NCBI GenBank assembly: GCA_016879935.1
Contig: JAACJQ010000434.1
Coordinates: 1 to 38,079, forward strand
DNA from: Archangiaceae bacterium
GTDB taxonomy: Bacteria > Myxococcota > Myxococcia > Myxococcales > Myxococcaceae
Reading direction: 5' to 3'
Length of the DNA stretch: 38,079 nt
Shown: positions 1 through 38,079 of the stretch, in pieces
Numbering within the stretch: position 1 is the stretch's first letter
Layout: every line of letters begins with the position of its first letter
The notes under the pieces: generated by a model
Told to the model about the DNA's origin: nothing
Seen by the model: only the letters and a program-made list of their open reading frames with translations
Database searches by the model: none
Program-made: the position numbers and the translations under genes

Positions 1-93
1 GGGCGCGCCCGACTCGAGCAGGAACCACCAGTACGCAGGCACGGCGACGACGACGAGGGCTGCAATGACGAATGGCCAGCGGCGGGTACGCAT
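1..93 (-). CDS. N-terminus of a membrane-anchored protein, cut by the window edge
   Basis: Thirty-one codons are visible. They begin at an ATG (complement of CAT at 91-93) and stay open to the window edge. The peptide starts with a basic stretch (MRTRRW) followed by about 20 hydrophobic residues (FVIAALVVVAVPAYWWFLL) and then ESGAP. This is an N-terminal membrane anchor or uncleaved signal. The start lies 14 bases after the stop of the TPR gene at 108-1442 on the same strand, so it is probably the next member of that gene row. The function is unknown because the rest lies outside the window. Confidence 0.6.
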   Translation of the reverse strand, partial: MRTRRWPFVIAALVVVAVPAYWWFLLESGAP

Positions 94-107
94 CGGGCCC
101 GTCTACG

Positions 108-1442
108 TCATCGGCCCTTCGGTGGTTTGCCTTTCGGGGCTTCGTGGGCTCTGGCCGAGTCGCGCAGCGCCCGGGCCTCGGCCTTCTTCCCCAGCTTCTC
201 GAGCAGGCCGGCGCGGCTCTTCTCGGCGGCGGCGACTTCTCTCCAGCGGTCGGCGCGTTGCGTCTCGACGAAGCCATCGGCGCTCTCGCTCAGGCTGGCG
301 ATGGCCTTCACGTACTGCGCATCAGCCGCCTCGAGGTCGCCGGTTGCTTCGAGAGCGGTGGCGAGCCTGAGCCGGTCGTCGGCGGCCGCCATCGCGAACG
401 GGCCACCCTGGGCTTCACCGAGCTGCACGCAGACCGTCAACCACTCGACGGCGTCTTTCGTTCGTTGCGCGCGCGTGGCGAGCTCGGCTCCGTCACGCAG
501 GAAGTACAGCGTCGGTGCGTAGGCTTCGTCGGGCACCTTCGCGAGCTCACGCACGGCCCATCCACCAATCTCCCACGCGTCGGGCGCGCGGCTCGACTGC
601 GCCACCAGGAACAGGGCCATTGCGGCTTCACGCGTCAGCTCGCTCGACGACGTCGCCTGCACGCCGGGAAAGATGGTGCGCAGCGTCTTCTCGGCGTCGG
701 CCAGCCGGCCCTTCTCTTCGAACCACACCGCGAGATTGAGCGCCGATTGCTGCGCCCGTTCGTCTGAGGGGCCGAAGGCCTTCGTGCGCAACGCGAGCGC
801 CTGGGTGAGTGCCTCCTGCTCCGGCGGGCAGGCGCCGCCCTTCGGTGACGCACAGAAGACGAGCGAGAGGTCGAAGAGGCTCGCGCGCAGGGCGTCGTCG
901 ACTGAAGGGTCGGTGCTCACCCGGCGATGCAGCTCGAGGTACGCCTCGGTCGCGAGTTTGTCAGCGGCCCTTCGCTGCGCGGGTGTCGCCAGAAAGTCCA
1001 TGCCGCGGCTGCCGAGGTTCATGGCGAGAGCGAGCCGTGCGGCGCCGGCGTCCCACTCCTCGCAGGGCAGGTCTTGCGGCACCTCGGTGCTCCGCTGCGT
1101 CGTCCACTTCGAGCGGTCGAAGGTGCGCGTCGCGTGCAGCTTCACGACGAAGCGCGAGAGCGTGGCGATGGAGGGCTGTTGGCTCTCGAGCGTGTTCACC
1201 AGCGCGCGCAGGTCTTTCTCGAGCTTCGCCGAGTCACCGCTGTGTTCACCCAGGTGCAGCGCTTCACAGATGAGGGTTCGACGGCGCGGGTCGGCTGCAG
1301 GCAGCGCCCGAATGGCGTCGAGCAGCGCCGCATATTCCTGCCGGAAGCCGTGAGCGCCGAACTTCTGCGTCGCCTGCTCGAGGTGTCGCTCGGGCGTCGG
1401 CCCCTGCGCGAGCACCACGGCGCACACCATGGCCCACGTCAT
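108..1442 (-). CDS. Exported TPR-like helical repeat protein
   Basis: The protein has 444 residues. The N-terminus MTWAMVCAVVLAQG looks like a short signal peptide ending near residue 13. The rest is rich in Ala, Leu, Arg and Glu in helical-hairpin rhythm, with TPR-like stretches such as 'EEKGRLADAEKTLRTIF' and 'ATGDLEAADAQYVKAIASL' and a basic tail. TPR proteins are scaffolds for protein-protein contacts, and no catalytic motif is seen. A good ribosome site (GGAGG, about 5 bases upstream of ATG 1442) supports the start. The gene begins 10 bases after the stop of the AgmX-type lipoprotein gene, so the two are probably co-transcribed and may act in the same envelope complex. That shared role is inference. 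Confidence 0.8.
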   Translation of the reverse strand: MTWAMVCAVVLAQGPTPERHLEQATQKFGAHGFRQEYAALLDAIRALPAADPRRRTLICEALHLGEHSGDSAKLEKDLRALVNTLESQQPSIATLSRFVVKLHATRTFDRSKWTTQRSTEVPQDLPCEEWDAGAARLALAMNLGSRGMDFLATPAQRRAADKLATEAYLELHRRVSTDPSVDDALRASLFDLSLVFCASPKGGACPPEQEALTQALALRTKAFGPSDERAQQSALNLAVWFEEKGRLADAEKTLRTIFPGVQATSSSELTREAAMALFLVAQSSRAPDAWEIGGWAVRELAKVPDEAYAPTLYFLRDGAELATRAQRTKDAVEWLTVCVQLGEAQGGPFAMAAADDRLRLATALEATGDLEAADAQYVKAIASLSESADGFVETQRADRWREVAAAEKSRAGLLEKLGKKAEARALRDSARAHEAPKGKPPKGR

Positions 1443-1452
1443 GAAGCCTCCG

Positions 1453-2772
1453 TCACCGCTCGGTGCGTCGCTCGACGGCCGTCACCGTGAAGGCCTGCTC
1501 GACGTGCTGCCACTCACCCTCGTAGCGGGGATACCGCCAGGTCTCGAACTGTGCGCGCAGACACTGCCCGAGCTCGGAGGCGTCGAAGTTCGCGTTCTTG
1601 AAGTGCACCTCGCCGACGCGGCCGTCGTTGAACACCATCCACCGCACTTCGTAGCGACCGGCGTCGGGCGGTTTGAGGCGGCGGGCCTGCGCCGAGAGGC
1701 ACTCCTGCAGCAGCGGCGCGTAGTGCTCGTTCACCTTGCGCACCTGATCGGCGGTGAGGCCTTCGCGCGGTTTCTCTTTCGAGAAGTCGCGGAACGTCCA
1801 CCGGCCGGTGAGCTGCTTCTCGAGCTTGCGGCACGCCCCGGGTCCATTCGCGCCGTCGAAGGCCGCACACACCACGTCGGTCTCGGGCGGCCGGCCCCAC
1901 GCACGCTCGGCTTCGGGCAACGTGCTCGCGAAGGCCTGCGCGTCTTTGATGGCGAAGCGCGCGGCGTCATCGAGCTTCTTCTCGGCCTTCGCCCTCGCGA
2001 CCAACTGGGCCAGCGCGCGGCGACGCACCGTCACGCACGCCGCGGAGTCACACTGCTGATCGACCGCGTTGAACAGCGCCACCTGCTTCGGCTCGGGAGC
2101 CGACAGCGCCCGCACGAAGGTGGCGCGTGCGAGGAGGAGTTCGTCACGCCGGCTCTTCGCCGTCTTCTCGGCGTCGGCGAAACAGCGCTCGGGTTTCTTC
2201 GCGCGCTCCGAGGCCTTGAAGCAGGCGTCGGCCTTCTGCACGTCGGAGACCTCGTCACGCAGCGCCTTCGTCGCCGAAGGGTCGAGCCTGGCCGTCGAGA
2301 CGAGCGCGTTGAGCGCCTGCGTGCGGCACACCTCGACGCCTTCGCCGCCACAGGTGACGAGCCAGTCGCGGGCCGCCTTCTGCGCGTCGGGCGCGGCGTT
2401 CGACGCGAGCGCGACCTTGAACGACAGCTCTGCCGCCTTGATGCGCTCGTGAACGCCGAGGCTGGTGGCCACCTTCATCGCGCGCACCGACTCGGCCTTC
2501 GCGCTCTCGAGGTCGTTCGACGACAGCGCCTTCTGCGACGACTCACACGCCTCGCGAAACGGAGCCCGCACGTCGGGCAACGGGGGAGGGGGCTTCGCGG
2601 TGACGGTCGGCGCCGCAGGCGTGGGCTCGGGCTCGAACGCCGCGGCCAGCTCGGACTCTTCGGCCTTCGGCGTGGTGCTCGCCACCGGCGCCGGGTTCGA
2701 GGTCGCACAACCGAGCAACGTGAGCGTCAGGAGGGCCGGCCACCGCACGGGCGGCACTGTGACCGTCTGCAC
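1453..2772 (-). CDS. Lipoprotein with AgmX/PglI-type (TonB-like) C-terminal domain
   Basis: The protein has 439 residues and opens with a GTG codon. In-frame GTGs at residues 6 and 9 are alternative starts, and no strong ribosome site separates them. A lipobox (TLLGC, Cys about residue 22) marks it as a lipoprotein, followed by a Pro/Ala/Glu linker to about residue 70. The middle is helical with several Cys residues. The last roughly 90 residues ('HYAPLLQECLSAQARRL' ... 'GRVGEVHFKNA' ... 'LGQCLRAQFETWRYP') match the layout of the AgmX/PglI C-terminal domain. That family is common in myxobacteria and named after gliding-motility genes; its two conserved Cys residues and a W-x-[FY]-P turn are present here. 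Binding partners are unknown. Its position in the PilZ-led row suggests an envelope role. Confidence 0.82.
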   Translation of the reverse strand: MQTVTVPPVRWPALLTLTLLGCATSNPAPVASTTPKAEESELAAAFEPEPTPAAPTVTAKPPPPLPDVRAPFREACESSQKALSSNDLESAKAESVRAMKVATSLGVHERIKAAELSFKVALASNAAPDAQKAARDWLVTCGGEGVEVCRTQALNALVSTARLDPSATKALRDEVSDVQKADACFKASERAKKPERCFADAEKTAKSRRDELLLARATFVRALSAPEPKQVALFNAVDQQCDSAACVTVRRRALAQLVARAKAEKKLDDAARFAIKDAQAFASTLPEAERAWGRPPETDVVCAAFDGANGPGACRKLEKQLTGRWTFRDFSKEKPREGLTADQVRKVNEHYAPLLQECLSAQARRLKPPDAGRYEVRWMVFNDGRVGEVHFKNANFDASELGQCLRAQFETWRYPRYEGEWQHVEQAFTVTAVERRTER

Positions 2773-3014
2773 AGGTGGGCGTCAACGCGCACGAACACGG
2801 GGCGCGCGATGCGTCATCGACCCAGCCACGCTCGAATGGGGCCTCACCGTCGGGCCGGGCGACGCCCTTGAGCTCGATGAGGCCGGCCTGCGCCCCGGCG
2901 CACTTCGAGGTGGGCGTGTCGACCATCAGCCGCCACTGCTTGAACGACGAGTGCGCGGGCGATGCCCACTCCCAGGCCGCCGAGCAGGAGCGTGACGAAC
3001 ACGAGACCGAGCAT
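2773..3014 (-). pseudogene. Broken GIDE-like membrane protein (frameshifted and short)
   Basis: From ATG 3014 the first frame encodes a clear membrane segment (MLGLVFVTLLLGGLGVGIAR). Near 2953-2957 the meaningful frame changes: the next frame reads 'SSFKQWRLMVDTPTSKCAGA' and then 'GLIELKGVARPDGEAP'. This resembles the start of GIDE-type domains, which follow a membrane helix with a DTPTSK motif and an 'ELEG' strand. Restoring one GC pair in the CGCGC tract would join the two parts. After about 80 residues the family pattern (expected '..GRPCVWY..') is not found, so the gene is also truncated or further shifted. It sits between the ATP-grasp stop and the lipoprotein start. An intact 56-residue one-TM peptide in the first frame is the alternative reading. 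Confidence 0.5.
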
Positions 3015-3039
3015 GGGCGGGAGTTGAGCCGAGCCGCGC

Positions 3040-3915
3040 TCACTTTGCGACGAGCAACGCGTGCCAGAGCGTCTGCGCGTCGATGCTGCCCAGGCCCGCG
3101 AACTGCCAGTCACCCGGCTCGATGACCACCCACCGGCCGTCGTCGAGCTGCCCGAGGTCGATGGTCATCATCGGCGTCCCCACGCGGCGCGCCGCTTCAC
3201 GCACGAGCGGCGCGACCTCTTCCAACGTCAGCTCGCCGAACGGGTCGCCGAAGGGCCAGTAGAAGCCCATGGCGAGCGGCTCTCCCTTCGCCACGAACAC
3301 GCGGTACTCGCGCGCGACGGGAAAACCCTCGAGCTCGCGGCCAGTCTGACGAAGCGGAACGAGGCGCCGCAGGACGACGGTGTCACGCGCGAAGTGGTGC
3401 ATCGCGAGCAGCCTCGTCACGACGGTCTCGAGCGCTGCTCTCGTCTCGGGCACGCACGCGCGATAGCCCCACGCCTTTCTCGACAGCACGCCGCCCTTCA
3501 CGAAGAGGGGAAAGCCGAGGCGCTTCACCGCGGCGTCGAGGCCCGCGCGGTCGTGCAGCACCACCGACTCGGGCGTCAGCTCGGCGAGCAGCTCGACCGA
3601 CCGTGACAGCTCGAGCGCGTTCAGGTGCTGCGTCGGTGAGTTGAGCAGCGTGACGCCGTGGCTCAGGGCTTCGTCGAAGACCCGCTGGTAGTGGGCCGGC
3701 GTCGGAATGCGACCGAGCCACAGGCCATCACGGGCTGGGCCGTTCTCCAGCGACGGCAGCACCGGTTCGCCCGGTTCGCACGCGGCCTCGAAGGGAAGAA
3801 AGTGCACCGCACAGCCGTGCTTCAGCGCTTCTCGGGTCTGGGCGGTGAGGTCAGCATCGGAGCGGGCCGGATCGAGATCGGCCGTCGCCTCCGACAAGAC
3901 GACGAGCGGGCGCAC
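3040..3915 (-). CDS. ATP-grasp fold protein (R2K/DUF4343-like)
   Basis: The protein has 291 residues and a GTG start 3 bases after the stop of the PilZ gene. 'LGFPLFVKGG' is the ATP-grasp lysine strand, 'REYRVFVAKGEPLAMGFYWP' the central sheet, and 'MMTIDLGQLDDGRWVVIEPG' followed by 'DWQFAG' the C-terminal metal/ATP-binding strand. The ending 'D-W-Q-F-A-G' is typical of the small ATP-grasp proteins grouped as R2K or DUF4343. ATP-grasp enzymes join a carboxylate to an amine or thiol through an acyl phosphate; the substrate here cannot be told. No signal peptide is seen, so it is cytoplasmic. Tight packing with PilZ upstream and envelope genes downstream suggests one transcript. Family confidence is good at fold level and moderate at subfamily level. 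Confidence 0.75.
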   Translation of the reverse strand: MRPLVVLSEATADLDPARSDADLTAQTREALKHGCAVHFLPFEAACEPGEPVLPSLENGPARDGLWLGRIPTPAHYQRVFDEALSHGVTLLNSPTQHLNALELSRSVELLAELTPESVVLHDRAGLDAAVKRLGFPLFVKGGVLSRKAWGYRACVPETRAALETVVTRLLAMHHFARDTVVLRRLVPLRQTGRELEGFPVAREYRVFVAKGEPLAMGFYWPFGDPFGELTLEEVAPLVREAARRVGTPMMTIDLGQLDDGRWVVIEPGDWQFAGLGSIDAQTLWHALLVAK

Positions 3916-3918
3916 GCT

Positions 3919-4287
3919 TCAGCGAAACACGTACTGGCGCATGAAGGTCGAGGTGATGGGCCGCTCGGCCATGGCTTCGTCGATGGCTTCGAGGCTCGAC
4001 TGGTTGATGCGCACGAACCGCAGGCCTGCTTCGGCGGTGCCGTCGTCTTGCGTGCGCACCCAGCGAACCTCGGCGACGGCCTCGACCGTGCCCGTGGGCA
4101 GGTCGACCTTGAGGTGAATCGACTGCCCCTTCGCCATCGCCGCGCCGATGCCCGCGAGGCAGAGCCCCGTGCGCGAGATGTCGGTGACGGCGCCGCGAAA
4201 GAGGAACGTGCCTCCCGAACCGAAGAAACGGGCCTGGCAGGTGTAGCGGCGGTCGTTGCGGAGCTCGGGGTACATGTTCGGCCGCAT
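3919..4287 (-). CDS. PilZ domain protein, likely c-di-GMP receptor
   Basis: The protein is a single PilZ domain of 122 residues. Both c-di-GMP contact motifs are present: R-x-x-x-R (RNDRR, residues 10-14) and D-x-S-x-x-G (DISRTG, residues 36-41). They are followed by the expected beta-barrel strands, including 'EAVAEVRWVR' and 'AEAGLRFVRI'. The ATG at 4287 sits directly behind GGAGAG, and the ATG at 4275 lies 12 bases beyond it. Either is possible, while a longer start at 4446 would add a low-complexity leader and is less likely. It heads the minus-strand row (ATP-grasp, GIDE-like, lipoprotein, TPR), so c-di-GMP may control that row's output (inference). The 248-base gap to the divergent gene at 4536 should hold both promoters; no convincing boxes were seen. 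Confidence 0.85.
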   Translation of the reverse strand: MRPNMYPELRNDRRYTCQARFFGSGGTFLFRGAVTDISRTGLCLAGIGAAMAKGQSIHLKVDLPTGTVEAVAEVRWVRTQDDGTAEAGLRFVRINQSSLEAIDEAMAERPITSTFMRQYVFR

Positions 4288-4535
4288 CTCTCCATGGTTC
4301 GTGCCACCTGTCGATGTGGCTGGAATGTGACTGCGCCTGTTCGGAGGGGCTTCTCGGTGGTGAGGGTCTTCGCCCCCAGCGCTGGAGCGAGGCTGCACCA
4401 TTCCAGTGAAGGTGGACGCTTTCGGTGGGGCTGGCACCCATGTCATGGATCACCGGGATGTAGGTGTTCTCTCGTTTCCAAGGCACCGTCATCATTGGTG
4501 TTTGTCGTGGCACGGGGTTCGCTCAATCGCCGCTC

Positions 4536-5318
4536 ATGGTCGTGCCGGCGTATTGGAAGTCGGTCGTTGTGGGCGCTCTGATCGCCGTGTCATTGGCGAG
4601 CGTGCCTGCCCACGCCTGCGAGGCCATCAGCGGCATTCAGGGGTTTCAGGCGCTCCCAGCCGAAGGCTCTCGCGTTCCCCGCTCGACGGCGCTCTGGCTT
4701 CGCTCCGATCTCCCGGTGGCGGCGAGCGGCGAGAAGATCAAGGACCCGGGAGCCGTGCGCCTGGTCGACGAGCGCGGCAAGTCGATTGGCCTCATGTCGA
4801 CCGGCGTGCGCGTGTCTGGCGACGAGCCCTCCACCCTCTTCGTGCTGAAGCCGACGTCGCTGCTCGAGGCGAATACCGCGTACCGCGTCGAGCTCAACGG
4901 CGTCGTCATCACCCGGTTCTCGACCTCGGAAGACATCGACACGCAGCCGCCGGTGCTGCCGAAGGCGAGCGTTCAAGCGCAGCAGCTCAATGCGTCGTGC
5001 AACTCGCGAGTGACCGTCACGGTCGAGTCGCCGGGCGACGTGAACTTCCTCGTGCCCGCGGCCAGCACTGGCACCACCATTCCCGCCTCCGCGCTCGCGG
5101 TGGCGAGTGAGAGCGCGCTGACCGCCGCCGGAGTCGCCGAAGGCAGCGTCGACCTGCGCGTCGTGGCCTTCGACCTCTCGGGCAACATGGCCATGTCGTC
5201 TGACAAGCTCTCGACGTTCGTCGCTTCGGAGGCCGCTGGCTGTTCGTCCACGCTGGCGGCTCCAGGCCTCGGTGCACTCGCGCTGGTCGCGATGCTGCGC
5301 CGGCGCCGTCGTTCATGA
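4536..5318 (+). CDS. MYXO-CTERM surface protein with Ig-like domain
   Basis: The protein has 260 residues. A signal peptide (MVVPAYWKSVVVGALIAVSL, cut after VPAHA) precedes a Cys. The middle reads like a bacterial Ig-like (Big_5/SbsA-type) domain: 'PRSTALWLRSD', 'FVLKPTSLLEANTAYRVEL', 'VITRFSTSEDIDTQPPVLP'. The C-terminus is a classic MYXO-CTERM sorting tail: Cys (AAGCSS), a hydrophobic run (APGLGALALVAML) and RRRRRS. In myxobacteria such tails are thought to be processed by a rhombosortase-like protease and lead to surface display. ATG 4536 is chosen because it starts the signal peptide; the upstream in-frame ATG 4464 would add 24 unlikely residues. A clear ribosome site is missing. Confidence 0.82.
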   Translation: MVVPAYWKSVVVGALIAVSLASVPAHACEAISGIQGFQALPAEGSRVPRSTALWLRSDLPVAASGEKIKDPGAVRLVDERGKSIGLMSTGVRVSGDEPSTLFVLKPTSLLEANTAYRVELNGVVITRFSTSEDIDTQPPVLPKASVQAQQLNASCNSRVTVTVESPGDVNFLVPAASTGTTIPASALAVASESALTAAGVAEGSVDLRVVAFDLSGNMAMSSDKLSTFVASEAAGCSSTLAAPGLGALALVAMLRRRRRS

Positions 5319-5359
5319 ACGCTGGCGTCAGCCTCCCCCGCTGAGCCAGAGTCCCGCGC

Positions 5360-5785
5360 ATGACGTCGAAGACCGGGCGCTCCACGGCCAAGCTGCCGCC
5401 CATCGCTGGAAACGAAGTCGATGCCTTTCTCGAAGCCCTCGAGCACCCGCTGCGCGACGACATCGTGCGCGTGCGACGGCTGGTGACCTCGGTGCTGCCC
5501 GACATCGGTGAAGCCATCAAGTGGAACGCGCCGAGCTTTCAAGCCGCCGACGTCTTCTTCGCGACCTTTCATCTGCGCTCGCACGACGAGATCCAGCTCG
5601 TCTTCCACACCGGCGCGAAGAAGAAGGCGAAGAAGACGAAGATGGCGCTGAGCGCGCGCGCCGAAGCGCTGGTGACGTGGCTCGATGATGACCGCGCGAT
5701 GGTGACGTTGTCGCCGTCGAAGCTCGCGAGCCAGCGGCTGCCCTTCACCGCGTTGGTTCGTGAGTGGGTCAGCCAGCTCGACTGA
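5360..5785 (+). CDS. DUF1801 (YdhG-like) protein
   Basis: This 141-residue cytoplasmic protein matches the DUF1801 pattern. An N-terminal helix ('EVDAFLEALEHPLRDDIVRV') leads to 'LPDIGEAIKWNAPSFQ', the family's signature E-x-I-K-W-x-x-P segment. A beta section follows ('ADVFFATFHLRSHDEIQLVF') and a C-terminal helix ('FTALVREWVSQLD'). The family has a Bet v1/YdhG-like fold; no reaction is established. It follows the MYXO-CTERM gene by 41 bases, and the shared strand is the only link. It ends 11 bases before the stop of the convergent lipoprotein gene. Confidence 0.85.
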   Translation: MTSKTGRSTAKLPPIAGNEVDAFLEALEHPLRDDIVRVRRLVTSVLPDIGEAIKWNAPSFQAADVFFATFHLRSHDEIQLVFHTGAKKKAKKTKMALSARAEALVTWLDDDRAMVTLSPSKLASQRLPFTALVREWVSQLD

Positions 5786-5796
5786 TCAGCTGCTCC

Positions 5797-8280
5797 TCAA
5801 GGGCCGACCGTGAAGACGGCCACGGTCGCCGGAGTGGGGTCGACGCGACTGACGAGGCGATAGCTCGCGCCCGCACGCAGAGGTGTCGTGGGCGTCAGTC
5901 GCACCTCGAAGGGGCTCGCAGCGAAGCCGAAGGTGATGGAGCCCACCACGCTCCCGCCGTCGGGTGAGGCGACCTGCTCGAGAGAGAACGCCGTGCCGTT
6001 GACGTGCCGCTCGGGGTCGGGCCGGTTCACCCGAATGCGCACGTCGGCCGGCGGGGTCGCCACCAGCTCTCCGTCGGCGGGCACGGTGGAGCGAATCGTC
6101 AGCGGGAAGTAGCCCGTCTTCAGCAACACCACGCGGTCTTCGAAGGCGCGGCCGTGGCGGTCGAAGAAGGCCGGCAGCTCGACGACGAAGGTCTCCTGCT
6201 CGCCGGCGTCGCGAGGCGCTGGAACATCGACCCACCGTGAGTCGAGCAGCACGGGCACGCTCCCGTCGGGAAGTGCGCCGCCGTCACTGCGTCGAATGAC
6301 GCCGGCGTCGAGGCTCGTGCGGCCGAAGTCGTCGGCGATTTGACCGGTGAGCGTCAGGCGAACGGGCTCGGACCCCAACAGCACGAGCCCGCGGTCATCG
6401 AAGAGCAGCTCGGGAAGGCCTGCGTCGTTGCGGGCGTAGCGGGCCTCGAGCGCGAACGGCTGGCTCCACACGTCGTCGATGACAGGGCCCATGCCCGCGG
6501 TCGTGAAGTCGATGACGTCGAACCGGCCCTTCGGCGTCTGCCACGGCGCGAGGCGCACCGGGCCGCCCGCCTCGTTCTGATTCTGGGTGACGACGACGAC
6601 GCGGTAGTGGTTCTGGGCCTTGAAGGCCGTGCGGGGCGTGAACGCGTAGCGGCTCGTGGTGCCCGCCATCAGCGCCCAGGTGCCGAAGAGGCGGTCGGCG
6701 ACGTCGAGGTCGTACACCTCGGCGGGCTGTGCCGGGTCACGCAGCGGTGCTTCGAACTCGAGCTCGAGGCCACCGTCGACCGAGCTCGCCACCAGGGCAT
6801 TGGCCACGAGGTTGGCGGCGGGCACCGGAGCCTGCTCCAGCCCGACGTGGCCGCCGAAGCAGACGCCGAGTGTCTGACGCGCCTCATCGAGACACACGCC
6901 CACCGAGTAGGGCGCTTCGAACCCATGAGAGAACGCCGCGTTCGTCTTGCCCGCGAACGTGCTGCGGAAGACGGGGGCGGGGCGCGGGTCGTCGCAGCGC
7001 TTCCCGAGGGTGTTGAACGACCAGAGGTCGGGCTCGTCCCAGTCGGTGACGGCAAGCGCGAACTGGCCGCAGCCATCGCTCAGAATCTTCCCGCCGCGGC
7101 GAGGCACCGGCTGCCCGCCCGTCTGCCTGCCAATCAACCGTTCTCCTGACATCGCCGCGAAGCGGAAGTCGCTCGCCAGCGTGTGTTTGCCGACGAAGCT
7201 GGTGCTTCGTGGAAAGTACGGGTGGTACGCGTCGAGGTAGACGAACGGGGTCAGCCCGTCGGGGTTCTCGATGGTCGCCTCGCTGGGCACCTTCTGGTCT
7301 GCGACGGCCGGGCCTCCGAAGACGAAGCCGCTCGGGTGCGAGATGACGTCGACGAGGCCGCGCAGCTCGCTCGGCTCGCGCTGGCTGATGGTCATGAAGG
7401 CCGTCTCTTTCGCCCAGAAGCGGCCGTCCTTTCCTTCCGTGAAGACCGCGACGCCACGGCCCGCGAGCCCTGCCCCGGCCTGGTTCGTCTGCTGCACCAG
7501 CACCGCCAACACCGCGCGGCCGAGGCCGTCGTAGGCGAGCGCCGACTTGCAGCCGTAGTCCCACGCGCTGTTCTGCGGAACGCTCGCGCGCGCGTTGCGC
7601 CCGTTCACCACCTGGTCCCAGAGCCAGCTGCCGGCGCTGCGCCGGCCATGGAACAGCCGCGTCTCGAGCGGGTTCGGGTCGCTGCGCACGATGAGGTCGA
7701 GCGCTCCCGCAGGCGACACACCGAGCGTCACGTCGTTGCAGGCCTCGAGGTACGGCAGGGGAATCGGGTTGATGCCGATGGGAAAATCGAGCCGCTCCGT
7801 CGTCACCGACTGACCTGGCGCCCAGTGCAGCAGCACGAGCTTCTCTTTGCGGTCGAGCAGCCGCATCGCCACCCATGCGCCACCACGCCCATCGGCCACC
7901 GCGTCGAGCGAGGCGACCTGATTCGCGCGAATCGAGGTGAGCGGCACGCGCTCCCACGGCTTCTCGAAGCCACCGAAGGCGACGTCGAAGCCCGGGTGGT
8001 CGCCTGGCGGGAACACCACGGCGAGCACGTCGGCCGACACCGCGATGGGGCGATAGCGCGGCTCCCGAATGCGCGGCTGCGCGTTGATGCCGGCGGTGAC
8101 GACCAGGCCCGCCGAGGTGGCGTCTGCAGAGACGGCCCAGGGCAACGCGTCGCGAAGGAAGCGCTGGGCGAGCGGGCTGTCGGCTTCGGTCGGGGTACCA
8201 GCGTCGACGGGCGGAGCGGCTGGACTGCAGGCGACGGTGACGAGCGCGCAGAGCCACGCGCCACGAACGAGAGAAGGCAC
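5797..8280 (-). CDS. Large lipoprotein with Ig-like/FnIII-like C-terminal domains
   Basis: The protein has 827 residues from a GTG start at 8280 (VPSLVRGAWLCALVTVACS). The lipobox (VTVAC) and the following linker 'SPAAPPVDAGTPTEAD' mark it as a lipoprotein. Residues from about 60 to 480 look like repeated beta-strand blades ('GGAWVAMRLLDRKEKLVLLH', 'LVDVISHPSGFVFGGPAVAD'). A fibronectin-III-like stretch follows ('LELEFEAPLRDPAQPAEVYD' ... 'NHYRVVVVTQNQNEAGG'). The end is SbsA/Big_5-like ('VPADGELVATPPADVRIRVN' ... 'TPTTPLRAGASYRLVS'). No enzyme motif is seen. The longer open frame to 8610 overlaps the divergent gene and lacks a signal peptide, so it was not used. It is probably an outer-membrane or surface binding protein (inference). 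Confidence 0.78.
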   Translation of the reverse strand: MPSLVRGAWLCALVTVACSPAAPPVDAGTPTEADSPLAQRFLRDALPWAVSADATSAGLVVTAGINAQPRIREPRYRPIAVSADVLAVVFPPGDHPGFDVAFGGFEKPWERVPLTSIRANQVASLDAVADGRGGAWVAMRLLDRKEKLVLLHWAPGQSVTTERLDFPIGINPIPLPYLEACNDVTLGVSPAGALDLIVRSDPNPLETRLFHGRRSAGSWLWDQVVNGRNARASVPQNSAWDYGCKSALAYDGLGRAVLAVLVQQTNQAGAGLAGRGVAVFTEGKDGRFWAKETAFMTISQREPSELRGLVDVISHPSGFVFGGPAVADQKVPSEATIENPDGLTPFVYLDAYHPYFPRSTSFVGKHTLASDFRFAAMSGERLIGRQTGGQPVPRRGGKILSDGCGQFALAVTDWDEPDLWSFNTLGKRCDDPRPAPVFRSTFAGKTNAAFSHGFEAPYSVGVCLDEARQTLGVCFGGHVGLEQAPVPAANLVANALVASSVDGGLELEFEAPLRDPAQPAEVYDLDVADRLFGTWALMAGTTSRYAFTPRTAFKAQNHYRVVVVTQNQNEAGGPVRLAPWQTPKGRFDVIDFTTAGMGPVIDDVWSQPFALEARYARNDAGLPELLFDDRGLVLLGSEPVRLTLTGQIADDFGRTSLDAGVIRRSDGGALPDGSVPVLLDSRWVDVPAPRDAGEQETFVVELPAFFDRHGRAFEDRVVLLKTGYFPLTIRSTVPADGELVATPPADVRIRVNRPDPERHVNGTAFSLEQVASPDGGSVVGSITFGFAASPFEVRLTPTTPLRAGASYRLVSRVDPTPATVAVFTVGP

Positions 8281-8362
8281 GCGCCATTCAAACCACACCC
8301 CGCCGATCGCGTGGCAGCGGAAGAAGTGGGCAACCCGCCGGGTGCACGCGAAACTCGCGCCG

Positions 8363-9322
8363 ATGCGAGGTCGCCGGGTCGGTCTGCTGTTGCTCTGTTG
8401 CGTCACGGCGTGCGGGCCCGGAGGCACTGGTGCTGACGCAGGCACCACCTCGCTGGAGCGTTGCTCGACGACGCCACTCGAAGCGCAGCCGCCACGCCAC
8501 TTCGAGCTCGTGCCCTCGGGGGTTCGACCCGGCAGCGCGCTGCGTGTGATGGGTGGTGAGACGCGCCTCGTCGAAGGAGGGCCGGTGCTCTCGTTCAGCG
8601 ACGTCTTCACGCGCGCGTCGGCGAGTCAGCCCTTCACGCCGGCGCCGCTCGCTCCCATCACGGCGGCGAGAACGAACGACGACCTCGCGGTGCTGCTCGA
8701 CCCGCGCGTCGCCTCGGACTTCGAGACGAACTTCGCCTTCGCGAAGAGCGTCACCGGTCAGACGCTGGCCGACTATCGCGCGGCCATTCGAATCGACCCT
8801 GCGTCGCAGCTCGCCGTGCGCGTGGGCACGAGCGGCGTCGACTACCTCGTCAACGGTCTCGGGCAGGCCACCGAGCTTCGGCCATGGACGGCGGGTGACA
8901 CGCTGATTTCGGGCGCCACGCGCTTCCTCATCGCAGACGTGGTGATGGTCTTCGACTTCGGCGGCGATGGCGCCTGCCACCTGCGCAACCTCACCAGGCT
9001 GCTCGCACCCGAGGGGCAGCTCGCGTTCAGCCACTTCTTCGAGACGAAGAGCGCGGCCCAGCTCACCGAGCTGCGCAACTACCTCTCAGCCGCAGCGCCG
9101 CGCACGCGCGTGTTCACCCTGCGCAGCAACGGGCCTGCGTTTGGAGCGTTGCCCTCGTGCGACCTCGCCTCGCTCGAGAGCTGTCTGGGCCTGGTCGATG
9201 CCATCACCTCGGTCGAGACGGCCTGGCTGCGCGCGTGCCCCGCGCCGACCGACCAGTCGCTCAAGGGCGCTCCTGAACCGTGCCTCGTCGAAGGAAAGCT
9301 CTCGCTCCGCTCATGGCCCTGA
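8363..9322 (+). CDS. Hypothetical lipoprotein
   Basis: The protein has 319 residues. MRGRRVGLLLLCCVTAC is a lipoprotein signal with lipobox VTAC, followed by GPGGTGADAG, the usual flexible linker of this window's lipoproteins. The body has recognisable strands and helices ('TRFLIADVVMVFDFGGDGAC', 'PEGQLAFSHFFETKSAAQLT') but no family I recognise. Four Cys residues near the C-terminus ('PSCDLASLESC', 'LRACPAP', 'EPCLVEG') may form disulfides. Its stop overlaps the start of the next lipoprotein (TGATG), so the two are translationally coupled and probably act together. The start is divergent to the 827-residue lipoprotein with 82 bases between. Confidence 0.75.
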   Translation: MRGRRVGLLLLCCVTACGPGGTGADAGTTSLERCSTTPLEAQPPRHFELVPSGVRPGSALRVMGGETRLVEGGPVLSFSDVFTRASASQPFTPAPLAPITAARTNDDLAVLLDPRVASDFETNFAFAKSVTGQTLADYRAAIRIDPASQLAVRVGTSGVDYLVNGLGQATELRPWTAGDTLISGATRFLIADVVMVFDFGGDGACHLRNLTRLLAPEGQLAFSHFFETKSAAQLTELRNYLSAAAPRTRVFTLRSNGPAFGALPSCDLASLESCLGLVDAITSVETAWLRACPAPTDQSLKGAPEPCLVEGKLSLRSWP

Positions 9323-10386
9323 TGCCCACCATTCGTCGCCGTGGACTCTTCGTGCTCCTCGTCGTTGCGGCGGCGTGTGACCCGACCGCCAATCGGCTCA
9401 CCGCGAAGCGGCTCGAGTTCACCTACGCCACGCACACCCGCAGCTTCGACCACGAGGGCAACCTGGTGCTGACGGGCTTCAACACGCCGACGATGGTTCG
9501 AATGAACCGCGCGAAGCTCGAGTTCCAGGACTTCTCGCAGGGGCTGCCGCCGAACGACTGGCCGCGTGGCGAGGTCTTCGCTGACGCTGCGGGCAACCTG
9601 GCGGCCGGGGGCTGGTACCGCGGAGCAAATGACGCGCGGTGGGCCAGCCTCACGGCACCGCCCACGAGCACCAGACCGGGCCCGACTCTTGGCATGCCGT
9701 TGACGCCCGCCGTGCACACCTTCAGCGGCGCGGGCTTCGTCTATGCGGTCATGCGCGACGGCAGCGACGTGTTCGAGCTGTACCGCATGCAGCCTCCCGC
9801 CGGCGCGTGGGAGCGCCTCGCCCTGGCCACGAACGTCGAGTCGGCGGTCTTCAAGGCGAGGCTCGATGGCACCGTGTTCGTCGGCGCGATGGTGTGGAGC
9901 CCGGGCGCGACCGAGCTCGTCAGTCTGGTGAAGTGCCCCACGCTGCGCATCGATCAGATCTGCGAACGAGGCCTGACGGTGTTCACGCACCCGAGACGAA
10001 ACGACACCTATCTGGTCGCGTCCGCGATGCCGGGCGTGTCGCAAGCGAAGCTGTTCCGGCTACCGTCCGACGCGACGTTTCCCATCGACTACGACGCGCT
10101 GGCGCAGGTCGAGATGCCCACCGGTTCCTGGAGGCCGGTGAGGCTCTCGAGCGATGGCGTGCTGCACGTGGCGACGATTGCGAAGGTGACGCTCGAGGTG
10201 CCGCCGTACGAGGCCGACGAAGCGACGCTGCACGGCGTCGACGCCAGCGGGGTTCGGCCCGAGGCGCGGCTGCTCTGGTACAACAACCTGCCCATCGTCG
10301 GAGACCACCGCGACGTCTACCAGTCGAGCGCGCAGCTCGTGGGCGGCAGCTGGTCAGGTGACCCCGTCTACGTCTGGACGTTTTGA
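9322..10386 (+). CDS. Hypothetical lipoprotein, possibly beta-propeller
   Basis: The protein has 354 residues. The start ATG 9322 shares one base with the stop of the preceding gene (TGATG). MPTIRRRGLFVLLVVAAAC gives a lipobox (AAAC). The body shows regular blades of the type 'FDHEGNLVLTGFNTPTMVRM', 'FADAAGNLAAGGWYRG', 'ARLDGTVFVGAMVW', 'LSSDGVLHVATIAK', which suggests a beta-propeller of the SBBP or two-component-propeller sort. The family is not assigned. An in-frame ATG nine bases upstream (9313) is the alternative start. It ends against the convergent glycosyltransferase gene. Confidence 0.75.
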   Translation: MPTIRRRGLFVLLVVAAACDPTANRLTAKRLEFTYATHTRSFDHEGNLVLTGFNTPTMVRMNRAKLEFQDFSQGLPPNDWPRGEVFADAAGNLAAGGWYRGANDARWASLTAPPTSTRPGPTLGMPLTPAVHTFSGAGFVYAVMRDGSDVFELYRMQPPAGAWERLALATNVESAVFKARLDGTVFVGAMVWSPGATELVSLVKCPTLRIDQICERGLTVFTHPRRNDTYLVASAMPGVSQAKLFRLPSDATFPIDYDALAQVEMPTGSWRPVRLSSDGVLHVATIAKVTLEVPPYEADEATLHGVDASGVRPEARLLWYNNLPIVGDHRDVYQSSAQLVGGSWSGDPVYVWTF

Positions 10387-10390
10387 CGCG

Positions 10391-10404
10391 GCCCTGATCA
10401 GGGC
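10391..10404. terminator. Perfect palindrome between convergent genes
   Basis: GCCCTGATCAGGGC is a perfect 14-base palindrome. It lies 4 bases after the stop of the plus-strand lipoprotein gene and overlaps the stop codon of the minus-strand glycosyltransferase gene. It could act as a bidirectional terminator core, but it lacks a loop and a T-run, so the call is weak. Confidence 0.25.
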
Positions 10405-11873
10405 AGACGCCACGCGTAGTTCGGATCAGCACGACAGGGACTGTCGGGGATCTTCACCAGCACGAAGTTCTTGTCCTCGGCGATGGGCGGCAGCGAGTTG
10501 CCCTTCGGCAGAATGGCGTAGTTGCACGTGCCCGCCTGCGAGCAGTCGTAGGGCCAGCCTGGAGAAAAGAGCGGGGCCTTCGTGTGCAGGTACGTCGCGC
10601 CGCCCATCCACGCGGGGTGCACTGGCGTGAAGAGCCCGCACAGGTCTTTCTGCTGCGAAGCGACCAGCATCAGCCGGTTGATGGGCCCGTTGTCGTCCCA
10701 CGCGCTGTCGTTGTCGCGGCCCGGGTACTGGCCGAGCTGCCCGAACGTGAGCGAGCCGTGCGTCGCGGCCGATTGAAGTGACGCCAGCACCGCCGCGCCC
10801 ATGCCCACCTGGCGCACGCGCTCGATGGAGAGCCCGCTGAGCCCCACGCCGACGAGCGCCGCGAGCATCGGGAGCATCGGCAGAATGAAGCGGTACTCCT
10901 TGTGCGGTGACGCCGAGTGGAGCGCGAAGAAGAGCAGGGCGATGGCGATGAGCGCGGGCGCGCGACGCAGCGAGAGCACCAGCCCACCCACGAGCACGAC
11001 CGTGATGAAGGGCATCGACGTCCACAGCCGCTGCGCGAAGAAGTACCAGGGCGCGACTCCCCAGCCCGCCGCTTTGCCCTCGATGAGGTTGAAGCGCAGG
11101 TACACGACCGCGGAGTGAAACCAGCCGCCCGCCATCACTTTCGGCGCGTGGCTCCAGGTGAAGGCGTCGAGCGCTCCGAAGAGGAAGGCCCAGAGCGCGA
11201 GCACCGCGGCGACGTCGCGCAGCGCTTTCCACTGCCGGCGCGCCGAGAGCACTCCGACGATGGCGACGCAGACGACGGCCGACTGCAGCCGGAACAACAC
11301 GGCGAGCCCGAGCAGCGAAGCGCCCAGCCAGAGCAACCGTCGCGCGTGCACCGAGGGCGTCGCTCCGAACGCCCGCTCGACCAGTGACGTATCGAGCACG
11401 AGCGAGAGGCCCCAGACGATGGGCAGCACCGTCGCGTTCTCACTCATCGCACGCGGCGCGAAGTACAGCACCGGAGCCGCCAGGCTGAAGATGGAGGCGC
11501 ACGCCGCCGCCGGAAGTTCGTCAGCGCCCACCGCTCGCGAGAGCCGATACGTGCCCAGCGCCGTGCCGACGGAGACGACGATGAACACCACCTTCACCAC
11601 GGAGATGTACTGCGACGGTTGATCAGCCCCGACGATGGCGCAGAGCTTCATGATCAACGCGACGAGCCCCGGCAGCGCCCAGTTGCGAGCGCCGTCGATG
11701 AACTCCCAGGGAATGAGGCCGTGGCCAAAGACCAACGCGTGCGCGGGCTCGAACGACTGGTAAATCTCGTCGGGCCAGAAGATGCCGTGGTCGCCAAGGA
11801 GCCCGAGCCGGAGCACCAGACCGAGCGCGAGCGGCACGTACAGCAGCAGCTGCGCAGAGCGGATTTTCGGCAT
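10398..11873 (-). CDS. GT22-type (Alg9/PIG-B-like) membrane mannosyltransferase
   Basis: This is a 491-residue multi-span membrane protein with about ten hydrophobic segments. Two hallmarks of glycosyltransferase family 22 are present. One is the first-loop motif 'FWPDEIYQSFEPAHALVFG' with the catalytic-type D-E at residues 35-36 and the following 'IPWEF'. The other is 'HKEYRF' at about 324-329, which matches the H-K-E-x-R-F signature of this family. Eukaryotic members add mannose from dolichyl-phosphate-mannose to lipid-linked sugars or GPI anchors; the bacterial donor is presumably polyprenyl-phosphate mannose (inference). ATG 11873 is chosen because it directly precedes the first membrane helix. 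The C-terminal 100 residues form an extracytoplasmic domain with several Cys. No other glycan gene is adjacent. Confidence 0.82.
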   Translation of the reverse strand: MPKIRSAQLLLYVPLALGLVLRLGLLGDHGIFWPDEIYQSFEPAHALVFGHGLIPWEFIDGARNWALPGLVALIMKLCAIVGADQPSQYISVVKVVFIVVSVGTALGTYRLSRAVGADELPAAACASIFSLAAPVLYFAPRAMSENATVLPIVWGLSLVLDTSLVERAFGATPSVHARRLLWLGASLLGLAVLFRLQSAVVCVAIVGVLSARRQWKALRDVAAVLALWAFLFGALDAFTWSHAPKVMAGGWFHSAVVYLRFNLIEGKAAGWGVAPWYFFAQRLWTSMPFITVVLVGGLVLSLRRAPALIAIALLFFALHSASPHKEYRFILPMLPMLAALVGVGLSGLSIERVRQVGMGAAVLASLQSAATHGSLTFGQLGQYPGRDNDSAWDDNGPINRLMLVASQQKDLCGLFTPVHPAWMGGATYLHTKAPLFSPGWPYDCSQAGTCNYAILPKGNSLPPIAEDKNFVLVKIPDSPCRADPNYAWRLP

Positions 11874-12039
11874 TCGCCGGGCCGTGTACCTCGCTGATCG
11901 TCGGTTGCCCACATCTGCCCACGCTCGCGATTCCAACAGGCTGCAGAAACATGCGGGTGAGGAGGGTCAATGGAACAACTGCACGGTTTCGCTGGCCGAT
12001 GACTCATCATTCGTCGCCCATTGAACTGAGGAACCCGTC

Positions 12040-13644
12040 ATGACCGTTCGCCGCCTCGATACGCCGAAGCCGCCTCCGCCGCCCAAACCCGTGAAGGCGA
12101 AAGCCAGTGTTGCCGCCAGCGTTGGCGCGAGTGGGTCGGTTCGCGCGGGCATTTCGGCAAGCGGGTTTGCCGCTGCCGCGAAGTCGCCCGTCGCCCTGGC
12201 GGCACCGGTCGCTCACGGGTTGCTCGATGGCGCGCTCGCGGTCGCGAATCACCGCGCGACGGAAGCGATTGGCCTCGCGCGCAGTCTGCTCGGCGGCGCG
12301 AAAGATCTGATCAGCGGCGCTGCGAACATCGCAGAGAAGGCGGGCTCGGGCGTTCGCGACACGCTGCGCACGCTCCTCTCGGACCCGGGCGCCGCTGCCG
12401 AGAAGCCGATCAATCGCGCGAACCTGACCGGTCTCGACAAGGCCGTCGTCAACGCGATGGGCCTGGACCGGATGACGCCGGGCCAGAAGACCTCGGTGCA
12501 GATCAGCGCGAACGCCGAGCTCGCCGCGGTGCTCGGAGTCGACGTCGGCGCCAAGGTGCAGGTCAGCATCGAGCGCAGCACGGACGACCCGAACAAGTTC
12601 AAGGTGAGCATCGGTGGCGGCGCGTCGGTCGCGGGCAAGGTGACGGGTGACACGGCGGGCGCCGAGGCGAACGCGGCGTTGTCGGTCGAAGGCACGGCCG
12701 GCGTCGAGCTGACCATCGACCTCTCGAAGAAGGGCGCAGCGACCGAGCTCGCGGCGTTCGGCCTGCAGACCGGCGCGATGGCGGGCATTGCCTCGCTCCC
12801 CGGCGTCGGCCCTGCGGCGGCGTCGTTCCTCACCGGCATTCAGGAGCTGCCCGGCGTGAACCTGCCCGGCGAGCCCATCGACTTCGTGCGCAAACACGTC
12901 ACGGCCGTCGAGGTCGGCGTCGGCGGAAAGCTCACGGGCATTCTCGGCGGCACGCTCGGGCCCGGTGTGGAAGGGCAGGTCGCTCCGTACTTGAAGGGCG
13001 GCGGGCGCATCGAGTTCAACGACAACGGCACGCTCACGCTGAAGGGCACCGTCGCCGGCGGCGTGGAAGGCGAAGTGAAGGGCGCGGTCGGCGGTGGTGG
13101 CGTGCAGGGCGCGATTCGGCTCGCGGGTGGACAGGCCGAGGTCGCGTTCGAGCGCAGCCTCGTGCTGCAGCCGGGCAAGCCGCCGAAGGTGTTGTCAGAG
13201 GGCTACAAGGCGACCATCACGCTGCAGGGTGACGTCGCGACGCGCGGTGGCCAGGTGAAGCTCGAGGTTGGTGTCGATCAGCTGCCTCCCGCGATTCAGG
13301 AGCGCGTGCTCGGCGCTCTCGCGCGCGGAGACACGGCGAAGGCGCGCGCGTTGATCGGTGAGGCGGTCGACAAGGGGCAGGTCACGGCGGCCATTGGCGT
13401 CACGTCGATCACCAACGTCTCGGGCGAGCTGCAGGTGAAGCCGATGGCGGCGGGGACGGGAGGGGGCGTCACCATCGGTGGCCAGGTCACGAACGAGGTG
13501 CCGGTCGCGAACGGTTCGGTCACCGTCACGTCGAAGGGCATCACGCTCAAGGCGTCTGCGTTCGGTTATCCCGCGGGCACCGAGCTCACGTGGCAGCAGG
13601 TGCGAGACCTGACGAAGAAGTTGCCGCCCGTCGTGCAGCACTGA
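12040..13644 (+). CDS. Large Gly/Ala/Val-rich protein with Pro-rich N-terminus, no signal peptide
   Basis: The protein has 534 residues. ATG 12040 lies 9 bases after GAGG. The N-terminus (MTVRRLDTPKPPPPPKPVKA) has no signal peptide. It is followed by an Ala-rich helical region (to about residue 130) and then long alternating Val/Gly strands ('AKVQVSIERSTDDPNKFKVS', 'GRIEFNDNGTLTLKGTVAGG', 'GSVTVTSKGITLKASAF'). One hydrophobic segment (about 247-265, 'GAMAGIASLPGVGPAAASFL') could insert into a membrane. The pattern suggests a beta-rich repeat domain. I do not recognise the family. The N-terminal style (M, basic/polar start, poly-Pro) recurs in the lysin at 21976-23898. Both may leave the cell by a non-Sec route (inference). 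It is flanked by a divergent and a convergent gene, so it is its own transcription unit. Confidence 0.75.
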   Translation: MTVRRLDTPKPPPPPKPVKAKASVAASVGASGSVRAGISASGFAAAAKSPVALAAPVAHGLLDGALAVANHRATEAIGLARSLLGGAKDLISGAANIAEKAGSGVRDTLRTLLSDPGAAAEKPINRANLTGLDKAVVNAMGLDRMTPGQKTSVQISANAELAAVLGVDVGAKVQVSIERSTDDPNKFKVSIGGGASVAGKVTGDTAGAEANAALSVEGTAGVELTIDLSKKGAATELAAFGLQTGAMAGIASLPGVGPAAASFLTGIQELPGVNLPGEPIDFVRKHVTAVEVGVGGKLTGILGGTLGPGVEGQVAPYLKGGGRIEFNDNGTLTLKGTVAGGVEGEVKGAVGGGGVQGAIRLAGGQAEVAFERSLVLQPGKPPKVLSEGYKATITLQGDVATRGGQVKLEVGVDQLPPAIQERVLGALARGDTAKARALIGEAVDKGQVTAAIGVTSITNVSGELQVKPMAAGTGGGVTIGGQVTNEVPVANGSVTVTSKGITLKASAFGYPAGTELTWQQVRDLTKKLPPVVQH

Positions 13645-13687
13645 TCAGACGAAGTTCAGACCTCCCGCGGGTTCGAGTGCTGACGGA

Positions 13688-14272
13688 TCAGTCGAAGTCC
13701 CACGCGCACTCGCCGCCCTCGGGAATGCACGGCCCCACGAGCCGCAGCTTTTCGGTCGTCACCGGCGAGGCGCCTGGCGGCCCATCAGCCTCGAGCACGC
13801 GCGTCTCGAGCCGGTAGCGGCGCGGCGGCGTGACGGTGAACGGGTGTTCGTGTCGTTCTGCGTGTTCACGTGTGACGTGGAGGCCTGACGCGGGCGTGAG
13901 GAGGAGCCCGTCACCTTCGCGGCTCCAGCGGCCCTCTTCGCGTACGAGCTTCTTCGACGCGTTCATGCCGCTGCCCGACGCCTCCACCATGGTGAGGCGA
14001 TACGTTTCCTTCTCGAGCGTCAGCTCCACGACGCTGCCAGGCGGCCACTTCTCGCCGAGCGTTCCATCAGAGCTCGCCTCGACGCCCGTGAAGCCGCCCG
14101 TGCGTTGCTGCCAGGTGCCCTCGAGCGTGCCGTCGAAGCCGCTCTGAACGCTCGCACGCGTGGGCACTGGAGCGACCGTCGCGTCTCCGATGCGGAGCAG
14201 GAAGAAGGCGACTCCACCCGCGACGAGACAGGCGGCGACGAGCACTCCCGCGACGATGAGCACGATGGGCAT
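13688..14272 (-). CDS. Membrane-anchored small beta-domain protein
   Basis: The protein has 194 residues. MPIVLIVAGVLVAACLVAGG and the following VAFFLL form one N-terminal membrane helix. A GTG at 14284 is an alternative start. After a short linker the soluble part reads 'GTLEGTWQQRTGG', 'VVELTLEKETYRLTMVEA', 'EEGRWSREGDGLLLTP', 'RRYRLETRVLEADG', a run of beta strands reminiscent of lipocalin-like or META-like domains. No family is firmly recognised. Cys residues near the end ('GPCIPEGGECAWD') may pair. The start lies 28 bases after the stop of the Nei gene on the same strand, which makes co-transcription possible, but no functional link is evident. Confidence 0.7.
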   Translation of the reverse strand: MPIVLIVAGVLVAACLVAGGVAFFLLRIGDATVAPVPTRASVQSGFDGTLEGTWQQRTGGFTGVEASSDGTLGEKWPPGSVVELTLEKETYRLTMVEASGSGMNASKKLVREEGRWSREGDGLLLTPASGLHVTREHAERHEHPFTVTPPRRYRLETRVLEADGPPGASPVTTEKLRLVGPCIPEGGECAWDFD

Positions 14273-14300
14273 GGCGTTCTTCACGCCGGCACACCGTAGC

Positions 14301-15080
14301 TCACCGGCGCTGACACGACTCGCACGCGTACATCGTTCGCGCCGCGAGCTCCCAGCGACGAACGGCTTCACCACAGCGACGGCACAGGCGTTGTCCGTAC
14401 ACCCAGGTGCGTTCTCCCTTCGGAGCGCGCGCTCCACGCGGGTGGCCGACCGTGACGATGCGCCGATCTTTCACGCCGCGCTCGAGCTGCAGGCGCAGCG
14501 TCTTCCACAGTCTCGTGAAGTCTCGTCGCTCGAGCTCGTCGCCGCGAATCTCTGGGTGCAGGCCCGCCACGAACAGGCCTTCGGCGCGATACACGTTGCC
14601 CACGCCGCTCACGATGGACTGGTCGAGCAGCAACGCGCCGAGTGAACGACGAGACGATGACACGCGCTTCCACACCTCGGCCGCGTTCGCTTCGACGCGA
14701 AGCAGGTCGGGTCCCAGCCGCGCGTGAATCTCAGCGACACCTTCGAAATCGAGCAGCTCGCACGCGGTCGGCCCGCTCAGGTCGAGGCACACGTCGTCGG
14801 TCTCGAGCCGCCAGCGAATCGCTCCACGCGGCGTCGGTGCAGGTTGGCGCGCGCGGCGAAAGCGGCCGTACAGCCCGAGGTGCACGTGCACGTTGGTGCC
14901 CGATTCGAAGCGGTAGAAGAGGTGTTTGCCCCACGCTTCGACCTGCTCCACGCGTTGCCCGTCGAGCTCTTTCGCTTCGTCGGCGAAGCGGCCCTGTGGC
15001 GAGCTGGAGCGAATGCGTCGCCCTGCGAGGAGCTTGCGATGGTCGATGGCGAGCCGGTGGAGCGTGTGGCCTTCAGGCAT
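14301..15080 (-). CDS. nei: Fpg/Nei family DNA glycosylase (endonuclease VIII-like)
   Basis: This 259-residue bifunctional DNA glycosylase/AP lyase removes oxidised bases. The start MPEGHTLHRLA is the family's catalytic N-terminus: Pro2 is the Schiff-base nucleophile and Glu3 the general acid, which fixes ATG 15080. 'WGKHLFYRF' carries the conserved Lys and 'VHVHLGLYGRFR' the core strand. 'GVGNVYRAEGLFVAGLHPE' is the helix-two-turn-helix with the DNA-contacting Asn. A C-terminal zinc finger, C-R-R-C ... C-E-S-C, carries the conserved Arg ('RTMYACESC'). The MPEGHTLHR start resembles actinobacterial Nei1 rather than Fpg. It has 141 bases of upstream space to a divergent gene. Confidence 0.93.
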   Translation of the reverse strand: MPEGHTLHRLAIDHRKLLAGRRIRSSSPQGRFADEAKELDGQRVEQVEAWGKHLFYRFESGTNVHVHLGLYGRFRRARQPAPTPRGAIRWRLETDDVCLDLSGPTACELLDFEGVAEIHARLGPDLLRVEANAAEVWKRVSSSRRSLGALLLDQSIVSGVGNVYRAEGLFVAGLHPEIRGDELERRDFTRLWKTLRLQLERGVKDRRIVTVGHPRGARAPKGERTWVYGQRLCRRCGEAVRRWELAARTMYACESCQRR

Positions 15081-15221
15081 GATGGCGCCCTTGCTAACCA
15101 GCCGGGTTTCTTGATGCAGGCCAGCCGCACAGGGTGTGGCCGAAGAACCACTCCGGGGCGCGAACCCGCGAATTCCGTGGGCTGAACCCGCTGGCACTGG
15201 CCGTGAAACGTGCCCGGCACC

Positions 15222-16379
15222 ATGTCGCTCACCGCCCTCGTCGTCGTCCTCGCTGCTGCAGAACCCGTCTCAGTCAACGTCTTGAGCGCCGTCGTGAAGG
15301 ACCAGCGCATCGAAGGCGCGGAGGTGACGCTGCAGAAGAATGGCGCGGCCTCGGTCACCTCGACGACGTCGACGGGAGGCACCGCCACCGTCTCGCCCAC
15401 GTTCTCGGACAAGGACGACGGCGTGCTGCTCATCGTGAAGAAGCCCGGCTATTCGACGCTCGTCGCGCGCTGCCCGTGTCAGGGCATGACGTACGCGCTC
15501 TCTCCGGTGATGCACAGCCTCGATGGCCTGCGCGTGGTGTTGAGCTGGGGCCGCTCGCCGTCGGACCTCGACCTGCACGCCGTCTTCCCGCGCAACCACG
15601 TCTTCTTCAGCAAGAAGCAGGGCGAGAACGCGAACCTCGACGTCGACGACACCGACTCGTTCGGGCCCGAGACCATCACCATCGAGAAGAAGGCGTTCGG
15701 GCAGCCGTACCTGTTCGCGGTGCACGACTACACGAACAAGGACGAGCGCAATCGCGCGGCGCTGGCCGAGAGCGGCGCGAAGGTCTTCGTGTACATCGGC
15801 GAGTCGCTCATTCGCCGCTACGAGGTGCCGAAGGCGAAGCAGGGCACGTTGTGGACGGTGTTCTCCATCGACGGGCAGGGCGAGCTGCACGACATCAACA
15901 CGCTGACGCCGGCCGATGCCGACCCCGAGAGCGAGCTGCGAAATCGGAACAGTGGTGAGCCCACCGTGCGCGTGGCCGAGAGTCCCGTCGTTGCCATCAC
16001 TGCCGATGCGACGCAGGTGAACGCCGAGGGCGAGCGCGCGTACCACGACGGCCGGGTGCTGGAGTCGGTCGCCCTGTACCAGCGCGCCATCGAGCTCGCG
16101 CCCGACTACGGGCAGGCGTACTCGAACCTGGGCCTCTCGTTCCGCAAGCTGAACCGCAATGGCGAGGCGCTGTGGGCGAACCGCAAGTCCATCGCGCTGG
16201 CGAGCGGCGCCGACGCCAACGTGGTGCGCGCGAGCAGCTACTACAACATCGCCCGCATCTACGAAGCCGAGGGCCAGTTCGCCGACGCGCTCACGCAGTA
16301 CGAGCTCGCGAACCGGGAGCGCCCGATGAAGGTCTACGAAGACGCCCGCAAGCGCATGCTCGCGAAGCTGAAGAACTAA
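15222..16379 (+). CDS. Exported protein with YfaP/DUF2135-like domain and C-terminal TPRs
   Basis: The protein has 385 residues. MSLTALVVVLAAAEP is a short signal peptide; a GTG 12 bases upstream is the other possible start. A carboxypeptidase-regulatory-like beta domain comes first ('EGAEVTLQKNGAASVTSTTS'). Next is a YfaP/DUF2135-like domain ('RVVLSWGRSPSDLDLHAVFP', 'DTDSFGPETITIEKK', 'YLFAVHDYTN'), and at about 275-385 two to three TPR units ('GRVLESVALYQRAIELAPDY', 'GQFADALTQYELANRERPM'). YfaP-type domains are uncharacterised; TPRs bind partners. It is followed 9 bases later by the deacetylase gene, so the two form an operon and probably work on the same envelope glycan (inference). Confidence 0.82.
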   Translation: MSLTALVVVLAAAEPVSVNVLSAVVKDQRIEGAEVTLQKNGAASVTSTTSTGGTATVSPTFSDKDDGVLLIVKKPGYSTLVARCPCQGMTYALSPVMHSLDGLRVVLSWGRSPSDLDLHAVFPRNHVFFSKKQGENANLDVDDTDSFGPETITIEKKAFGQPYLFAVHDYTNKDERNRAALAESGAKVFVYIGESLIRRYEVPKAKQGTLWTVFSIDGQGELHDINTLTPADADPESELRNRNSGEPTVRVAESPVVAITADATQVNAEGERAYHDGRVLESVALYQRAIELAPDYGQAYSNLGLSFRKLNRNGEALWANRKSIALASGADANVVRASSYYNIARIYEAEGQFADALTQYELANRERPMKVYEDARKRMLAKLKN

Positions 16380-16388
16380 GGTCGCGCC

Positions 16389-17462
16389 ATGCACGGGCTC
16401 CTCGTGGTGGTGCTGGCGGTGGCGCCGGTGGCGTGGACGGATCGCGCGGGCTGGCCGCACCCGGTGTCGACGGTGAAGGACTTCGACCGCGCGTCACGGG
16501 CCGAGGTGCTGATGTTCGTCGAGGCGCTCGCGTCGTTGCCGCTCGAAGTTCGCGGCAACTTCCTCGCGCAGGAAGTCGGCCTGAAGCACGGCGACATGGG
16601 CGCGCTCGAGGCGTGGAAGAAGTCTCGCAAGGCGTTGCTGCTCGAGAACTTTCGGCGTGGGTTCGCGAGCTGCTCCGCTGACGACGTGCTCTGCCCCGCG
16701 AAGGCGCCGGAGTCGTTCGAGGCGCTCGTCACCCTCGCGACGCCGATGCTCGAGTCGCTGCCGGCCGAGTACGCGACCTGGCGAACCGGAGCTCGTCAGT
16801 TTCACGCGGCGCACGTGCGCGAGCTCGCCCGCCTCGCGATGTTGTCGTCGAGCGTGTCGAGTGAGATTGCGCGGCTCGACGACTCCGAGGTGACCGGAGA
16901 GACGTTCGGCGATCGCGAGTTTCTGCTCACGTTCGACGACGGGCCGACGGGCGCTGCGGGAGAGACCGACGCCCTGCTGCCAGTGCTGAAGTCGCTCGAT
17001 CAACACGCGGTGTTCTTCGTGGTCGGAGACGCGATGCACGCGCGCAAGCCGGCGAAGGCGCTCTACGACGGGCAGTGTGTCGGCTCGCACGGCAGCTCGC
17101 ACGCGAGTCACGTGACGTCTCAGAAGGTCGCCGCACAGCTCGACTCGTGGAACGCCGAGCTCGCGTCGTCGATGGGGCCCGTGCGCTGGTTTCGGCCTCC
17201 CTATGGGCAACGCACGCTGCGGCAGACGCAGGCGCTCTCGAAGCAGGGCATCGGCGTGATGCTGTGGAACATGGACTCGCAGGACTGGCAGGCGCCGAAG
17301 AACACCGCGCAGGTCGAAGGGCGCGTGCTCACGCTGATGCTGCTGTGGCGGCGCGGCGTGGTGCTGTTTCACGACGTGCACCCGGTCGCGCGGAAGGTGG
17401 TGCCGCCTGTCGTGAACGCGCTCTCGAACTCGGTGACGTGGAGCGATTGCCGGAAGCTGTAG
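16389..17462 (+). CDS. Secreted polysaccharide deacetylase (NodB/CE4)
   Basis: The protein has 357 residues: signal peptide (MHGLLVVVLAVAPVAW), a helical N-terminal region to about 170, then a NodB domain. All five CE4 motifs can be placed. They are TFDDGP (D183, D184: base and metal), H-G-S-S-H (H234 and H238, metal), 'RWFRPPYGQRT', 'WNMDSQDW', and 'VVLFHDVH' (catalytic His). The residue after the first metal His is Gly rather than the usual Ser/Thr, a small divergence. CE4 enzymes remove N-acetyl groups from peptidoglycan, chitin-like or exopolysaccharide chains; the substrate is unknown. It lies in an operon with the upstream YfaP/TPR gene. Its stop abuts the stop of the convergent gene with no gap. 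Confidence 0.9.
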   Translation: MHGLLVVVLAVAPVAWTDRAGWPHPVSTVKDFDRASRAEVLMFVEALASLPLEVRGNFLAQEVGLKHGDMGALEAWKKSRKALLLENFRRGFASCSADDVLCPAKAPESFEALVTLATPMLESLPAEYATWRTGARQFHAAHVRELARLAMLSSSVSSEIARLDDSEVTGETFGDREFLLTFDDGPTGAAGETDALLPVLKSLDQHAVFFVVGDAMHARKPAKALYDGQCVGSHGSSHASHVTSQKVAAQLDSWNAELASSMGPVRWFRPPYGQRTLRQTQALSKQGIGVMLWNMDSQDWQAPKNTAQVEGRVLTLMLLWRRGVVLFHDVHPVARKVVPPVVNALSNSVTWSDCRKL

Positions 17463-18071
17463 TCACTCCTTCTTGCGAAGCTCGACGCGGCCCTTGTTCG
17501 TCACGTCTCCCTTGAGCGGACTCGCGCGATGCAGCCAGGTCGTCACCGCCACGAACTCTGACAGCCCACGCTTCGAGGTGTCGGAGTCGGGGCTCCATCG
17601 CACGACGACCTGGTACTTCCCCTCCATGACGCGCTCGAGGATGTACTCCGAACCGTCTGTGCCGCGGGTCGGGTCGCGCGTGGGTTGCTTCTCGAAGTTC
17701 AGCTTCGCGAACAGCTGCTCGAACGAAGTGAGCGCTTCCTCCTTCAGTGGAGTGACGCCCCTCTCGACGAGCCTTCCCGGCTCATAGCCGCCCTGACCGT
17801 CGAGTCGCCTTCCCTCGATGGTGGCCTTCCCGTCGAGCACCGTGAGTCGCACGGCCACGGGGTTGCCCCACGTCGGCAGAATCGTCAGGCGATAGACCGT
17901 GCCCTTCGTGGTGCCTGCAACGGTGTGGAGCGGCTGCTCCTCCATCGCGCGCAGCGCCTTGCCGTACCAGGCCTCTTCGAAGCTCGAGATGCCGCGCTTG
18001 TCGTCGATGGGAAAGAACTTCACCGACGACTGCGCGAGTACGAGGCACGTCATCAGTCCGAAGGCCGTCAT
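17463..18071 (-). CDS. Hypothetical exported protein
   Basis: The protein has 202 residues with a short hydrophobic start MTAFGLMTCLVLAQSSVKFF, likely a signal peptide cut after LAQ or nearby. The body has beta-strand character ('GTVYRLTILPTWGNPVAVRL', 'GKYQVVVRWSPDSDTSKRG', 'EFVAVTTWLHRASPL') and ends in a charged tail. I do not recognise the family. ATG 18071 is used because upstream codons give no signal. It follows the LRR gene by 17 bases on the same strand and is probably co-transcribed. It meets the deacetylase gene tail to tail at 17462/17463. Confidence 0.7.
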   Translation of the reverse strand: MTAFGLMTCLVLAQSSVKFFPIDDKRGISSFEEAWYGKALRAMEEQPLHTVAGTTKGTVYRLTILPTWGNPVAVRLTVLDGKATIEGRRLDGQGGYEPGRLVERGVTPLKEEALTSFEQLFAKLNFEKQPTRDPTRGTDGSEYILERVMEGKYQVVVRWSPDSDTSKRGLSEFVAVTTWLHRASPLKGDVTNKGRVELRKKE

Positions 18072-18088
18072 GCGCTCATGATGCCCGT

Positions 18089-19186
18089 TCAGAGCTCGAG
18101 CGTCTCGAGCGAGTGGAGCCAGCCGGGGAAATTGGTGAGCGCCGCTTTGCTGAGGTTGTTCGACGAGATGTTCAGGTGGCGCAGCTTCCGCCACGGGTCC
18201 TCGACGAGCGTCTCGAAGCCGGCATCACCGAGCTCCGCGCCGTGCAGGGTGAGCGACACCATCGTTTCTCGAAATCGCGCCAGCGCTTTCGCTCCCTCTG
18301 AGCCCACCGGAGAACCGCTGAGGCGAAGCGTCTCGAGCCGCGCGAGAAAGGGACTGCTGCACAGCGCCACGAAGCCACGACTGCCGAAGGTATTCTGCGC
18401 GAGGTCGAGGTGACGAACCGTCGCGAGCATCGGAGCCTTCGCCAGGTGCTCGAGCGCGGTATCGCTCAGTCCATTGTTCGCCAGCTGCAGCTTCTCCAGC
18501 GCCGGAAACGCGCCCGCCCGCGCCTTGGCCATCGCCGCTGCGCCTTTCACGCCGACGCCCGCCTTCATCAAATCGAGCTCGCGGAGCGACGTGAACCGCC
18601 GACTCGCGAACAGCGCTGCAGACGAATCTCTCAGCCGAAAGTTCGCGAGATCGAACTCGCGCAGCCGCTCGAGCCCCGGCGCTCGGAGCACGTCATCGAG
18701 TCCACGATTCGTCAGGTGCACTCGAACCACCGGCTCCCGCGCGAACAGACCCGCAGCCACATCGGGAAAGCTCTGCGCCGAAACCGTCGCCGTGTGCACG
18801 AAGCCCCGCTCGAACGTCCACTTCGTCGGGCTGGCGCTCGTGTACTTGCGCCCGAACGCCTCCATCGTGCGCTGATCGCCCATGAACGGCCGCACCCACT
18901 CGCGTTGATGTTTCTCGAGCAGCCCCTGCGCCCGCGCTTCGAGGTCGGAGCGCTCAGGGCCAGCCGGCAACCGCGCTGCCTGCACCTGCAGCACGATGAA
19001 CTCTCCGCGAACATCACCACGCTCGAGCAACCAGTCGGCGTAGACGAGCCGCGGCCCATCATCCTCGGGGTTCGCCATCACCGCGGCGAGCAGCGCTTCG
19101 CCCTTCTCGCCGACATCGACGAGGCGGCGGTCGCGCGGCGTGTGTGTGCCGAACAGGTCGGTTCGCTCCCTGCGCCGCTGCGCCAT
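18089..19186 (-). CDS. TIGR02996 domain plus leucine-rich repeat protein
   Basis: The protein has 365 residues from ATG 19186 (MAQRRRERTDLFG). Residues about 35-75 carry the TIGR02996 'repeat-companion' signature ('PEDDGPRLVYADWLLERGD', RGEFIVLQ). Ribonuclease-inhibitor-like leucine-rich repeats follow: 'LRELDLMKAGVGVKGAAAMA', 'LEKLQLANNGLSDTALEHLA', 'VRHLDLAQNTFGSRGFVAL', 'LETLRLSGSPVGSEGAKALA', 'LRHLNISSNNLSKAAL'. There is no signal peptide, so it is cytoplasmic. This architecture is known from Myxococcota and Planctomycetes and its role is not established; LRRs bind proteins. It is divergent to the CotH lipoprotein with 74 bases between. The longer frame to 19270 overlaps that gene and was rejected. 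Confidence 0.85.
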   Translation of the reverse strand: MAQRRRERTDLFGTHTPRDRRLVDVGEKGEALLAAVMANPEDDGPRLVYADWLLERGDVRGEFIVLQVQAARLPAGPERSDLEARAQGLLEKHQREWVRPFMGDQRTMEAFGRKYTSASPTKWTFERGFVHTATVSAQSFPDVAAGLFAREPVVRVHLTNRGLDDVLRAPGLERLREFDLANFRLRDSSAALFASRRFTSLRELDLMKAGVGVKGAAAMAKARAGAFPALEKLQLANNGLSDTALEHLAKAPMLATVRHLDLAQNTFGSRGFVALCSSPFLARLETLRLSGSPVGSEGAKALARFRETMVSLTLHGAELGDAGFETLVEDPWRKLRHLNISSNNLSKAALTNFPGWLHSLETLEL

Positions 19187-19260
19187 GACGAGACCAGAGC
19201 CGAAACCTCCACGCGGCGCTTTCTGTTTTTCAGCGCTGCGGTGTCTGATGCCCACCAACC

Positions 19261-21000
19261 GTGCGCCCACTCCTTCTCCTCGTCTGTCTGACGGCCTGCA
19301 GCCCCGTGGCGCCCACCGTCGACGGCGGGAGCGGCGGAGGCTCGGCCGGAGGTGGAAGCGCCATGCAGGTCGTCGACGCCGGAGACCCGACTGCGCCGCT
19401 CTTCGATCCCGACCACCTCGTCGAAGTCGGCATCGACGTCGCGCCCGCCGACTGGGAAGTCCTGCGCAACCAGACCCGCGACCTCTTCACGCTGCTCTCG
19501 GGCAACTGCACGAGCCAGCCATTCCCGTCACCGTTCACCACCTTCGACGCGACCGTCACCGTCGACGGCACGCGCCTTCCACGCAGCACCGTGAAGAAGA
19601 AGGGCTTCCTCGGCTCGCTCTCGGTGAACCGGCCGTCGCTCAAGCTCAAGTTCGACGCGAACGTGCCGAAGCAGAAGGTCTCGGGCCTCGACGCGATGAC
19701 GCTCAACAACGCGCAGCAAGACCCCTCCATCGTGCGGCAGTGCCTGGGCTACGCGCTCTTCCGCAAGGCCGGCCTGCGCGCGCCGCGCTGCAACTTCGCG
19801 CACGTCGTCGTGAACGGCGCCGATCTCGGCGTGTACGCGCACGTCGAAGCCATCGACAACGACTTCCTCGAGCGCCACTTCACGAAGAAGTCAGGCTCGC
19901 TCTATGAGGGCACGCTCAGCGACTTCACGACGACGTTCGTCGGCACCTTCGACCTGAAGAACTCCGGAGACCGCAGCGACCTCGAGCGCGTCGCCGCTGC
20001 GCTCAGGGCCACCGATGCCGAGCTCGAGGTGAAGCTCGCGGCCGTCATCGACCTCAACCAGTTCATCGACTTCTGGGCGATGGAGACGCTGCTGCGCCAT
20101 TGGGACGGCTACGCGGGCAACACGAACAACTTCTTCATCTACGACGACCCCGAGACGGGCCGGTTCACCTTCCTTCCCTGGGGCGCTGATGCGGTGTTCG
20201 GTGCCGAGCCTTCGTCGGCCGACAACCCCGAAGGCCCGATGCTGCGGGGCGTGCTCGCGCGGAGGCTCTACAACGTGCCCTCCCTGCGGCAGCGCTACCT
20301 CGCCCGCGTGCGCTCGTTGCTCAGCAGCGTCTTCTTCGAGAGTGAGCTGCGTCGCGAGGTGGTGCGCATGGAGAACCTCGTGCGCCCACACGTGCACCCG
20401 ATTCAGGCCGCGCAGTTCTCGAACGGGCTGGCCGACGTGCGCCGCTTCATCGACACCCGAAGAACCAACCTGACGCGTGAGCTGACGGCGGCGCCCGCGC
20501 TGGCTCCGTCGGGTGAGCGCGCGTCGCCGTGCCTGTACCCACTGGGTCGCTTCGACAGCACCTTCAGCACCACGTGGGGCAGCATCACCTCCGAAAACCC
20601 GTTCGGCGTCGGCACCGCCACGTTCGACCTGACCCTCGACGGCGGCACCCTTCCGTTCGCCCGAACGGCGTCGACCGCGGGCATCGACACGGGCGGCAAC
20701 GACGGGCCAAAGGCTGGTGTGAACCTCATCGCTGCGCGCGCCGACGGCACGGCCATGCTGGTGGGCTTGCGTATGCTCCCTCAGCTCTACCCACCCGCGA
20801 GCGACGCCGGTGTGATGCCGCTCGACCTCGTGCAGCGCGTGGGCATCGTCGTCGAGTTCGTCGGCGGCGTGGTGAAGCCGATTGGGCTGCTCGGGCCCGG
20901 CACGGTGGAGTTCACCAGCGCGAGCTCGGTCGATGGCGGCGTGGTGTCTGGCCACGTCGCGGGTCAGGTGGTGTCGTGGCCGTTCGGCGCGGGAATGTGA
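19261..21000 (+). CDS. CotH-kinase family lipoprotein
   Basis: The protein has 579 residues with a GTG start. The signal MRPLLLLVCLTAC (lipobox LTAC) is followed by a Ser/Gly linker (VDGGSGGGSAGGGSA). Family features are in order: 'TVKKKGFLGSLSVNRPSLKL' (about 110-130), 'DAMTLNNAQQDPSIVRQCLG', 'APRCNFAHVVVNGADLGVYA' then 'HVEAIDNDFLERHF', and 'NTNNFFIYDDPETGRFTFLP' followed by 'WGADAVFG'. These match the CotH spore-coat kinase fold, in which Bacillus CotH phosphorylates coat proteins. A C-terminal beta domain of about 140 residues follows. Its role in this organism is unknown; surface-protein phosphorylation or host/prey contact are possibilities. Four Cys residues in the kinase part may form disulfides, fitting an exported protein. 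Confidence 0.85.
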   Translation: MRPLLLLVCLTACSPVAPTVDGGSGGGSAGGGSAMQVVDAGDPTAPLFDPDHLVEVGIDVAPADWEVLRNQTRDLFTLLSGNCTSQPFPSPFTTFDATVTVDGTRLPRSTVKKKGFLGSLSVNRPSLKLKFDANVPKQKVSGLDAMTLNNAQQDPSIVRQCLGYALFRKAGLRAPRCNFAHVVVNGADLGVYAHVEAIDNDFLERHFTKKSGSLYEGTLSDFTTTFVGTFDLKNSGDRSDLERVAAALRATDAELEVKLAAVIDLNQFIDFWAMETLLRHWDGYAGNTNNFFIYDDPETGRFTFLPWGADAVFGAEPSSADNPEGPMLRGVLARRLYNVPSLRQRYLARVRSLLSSVFFESELRREVVRMENLVRPHVHPIQAAQFSNGLADVRRFIDTRRTNLTRELTAAPALAPSGERASPCLYPLGRFDSTFSTTWGSITSENPFGVGTATFDLTLDGGTLPFARTASTAGIDTGGNDGPKAGVNLIAARADGTAMLVGLRMLPQLYPPASDAGVMPLDLVQRVGIVVEFVGGVVKPIGLLGPGTVEFTSASSVDGGVVSGHVAGQVVSWPFGAGM

Positions 21001-21016
21001 CGTACACTCCCGCGTC

Positions 21017-21271
21017 ATGCCGGAGCCCACTCTCGAGTTGTTTCACGCCATCACCGACCCGGGCAGCGCGAAGGTGCGCAAGTACGTCGTCGACCACGAG
21101 CTCGCCGAGCACGTGCGCTTTCGCAACGTCACCTACCCCGAGGTGGTGGCAGACCTGACCGCGCGTGGTGGTGCCGCGACCCCTGCGCTGTGGGACGGCA
21201 CCACGCTCGTCACCGGAGCCGACGCCGTCATTGCCCGCCTCGCCGCCCACGCCGACGTGGGGAGAGCCTGA
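21017..21271 (+). CDS. Small thioredoxin-fold protein without active-site cysteines
   Basis: The protein has 84 residues. The layout is glutaredoxin/GST-N-like: strand 'LELFHAITDPGSAKVRKYVV', strand 'VRFRNVTYPEVV', the cis-Pro loop 'AATPALWDGTTLV' and a final helix 'GADAVIARLAAH'. The protein contains no Cys, so it cannot act as a disulfide reductase; DPGS sits where C-x-x-C would be. ATG 21017 follows the CotH stop by 16 bases. The stop overlaps the next start (TGATG), so it is translationally coupled to the zinc-ribbon gene. It may be a binding partner rather than an enzyme. Confidence 0.75.
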   Translation: MPEPTLELFHAITDPGSAKVRKYVVDHELAEHVRFRNVTYPEVVADLTARGGAATPALWDGTTLVTGADAVIARLAAHADVGRA

Positions 21272-21804
21272 TGGTCATCTGCCCCGATTGCCGGCAGCGC
21301 ATGCAGGCCTTCTTCGTTCCCGCGCGCAGTGGTTCGGGAGAGGTCGAGCTCGATCGTTGCGGCCAGTGCAGCTCGTTGTGGTTCAACGCCGGCGAGGTCG
21401 AAGCCGCGCTCGGGCGCTCCATTCGCAGGCGGCAGGGCAGCACCACGCGCAGCTGCCCGACGTGTCGCGTGAAGCTCGAAGCGGCGGTGCTCGAAGGCAG
21501 GGTCGACGTCGAGCGCTGTGGCCGGTGCCAGGGCGTCTTCCTCGATGGCCACGACGTCGCGGTGCTGGGCCAGAAGAAGGCGAAGCCGCGCAGCTCGTCG
21601 TCCGGCGGTGGCGGGTTCGAGTGTGAAGCGTGTGGCGAGCGTCGGCCGTTCGGCGAAGCGCAGAGCACGGTGACGGGTCTCATCTGCGCCGCGTGCGCGA
21701 CGAAGGCCAACGCCACGGAGCCCGAGGTCGCCGAGGAGCAGCGCTCGTTGCTGGGGCGTTTCTTCTCGTGGTTCGGCTCAGGCGACGACGCTGCGCAGTC
21801 ATGA
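21271..21804 (+). CDS. Zinc-ribbon protein with two TFIIB-type fingers and a third C4 finger
   Basis: The protein has 177 residues. Two zf-TFIIB (PF13453-like) units are clear: 'CPDCRQRM' with 'LDRCGQCSSLWFNAGEVE', and 'CPTCRVKL' with 'VERCGRCQGVFLDGHDV'. Each has two C-x-x-C pairs and the aromatic [LV]-[WF]-[FL]-[ND] segment. A Ser/Gly linker then leads to a third finger ('CEACGERR' ... 'CAACATK') and an amphipathic tail ('RSLLGRFFSWFGSGDDA'). Such proteins are small metal-binding proteins of unknown role. GGAGAG precedes ATG 21271, and the start overlaps the stop of the thioredoxin-fold gene. The basic linker could contact nucleic acid, but this is inference. Confidence 0.85.
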   Translation: MVICPDCRQRMQAFFVPARSGSGEVELDRCGQCSSLWFNAGEVEAALGRSIRRRQGSTTRSCPTCRVKLEAAVLEGRVDVERCGRCQGVFLDGHDVAVLGQKKAKPRSSSSGGGGFECEACGERRPFGEAQSTVTGLICAACATKANATEPEVAEEQRSLLGRFFSWFGSGDDAAQS

Positions 21805-21950
21805 CTCGCGAGCTGGTTTTCCGTGGCATCGGATCATCGACCGATGGGGCCAACCGGCTGAAGGCACTCGGAACAGAAATCGTGACCGAAAGGCCCTCGC
21901 AACTCGGCCTGCACCTCGGCGAGGATTCGAGGTCTTCCGCGTCGATGTGA
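21801..21950 (+). CDS. Possible small ORF overlapping the zinc-ribbon stop
   Basis: A 49-codon frame starts at an ATG overlapping the zinc-ribbon stop (ATGA) and encodes 'MTRELVFRGIGSSTDGANRL' and onwards to SSASM. The overlap is the form used by coupled genes in this window. There is no good ribosome site, no recognised family, and high GC makes chance frames common. It otherwise lies in the 171-base spacer before the lysin gene. Low confidence. Confidence 0.2.
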   Translation: MTRELVFRGIGSSTDGANRLKALGTEIVTERPSQLGLHLGEDSRSSASM

Positions 21951-21975
21951 GTTCACTCACTCCGAGGTTCCTCCC

Positions 21976-23898
21976 ATGAAGGTCACCCAGCCCCGCCCCT
22001 CGTTGCCCGTCACGCAGCCCACGACGCCCGCCGCGCCGCCACCGCCCATCGACGTGAAGGCCCCGGCCGACGCGTTCGGGCCTGCCGCACCCGCGCGCTT
22101 GCTGCCCACCGCGACGCCTGCCGCCACGGGCGTCGGCACCATCACCAGCGACCGCACGACGTGGGTTCGTGAAGGCGCGAGCGGCGCGACGGTGAGCGAC
22201 CTGCAGCAAAAGCTCAAAGACGCGGGCTTCGACCCCGGCCCCATCGACGGCAAGTTCGGCGCGAAGACGCGAGAGGCGCTGCTGAAGTTCCAGCAGTCGA
22301 AGGGCATCGGCGTCGACGGAATCGTCGGCCCCGAGACGCGCGCCGCGTTGCTCGGAGAGCCGCTGCCTCCGAAGCCCACGCCCTCGGGTGGTGAAGCGCC
22401 GAGCGGTCCGTCGGGTCCATCGGGTCCCGTCGCGCCGGGCGGTCCGTCGGGTGCCGCCGCGTCGGGCCTCGAGGCCGTCGCGCTCAAGAAGCACGGCCCT
22501 GAGTTCGTGCAGAAGGTGAAGGAGATGTCGGCGCGGCTCGGTGTTCGCCCCGAGTGGATGCTGGCCGTCATGCAGAACGAGAGCGGTATGGACCCGTGGC
22601 GCAAGAACCCGAACGGCGGCGCGACCGGCCTCATTCAGTTCATGCCCGCCACCGCGAAGGCGCTCGGCACCACCACTGACGCGCTCGCGAAGATGAGCGC
22701 CACCGAGCAGCTCACCTACGTCGAGAAGTTCTATTCGAGCTTCAAGGGCCGCATGAAGTCGGGCTCCGACATGTACCTGGCGACGTTCTGGCCGGCCGCG
22801 GTGGGCAAGGGTGACGACTACAAGATTGGCGGCGCCGAAGTCGCGAAGGCGAACCCGGCGTTCGACCTGAACAAGGACGGGCAAATCACCGCTGGCGAGT
22901 TCCGCGAGTACTACCAGAAGCGCTTCCCGAACATGGCGGGTGGAGCGCCGGCTCCGTCGTCGGGCCCCTCGAGCTCGAGCGGCGGCAAGACCGACTTCAA
23001 CGTCGCGCAGGCCGAAGCGGCGGTGCGGAAGAATACGGCGCGCAACACGCAGTTCACGATGGAGGAGATCAAGAGAGACCCCGACGCGTTTTTGAAGACC
23101 GTGGTGCAGGTCGACGGGCTCGCGAAGACCTCGAACGACGCGACCTCGTGCGGGCCGACCTCGATGCTGATGGGCATGATCGCCGGGCGCCCGGAGTCGA
23201 TTCAGGAGCTCGCCTCCAAGCTGGTCGACGCGAACGGCAACGTCACGCCGGCGGGCCAGAAGCTCTTCGGCCCCGACGCGAACTCCGGGCTGCTCAAGGA
23301 GTGCGTGAAGCGCATTCGCGACGGAAAGTTCTCGGCCGCCGACGTCACCTTCATGGCCGAAGGGCTCTATGCGTCGACGGGCTCTCCGTCGGGCGGCACC
23401 AACGCGAACGACCTCATCGCGCTGCGCTCTGCCATCACCTCACTCGGCGTCTCGGTGCCGCGCATGGAGCTGCAGCAGTTCGGCAGCGCCGACGGCGGCC
23501 TCGGCCACTGGCGCGTGGGCGTCAACGGCAAGCAGTACAACCCGTGGCCGGACAAGAAGGGCCAGGCGAGCATCATCAGCGGCCCGAGCGGTCTCGCCGA
23601 TGGCGCGAGCGACGGCGTGAAGTGGACCAACCGCGAGAAGCTCTACCTCGACGACAACATGGTGATGCGCAACGTCTACAGCATCACCACGAAAGACACG
23701 CCGACGTCGGCCGGCAGGACGTGGGCGGTGACCGACGACCCACCGCTCTTCATCGCGCGCTACGACCGCCAGCCCGATGGCTCGTTCAAGCGCTCCGAGC
23801 TGAACATGGCGCGCATGCAGCAGGTGGCCGACGGCAAGGTGACGATGGACGACGCCAACAAGGTCTTCACCGACATTCCGGCGCGAAGCGTGTCGTGA
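21976..23898 (+). CDS. Multi-module lysin: peptidoglycan-binding, lytic transglycosylase, EF-hand and Cys-peptidase-like domains
   Basis: The protein has 640 residues and no signal peptide; the N-terminus (MKVTQPRPSLPVTQPTTPAA) is Pro-rich. Residues 65-127 form a peptidoglycan-binding domain ('GFDPGPIDGKFGAKTREALL'). After a Pro/Gly/Ser linker, 165-290 is an SLT-type lytic transglycosylase with catalytic Glu202 in 'MQNESGMDPW' and 'GGATGLIQFMPATAKALG'. A full EF-hand loop lies at 297-308 (D-x-N-x-D-G-Q-I-x-x-x-E). The C-terminal roughly 250 residues have 'DATSCGPTSMLMG' (Cys392) and 'GHWRVGVNGKQYNPWPD' (His511 and a following Asn/Asp), the layout of a papain/C39-like peptidase. The protein should cut both glycan strands and peptides of cell walls. 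GAGG sits 9 bases before the ATG. A predation or self-wall role is inference. Confidence 0.87.
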   Translation: MKVTQPRPSLPVTQPTTPAAPPPPIDVKAPADAFGPAAPARLLPTATPAATGVGTITSDRTTWVREGASGATVSDLQQKLKDAGFDPGPIDGKFGAKTREALLKFQQSKGIGVDGIVGPETRAALLGEPLPPKPTPSGGEAPSGPSGPSGPVAPGGPSGAAASGLEAVALKKHGPEFVQKVKEMSARLGVRPEWMLAVMQNESGMDPWRKNPNGGATGLIQFMPATAKALGTTTDALAKMSATEQLTYVEKFYSSFKGRMKSGSDMYLATFWPAAVGKGDDYKIGGAEVAKANPAFDLNKDGQITAGEFREYYQKRFPNMAGGAPAPSSGPSSSSGGKTDFNVAQAEAAVRKNTARNTQFTMEEIKRDPDAFLKTVVQVDGLAKTSNDATSCGPTSMLMGMIAGRPESIQELASKLVDANGNVTPAGQKLFGPDANSGLLKECVKRIRDGKFSAADVTFMAEGLYASTGSPSGGTNANDLIALRSAITSLGVSVPRMELQQFGSADGGLGHWRVGVNGKQYNPWPDKKGQASIISGPSGLADGASDGVKWTNREKLYLDDNMVMRNVYSITTKDTPTSAGRTWAVTDDPPLFIARYDRQPDGSFKRSELNMARMQQVADGKVTMDDANKVFTDIPARSVS

Positions 23899-23932
23899 TC
23901 GGTTTGGGAGCGGGCGGCAACTGACGCCGTCC

Positions 23933-24682
23933 ATGCGCCTGCTCCTGCTGATCTCGTTGCTGCCTGCCTGTGCTTCCACGAGGTCGCTCGCGCCTGGAGC
24001 GACCGTGGAGGACCAGCTCTCGGCCGTCTCGCGCGACAGCAGCACCTTCGGAGACCTCGTCTACGTCGGCACCGTCGCGCCCCTGAAGGCGCCGACGAAG
24101 CCCGTCTTCGAGTACGAGCGGCGCGTGAAGGACGGCAGCTCGACGAGCTTCACGAAGCAGGGCGCCGAGGCGGTGCTCATCGAGCAGGCGACCCACGACG
24201 CCGACTACCAGCTCTCCTCCTCCGCGCAGTGGCAGCTGCAGACGCGTGAGGTCGGCCGCGTCACCATCGACAACGGCATCGTTCGGCTCAGCCAGTCGTC
24301 GGGCGGCGTGGAGCGTTTCGCGGAAGAGCCGCTGCGCGAGAGCGTCGTCGTGGGACCCACGCTGTTCGGCTTCATCGCGCGGCACCGTGAGCAGTTGATG
24401 AGAGGAGAGACGCTCACCATCCGCTTCGCCGTGACCAGCCGGCTCGAGACGATTCCGTTCGAGCTCTCGCGCGTCGATGGTGCGAACGGTCAGCCGCGTA
24501 TTCGCATGGCCGCGAAGAGCGCGCTGGTGGCGCTCGTCGTCGACCCGCTCTTCGTCACGTACTCGGCTGACGGAGCGCTCGTCGCCCTCGACGGCCGCGT
24601 GCCGACGAAGCTGAAGCAGGGCGAGGGCTGGGCCGACTTCGACGCCCACGTCGACTACCGCAACGAGGGCGTCTTTCGCTGA
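23933..24682 (+). CDS. Hypothetical lipoprotein
   Basis: The protein has 249 residues; MRLLLLISLLPAC gives a lipobox (LLPAC). The body is beta-rich: 'FEYERRVKDGSSTSFTKQG', 'EVGRVTIDNGIVRLSQSS', 'GETLTIRFAVTSRLETIPFE', 'PLFVTYSADGALVALDGRV'. The 'F-E-Y-x-R' start and 'F-A-V-x-S-R-L-E-T-I-P-F' strand recall the beta-barrel lipid-binding folds of DUF3108-like periplasmic proteins, but the match is weak. It starts 34 bases after the lysin stop on the same strand and may be co-transcribed. Its C-terminus is convergent with the DUF6069 gene, 4 bases apart. Confidence 0.75.
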   Translation: MRLLLLISLLPACASTRSLAPGATVEDQLSAVSRDSSTFGDLVYVGTVAPLKAPTKPVFEYERRVKDGSSTSFTKQGAEAVLIEQATHDADYQLSSSAQWQLQTREVGRVTIDNGIVRLSQSSGGVERFAEEPLRESVVVGPTLFGFIARHREQLMRGETLTIRFAVTSRLETIPFELSRVDGANGQPRIRMAAKSALVALVVDPLFVTYSADGALVALDGRVPTKLKQGEGWADFDAHVDYRNEGVFR

Positions 24683-24686
24683 CGGC

Positions 24687-25139
24687 TCACTTGCCGGCGA
24701 GCTTGCGCCAGAGGGCGCCGCCGATGCCGACCGCCGCGACGACGTGCATCAGCTCCATCACCACGAGACCGCCCGTGGAGAGGCCCTGGACGTTGGCCGG
24801 GCCGCCGAACGACAACACCGTGAAGACGGCCGAGATGACGGCGAAGACCAGCGCCGCCCGTTGCCGCGCGAACTTCACCAGCAGCAGCGCGAGCAGCGCT
24901 CCGGGAATCGCCGGCACGATGGACGAGATGAGCACCGGCACCGGACTCAGTGACGCGACGGGCTGCCCGGGCTGGAACATGCCCTCGAGCGAGATGCCGG
25001 CCGCGCCCGAGCCGAAGAAGAGGGCCAGGTTGGCCACGGCTGAGGCGACGCCTCCGAGCAGGCCCGCGCCAAAGAGCGCGCCAGCTGAAACTGAAGGAGC
25101 CGTCTGATCATTCGCTGCGGTGTTCGTCATCGTCGTCAT
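24687..25139 (-). CDS. Four-helix inner-membrane protein (DUF6069-like)
   Basis: The protein has 150 residues with four membrane helices: 'GALFGAGLLGGVASAVANLA', 'VPVLISSIVPAIPGALLALL', 'ALVFAVISAVFTVLSFG' and 'GGLVVMELMHVVAAVGIGG'. The pattern, including 'SAVANLALFFGSGAAG' after the first helix and the short loop to P-V-x-S, matches DUF6069 membrane proteins of unknown function. ATG 25139 is followed by a second ATG at 25130. It is divergent to a LysR-type regulator 94 bases away, the standard layout for a regulator and its target. Its substrate, if any, is unknown. Confidence 0.78.
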   Translation of the reverse strand: MTTMTNTAANDQTAPSVSAGALFGAGLLGGVASAVANLALFFGSGAAGISLEGMFQPGQPVASLSPVPVLISSIVPAIPGALLALLLVKFARQRAALVFAVISAVFTVLSFGGPANVQGLSTGGLVVMELMHVVAAVGIGGALWRKLAGK

Positions 25140-25233
25140 GGTGTGCCTCGCGGGGGTGGTGCTGCCGACTGCCGTTGTGCCCCTGAAGATGCACTTGGAC
25201 AATCGGCGTTCCTGAAACAAACTGGCCCACCTC
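25140..25233. promoter_or_regulatory. Divergent promoter region of the DUF6069/LysR pair
   Basis: This 94-base gap must hold both promoters and, if the LysR protein acts here, its operator. On the plus strand TTGGAC (25195-25200) followed 17 bases later by CAAACT is a weak sigma-70-like pair ahead of the regulator ATG. I could not find a convincing T-N11-A inverted repeat by eye. Confidence 0.3.
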
Positions 25234-26157
25234 ATGGACATCAGCCAACTCGACCTGAACGCGGTGACGGCCTTCGTGGCGGTCGTGGAGCACCGCTCCT
25301 TCCGTGCCGCCGCCCGCAGCCTCAACGTGCCGAAGTCGACGGTGAGCCGCCGCGTGGCGTTGCTCGAAGAACAGCTCGGCGTGCAGCTGCTCCAGCGCAC
25401 CACGCGCACGGTCACGCTGACCGACATCGGTGAGGCGTTTCATCAGCGGTGCAGCCAGGCGCTCGGCACCATCACCGACGCCGCGCGCGAGGTGCAGCAG
25501 AGCGACGCGTCGCCCCGTGGCGTGCTGCGCATGACGGCGCCCGTCACCTTCGCCGAGCACTTCCTCGGAGACATTCTCACCGAGTTCATGACGGCGAACC
25601 CCGACGTGCGCGTGACGCTCGACCTCACCGATCGCTACGTCGACCTCGTCGCCGAGGGCTACGACCTCGCGTTGCGCGCCGGGCCGCTGGCCGACTCGTC
25701 GCTCAAGGCGCGGTTGCTGGGCACCAACCCCATCGTCATGGTGGCGAGCCCGAAGTACCTCGCGAAGCACGGCACGCCACAGACGCCGGCCGACCTGCTC
25801 GACCACGACTGCATCGTGTACGCGAACCACGAGCGCAGCGCGAAGTGGCCGCTGCTCGTCAAACGCAAGGTGACGGCGATGCCAGTGAGGCCGCGGGTCG
25901 CGGTGAACAGCTTCATGCTCGCGCGTGACTTCGCCGTCGCGGGCCTCGGCATCGCGCGCATGCCCGGAGGCTTCTCGGCAGACCTCGAGGCCGATGGCTC
26001 GCTGGTGCGCGTGCTGACGGAGTTCGAGCCGCCGCTCTCTCCGCTGCACGCCGTGTTTCCTCCGGGGCCGCACCTGGCGCCGCGCGTGCGAGCGTTCGTG
26101 GACCTGCTGGCGTCGCGGCTCGACACCACCATGTCGTTCCCCCGCAAGCGCCGCTGA
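25234..26157 (+). CDS. LysR-family transcription regulator
   Basis: The protein has 307 residues. The N-terminal winged helix-turn-helix ('LDLNAVTAFVAVVEHRSFRA', 'LNVPKSTVSRRVALLEEQLG', 'LLQRTTRTVTLTDIGEAFH', residues 6-66) is typical. The 'ARGVLRMTAPVTFAEHFL'-type linker (here PRGVLRMTAPVTF) begins the effector domain, which runs through 'DLVAEGYDLALRAGPLADSS' to 'VFPPGPHLAPRVRAFVDLLA'. This is the CrgA/DmlR-like branch, in which the second half reads 'L-A-x-R-x-G-x-L-x-D-S-S'. The inducer is unknown. By position it most likely controls the divergent DUF6069 gene and itself. Confidence 0.95.
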   Translation: MDISQLDLNAVTAFVAVVEHRSFRAAARSLNVPKSTVSRRVALLEEQLGVQLLQRTTRTVTLTDIGEAFHQRCSQALGTITDAAREVQQSDASPRGVLRMTAPVTFAEHFLGDILTEFMTANPDVRVTLDLTDRYVDLVAEGYDLALRAGPLADSSLKARLLGTNPIVMVASPKYLAKHGTPQTPADLLDHDCIVYANHERSAKWPLLVKRKVTAMPVRPRVAVNSFMLARDFAVAGLGIARMPGGFSADLEADGSLVRVLTEFEPPLSPLHAVFPPGPHLAPRVRAFVDLLASRLDTTMSFPRKRR

Positions 26158-26219
26158 GGTTGCGGCGCCACCACCCCTGAGCCTGCTAAGAGACCTCCTT
26201 CAAACCCTGGGGGGGCCTG

Positions 26220-27743
26220 ATGAAGCGATCTGCGTTGGTGTTCGTGTGTCTCGCGGCAGCCTGCGGCGGAAGCGGCGGTGCTGACGCGGGCGCTGGCGGT
26301 GGAACGGCTTCGACTGGCGGCGGCACGAGCGGGACGGGCGGGGGGGCGTCAGCCGGAGGCCCTTCGTTCATGGACGATGGGTCGCCCGTCGCGAGCGGAA
26401 CGCGCTTGAGGACTCGCCATCAGGTCGCCGATGGCGGGGCGCGTCTCTTCCTGAGCTTCTACGATTCCCAGCGCCAGGAGCCCTGCTCGCCGCAACAGGT
26501 GAGCCCGACGCAGTGGCGATGCCTGCCCCCCAACACGGTGTACACGACGACCTTCAGCGACCCGGCGTGTTCGACCCCGACGCTGGTGGACCAGGGCATT
26601 CCCGCCTGTGAGCGGCCGGGCTACCTGCTGGTGCCTCCCGTGGAGCCCGTGGTGATGTGCCCGAGCCCGTCGGCACCGCGCCTCTACAGCGCGGCCGCGG
26701 CCTCGATGAGCGTCAACGCCATCTATGAACGCGCCGACGGCGGGTGTGTTCCGCTGCCCCAGCCGCCCGGCTCGAGGGCCATCGTCGCCACCATGGAGGT
26801 GCCCCTCACCTCGCTCGTCGCGCTCCACGAAGAGCAGGCCGAGCGTGGGCCGCTGGTCGCTCACTTCCTCGTCAGTGACGACAAGGCCCGCCAGCTCGCC
26901 CGCCTGACGCTTCGGGACAGTGGCGTCGAGGCGCTGGTGATGATGACGGGCGACGCAGGGGTCTTCGCGCCCTTCGCGAATGTCTACGTGGCGGACACCG
27001 GCAAGGACTACGCGGACTCCTCGTGTACGACCGAGGTGGCGTACTCGTTTGGCACCTGCTCGCAGCTGACCCCCTACGTCACCGTCTTCGACGAGGTGAC
27101 CGCCTGTGGTGTGCGCTCGTCGATTCGCGCGCGTGGCGCGGAGCTCACCACTGGTAGCGGCTTCACGAAGGTCGGCGCGACGTGCATGGCTGACGCCACT
27201 CCGAACAAACGGCGCTTTGCACTCGGGCCGACCATTCCCCTCACCGCGTTTCCGCCTGCGCGGCTGCTCTGGTTGGGCACGGGAGCGCTGCGCGTTCAGG
27301 CGCAAGTAGACGAGCAGGGCAGGGCCACCTCGGGACAAGCCTCGTGGTTCGACACGGTCGCGGGCGTCACCTGTACGCCCGAGCTGCTGACCGACGCGAA
27401 GGTGCACTGCGTCGACAAGCGCAACGGCATGTCGGGCTTCGCGCTCTTCTCCGACGCTGCGTGCACCAACCCCATCTACGACGGCCCACCACCCATGTGT
27501 GGCACGCGCACGGTGCCGTTCGACGTCTTCGTCGCGCCCACCGACGCGACCGGCAACATCGACCGCTGTGCAGGTGCGACCCTTCGCCGCGCCGTGCGGC
27601 GCTTCACTGGCGCGATGGCCTTCGTGAAGGACCCCGCCACCCAGAGCTGCACGCAGGTGCCATTCACGGCGTCGCCAAACGCCTACGAGACCGACCTGGT
27701 GCCGCCCTCGGCGAGAGAGCTCGTCACCATCGTGACCGACTGA
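26220..27743 (+). CDS. Cys-rich lipoprotein of unknown function
   Basis: The protein has 507 residues. MKRSALVFVCLAAAC is the lipoprotein signal (lipobox AAAC). It is followed by a long Gly/Ser/Thr/Ala linker to about residue 48 (AGGGTASTGGGTSGTGGGAS), typical of myxobacterial surface lipoproteins. The body has repeated pairs of Cys and beta strands ('EPCSPQQVSPTQWRCLPP', 'SDPACSTPTLVDQGIPACER', 'VTCTPELLTDAKVHCVDKRN', 'SDAACTNPIYDGPPPMCGT'). These look like three or four copies of the same roughly 100-residue disulfide-bonded unit. The family is not recognised. GGGGGG about 6 bases upstream of the ATG serves as the ribosome site. Confidence 0.8.
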   Translation: MKRSALVFVCLAAACGGSGGADAGAGGGTASTGGGTSGTGGGASAGGPSFMDDGSPVASGTRLRTRHQVADGGARLFLSFYDSQRQEPCSPQQVSPTQWRCLPPNTVYTTTFSDPACSTPTLVDQGIPACERPGYLLVPPVEPVVMCPSPSAPRLYSAAAASMSVNAIYERADGGCVPLPQPPGSRAIVATMEVPLTSLVALHEEQAERGPLVAHFLVSDDKARQLARLTLRDSGVEALVMMTGDAGVFAPFANVYVADTGKDYADSSCTTEVAYSFGTCSQLTPYVTVFDEVTACGVRSSIRARGAELTTGSGFTKVGATCMADATPNKRRFALGPTIPLTAFPPARLLWLGTGALRVQAQVDEQGRATSGQASWFDTVAGVTCTPELLTDAKVHCVDKRNGMSGFALFSDAACTNPIYDGPPPMCGTRTVPFDVFVAPTDATGNIDRCAGATLRRAVRRFTGAMAFVKDPATQSCTQVPFTASPNAYETDLVPPSARELVTIVTD

Positions 27744-27826
27744 CCGGGGCGCCGCGCGATGCAAGTGACGCAGGGGCCGGCCGTGATACAGGCGGCCGTC
27801 GTCACTTTCCTCGTGAAGGACCTCAC

Positions 27827-28378
27827 ATGAACCGCATCGTCCTCGCCTCGCTCCTCGTCGCCACCGTCGCTCACGCCGAGTTCAAGGCCGCCTTCGTCGA
27901 CTTCCAGCGGGCCCTCGTCGAGGTCGATGAAGGTCGCGCCGCCAAGCAGCGCCTGCAGGCCAAGGCCGACGCGAAGAAGAAGGAGCTCGAGAACGACAAG
28001 GTGCTGCTCGAGAAGGAAGCCGAGGTCTTCAAGAAGCAGGAAGCGACGATGGACGACAAGGCCCGGCGCGAGCGCTTCGACGGCATCATGAAGAAGCAGA
28101 ACGAGCTCGCCGAGAAGGTGCAGAAGGCGCAGTACGAAATCGCCGACGCCGAGCGCAAGGAGATGTCCACCATCCTCCCCAAGTTCGAGCTCATTCTGGC
28201 CGACATCGCGCAGCGTGAAGGTCTGTCGATGGTGTTCGACCGCTCGAGCTCGGGCCTCGCGTGGGCACCGCCGTACCTCGACCTCACCAACGAGCTCATT
28301 CGCACGTACAACTCGAAGAAGGCGCCTGCGAAGACGCCGGCGGCTCCTGCGGCCAAGCCCGACGCTCCGACGAAGTGA
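27827..28378 (+). CDS. skp: OmpH/Skp-like periplasmic chaperone
   Basis: The protein has 183 residues. Signal peptide MNRIVLASLLVATVAHA is followed by 'EFKAAFVDFQRALVEVDEGR', the conserved opening strand and helix of OmpH/Skp proteins. Next comes a long charged coiled coil (residues about 35-125, 'KKKELENDKVLLEKEAEVFK') and the closing 'LPKFELILADIAQREGLSM' with 'VFDRSSSGLAWAPPYLDLTN', all in family order. A Lys/Ala/Pro tail ends it. Skp trimers hold unfolded outer-membrane proteins in the periplasm. The AAGGA ribosome site sits 7 bases before ATG 27827. Skp is usually next to bamA; here it is followed, with a TGATG overlap, by a membrane-protein gene instead. Confidence 0.88.
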   Translation: MNRIVLASLLVATVAHAEFKAAFVDFQRALVEVDEGRAAKQRLQAKADAKKKELENDKVLLEKEAEVFKKQEATMDDKARRERFDGIMKKQNELAEKVQKAQYEIADAERKEMSTILPKFELILADIAQREGLSMVFDRSSSGLAWAPPYLDLTNELIRTYNSKKAPAKTPAAPAAKPDAPTK

Positions 28379-29013
28379 TGGCCTCGCTGCGCACGGTGGG
28401 CCTGCTCTGGGCGGGCGTGCTCGTCGCCATCGTGATGGGCCTGCGGTTTCGCGCGAAGCAGAACGCCGGCCATGGCGCGCGGGGCGGGAAGATCTCCAAC
28501 CCCAAGGTGCTGTGGCTGTTCTTCGCCATCTGGTTCTGGTTCGTCGAGTGTGCGGTGCTGGCGTTCGAGCCGTCGCTGCCGTCGAGCTGCCGCCTCATCG
28601 TCGGGGTTCACGCGCTCTCGATGTGGCTGCGTGGCGCCGCCGAGATGTTCATGCTGCACGTCACCAAGAACTGGCGGCCACCCATCGGCATCGGGCACGA
28701 CGCGCTGTGCATCGCGACCATCATCGGGCTCGCGGTCTGGTCGGGGCCCGAGCTCACGACGGTCGGCGCGTGGAGCTGGTGGGCGCCCGCGCTCGTGCTG
28801 ATGCTCGTGTTCAGCCTGGTGGTCGAGCTGCTCTACGCCGCCCTGTTCTTCAAGGCGGTCGAGGGCAAGACGACGGGCGACGACGGCATCTGGTTCGCCG
28901 ACGCCGAGTCGGAGCGCTTCAAGCGCATCAACCGCATCACGTTCGCCTGCAACACGCCGCAGGTGCTGTTCCAGCTCGCGCTCCTGGGCGCGATGACGCT
29001 CTCAGTGCACTGA
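28378..29013 (+). CDS. Multi-span membrane protein coupled to the Skp-like gene
   Basis: The protein has 211 residues. About five membrane helices are visible: 'VGLLWAGVLVAIVMGL', 'VLWLFFAIWFWFVECAVLAF', 'ALCIATIIGLAVW', 'WWAPALVLMLVFSLVVELLY' and 'TPQVLFQLALLGAMTL'. Conserved-looking loops carry 'HVTKNWRPPIGIGHDA' and 'GDDGIWFADAESERFKRINR'. I do not recognise the family. Its ATG overlaps the Skp stop by one base (TGATG), which implies coupled translation and perhaps a joint role in envelope assembly. Its last 12 bases overlap the end of the convergent gene. Confidence 0.75.
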   Translation: MASLRTVGLLWAGVLVAIVMGLRFRAKQNAGHGARGGKISNPKVLWLFFAIWFWFVECAVLAFEPSLPSSCRLIVGVHALSMWLRGAAEMFMLHVTKNWRPPIGIGHDALCIATIIGLAVWSGPELTTVGAWSWWAPALVLMLVFSLVVELLYAALFFKAVEGKTTGDDGIWFADAESERFKRINRITFACNTPQVLFQLALLGAMTLSVH

Positions 29014-29265
29014 CTCGGTGCCGAGCGAGCGCACCCACGAGACGACGTCGCGGTCTTCGGTGAGGCCCGTCATGAGCAGCCGCTCGAACGCCTCGCGCGT
29101 CGCCGTCATCGCCTTCTGCTCGTCGCCCGTCGCCCGGTAGAAGTGCGAGAAGAGAATCGGCCCGAAGCGCTGGTACAGCTCGAGCGAGCGAGCGATGGGC
29201 GTGGCTTCTGGCGTCAGCGTGCGACGCGTCTTCTTCAGAAGCAGCTGGAGTTCGTTCGTGGGCAT
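29002..29265 (-). CDS. Stand-alone sigma-region-2-like small protein
   Basis: The protein has 87 residues. The segment 'LYQRFGPILFSHFYRATGDE' followed by 'QKAMTATREAFERLLMTGLT' has the spacing of sigma-70 region 2 in ECF factors ('L-Y-x-R-[FY]-x-P-x-[LV]' then 'G-D-x-x-x-A-x-x-x-T-x-E-x-F-x-R-L'). It ends with 'DRDVVSWVRSLG', where the region-2 tail would stand. There is no region 4 and no helix-turn-helix, and the protein stops there. It could be a regulator that mimics or competes with region 2, or a decayed sigma gene. GGAG lies about 10 bases upstream of ATG 29265. The 169 bases between this start and the next gene hold no other clear feature. Confidence 0.68.
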   Translation of the reverse strand: MPTNELQLLLKKTRRTLTPEATPIARSLELYQRFGPILFSHFYRATGDEQKAMTATREAFERLLMTGLTEDRDVVSWVRSLGTESVH

Positions 29266-29434
29266 GTCACCGGGCTCCGACAGCGTGCAGATGACCAGTT
29301 GTCGTCACGAGGTGGGACAAGGGGCGACATCGTGGTGGACACTTTGCGCCAGGGACGACGATCAAGAAAACCAGACGTTTGCGTCGTTTGGAGGCCATGC
29401 CGAAAGGACACCGCCACTGGCTGCGCGATGCATC

Positions 29435-30223
29435 TCACTCGCCGCGGTAGTCGGGTTCGCGCCGCTGTTTGAAGGCTGCGATGCCCTCTTTGTAGTCGCG
29501 GCTGTCCCAGACCTTTCGACGCTCTCCCTGGATCTGCTCGAACGTGATGGGTGGCAGGGCCTTGGCCGCGGTGAGGATGTGCACCGAGCGCTTCATCGCC
29601 GTCACCGAGAGCGGCGCGTTGCGAGCGACCTTGAGCGCGAACGCCATGGTGAAGGCGCTGAGCTCGGCGGCGGGCACCAGGTGGTTGATGGCGCCGAGCG
29701 CGTGGGCGCGGGTCGCGGGAATCGGCTCGCCCGAGAACGCCATCTCGTTGAGGAGGCTCAGCGGCATGCGGTTCAAGAACGTGAGGAGGCCAGAGACGTT
29801 GTACGGCACCGAGAGCTTGGCGGGCGTGATGGCGAACGTCGTCTCGGGAGTGGTGAAGACCAGGTCGCAGCTCATCGCCAGCTCGCACGCACCGCCCCAG
29901 ACCGTGCCTTCCACCATCGCGATGACGGGCGCGGGGAAGTCTTCGATGCGACGAATGACGGTGCGCAGCGGGTCGGCGAACCCGAGGGGATCTCGTCCTC
30001 CCTCTGGGAGTTCGTTGATGTCGTGACCCGCCGACCAGACCTTGGCTCCCGGAGCTGCGCGCAGAATCACCACGCGCGTCTTCGCCTGCTCCATCATGTG
30101 GAGGCCGTCGAGCAGGTCGCCGACCAGCGCCGCCGAGAGCGCGTTGCGCCGCTCGTGGTGGTTCAGGGTGAGGGTGCCGATGCGGTTGCTGTGCTCGGTG
30201 AGGACGTGGCCCATGCCACGCAT
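29435..30223 (-). CDS. scpB: Methylmalonyl-CoA decarboxylase (crotonase fold)
   Basis: This 262-residue enzyme decarboxylates methylmalonyl-CoA to propionyl-CoA. It is far closer to Escherichia coli ScpB (YgfG) than to general enoyl-CoA hydratases. It keeps the run 'KVWSAGHDINELPEGGRDPL', then 'MVEGTVWGGACELAMSCDLV', 'FAITPAKLSVPYN', 'FEQIQGERRKVWDSRDYKEG' and 'AFKQRREPDYRGE'. With ATG 30223 the active-site His falls at 67, the oxyanion Gly near 110-111 and Tyr at 141, one off the ScpB numbering (66, 110, 140). ATG 30214 is an alternative start. The mutase and GTPase partners of the E. coli operon are not in this window. It follows a small membrane-protein gene by 13 bases. Confidence 0.92.
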   Translation of the reverse strand: MRGMGHVLTEHSNRIGTLTLNHHERRNALSAALVGDLLDGLHMMEQAKTRVVILRAAPGAKVWSAGHDINELPEGGRDPLGFADPLRTVIRRIEDFPAPVIAMVEGTVWGGACELAMSCDLVFTTPETTFAITPAKLSVPYNVSGLLTFLNRMPLSLLNEMAFSGEPIPATRAHALGAINHLVPAAELSAFTMAFALKVARNAPLSVTAMKRSVHILTAAKALPPITFEQIQGERRKVWDSRDYKEGIAAFKQRREPDYRGE

Positions 30224-30236
30224 ATACGCCTGCCCG

Positions 30237-30569
30237 TCACTGGGCGCTGTAGCCCTCGGGCGAGCTGCCACCGTCGCTCGAACTCTGCAGGGTGTCGTCG
30301 GCTCCCAGGCTGCTCACGCCAGCATCGCCAGCGCTCCCCTCGGCGACCGAGTCGAGCAGGTCGCCCAGCCAATCGGAGAAGCCGAACTCGGGCGGAGCGA
30401 TGACCCCCTGCGTGACGTCCTGCAGGTAGGTGCCCGTCATCATCGCCGCGGCCTCTGCGCGGTTCTGGCGAGCCCAGCGAAGAAGCTGGACTGCGATCAC
30501 GACGACCAGCCAGATGCTGGAGAAGCCACCGACCAGCAGCGCCACGACCAACGGTGCGTTCAGGTCCAT
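30237..30569 (-). CDS. Small single-span membrane protein
   Basis: The protein has 110 residues: a membrane helix near the start ('APLVVALLVGGFSSIWLVVV', residues 5-29), a short basic region (RWARQNRAEA), then an acidic, Ser/Gly-rich soluble tail ('FSDWLGDLLDSVAEGSAGDA'). No family is recognised. It precedes the methylmalonyl-CoA decarboxylase by 13 bases on the same strand and should share its transcript. A role in the same pathway is not evident. Confidence 0.65.
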   Translation of the reverse strand: MDLNAPLVVALLVGGFSSIWLVVVIAVQLLRWARQNRAEAAAMMTGTYLQDVTQGVIAPPEFGFSDWLGDLLDSVAEGSAGDAGVSSLGADDTLQSSSDGGSSPEGYSAQ

Positions 30570-30650
30570 GCGCCGAGTCTGCGAGCCTCACGTGACGGCG
30601 ATGTGTCGGCGCCGTGCCGAGGGCGTTGCAGGTCGTCGCTGCGAACCCGA

Positions 30651-30855
30651 GTCTGGCCACCGCCCAGGTGGTTGAACTCGTTCTCGCCACGCGGAGGACT
30701 CCGCACGGCGACGCGGGTTTCCTCGCGACCGCGGGTCTGGCCACCGCCCAGGTGGTTGAACTCGTTCTCGCGCCGCGGAGGATTCCGCATGGCGACGCGG
30801 GTTTCCTCGCGACCGCGGGTCTGACGACCGCCCAGGTGGTTGAACTCGTGCTCGC
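30651..30855. repeat. 84-bp tandem direct repeat, about 2.4 copies
   Basis: Copies start at 30651, 30735 and 30819, exactly 84 bases apart. The first two are complete and differ at about four bases; the third diverges after about 36 bases. Each contains CCACC-gccca-GGTGG, a small inverted repeat (changed to CGACC in copy 3). The array fills most of the 322-base gene-free stretch 30570-30891, upstream of the small membrane-protein gene and downstream of the minus-strand gene at 30892. Because 84 is a multiple of 3 the repeat leaves long frames open on both strands, but neither frame has a start, ribosome site or recognisable protein. Confidence 0.85.
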
Positions 30856-30891
30856 GTACCCAGCGCGCGGGTCGACTTCGACGACGACCGC

Positions 30892-31440
30892 TCAGCGCAG
30901 CTTCACGTCGTACGCGATGGAGTCTGGCCCCACGTCGACCTTCAGCAGCTTCGCGTCGAGGTGACCCGCGCGCAGGAACGCGACGAGCCCAGCCCCGAGG
31001 CAATTGCCCATGATGGGAGACGCCGCCGGAAAATCGGTGAGCCGCGCCTCGAGCACCACGTCCTTCACGGTGAAGGCCATCACGCCACGCGAGTAGAACT
31101 GACTGAACGCGCGTTGGGTCGAAGCGAGCGCGGTGCGCAGGTCTTCGAGCCGGCTCAACGAGCGGAACGTGCTCGAGAGGTTTCGCGAGGCGAGCAGGGT
31201 GCCGATGGTCTGGGCTCCGTCGAGCGAGCCCGAGTACTTCTCGCGCGTCACCCACTCGATGGCGCCGCAGTGCAGCTCGCCCGGCACCCAGCCGACCGGC
31301 AACACGGCCGACTCGTCGAAGAACATCGCGTGCTGCGGAAAGGCAGCCTTGAGCGCGGTGACCGTCTCGGCGCCGAACTGCTCACGCACGCACGTGAGCA
31401 CGTTGAGCCACGCGAAGCCCTTCACCTGCAGCGTCGTCAT
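30892..31440 (-). CDS. Hypothetical alpha/beta protein, sensor-like layout
   Basis: The protein has 182 residues and no signal peptide. It begins 'MTTLQVKGFAWLNVLTCVRE' followed by 'QFGAETVTALKAAF', a helix-rich opening seen in HNOB- or V4R-type small-molecule sensors. It ends with alternating strands ('MAFTVKDVVLEARLTDFPAA', 'LLKVDVGPDSIAYDVKLR') around a central 'MGNCLGAGLVAFLRAGH'. This resembles the many roughly 180-residue sensor-like proteins of myxobacteria, but I cannot name the family with confidence and no heme-binding His can be assigned. The ATG overlaps the stop of the upstream lipoprotein gene by four bases (ATGA), so the two are translationally coupled. Confidence 0.72.
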   Translation of the reverse strand: MTTLQVKGFAWLNVLTCVREQFGAETVTALKAAFPQHAMFFDESAVLPVGWVPGELHCGAIEWVTREKYSGSLDGAQTIGTLLASRNLSSTFRSLSRLEDLRTALASTQRAFSQFYSRGVMAFTVKDVVLEARLTDFPAASPIMGNCLGAGLVAFLRAGHLDAKLLKVDVGPDSIAYDVKLR

Positions 31441-32027
31441 GGCGTGCGCGATTCCTGGCAGCGGCCATCGGCGCTCACCCAGAGGTCGACGTCGTCGAGC
31501 TCGATGACGGTGCCGGCCTTGTTCGTCTTGTCCTCGATGCCGACGCTCAGCTCGTCACCGGCCTTCACCGCCACGTCGAGCTTCACGTTCGGAGGCACCT
31601 GGCTCCACGTGGTGACCGGGCCGGGCATGTCGAACTGGTTGCCGCTCGCGACGCCCGAGTTCGGCGTCAGCCCATAGAAGCGCACGGTCGTCGCCGTCGA
31701 GGTGCTCTTGATCCACACGCGCAGGCAGTAGCTCGCGGCGGCGGGCGCGATGACCTTCCACTCCGAGCCGAAGCGGTTGCCGTAGATGCCGTTGGCCGTC
31801 GTGAACTTCAGGGCCTTGCCCGTGCGGCCGGTCGAGACCTCGACCTTGCTGTTGGGGTCGAGCGCCTTGAACTCCAGCGTGGGGTCTCCGCACTCGAAGA
31901 GGCCGTTCCGCGCGAGGTTCGGCGGGTTGAGCGTGGGCACGCTGCAGGTCATGCCCGCGTCCATCGTCATCGAGTTCGGGCCACACGCTGCGGCGAGCAC
32001 CACGAGGCACAGACAGACCAGTCGCAT
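31437..32027 (-). CDS. Lipoprotein with carbohydrate-binding-like (CBM4/9 jelly-roll) domain
   Basis: The protein has 196 residues from ATG 32027: MRLVCLCLVVLAAAC gives lipobox AAAC, then GPNSMTMDAG. The rest reads as one jelly-roll: 'NLARNGLFECGDPTLEFKAL', 'GRTGKALKFTTANGIYG', 'SYCLRVWIKSTSTATTVRFY', 'VAVKAGDELSVGIEDKTNKA', 'GTVIELDDVDLWV'. The opening 'N-x-x-x-N-G-x-F-E-x-G' and closing 'I-E-L-D-D-V-x-L' are the usual marks of CBM4/9-like domains. Sugar specificity is unknown. Four Cys in the mature part may form disulfides. Its stop overlaps the start of the sensor-like gene (ATGA). Confidence 0.8.
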   Translation of the reverse strand: MRLVCLCLVVLAAACGPNSMTMDAGMTCSVPTLNPPNLARNGLFECGDPTLEFKALDPNSKVEVSTGRTGKALKFTTANGIYGNRFGSEWKVIAPAAASYCLRVWIKSTSTATTVRFYGLTPNSGVASGNQFDMPGPVTTWSQVPPNVKLDVAVKAGDELSVGIEDKTNKAGTVIELDDVDLWVSADGRCQESRTP

Positions 32028-32069
32028 GCACCGCCTTGTGCCCTGTCGACGGCGCGCTGACAACGCCCG

Positions 32070-32487
32070 TCAGGCGCTCTTCTTCAGGCGCTGCTCACCG
32101 GCGATCCACCCGCGCGCTTCACCGACGGTCGCGACGTACTTGTTCACGAGCTTGCCGGCGACCTTCGACATGATCGCCCCGACGCTCATCTTCGTGATGG
32201 CGCGCGCCGACGATCACCGCCATGTGCGTGAGCGCACTCTGTGACAGCAGCCGCGGAAACCAATCGCCGTTCACCCACTGCGTGTCGGCTTCGTCGACGA
32301 CGCCCAGGTACTGCACGTCGCCGATCCACCCCGTCGCCTTGAACTTCTTCGCCGCGGTGAGCCCCTGCTCGAGGGCTTCCTTGAACTCGGCGCCTTTCGC
32401 GAAGCGCTTCCAGCTGAGGTGAATGGTGTTGATCTCGGCGTCGAACTGAACGCTGACGCAGTCGGATTCGAAGGCACTGACGGGCAT
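32070..32487 (-). pseudogene. STAS/SpoIIAA-like protein gene with a frameshift
   Basis: ATG 32487 lies 7 bases behind GGAG. The first frame reads 'FDAEINTIHLSWKRFAKGAE', 'TGWIGDVQYLGVVDEADTQW', 'LLSQSALTHMAVIVGAR', a SpoIIAA/STAS-like alpha/beta domain. At the GGCGCGCGCC tract (32199-32208) sense moves to another frame: 'ITKMSVGAIMSKVAGKLVN', 'YVATVGEARGWIAGEQRLKK', stop at 32070. The second half is the expected final strand and helix of the same domain ('F/V-x-T-x-x-E-A-x-x-W'). Adding one GC pair to the tract (or removing one base) yields a 138-residue intact protein. Without repair the first frame runs on into a meaningless charged tail. It could be a real mutation or an assembly error. 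Confidence 0.72.
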
Positions 32488-32589
32488 GGTGAACTCCGGG
32501 CGGGGGTGAACGGCGAGTCGCGCTTCGTCACGTTCGGCCGACTCCTCGAGGGGCTTGCGTGCGGCTCCACGGGCCTTCAACGTCTGCCC

Positions 32590-33546
32590 ATGGCTCGTCG
32601 CACCCGGCTGCTTCCGGTGACCCTGCTCGTTCTGGCTGCCGTCGCGCGCGCGCAGGAGCCGACGCCACCGCCGCTCCCCACGATGGAGCCCCTGCAGGAC
32701 CAACCCTCCTCCGCGCCCGTCGAGCCCGTGCAGCAGCAGCCCTCGTACGCACCTGTCTCGCAACCGGTGCAGCAGCCTCCACCGACCTACGCGCAGCAGT
32801 GTTTCGGTTACCCGTCGGGCATGTACCTGCTGCCGTTGCCGCGCGTGTCGACCGGCCTGGCGGTGAGCGGCTCGACCTCCCGCTCCGGCAACGGCGGCAA
32901 CGGGTCGAGCTCGAGCGGGAGCAGTGGAAGCGCAAGTGGCGGCGGCGATGGAAAGGCGCTCCTCGTCATCGCGGTCCTGGTGGCCATCGCGCTGCCGGTC
33001 GTCATCTACGCGTTCGACGACGAGGCCGCGCCCATCGTGCAGCAGCGCTTCGGGTGCCCGAGCTTCCACCTCGACCTGCAGGGCGGTGCCGACACGGGCG
33101 TGGCCTTCCCGGGAGCGAGGCCCTTCGGCCAGGGCCGCTTCACGATGGCGTTCGGCTACTTCGGCACCGACGTTCAGGGAGACTTCAGCCCTGCGGCGGT
33201 GAGCACCTTCGCCGCACACGCGCTGCTGCGCATCTTCCCCAGGCAGCACGTCGAAGGCGCGCTCTCGGCCGGCTATCGCCGCATGGTGGTCGGCGGGCAG
33301 GTGCGTGACGGCTTCGACGTGGGGCTGCCGCATCGCTACGCCTTCTGGCGCGACGACTTGAGAATGCTCGGCCTCGAGCTTCGGCCCTCGCTCCAGTTCG
33401 GGCCGGCAGGCATCGACGCGGCGCTCGAAGCCGCGTTCATCGCGCCCGTCTTCGAGCTGCTCCATCTGCGGCTCGGTGGGCGCGTGTTCAGCTACGGCAG
33501 CGCCATCGTCTTCGGTGGCACCGCCGGGTTGACGCTGGGCATCTGA
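32590..33546 (+). CDS. Exported envelope protein with Pro/Gln-rich and Gly/Ser-rich linkers
   Basis: The protein has 318 residues. Signal peptide 'MARRTRLLPVTLLVLAAVAR' with a likely cut after ARA precedes a Pro/Gln-rich region ('PVEPVQQQPSYAPVSQPVQQ'). Next is a Gly/Ser linker (about 105-125) and a membrane helix ('ALLVIAVLVAIALPVVIYAF'). The last roughly 160 residues alternate hydrophobic and polar residues with Gly turns ('GRFTMAFGYFGTDVQGDF', 'GALSAGYRRMVVGGQVRDGF', 'LRLGGRVFSYGSAIVFGGTA'), as in an outer-membrane beta barrel or a beta domain. No family is recognised. It has 102 bases of upstream space to the divergent STAS-like gene. ATG 32590 is chosen for the signal peptide. Confidence 0.75.
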   Translation: MARRTRLLPVTLLVLAAVARAQEPTPPPLPTMEPLQDQPSSAPVEPVQQQPSYAPVSQPVQQPPPTYAQQCFGYPSGMYLLPLPRVSTGLAVSGSTSRSGNGGNGSSSSGSSGSASGGGDGKALLVIAVLVAIALPVVIYAFDDEAAPIVQQRFGCPSFHLDLQGGADTGVAFPGARPFGQGRFTMAFGYFGTDVQGDFSPAAVSTFAAHALLRIFPRQHVEGALSAGYRRMVVGGQVRDGFDVGLPHRYAFWRDDLRMLGLELRPSLQFGPAGIDAALEAAFIAPVFELLHLRLGGRVFSYGSAIVFGGTAGLTLGI

Positions 33547-33552
33547 GAACGC

Positions 33553-33798
33553 TCAGGCGCGGGCGAGCTCGGCGATCGCCAGCCGCATCTCTTCCCACAA
33601 CGCGCCGAAGCTGAACGACTCCGTCGCGGGCAGGAGCTTGCGGGCCTGTTCGCGAGTCGGGTGCGTCGAGAGATAGGTGAACGAAGCCACCACTTCGGCT
33701 GCGGCGTCGGGCACGGCCTCGGGCTCCTGGCGGCGATACCAATCGAAGAACTGCTCCACACGCATACCCAGCTGGCGAAGCGTCACGTCGTCGTGCAT
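33553..33798 (-). CDS. Small helical hypothetical protein
   Basis: The protein has 81 residues from ATG 33798, behind a strong ribosome site (AGGAGG, 6 bases upstream), which rules against the longer frame to 33921. The sequence ('MHDDVTLRQLGMRVEQFFDW' ... 'FSFGALWEEMRLAIAELARA') is helical and charged, with no signal peptide and no recognised family. It is divergent to the 1174-residue repeat protein, with 267 bases between that contain the palindromic array at 33909-33982, which might control it. Confidence 0.65.
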   Translation of the reverse strand: MHDDVTLRQLGMRVEQFFDWYRRQEPEAVPDAAAEVVASFTYLSTHPTREQARKLLPATESFSFGALWEEMRLAIAELARA

Positions 33799-33908
33799 TG
33801 CTTCCTCCTGTCGAATCGCTGCGGAGCCGATTTCTCGGCCTCGGCAGTGAAGTCTGCGCGTGCTTCCTGTGAATTTCTCGTGAAAGCGTCGGCCCCTCGC
33901 GTCACCGA

Positions 33909-33982
33909 CATGTGCTGTCATGTGACCGCTGGTTACATGGCATGTTTCCGCTGGTCACTTTCATGTCGCCGGCGGTAACATC
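33909..33982. promoter_or_regulatory. Operator-like array: palindrome plus phased CATGT repeats
   Basis: CATGT occurs at 33909, 33919, 33941 and 33962, that is 10, 22 and 21 bases apart, close to one and two helical turns. The copy at 33919 opens an inverted repeat: left arm CATGTGACC, spacer GCT, right arm GGTTACATG (33919-33939), with 8 of 9 pairs. Two degenerate copies follow (CATGTTTCCGCTGGTCACTT and CATGTCGCCGGCGGTAACAT). The array sits between the divergent genes starting at 33798 and 34066. This is the form of a cooperative regulator site. The regulator is unknown. Confidence 0.5.
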
Positions 33983-34065
33983 TCGGCCTTCCCGCTGACG
34001 CCCGACAGGCCGCTTCCGTGTGCGGTGGGTGACGTGGCAAACCCCAGAGTCTCCCGGGGGAGTCC

Positions 34066-37000
34066 ATGGTCACGCGAACGTCGCTGGTCACCGTGTTGGT
34101 GGTGTCGTTGCTGTCATTGGAGGTCGAGGCGCAGGCGGCGTGCAACGGCTCCAACGACGGAGCGCTCTGCGACGACAACTCGGCCTGCACGACGGGCGAC
34201 GTCTGCGCGAACGGCGTGTGCGTCGGGCGGGCCGTCATCTGCCCCGAAGACTCGAACCCGTGCACGACGGCGGTGTGCAACATCGCCCGAGGCTGTGGTT
34301 TCGCGAACAACACGGCGGCGTGCGACGACGGCAACGGCTGCACGCTCAACGACGTCTGCTCGGCCGGAGCGTGTCAGCCGGGCGCACCGAAGAACTGCAA
34401 CGACAACAACGTGTGCACGACGGACTCCTGTGTTCCCGCGACAGGTGCGTGTGTCGTCACGAACAACACGGCCTCATGCAACGACGCGGACCCGTGTACG
34501 ACCGGCGACACCTGCAGCGGCGGCGTCTGTCTCGGCACAGGCACGTTGACGTGCAACGACAACAACGCGTGCACCCGAGACGCCTGTGCGACGGGCATTG
34601 GCTGCACGTTCTCTCCAGTCCCGCCTGGAACGACCTGCAACGACAACTCTGCGTGCACCAGTGGCGATACCTGTTCGAACGGTACCTGCATCGGCTCGGC
34701 CATCACGTGCCCTGACGACAACAATCCGTGCACGTCTCCGTTCTGCTCGGCCACGACGGGCTGCGGGTTCGTGAACAACACGGCCGCATGCGACGACGGA
34801 AATCCCTGCACGCTCAACGACGTCTGCGGTGGCGGCACCTGCCGACCGGGAACGCCGAAGACGTGCAGCGACAATAACGTCTGCACGAACGACAGCTGCG
34901 AGCCGACGACGGGGCAGTGCACGTTCGTGAACAACACCGCGAGCTGCAGCGATGGAAATCCGTGTACGACCGGCGACACGTGCTCGGGAGGAAGCTGCTC
35001 GGGAACAGGGACACTGTCGTGCAGCGACAACAATGCGTGCACTACCGACAGCTGCTCTCCGGTGACGGGCTGCACCTATTCGCCCGCGCCATCGGGCACG
35101 ACGTGCAACGACAACTCGCCCTGCACGAGTGGAGATGTCTGCACGAACGGCGTCTGTGCCGGCTCGGCCATCACGTGCCCTGACGACAACAACCCGTGCA
35201 CGTCTCCGTTCTGCTCGGCCACGACGGGCTGCGGCTTCGTGAACAACACGGCCGCGTGCGACGACGGGAATCCCTGCACGCTCAACGACGTGTGCGGAGG
35301 AGGTTCGTGTCAGCCGGGAACGCCGAAGACGTGCAACGACAACAACGTGTGCACGACGGACGTCTGCTCGCCGGCGACGGGCCAGTGTGGCTTCGTGAAC
35401 AACACCGCGTCGTGCAACGACGGCAACGTCTGCACCACCGGCGACACCTGCAGCGGCGGCACGTGCGCAGGCACAGGAACGCTCTCTTGCAGCGACAACA
35501 ATGCGTGCACCACCGACAGTTGCTCTCCGGTGACGGGCTGCACCTATTCACCCGCGCCATCGGGCACCGCGTGCAACGACAACTCGCCATGCACGAGTGG
35601 AGATGTCTGCACGAACGGCATCTGTGCCGGCTCGGCCATCACGTGTCCTGACGACAACAATCCGTGCACGTCGCCGTTCTGCTCGGCCACGACGGGGTGC
35701 GGGTTCGTGAACAACACCGCGGCGTGCGACGACGGAAATCCCTGCACGTTGAACGACGTCTGCGGCGGGGGAACCTGTCACGCCGGAACGCCGAAGACGT
35801 GCAGCGACAACAACGTGTACACGAACGACAGCTGCGAGCCGGCGACGGGGCAGTGCACCTTCGTGAACAACACCGCGAGCTGCAGCGACGGAAACGTCTG
35901 CACCACGGGTGACAGGTGCAGCGGCGGCACGTGCGCAGGCACAGGAACGCTCTCGTGCAACGACAACAACGCGTGCACCACCGACAGCTGCTCTCCGGTG
36001 ACGGGTTGCACCTATTCACCCGCGCCATCGGGCACCACGTGCAACGACAACTCGCCCTGCACGAGCGGAGACGTCTGTACGAACGGCGTCTGCGCGGGCT
36101 CTGCCATCACCTGCCCTGACGACAACAACCCGTGCACGTCACCGTTCTGCTCGGCCACGACGGGCTGCGGGTTCGTCAACAACACGGCGGCGTGCGACGA
36201 CGGGAATCCATGCACGCTCAACGACGTGTGCGGTGGCGGAACGTGCCAGGCCGGAACGCCGAAGACGTGTAACGACAACAATGTCTGCACGACAGACACT
36301 TGCTCGCCGCTCACCGGTCAGTGCGGCTTCGCCAACAACACCGCCAGCTGCAGCGACGGAAATCCGTGTACGACCGGCGACACGTGCTCGGGAGGCACTT
36401 GCTCGGGAACCGGGACGCTTTCGTGCAGCGACAACAACGCGTGCACCACCGACAGTTGCTCTCCGGTGACGGGTTGCACCTATGCACCCGCGCCGTCCGG
36501 CACCACGTGCAACGACAACTCGCCCTGTACGAGTGGAGATGTCTGCGCCAACGGCGTCTGCGCCGGCTCGGCCATCACGTGCCCTGACGACAACAACCCG
36601 TGCACGTCGCCGTTCTGCTCCACGACGACGGGCTGCGGCTTCGTGAACAACACCGCCGCGTGCGACGATGGAAATCCCTGCACGCTGAACGACGTCTGTG
36701 GCGGCGGCACCTGTCGACCTGGAACGCCGAAGGCGTGTAACGACAACAACGTCTGCACGAACGATAGCTGTTCGCCGATCACCGGCGCCTGCGTCGCCAC
36801 GAACAACACAGCGACCTGCGACGACGGCAACGCATGCACGACGGGAGATACCTGCGCGGGTGGAACGTGCTCAGGCAGCGGGAGCCTCGGCTGCAACGAC
36901 AACAACGTGTGCACCGTCGATACCTGCAGCCCCATCATCGGCTGCGTCTTCACCGCTGCGGCCATGGGCACCGTGTGCAACGACAACTCAGCCTGCACGA

Positions 37001-37590
37001 CGAGCGATCAGTGCATCGATGGGCACTGCGTCGGTACGGCGCTGGAGTGCAACGACTTCGTGGCGTGCACGATGGACCTCTGCAATCCCGCCACGGGCGC
37101 GTGTGAGTTCGTTCCCACCTGCGATGGCGGTGTGCCTGATGCCGGAGTTGATGGCGGAGCAGGTGGTGGCGCCGCTGGTGGTGGAACAGCGGGAGGCGCA
37201 GCGAGCGCGGGTGGAACTGCTTCAGCGGGAGGTTCAGCGAGCGCTGGCGGAGGCATCGCGACAGCAGGAGGCACTGCGAGCGCAGGCGGGAGTGCTTCGG
37301 CAGGAGGCGTCGCGACTGCAGGAGGAACTGCGAGCGCAGGCGGAAGTGCTTCAGCAGGAGGCGTCGCGACAGCTGGAGGAACTGCGAGCGCGGGCGGAAG
37401 TGCTTCGGCGGGAGGCGTTGCGACTGCGGGAGGAACTGCGAGCGCTGGTGGTAGCGCGACAGCGGGCGGCTCCGGCGGTGGCGGAACGGGTGACATGGGT
37501 GGCTGCTCCTGCTCGAGCGGCGCTGGGACGTTGTGGCTGCTCTCGCTCCTCGTTCTTCGTCGTCGCCGCGTGGCCGATTTGATGCGGTGA
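34066..37590 (+). CDS. Giant Cys-rich tandem-repeat surface protein with MYXO-CTERM tail
   Basis: The protein has 1174 residues. Signal peptide 'MVTRTSLVTVLVVSLLSLEV' (cut near AQAA) is followed by about 1000 residues of Cys-rich repeats. The smallest unit is of the kind 'CNDNNACTTDSCSPVTGCTY' and 'CDDGNPCTLNDVCGGGTC', six Cys per roughly 40 residues, as in Dictyostelium-type and related bacterial Cys-rich repeats. Four such units build a 156-residue super-repeat present six times. A Gly/Ala/Ser/Thr spacer with an 18-residue repeat (about 1030-1140) leads to the MYXO-CTERM tail: 'GGCSCSSGAGTLWLLSLLVL' and RRRRVADLMR. It should be a long disulfide-stiffened surface stalk or adhesin. D-x-N/D-x-N/D stretches in each unit could bind calcium. 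GGGGGAG just upstream of ATG 34066 is the ribosome site. Its ligand is unknown. Confidence 0.9.
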   Translation: MVTRTSLVTVLVVSLLSLEVEAQAACNGSNDGALCDDNSACTTGDVCANGVCVGRAVICPEDSNPCTTAVCNIARGCGFANNTAACDDGNGCTLNDVCSAGACQPGAPKNCNDNNVCTTDSCVPATGACVVTNNTASCNDADPCTTGDTCSGGVCLGTGTLTCNDNNACTRDACATGIGCTFSPVPPGTTCNDNSACTSGDTCSNGTCIGSAITCPDDNNPCTSPFCSATTGCGFVNNTAACDDGNPCTLNDVCGGGTCRPGTPKTCSDNNVCTNDSCEPTTGQCTFVNNTASCSDGNPCTTGDTCSGGSCSGTGTLSCSDNNACTTDSCSPVTGCTYSPAPSGTTCNDNSPCTSGDVCTNGVCAGSAITCPDDNNPCTSPFCSATTGCGFVNNTAACDDGNPCTLNDVCGGGSCQPGTPKTCNDNNVCTTDVCSPATGQCGFVNNTASCNDGNVCTTGDTCSGGTCAGTGTLSCSDNNACTTDSCSPVTGCTYSPAPSGTACNDNSPCTSGDVCTNGICAGSAITCPDDNNPCTSPFCSATTGCGFVNNTAACDDGNPCTLNDVCGGGTCHAGTPKTCSDNNVYTNDSCEPATGQCTFVNNTASCSDGNVCTTGDRCSGGTCAGTGTLSCNDNNACTTDSCSPVTGCTYSPAPSGTTCNDNSPCTSGDVCTNGVCAGSAITCPDDNNPCTSPFCSATTGCGFVNNTAACDDGNPCTLNDVCGGGTCQAGTPKTCNDNNVCTTDTCSPLTGQCGFANNTASCSDGNPCTTGDTCSGGTCSGTGTLSCSDNNACTTDSCSPVTGCTYAPAPSGTTCNDNSPCTSGDVCANGVCAGSAITCPDDNNPCTSPFCSTTTGCGFVNNTAACDDGNPCTLNDVCGGGTCRPGTPKACNDNNVCTNDSCSPITGACVATNNTATCDDGNACTTGDTCAGGTCSGSGSLGCNDNNVCTVDTCSPIIGCVFTAAAMGTVCNDNSACTTSDQCIDGHCVGTALECNDFVACTMDLCNPATGACEFVPTCDGGVPDAGVDGGAGGGAAGGGTAGGAASAGGTASAGGSASAGGGIATAGGTASAGGSASAGGVATAGGTASAGGSASAGGVATAGGTASAGGSASAGGVATAGGTASAGGSATAGGSGGGGTGDMGGCSCSSGAGTLWLLSLLVLRRRRVADLMR
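34168..37100 (+). repeat. 468-bp in-frame tandem super-repeat, six full copies plus a partial
   Basis: The same anchor (TG[CT] plus a GACAACTC core) recurs at 34168, 34636, 35104, 35572, 36040, 36508 and 36976, each exactly 468 bases apart without a single indel. Inner copies (34636-36975) are near identical for long stretches, while the first and last are more diverged. This pattern fits unequal crossing-over or gene conversion within the gene. Confidence 0.93.
37259..37474 (+). repeat. 54-bp in-frame repeat encoding the Gly/Ala-rich spacer
   Basis: Copies start at 37259, 37313, 37367 and 37421, 54 bases apart, and encode ATAGGTASAGGSASAGGV with small changes. They lie between the Cys-rich repeats and the MYXO-CTERM tail of the same gene and probably form the flexible wall- or membrane-spanning linker. 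Confidence 0.88.
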
Positions 37591-37653
37591 TTCGCGCGGT
37601 TCTTTTCGGACAACGGCTTGTCGGCGTCGCGCGCGAGCGGTACCGGCGCGCGA

Positions 37654-38079
37654 ATGATGAAGACCTCGTTCGTGTTGTCGCTGGTGCTGTTCTCGCTCTC
37701 GTGCGGAGCGCCCCTGATGGAGTGCGCGAGCACGTGCTCGGGCTGTTGCGATGGAGAGGTGTGCGTTCAAGGCAACGAAGACCGGGCGTGCGGCTCGAGA
37801 GGCTCCGCGTGTGTTCGCCCTCGTCCTGTTTCGGGGGCCAGTGCGTGATGTTGGGAACTCCGGGCGGCCAGAGTGGTGGTGACGTCGGTGGCGGAGTTGC
37901 GAGCGGTGGAGGAACTGCTGGCGGATCCGTCGGTGGCGTCGGTGGCGTCGGTGGCGGAACGAGCGGCGTCGGGGGCGGCACGGTCGGCGGAGGCGTGCGC
38001 GGCGGCGGCGGCGGACTGAGCAGCCCCGGCGGAGGCGCGAGCGGCGTCGGTGGAGGAACGAGCGGCGTGGGCGGCGGAA
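37654..38079 (+). pseudogene. Cys/Gly-rich lipoprotein, frameshifted and cut by the window edge
   Basis: From ATG 37654, MMKTSFVLSLVLFSLSC is a lipoprotein signal. 'MECASTCSGCCDGEVCVQGN' and 'EDRACGSRGSACV' follow, a common myxobacterial start in which further Cys pairs and a long Gly/Ser linker are expected. Instead the frame turns to 'RPRPVSGASA' and stops at 37848. Another frame continues the expected pattern: 'VCSPSSCFGGQCVMLGTPGG' then 'GGDVGGGVASGGGTAGGSVG' and Gly repeats to the window end. Adding one GT pair in the GCGTGTGT tract (37807-37814) joins both parts as '...SACVCSPSSCFGGQCV...'. It lies 63 bases after the giant repeat protein on the same strand and may be co-expressed. Whether the break is real cannot be decided here. 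Confidence 0.65.

What the first reader, a model, noticed from the sequence alone, without database searches (positions are those of the whole stretch)
12040..13644. 534-residue soluble protein with a Pro-rich leader like that of the lysin
Both proteins begin with M, a polar/basic residue, Val and then poly-Pro rich in K/V/A ('PPPPPKPVKAKA', 'PPPPIDVKAPA'), lack signal peptides, and have a GAGG ribosome site 8-9 bases before the ATG. This may be a shared export tag in front of unrelated cargo. The cargo here is a repeat-like Val/Gly beta domain with one hydrophobic segment, possibly pore-forming.
Basis: partly seen in the sequence, partly recalled or inferred. Interest (0 to 1): 0.6.

Follow-up and report, generated by a model that had tools for sequence, protein, structure and literature searches.

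The report
Signal-less beta-domain protein of myxobacteria
This protein from a myxobacterium carries, on its own, an undescribed beta-rich domain that relatives fuse to a variety of toxin tails, so it is probably an exported antagonism protein, but its leader is not shown to be an export tag shared with the nearby lysin.

Summary
The 534-aa ORF (12040-13644) is real: four orthologues keep the frame at about 80% identity. Its start, MT[VI]RR plus poly-Pro, is conserved. But the leaders of this protein and the lysin do not align, the GAGG site is common, and poly-Pro leaders are not enriched on lysins. A looser pattern, V/I at position 3, is enriched on signal-less peptidoglycan-binding proteins (7 of 16 against 63 of 495).

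The real result is the cargo. Residues 122-534 belong to an unnamed beta-domain found in 34 of 195 genomes of the phylum: in 1400-1800-aa polymorphic toxins, before variable toxin tails, and in 500-900-aa signal-less proteins that end with it, like this one. A weak AlphaFold model (pLDDT 58.6) resembles outer-membrane beta-barrels (Z up to 14.2), yet aromatic belts and a Sec signal are missing. The five genomes with the stand-alone form lack T6SS and phage-type sheaths but encode a type III export gate.

Best reading: a Sec-independent antagonism protein whose amphipathic beta-domain acts on a target envelope. Delivery and pore formation are inferred, not shown.

The parts
12028..12031 (+). 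GAGG ribosome site, 8 bases before ATG
12040..13644 (+). 534-aa protein P0001, signal-less, single copy in the genome
   Evidence: found in 5 of 195 phylum genomes including this one
12040..12087 (+). residues 1-16: conserved leader MT[VI]RR....PPPPPK
   Evidence: alignment of the five proteins; 76% mean pairwise identity
12088..12189 (+). residues 17-50: variable Ala/Ser/Lys linker with invariant SGF at 41-43
   Evidence: 52% mean pairwise identity; invariant columns
12190..12402 (+). residues 51-121: amphipathic helical stretch (modelled helix 56-112, low confidence)
12403..13641 (+). residues 122-534: beta-domain shared with myxobacterial polymorphic toxins; long alternating strands, barrel-like model
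10398..11936 (-). divergent upstream neighbour, PF03901 mannosyltransferase family; conserved beside P0001 in four genomes of the genus (this one included)
13688..14437 (-). convergent downstream neighbour with one N-terminal membrane segment (by reading); conserved in position but diverging faster (48-50% identity)
21976..23898 (+). lysin P0002: PG_binding_1 (residues 69-125) and SLT (182-233); compared for the leader only
21964..21967 (+). GAGG ribosome site of the lysin, 8 bases before ATG

Best explanation
P0001 is a stand-alone member of an undescribed myxobacterial beta-domain family that also forms the middle part of 1400-1800-aa polymorphic toxins. Shown: the homology, the missing Sec-like segment, the missing toxin tail, the conserved leader, the strongly amphipathic long strands, and the absence of T6SS and phage-type sheaths from the genomes that carry it. 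Inferred: the protein leaves the cell by a Sec-independent route and its amphipathic beta-domain acts on or in the envelope of a target cell, either as a pore or as the part that in the toxins carries the tail across. In this protein it works without a tail of its own.
For: Profile searches: the five close proteins, then a 1512-aa protein with a PG_binding_1 domain in G188 (E 7.5e-20; full-domain alignment; Pfam), then the toxins at E 6e-5 to 4e-3. With those in the profile: 46 matches in 34 of 195 genomes. Independent profile-profile checks: the five against eight diverse short members, probability 98.5%, E 3.8e-15; against nine toxins, 91.6%, E 8e-7. Toxin nature: 10 ORFs read share the front and a pre-toxin region and end in about 7 different tails by reading; one tail is Endonuclea_NS_2 (E 1.2e-12); three stand in tandem in G139, and 3 of 5 single loci have a small co-directional ORF next downstream. 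Strand alternation 44.4 against 18.4 for shuffles, 0 of 5000 reach it. All 50 listed VIA-align rows are outer-membrane barrel chains, best Z 14.2, rmsd 4.0 over 208 residues. VipB and Phage_sheath_1: 0 of 5 genomes with P0001; FHIPEP: 5 of 5.
Against: The model is weak (mean pLDDT 58.6, pTM 0.55; Foldseek TM about 0.2 with rmsd over 14). Only 4 of 203 strand residues are aromatic, so the aromatic belts of outer-membrane barrels are missing; a soluble barrel or sandwich with a hydrophobic core fits the same alternation. No immunity gene or toxin tail adjoins P0001. Direct comparison of the five proteins with the 530-aa g23 group alone is weak (probability 16%), though that group matches the toxins at E 1e-51. 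Nothing here shows export, toxicity or membrane binding.
Confidence: 0.5

Rival explanations
1. The leader is a real Sec-independent export tag recognised by the myxobacterial needleless type III system (T3SS*), whose effectors are unknown, and it sits on both lysins and beta-domain proteins.
For: A T3SS cluster is present in the genome: SctV and SctU over NCBIfam cut-offs, SctN, SctJ, SctL and YscO-like proteins. It encodes small proteins starting MSVRG... and, from an internal start, MAVNRIDSTPARLST.... V/I at position 3 in 7 of 16 signal-less PG-binding proteins against 63 of 495. T3SS* is needed for prey lysis and its effectors were called unknown in 2023 (PMC10433427, passages; PMC12075869, passages).
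Against: The published P. syringae rule (PMC3338616, abstract), applied strictly, is met by 0 of 17 beta-family and 3 of 16 PG-binding proteins against 27 of 495; P0001 fails on an acidic residue at position 7, the lysin on serine content. My looser rule was made after seeing the sequences. G070 carries a beta-domain protein but is not among the FHIPEP genomes listed. 161 of 195 genomes have FHIPEP, partly flagellar, so co-occurrence says little.
Confidence: 0.15
2. The beta-domain is a soluble structural or lipid-binding spacer; the stand-alone protein stays inside the cell or in a coat, and the poly-Pro leader is only a disordered linker.
For: Low aromatic content, low-confidence barrel model; conserved, single-copy, stable place within the genus.
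Against: Same domain in the middle of polymorphic toxins; leader conserved better than the linker behind it; most strands of 12-22 residues with strong alternation.
Confidence: 0.3
3. P0001 is a decayed or orphan toxin that lost its tail.
For: It ends near where the toxins continue with a Gly-rich linker and tail.
Against: Intact and with third-position changes dominant in five genomes, its own C-terminal helix conserved; similar tail-less members in other genera.
Confidence: 0.05

Closest known systems
Polymorphic toxin systems (modular toxins with variable C-terminal domains; PMC3482391, passages read)
   Same: Shares its beta-domain with 1400-1800-aa proteins of this architecture, with coiled-coil front, linker, pre-toxin region and variable tail.
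   Different: P0001 has no tail and no adjacent co-directional immunity candidate.
Outer-membrane beta-barrels, nearest autotransporter translocators BrkA, NalP, AIDA-I and CymA, FapF, FadL
   Same: Predicted meander of long amphipathic strands; VIA-align Z about 10-14 over about 175-240 residues.
   Different: No Sec-like segment, no aromatic belts, sequence identity 3-13%, low-confidence model.
PopC of Myxococcus xanthus (PMC6434023, passages read)
   Same: Precedent for a myxobacterial protein exported without a signal peptide; the inner-membrane step is an open question there.
   Different: A protease; no sequence comparison made here.
Type III secretion substrates of P. syringae (PMC3338616, abstract read)
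   Same: Aliphatic residue at position 3 and more than 10% Ser in the first 50.
   Different: Acidic residue at position 7 in all five proteins.

Membership tests
Polymorphic toxin | variable C-terminal toxin domain | tested here: not met
   P0001 and four orthologues end with the beta-domain and a short helix
Polymorphic toxin | shared trafficking or presentation region | tested here: met
   beta-domain homologous to the middle of toxins
Polymorphic toxin | immunity gene directly downstream on the same strand | tested here: not met
   downstream gene is on the opposite strand, in 4 of 4 genus members with P0001
Sec/BAM outer-membrane beta-barrel | Sec signal peptide | tested here: not met
   hydropathy scan only, no dedicated predictor; Pro/Lys-rich start
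Sec/BAM outer-membrane beta-barrel | closed transmembrane barrel fold | tested here: inconclusive
   model pLDDT 58.6, pTM 0.55; VIA-align Z 14.2 but Foldseek TM about 0.2
Sec/BAM outer-membrane beta-barrel | aromatic belts (recalled feature) | tested here: not met
   4 aromatic of 203 residues in modelled strands
T6SS or extracellular contractile injection cargo | sheath genes in the same genome | tested here: not met
   VipB at 1e-20 and Phage_sheath_1 at 1e-10: 0 of 5 genomes with P0001, which are 87-100% complete assemblies
T3SS substrate (P. syringae pattern) | more than 10% Ser in the first 50, aliphatic or Pro at 3 or 4, no acidic residue in the first 12 | tested here: not met
   P0001 meets the first two and fails the third
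T3SS substrate | secretion dependent on the T3SS | not testable with these tools
   needs experiment; the export gate is present

The most novel reading that the evidence does not exclude
A Sec-independent, self-inserting beta-barrel module that myxobacteria use as a pore or translocator in target envelopes, deployed both alone (as here) and as the carrier part of polymorphic toxins, exported through the needleless T3SS*/Kil predation machinery whose effectors are unknown.
Probability: 0.12. Interest if true: 0.85.

Novelty: new variant of a known kind. Interest (0 to 1): 0.48.

Why it matters
The beta-domain matched no Pfam, NCBIfam or PHROGs family for P0001, and in the one full-length toxin scanned Pfam recognised only the tail. 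It links tail-less signal-less proteins to a set of polymorphic toxins in myxobacteria. If exported, these proteins are concrete, testable candidates for the unidentified effectors of contact-dependent predation, and a Sec-less barrel used by toxins would be an unusual way to cross a target envelope.

Tried and rejected
Viral contigs, phages and plasmids: no relatives. PDB by sequence: none. First AlphaFold job with five close sequences: pLDDT 39, not usable. BFVD fold search: only weak barrel-like hits. Weak hits G044, L014/L015 and L123 in G065 (looks like an unrelated TPR protein with a signal, by reading) were taken as chance. DNA repeats in the gene: nothing beyond short, mostly two-copy matches. 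A 'D[GSA]F[ED]' motif in the leaders of some relatives: not enriched in the first 100 residues (4 of 309, against 1 and 3 of 309 in the next two stretches). Full-length lysin orthologue: none in 59 relatives at 1e-30. Literature searches for signal-less secreted proteins or such toxins in myxobacteria listed nothing that I recognised as describing this domain; that is a statement about those listings and the passages I read only.

Rows dropped: of 45 PG_binding_1 matches in two genomes, 30 came as loci; 2 were second domains of the same ORF; 28 were read; 12 were dropped (10 start inside a PG domain or have it within about 20 residues, L204 read in a wrong frame, L213 start unclear), leaving 16. 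The beta-family set collapses close copies and leaves out L111, L118, L123 and the G139 toxins; it has 18 rows and 17 (G188 left out there). The background gene calls are rough, from a 1.10-Mb sample of G000, two of whose 78 stretches (L145, L146) were taken because of weak hits, while part of the PG set comes from G149.

Full report
The observation. The window is one whole contig of a 9.5-Mb, 445-contig genome; named relatives of the protein come from Myxococcaceae, Myxococcales and Myxococcus MAGs. The 534-aa ORF is real: coding composition, single copy, orthologues in G001, G003, G006 and G023 at 79-81% identity, with third-position changes dominant. MT[VI]RR and PPPPPK are conserved while the linker behind them is not: mean pairwise identity 0.76 for residues 1-16, 0.52 for 17-50, 0.76 for 51-121, 0.84 for 122-534. 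Both leaders have GAGG 8 bases upstream, which is common in this genome (179 of 685 starts).

The shared-leader idea. By sequence the two leaders are not similar. In a 1.10-Mb sample (78 stretches plus the window; 685 rough gene calls) 21 signal-less proteins have a Pro-rich start and 3 of them are M-x-V, against 57 M-x-V overall. Of the three, two are the pair in question. A broader pattern is suggestive: among 16 signal-less PG-binding proteins from G000 and G149, 7 have V/I at position 3 (63 of 495 background, p 0.0028) and 14 have at least 8 S/T/P in the first 30 (168 of 495, p 2e-5). For the beta family V/I at 3 is 5 of 18 (p 0.076). A looser type-III-like rule of my own gave 9 of 16 and 5 of 18 against 40 of 495, but it was set after seeing the sequences. 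The published P. syringae rule gave 3 of 16 and 0 of 17 against 27 of 495, i.e. no support. So a tag is possible but not established, and poly-Pro is not its mark.

What the cargo is. P0001 has no Pfam, NCBIfam or PHROGs family (best E-values 0.18, 0.071 and none). A profile of the five proteins found a 1512-aa G188 protein with PG_binding_1 and a sub-threshold LysM, whose C-terminus aligns with the whole domain. Adding it brought in Myxococcaceae proteins of about 1500-1630 aa. The widened profile found 46 matches in 34 of 195 genomes: 19 in toxin-sized ORFs of 1416-1802 aa in 16 genomes, one in G188, and 26 in ORFs of 161-934 aa. I read 10 of the 19 large ORFs and, of the 26 short ones, the five close proteins plus 20 of the other 21, leaving out G114. 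The large ones begin without a Sec-like start (for example MGGLSPTGGGSG), have Ala/Arg coiled coil, the beta-domain, a Gly/Asn linker, a conserved pre-toxin stretch, and about 7 different tails among 10 by reading; one is a DNA/RNA endonuclease, and no other tail reached a Pfam cut-off. G139 has three in tandem; of five single loci, L060, L063 and L066 have a small co-directional ORF next downstream, and L059 and L062 do not. The short ones include nine of 517-561 aa in genus g23 with Pro/Lys-rich starts (for example MGIGLPKISLPKPKIPNP) and diverse others. Profile-profile comparisons that do not depend on the iteration's E-values: 98.5% (E 3.8e-15) with eight diverse short members, 91.6% (E 8e-7) with nine toxins, only 16% with the g23 group directly, while g23 and toxins match at E 1e-51.

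Fold. With 32 rows the AlphaFold model reaches pLDDT 58.6, pTM 0.55, with the ten-residue blocks of 121-240, 281-350 and 411-520 between 50 and 84. It shows about twelve strands, most of them long, a helical hairpin at 233-267 and another at 417-444. Foldseek lists FadL, OpcA and autotransporter barrels at E 2e-5 to 1e-3 but TM about 0.2. VIA-align gives Z up to 14.2 and all 50 rows shown are outer-membrane barrel proteins. Strand alternation far exceeds shuffles, though the strands come from a model that itself uses the pattern. Against a normal outer-membrane protein: 4 of 203 strand residues aromatic, no Sec-like segment. I cannot tell which face is outside, so a soluble barrel remains open.

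Context. P0001 keeps its divergent GT22 and convergent membrane-anchored neighbours in 4 of 4 genus members that have it; none of the window genes tested matched beside the G023 copy except P0001 itself. There is no immunity-like partner on its strand.

Delivery. VipB and Phage_sheath_1 are absent from all 5 genomes carrying P0001 and from 3 genus members without it, while toxin-bearing G126, G144, G148 and G149 have VipB. FHIPEP is present in 5 of 5, but also in 161 of 195 genomes. In G000 one copy lies in a flagellar-like cluster (by reading) and one in a T3SS cluster with SctV, SctU, SctN, SctJ, SctL and YscO-like proteins; I did not scan every gene there, so the missing needle and secretin of T3SS* are not verified. 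A review and a paper (passages) state that T3SS* effectors are unknown or undefined and that T3SS* is needed for prey lysis. PopC shows that a signal-less myxobacterial protein can be exported, by an unknown inner-membrane step (passages).

Verdict. The finding leads to something of interest, but not the one proposed: the leader claim is weak, and the cargo belongs to an unnamed toxin-associated beta-domain family. Homology is well supported; function as an envelope-acting, Sec-independent antagonism protein is inferred at about even odds.

Noticed in passing
window 21976-22080 and L019:12436-12981: The lysin leader (IDVKAPADAFGPA) and another signal-less PG-binding protein of the same genome (PVVKAPDAFERA) share a KAP-DAF stretch, a closer likeness than that between the lysin and P0001.
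   Followed up: partly
window 13688-14437: Convergent membrane-anchored neighbour of P0001 keeps its position but diverges much faster (48-50% identity) than P0001 (about 80%).
   Followed up: partly
L221:11860-19783 and L225:443-11402: T3SS cluster of this genome; it encodes small proteins of no clear family starting MSVRGVGRGG and, from an internal start, MAVNRIDSTPARLST.
   Followed up: partly
L222: The genome also holds a flagellar-type cluster with its own FHIPEP protein, judged from N-termini only.
   Followed up: no
L124:3086-17533: Three large polymorphic-toxin genes of this family in tandem in G139.
   Followed up: partly
L117 and L118: Two matches at contig ends of G002 look like two pieces of one beta-domain gene split by the assembly.
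   Followed up: no
L190, L194, L207, L209, L215: G149 has many signal-less PG-binding proteins with S/T/P-rich starts of the type MTVR, MSVR, MRIS, MAID; a possible class of unconventionally exported lysins.
   Followed up: partly

Follow-up and report, generated by a model that had tools for sequence, protein, structure and literature searches.

The window analysed here, the whole of contig C5 (38079 bp) in a 9.5-Mb draft genome of 445 contigs, encodes a headless, cysteine-rich protein that consists largely of CTDC repeats, ends in a MYXO-CTERM sorting tail, and is probably anchored on the cell surface. The reading favoured here, with somewhat better than even confidence, is a lipid-anchored, disulfide-rich rod that reaches the cell surface through the MYXO-CTERM/MrtX pathway and acts as a structural spacer or matrix fibre. 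The idea of a rigid Cys-rich stalk is already known from TraA; what is distinctive in this protein is the headless form.

Gene structure and repeat organization

The gene is a single ORF with an ATG start at positions 34066-37590 of the plus strand (1174 aa), and the extent given in the sequence-only reading was borne out by the ORF check. The open frame spans 1185 aa versus 1174 aa for the CDS. Because it exceeds the CDS by only 11 codons upstream, an in-frame head in that direction is impossible, and a hidden head domain was ruled out. A signal peptide is predicted by eye at residues 1-24 (MVTRTSLVTVLVVSLLSLEVEAQA; 34066-34137, plus strand), with a basic start, a hydrophobic core and an A-x-A site. 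A Pfam scan of the whole 1174-aa protein matched PF00526 (Dicty_CTDC) over 19 stretches (E=4.6e-66, 218.6 bits, cut-off 27) and no other domain.

Parsing by cysteine pattern yielded 38 four-Cys units in an array starting at residue 35. Type A units of 18 aa (C-x5-C-x5-C-x4-C) alternate with type B units of 18-19 aa, and six units, or three A/B pairs, make up one 156-aa super-repeat; the array comprises six super-repeats and two closing units. This parsing replaces an earlier count of four Cys-rich units per super-repeat. Residue identity was 80% at a lag of 156, versus 11% at 155 and 9% at 157, and DNA identity was 79% at a lag of 468 versus about 20% at 467 and 469. The seven anchors reported to lie 468 bases apart without an indel were recovered as anchor units spaced exactly 156 residues throughout (residues 35, 191, 347, 503, 659, 815 and 971). 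The description of six exact super-repeats stands for the period and for the number of copies but not for their sequences, for which protein identity ranges from 63 to 95% and DNA identity from 67 to 90%.

The super-repeats were delimited on the plus strand by Cys parsing and copy comparison. Super-repeat 1 (34168-34635), with six four-Cys units, has diverged furthest (its protein identity to the remaining copies is 67-70%) and is followed by super-repeats 2 (34636-35103), 3 (35104-35571), 4 (35572-36039), 5 (36040-36507) and 6 (36508-36975). In one unit of super-repeat 4, Tyr584 (codon 35815-35817) stands in place of a Cys and leaves a free thiol in that unit. The two closing units, 37 and 38, were placed by Cys parsing at 36976-37104 (plus strand), and a Gly/Ala/Ser/Thr-rich low-complexity linker extends over 37123-37500 of the same strand, its DNA carrying a 54-bp tandem repeat of its own (37249-37445). 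Nine other CTDC matches were found in the source genome, each in a protein with one CTDC unit by pattern. The window array may therefore be the only CTDC array among the matches found, with longer arrays possible at C380 and C291, where the matches lie near contig ends.

Divergence among the super-repeats

The array had been attributed to recent tandem duplication and homogenisation, a view that the divergence among copies contradicts. Pairwise dS between super-repeats ranged from 0.29 to 1.37, the closest pair being copies 3 and 4 (dS 0.29), and the longest identical run common to any two super-repeats was 47 nt. Recent homogenisation was ruled out on dS. Super-repeats 1 and 6 are far more diverged than super-repeats 2-5. 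Pairwise dN was 0.05-0.27, the greater part of the changes being synonymous, and since dN/dS between copies is about 0.1-0.3, the sequence of the repeat unit appears constrained. Taken as sequence evidence, these values argue for old duplications under purifying selection, with patchy conversion at most. An assembly artefact was likewise rejected; the copies differ by 10-33% in DNA, and collapse in a short-read assembly is unlikely because no two copies share a run longer than 47 nt.

Within the array, copies 2-6 are 78-94% identical, while outside relatives reach at most 53% in a set of 96 family genomes, own genome included. Because identity within the array far exceeds identity to these relatives, the amplification is, by sequence comparison, lineage-specific without being recent. 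No orthologue of the window protein was detected in the 95 other family genomes (E<=1e-24; best outside identity 53%). A phage origin was also considered and rejected, as a tblastn search with one super-repeat found nothing in phages.

Sorting tail and comparison with TraA

The MYXO-CTERM tail (GCSCSSGAGTLWLLSLLVLRRRR; 37501-37569, plus strand) was recognized by TIGR03382 when the C-terminal fragment was scanned alone, a weak match at 18.8 bits against a cut-off of 15.85. The whole-protein scan did not detect the tail and gave no NCBIfam match up to E=10, including none to TIGR04201, the TraA-type Cys-rich repeat; TIGR03901 scored 8.0 bits on the tail, under its cut-off of 20. The same genome carries several other MYXO-CTERM tails and encodes the myxosortase MrtX (NF040593, 342.4 bits, cut-off 180), for which control genomes all scored below the cut-off. 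These results support the proposed stalk, a secreted protein of tandem Cys-rich repeats followed by a flexible Gly/Ala spacer and a MYXO-CTERM tail.

Experimental precedent for the MYXO-CTERM anchor and the MrtX pathway is provided by TraA (PMC11980579). In TraA of Myxococcus xanthus (MXAN_6895), the Cys-rich repeats were proposed in 2012 to form a rigid stalk, and their resemblance to PF00526 was already remarked (PMC3325183). Both proteins have a long Cys-rich repeat region and a MYXO-CTERM tail, which in TraA is processed by MrtX; TraA also has a signal peptide, as is predicted for the window protein. However, TraA combines a PA14 head with TIGR04201 repeats, whereas the window protein has PF00526 repeats, and neither PA14 nor any other head was found by Pfam in the whole protein, in which the array begins at residue 35. 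Furthermore, its 38 regular units and 156-aa super-period distinguish it from TraA.

The window protein could be an adhesin, as is the MYXO-CTERM protein TraA with its Cys-rich repeats (PMC3325183); the repeats of the window protein would then bind glycans or neighbouring cells, with repeat number setting reach or avidity. The best Foldseek match, the Entamoeba Gal/GalNAc lectin heavy chain, points the same way, though it is non-significant (E=0.038). Nevertheless, Pfam shows no recognition domain, the proposed recognition part of TraA is its PA14 head and not its repeats, and the 95 other family genomes hold no orthologue in which copy-number variation might be revealed; an adhesin is considered rather unlikely. 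Lacking a head, the protein is less likely to be a receptor or adhesin than a spacer or part of a matrix; most likely it serves as a headless spacer or as a fibre of the matrix, in the manner of EcmA and EcmB in Dictyostelium.

Related array proteins

Array proteins in other genomes of the family bear a variety of heads. A lamin-tail head was found in G001:C294 and G007:C398, with G010:C564 just under the cut-off, and a PSII_BNR propeller head in G003:C337, with a weak match in G001:C45 and the same propeller type recognized by eye in G075:C163. The order in these proteins is head, CTDC array, Gly/Ala/Asp/Thr-rich linker and tail. Loss of the tail from all homologues, which the sequence-only reading had named as counter-evidence, does not occur, as family relatives with closed frames retain it: a GC[GS]C...RRR tail was present in all four frames that close (G001:C294, G003:C337, G010:C564 and G075:C163). 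The frames of G007:C398 and G001:C45 continue past the ends of their contigs. The window protein shares with this family the succession of PF00526 array, low-complexity linker and GC[GS]C...RRR tail; the relatives differ in having an N-terminal head, fewer and less regular units, and at most 53% identity to the window super-repeat. The window protein is the stalk of this family minus the head, unusual mainly for being all stalk, and Myxococcota re-employ one CTDC stalk beneath different heads.

Arrays of up to 127 CTDC units occur in distant Myxococcales MAGs. These giant proteins of uncultured Myxococcales (L013-L091) resemble the window protein in their large arrays and the same A/B alternation, but almost all of them either terminate in other domains or just stop. 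By a crude tail rule, a MYXO-like tail was recognised in one of 86 closed frames; because the other 85 end otherwise, the CTDC repeat is not tied to the MYXO-CTERM anchor. Among the 52 distant proteins with a recognisable signal peptide, the array begins within 75 residues of it in four, again by a crude rule. A further 67-unit CTDC array (L076; JACQFE010000046.1, labelled Planctomycetota) has an apparent IPTL-CTERM-type tail (IPTVSQWGLIILSILLL...), which from its sequence looks like another sorting signal attached to this type of stalk.

Predicted structure and function

Super-repeat 3 was folded with AlphaFold2 from 77 aligned super-repeats, giving a mean pLDDT of 95.4 and a pTM of 0.70; in the model every unit has two strands, and helices are absent. 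A single repeat folded without an alignment reached a pLDDT of 45. A sequence search for solved structures returned no PDB entry related to the super-repeat, and a fold search of the PDB gave no significant match (Foldseek best E=0.038; VIA best Z 2.1), a result that is not evidence on fold novelty. The array probably forms an elongated rod. The 156-aa module is regular, confidently predicted and without a sequence-related PDB structure, and solving it could settle the shape of CTDC/TraA-like stalks.

A clue to disulfide pairing came from another array protein, G013:C8 (L121; about 320082-321581, minus strand), in which 22 successive CTDC units all lack Cys1 and Cys4. Its array contains 44 Cys, only Cys2 and Cys3 remaining in each unit. 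Only this clean array was used, since register shifts in the unit patterns distorted the counts of Cys loss over all arrays. Such losses are as expected for Cys1-Cys4 and Cys2-Cys3 pairing, within or between units, and suggest this arrangement from one protein and thus from one or few events.

Across the 77 aligned rows, most units show little or no variation in the motif C-x-D-x-N-x-C-T and in the D preceding the third Cys. These acidic D/N loops could make the array a calcium- or metal-binding surface structure that buffers ions or forms a rod stiffened by calcium. This reading is very improbable, the least probable of those considered, as no known calcium-repeat family was matched in Pfam and the conserved D and N may merely cap turns.

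Under the favoured reading of an anchored rod, the protein would be exported by Sec, and on oxidation its 38 small four-Cys beta-hairpin units would form an elongated stalk. MrtX would then process the tail at the conserved Cys, lipid anchoring would follow, and a type II secretion route would display the protein beyond the outer membrane. In the family relatives, the stalk would hold the head off the cell through the Gly/Ala/Asp-rich linker. For the window protein itself, we infer surface display, lipid anchoring and a mechanical or matrix role.

EcmA and EcmB of Dictyostelium are CTDC matrix proteins (PMC4931340, PMC9117722) that share PF00526 repeats with the window protein and are extracellular. 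They differ in being eukaryotic and in having no MYXO-CTERM anchor. A more specific and tentative version of the favoured reading, held with well under even confidence, is that the headless CTDC rod is a membrane-anchored bacterial counterpart of these matrix proteins, forming an extracellular mesh with Cys1-Cys4 and Cys2-Cys3 disulfide sets. In this myxobacterium, a repeat family of slime-mould matrix proteins makes up a headless, probably anchored stalk.

Genomic context

Upstream of the gene, the neighbour at 32419-33546 has no Pfam or NCBIfam match and is kept together with the gene at 31437-32063 in congeners G003, G004 and G006. In G006, these two upstream neighbours are followed by no CTDC gene within about 10 kb; the G003 and G004 contigs stop 1.1 and 2.6 kb past the neighbour, with no CTDC gene in that span.

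The absence of the gene from its syntenic place in the long-flanked G006 could indicate that the window protein was once a head-bearing surface protein whose head was lost, the stalk persisting as neutral or decaying sequence. Heads are present in its close array relatives, and the replacement of a Cys by Tyr584 also fits decay. However, all 1174 codons are open, the predicted signal peptide and the tail are intact, and dN/dS of about 0.1-0.3 between copies indicates that the array was constrained for most of its history at least; head loss of this kind is judged improbable, and markedly more so than an adhesin.

Upstream of the gene, the intergenic DNA contains three direct copies of the near-palindrome CATGTnnCCGSYGGTnAC, spaced by 22 and 21 bp (33915-33981). 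A stricter form (GTNNCCRSYGGNNACATG) matched the genome nine times and its reversed control not once; four of the nine matches fall in this cluster, which from its sequence is possibly the putative operator of some regulator. The remaining sites adjoin dihydroorotase-, MnmE-, GNAT- and bactofilin/HDOD-like genes (named by eye). These genes being functionally unrelated, a surface-protein regulon was rejected. Downstream, positions 37654-38079 hold the start of a second short ORF, Cys-rich, Gly-rich and lipoprotein-like (MMKTSFVLSLVLFSLSCGAPLMECASTCSGCC...), with an apparent frame change ahead of the Gly-rich part and cut by the contig end. Elsewhere in the window, a CotH kinase-like protein is encoded at 19261-20997 (PF08757, 1.4e-46).
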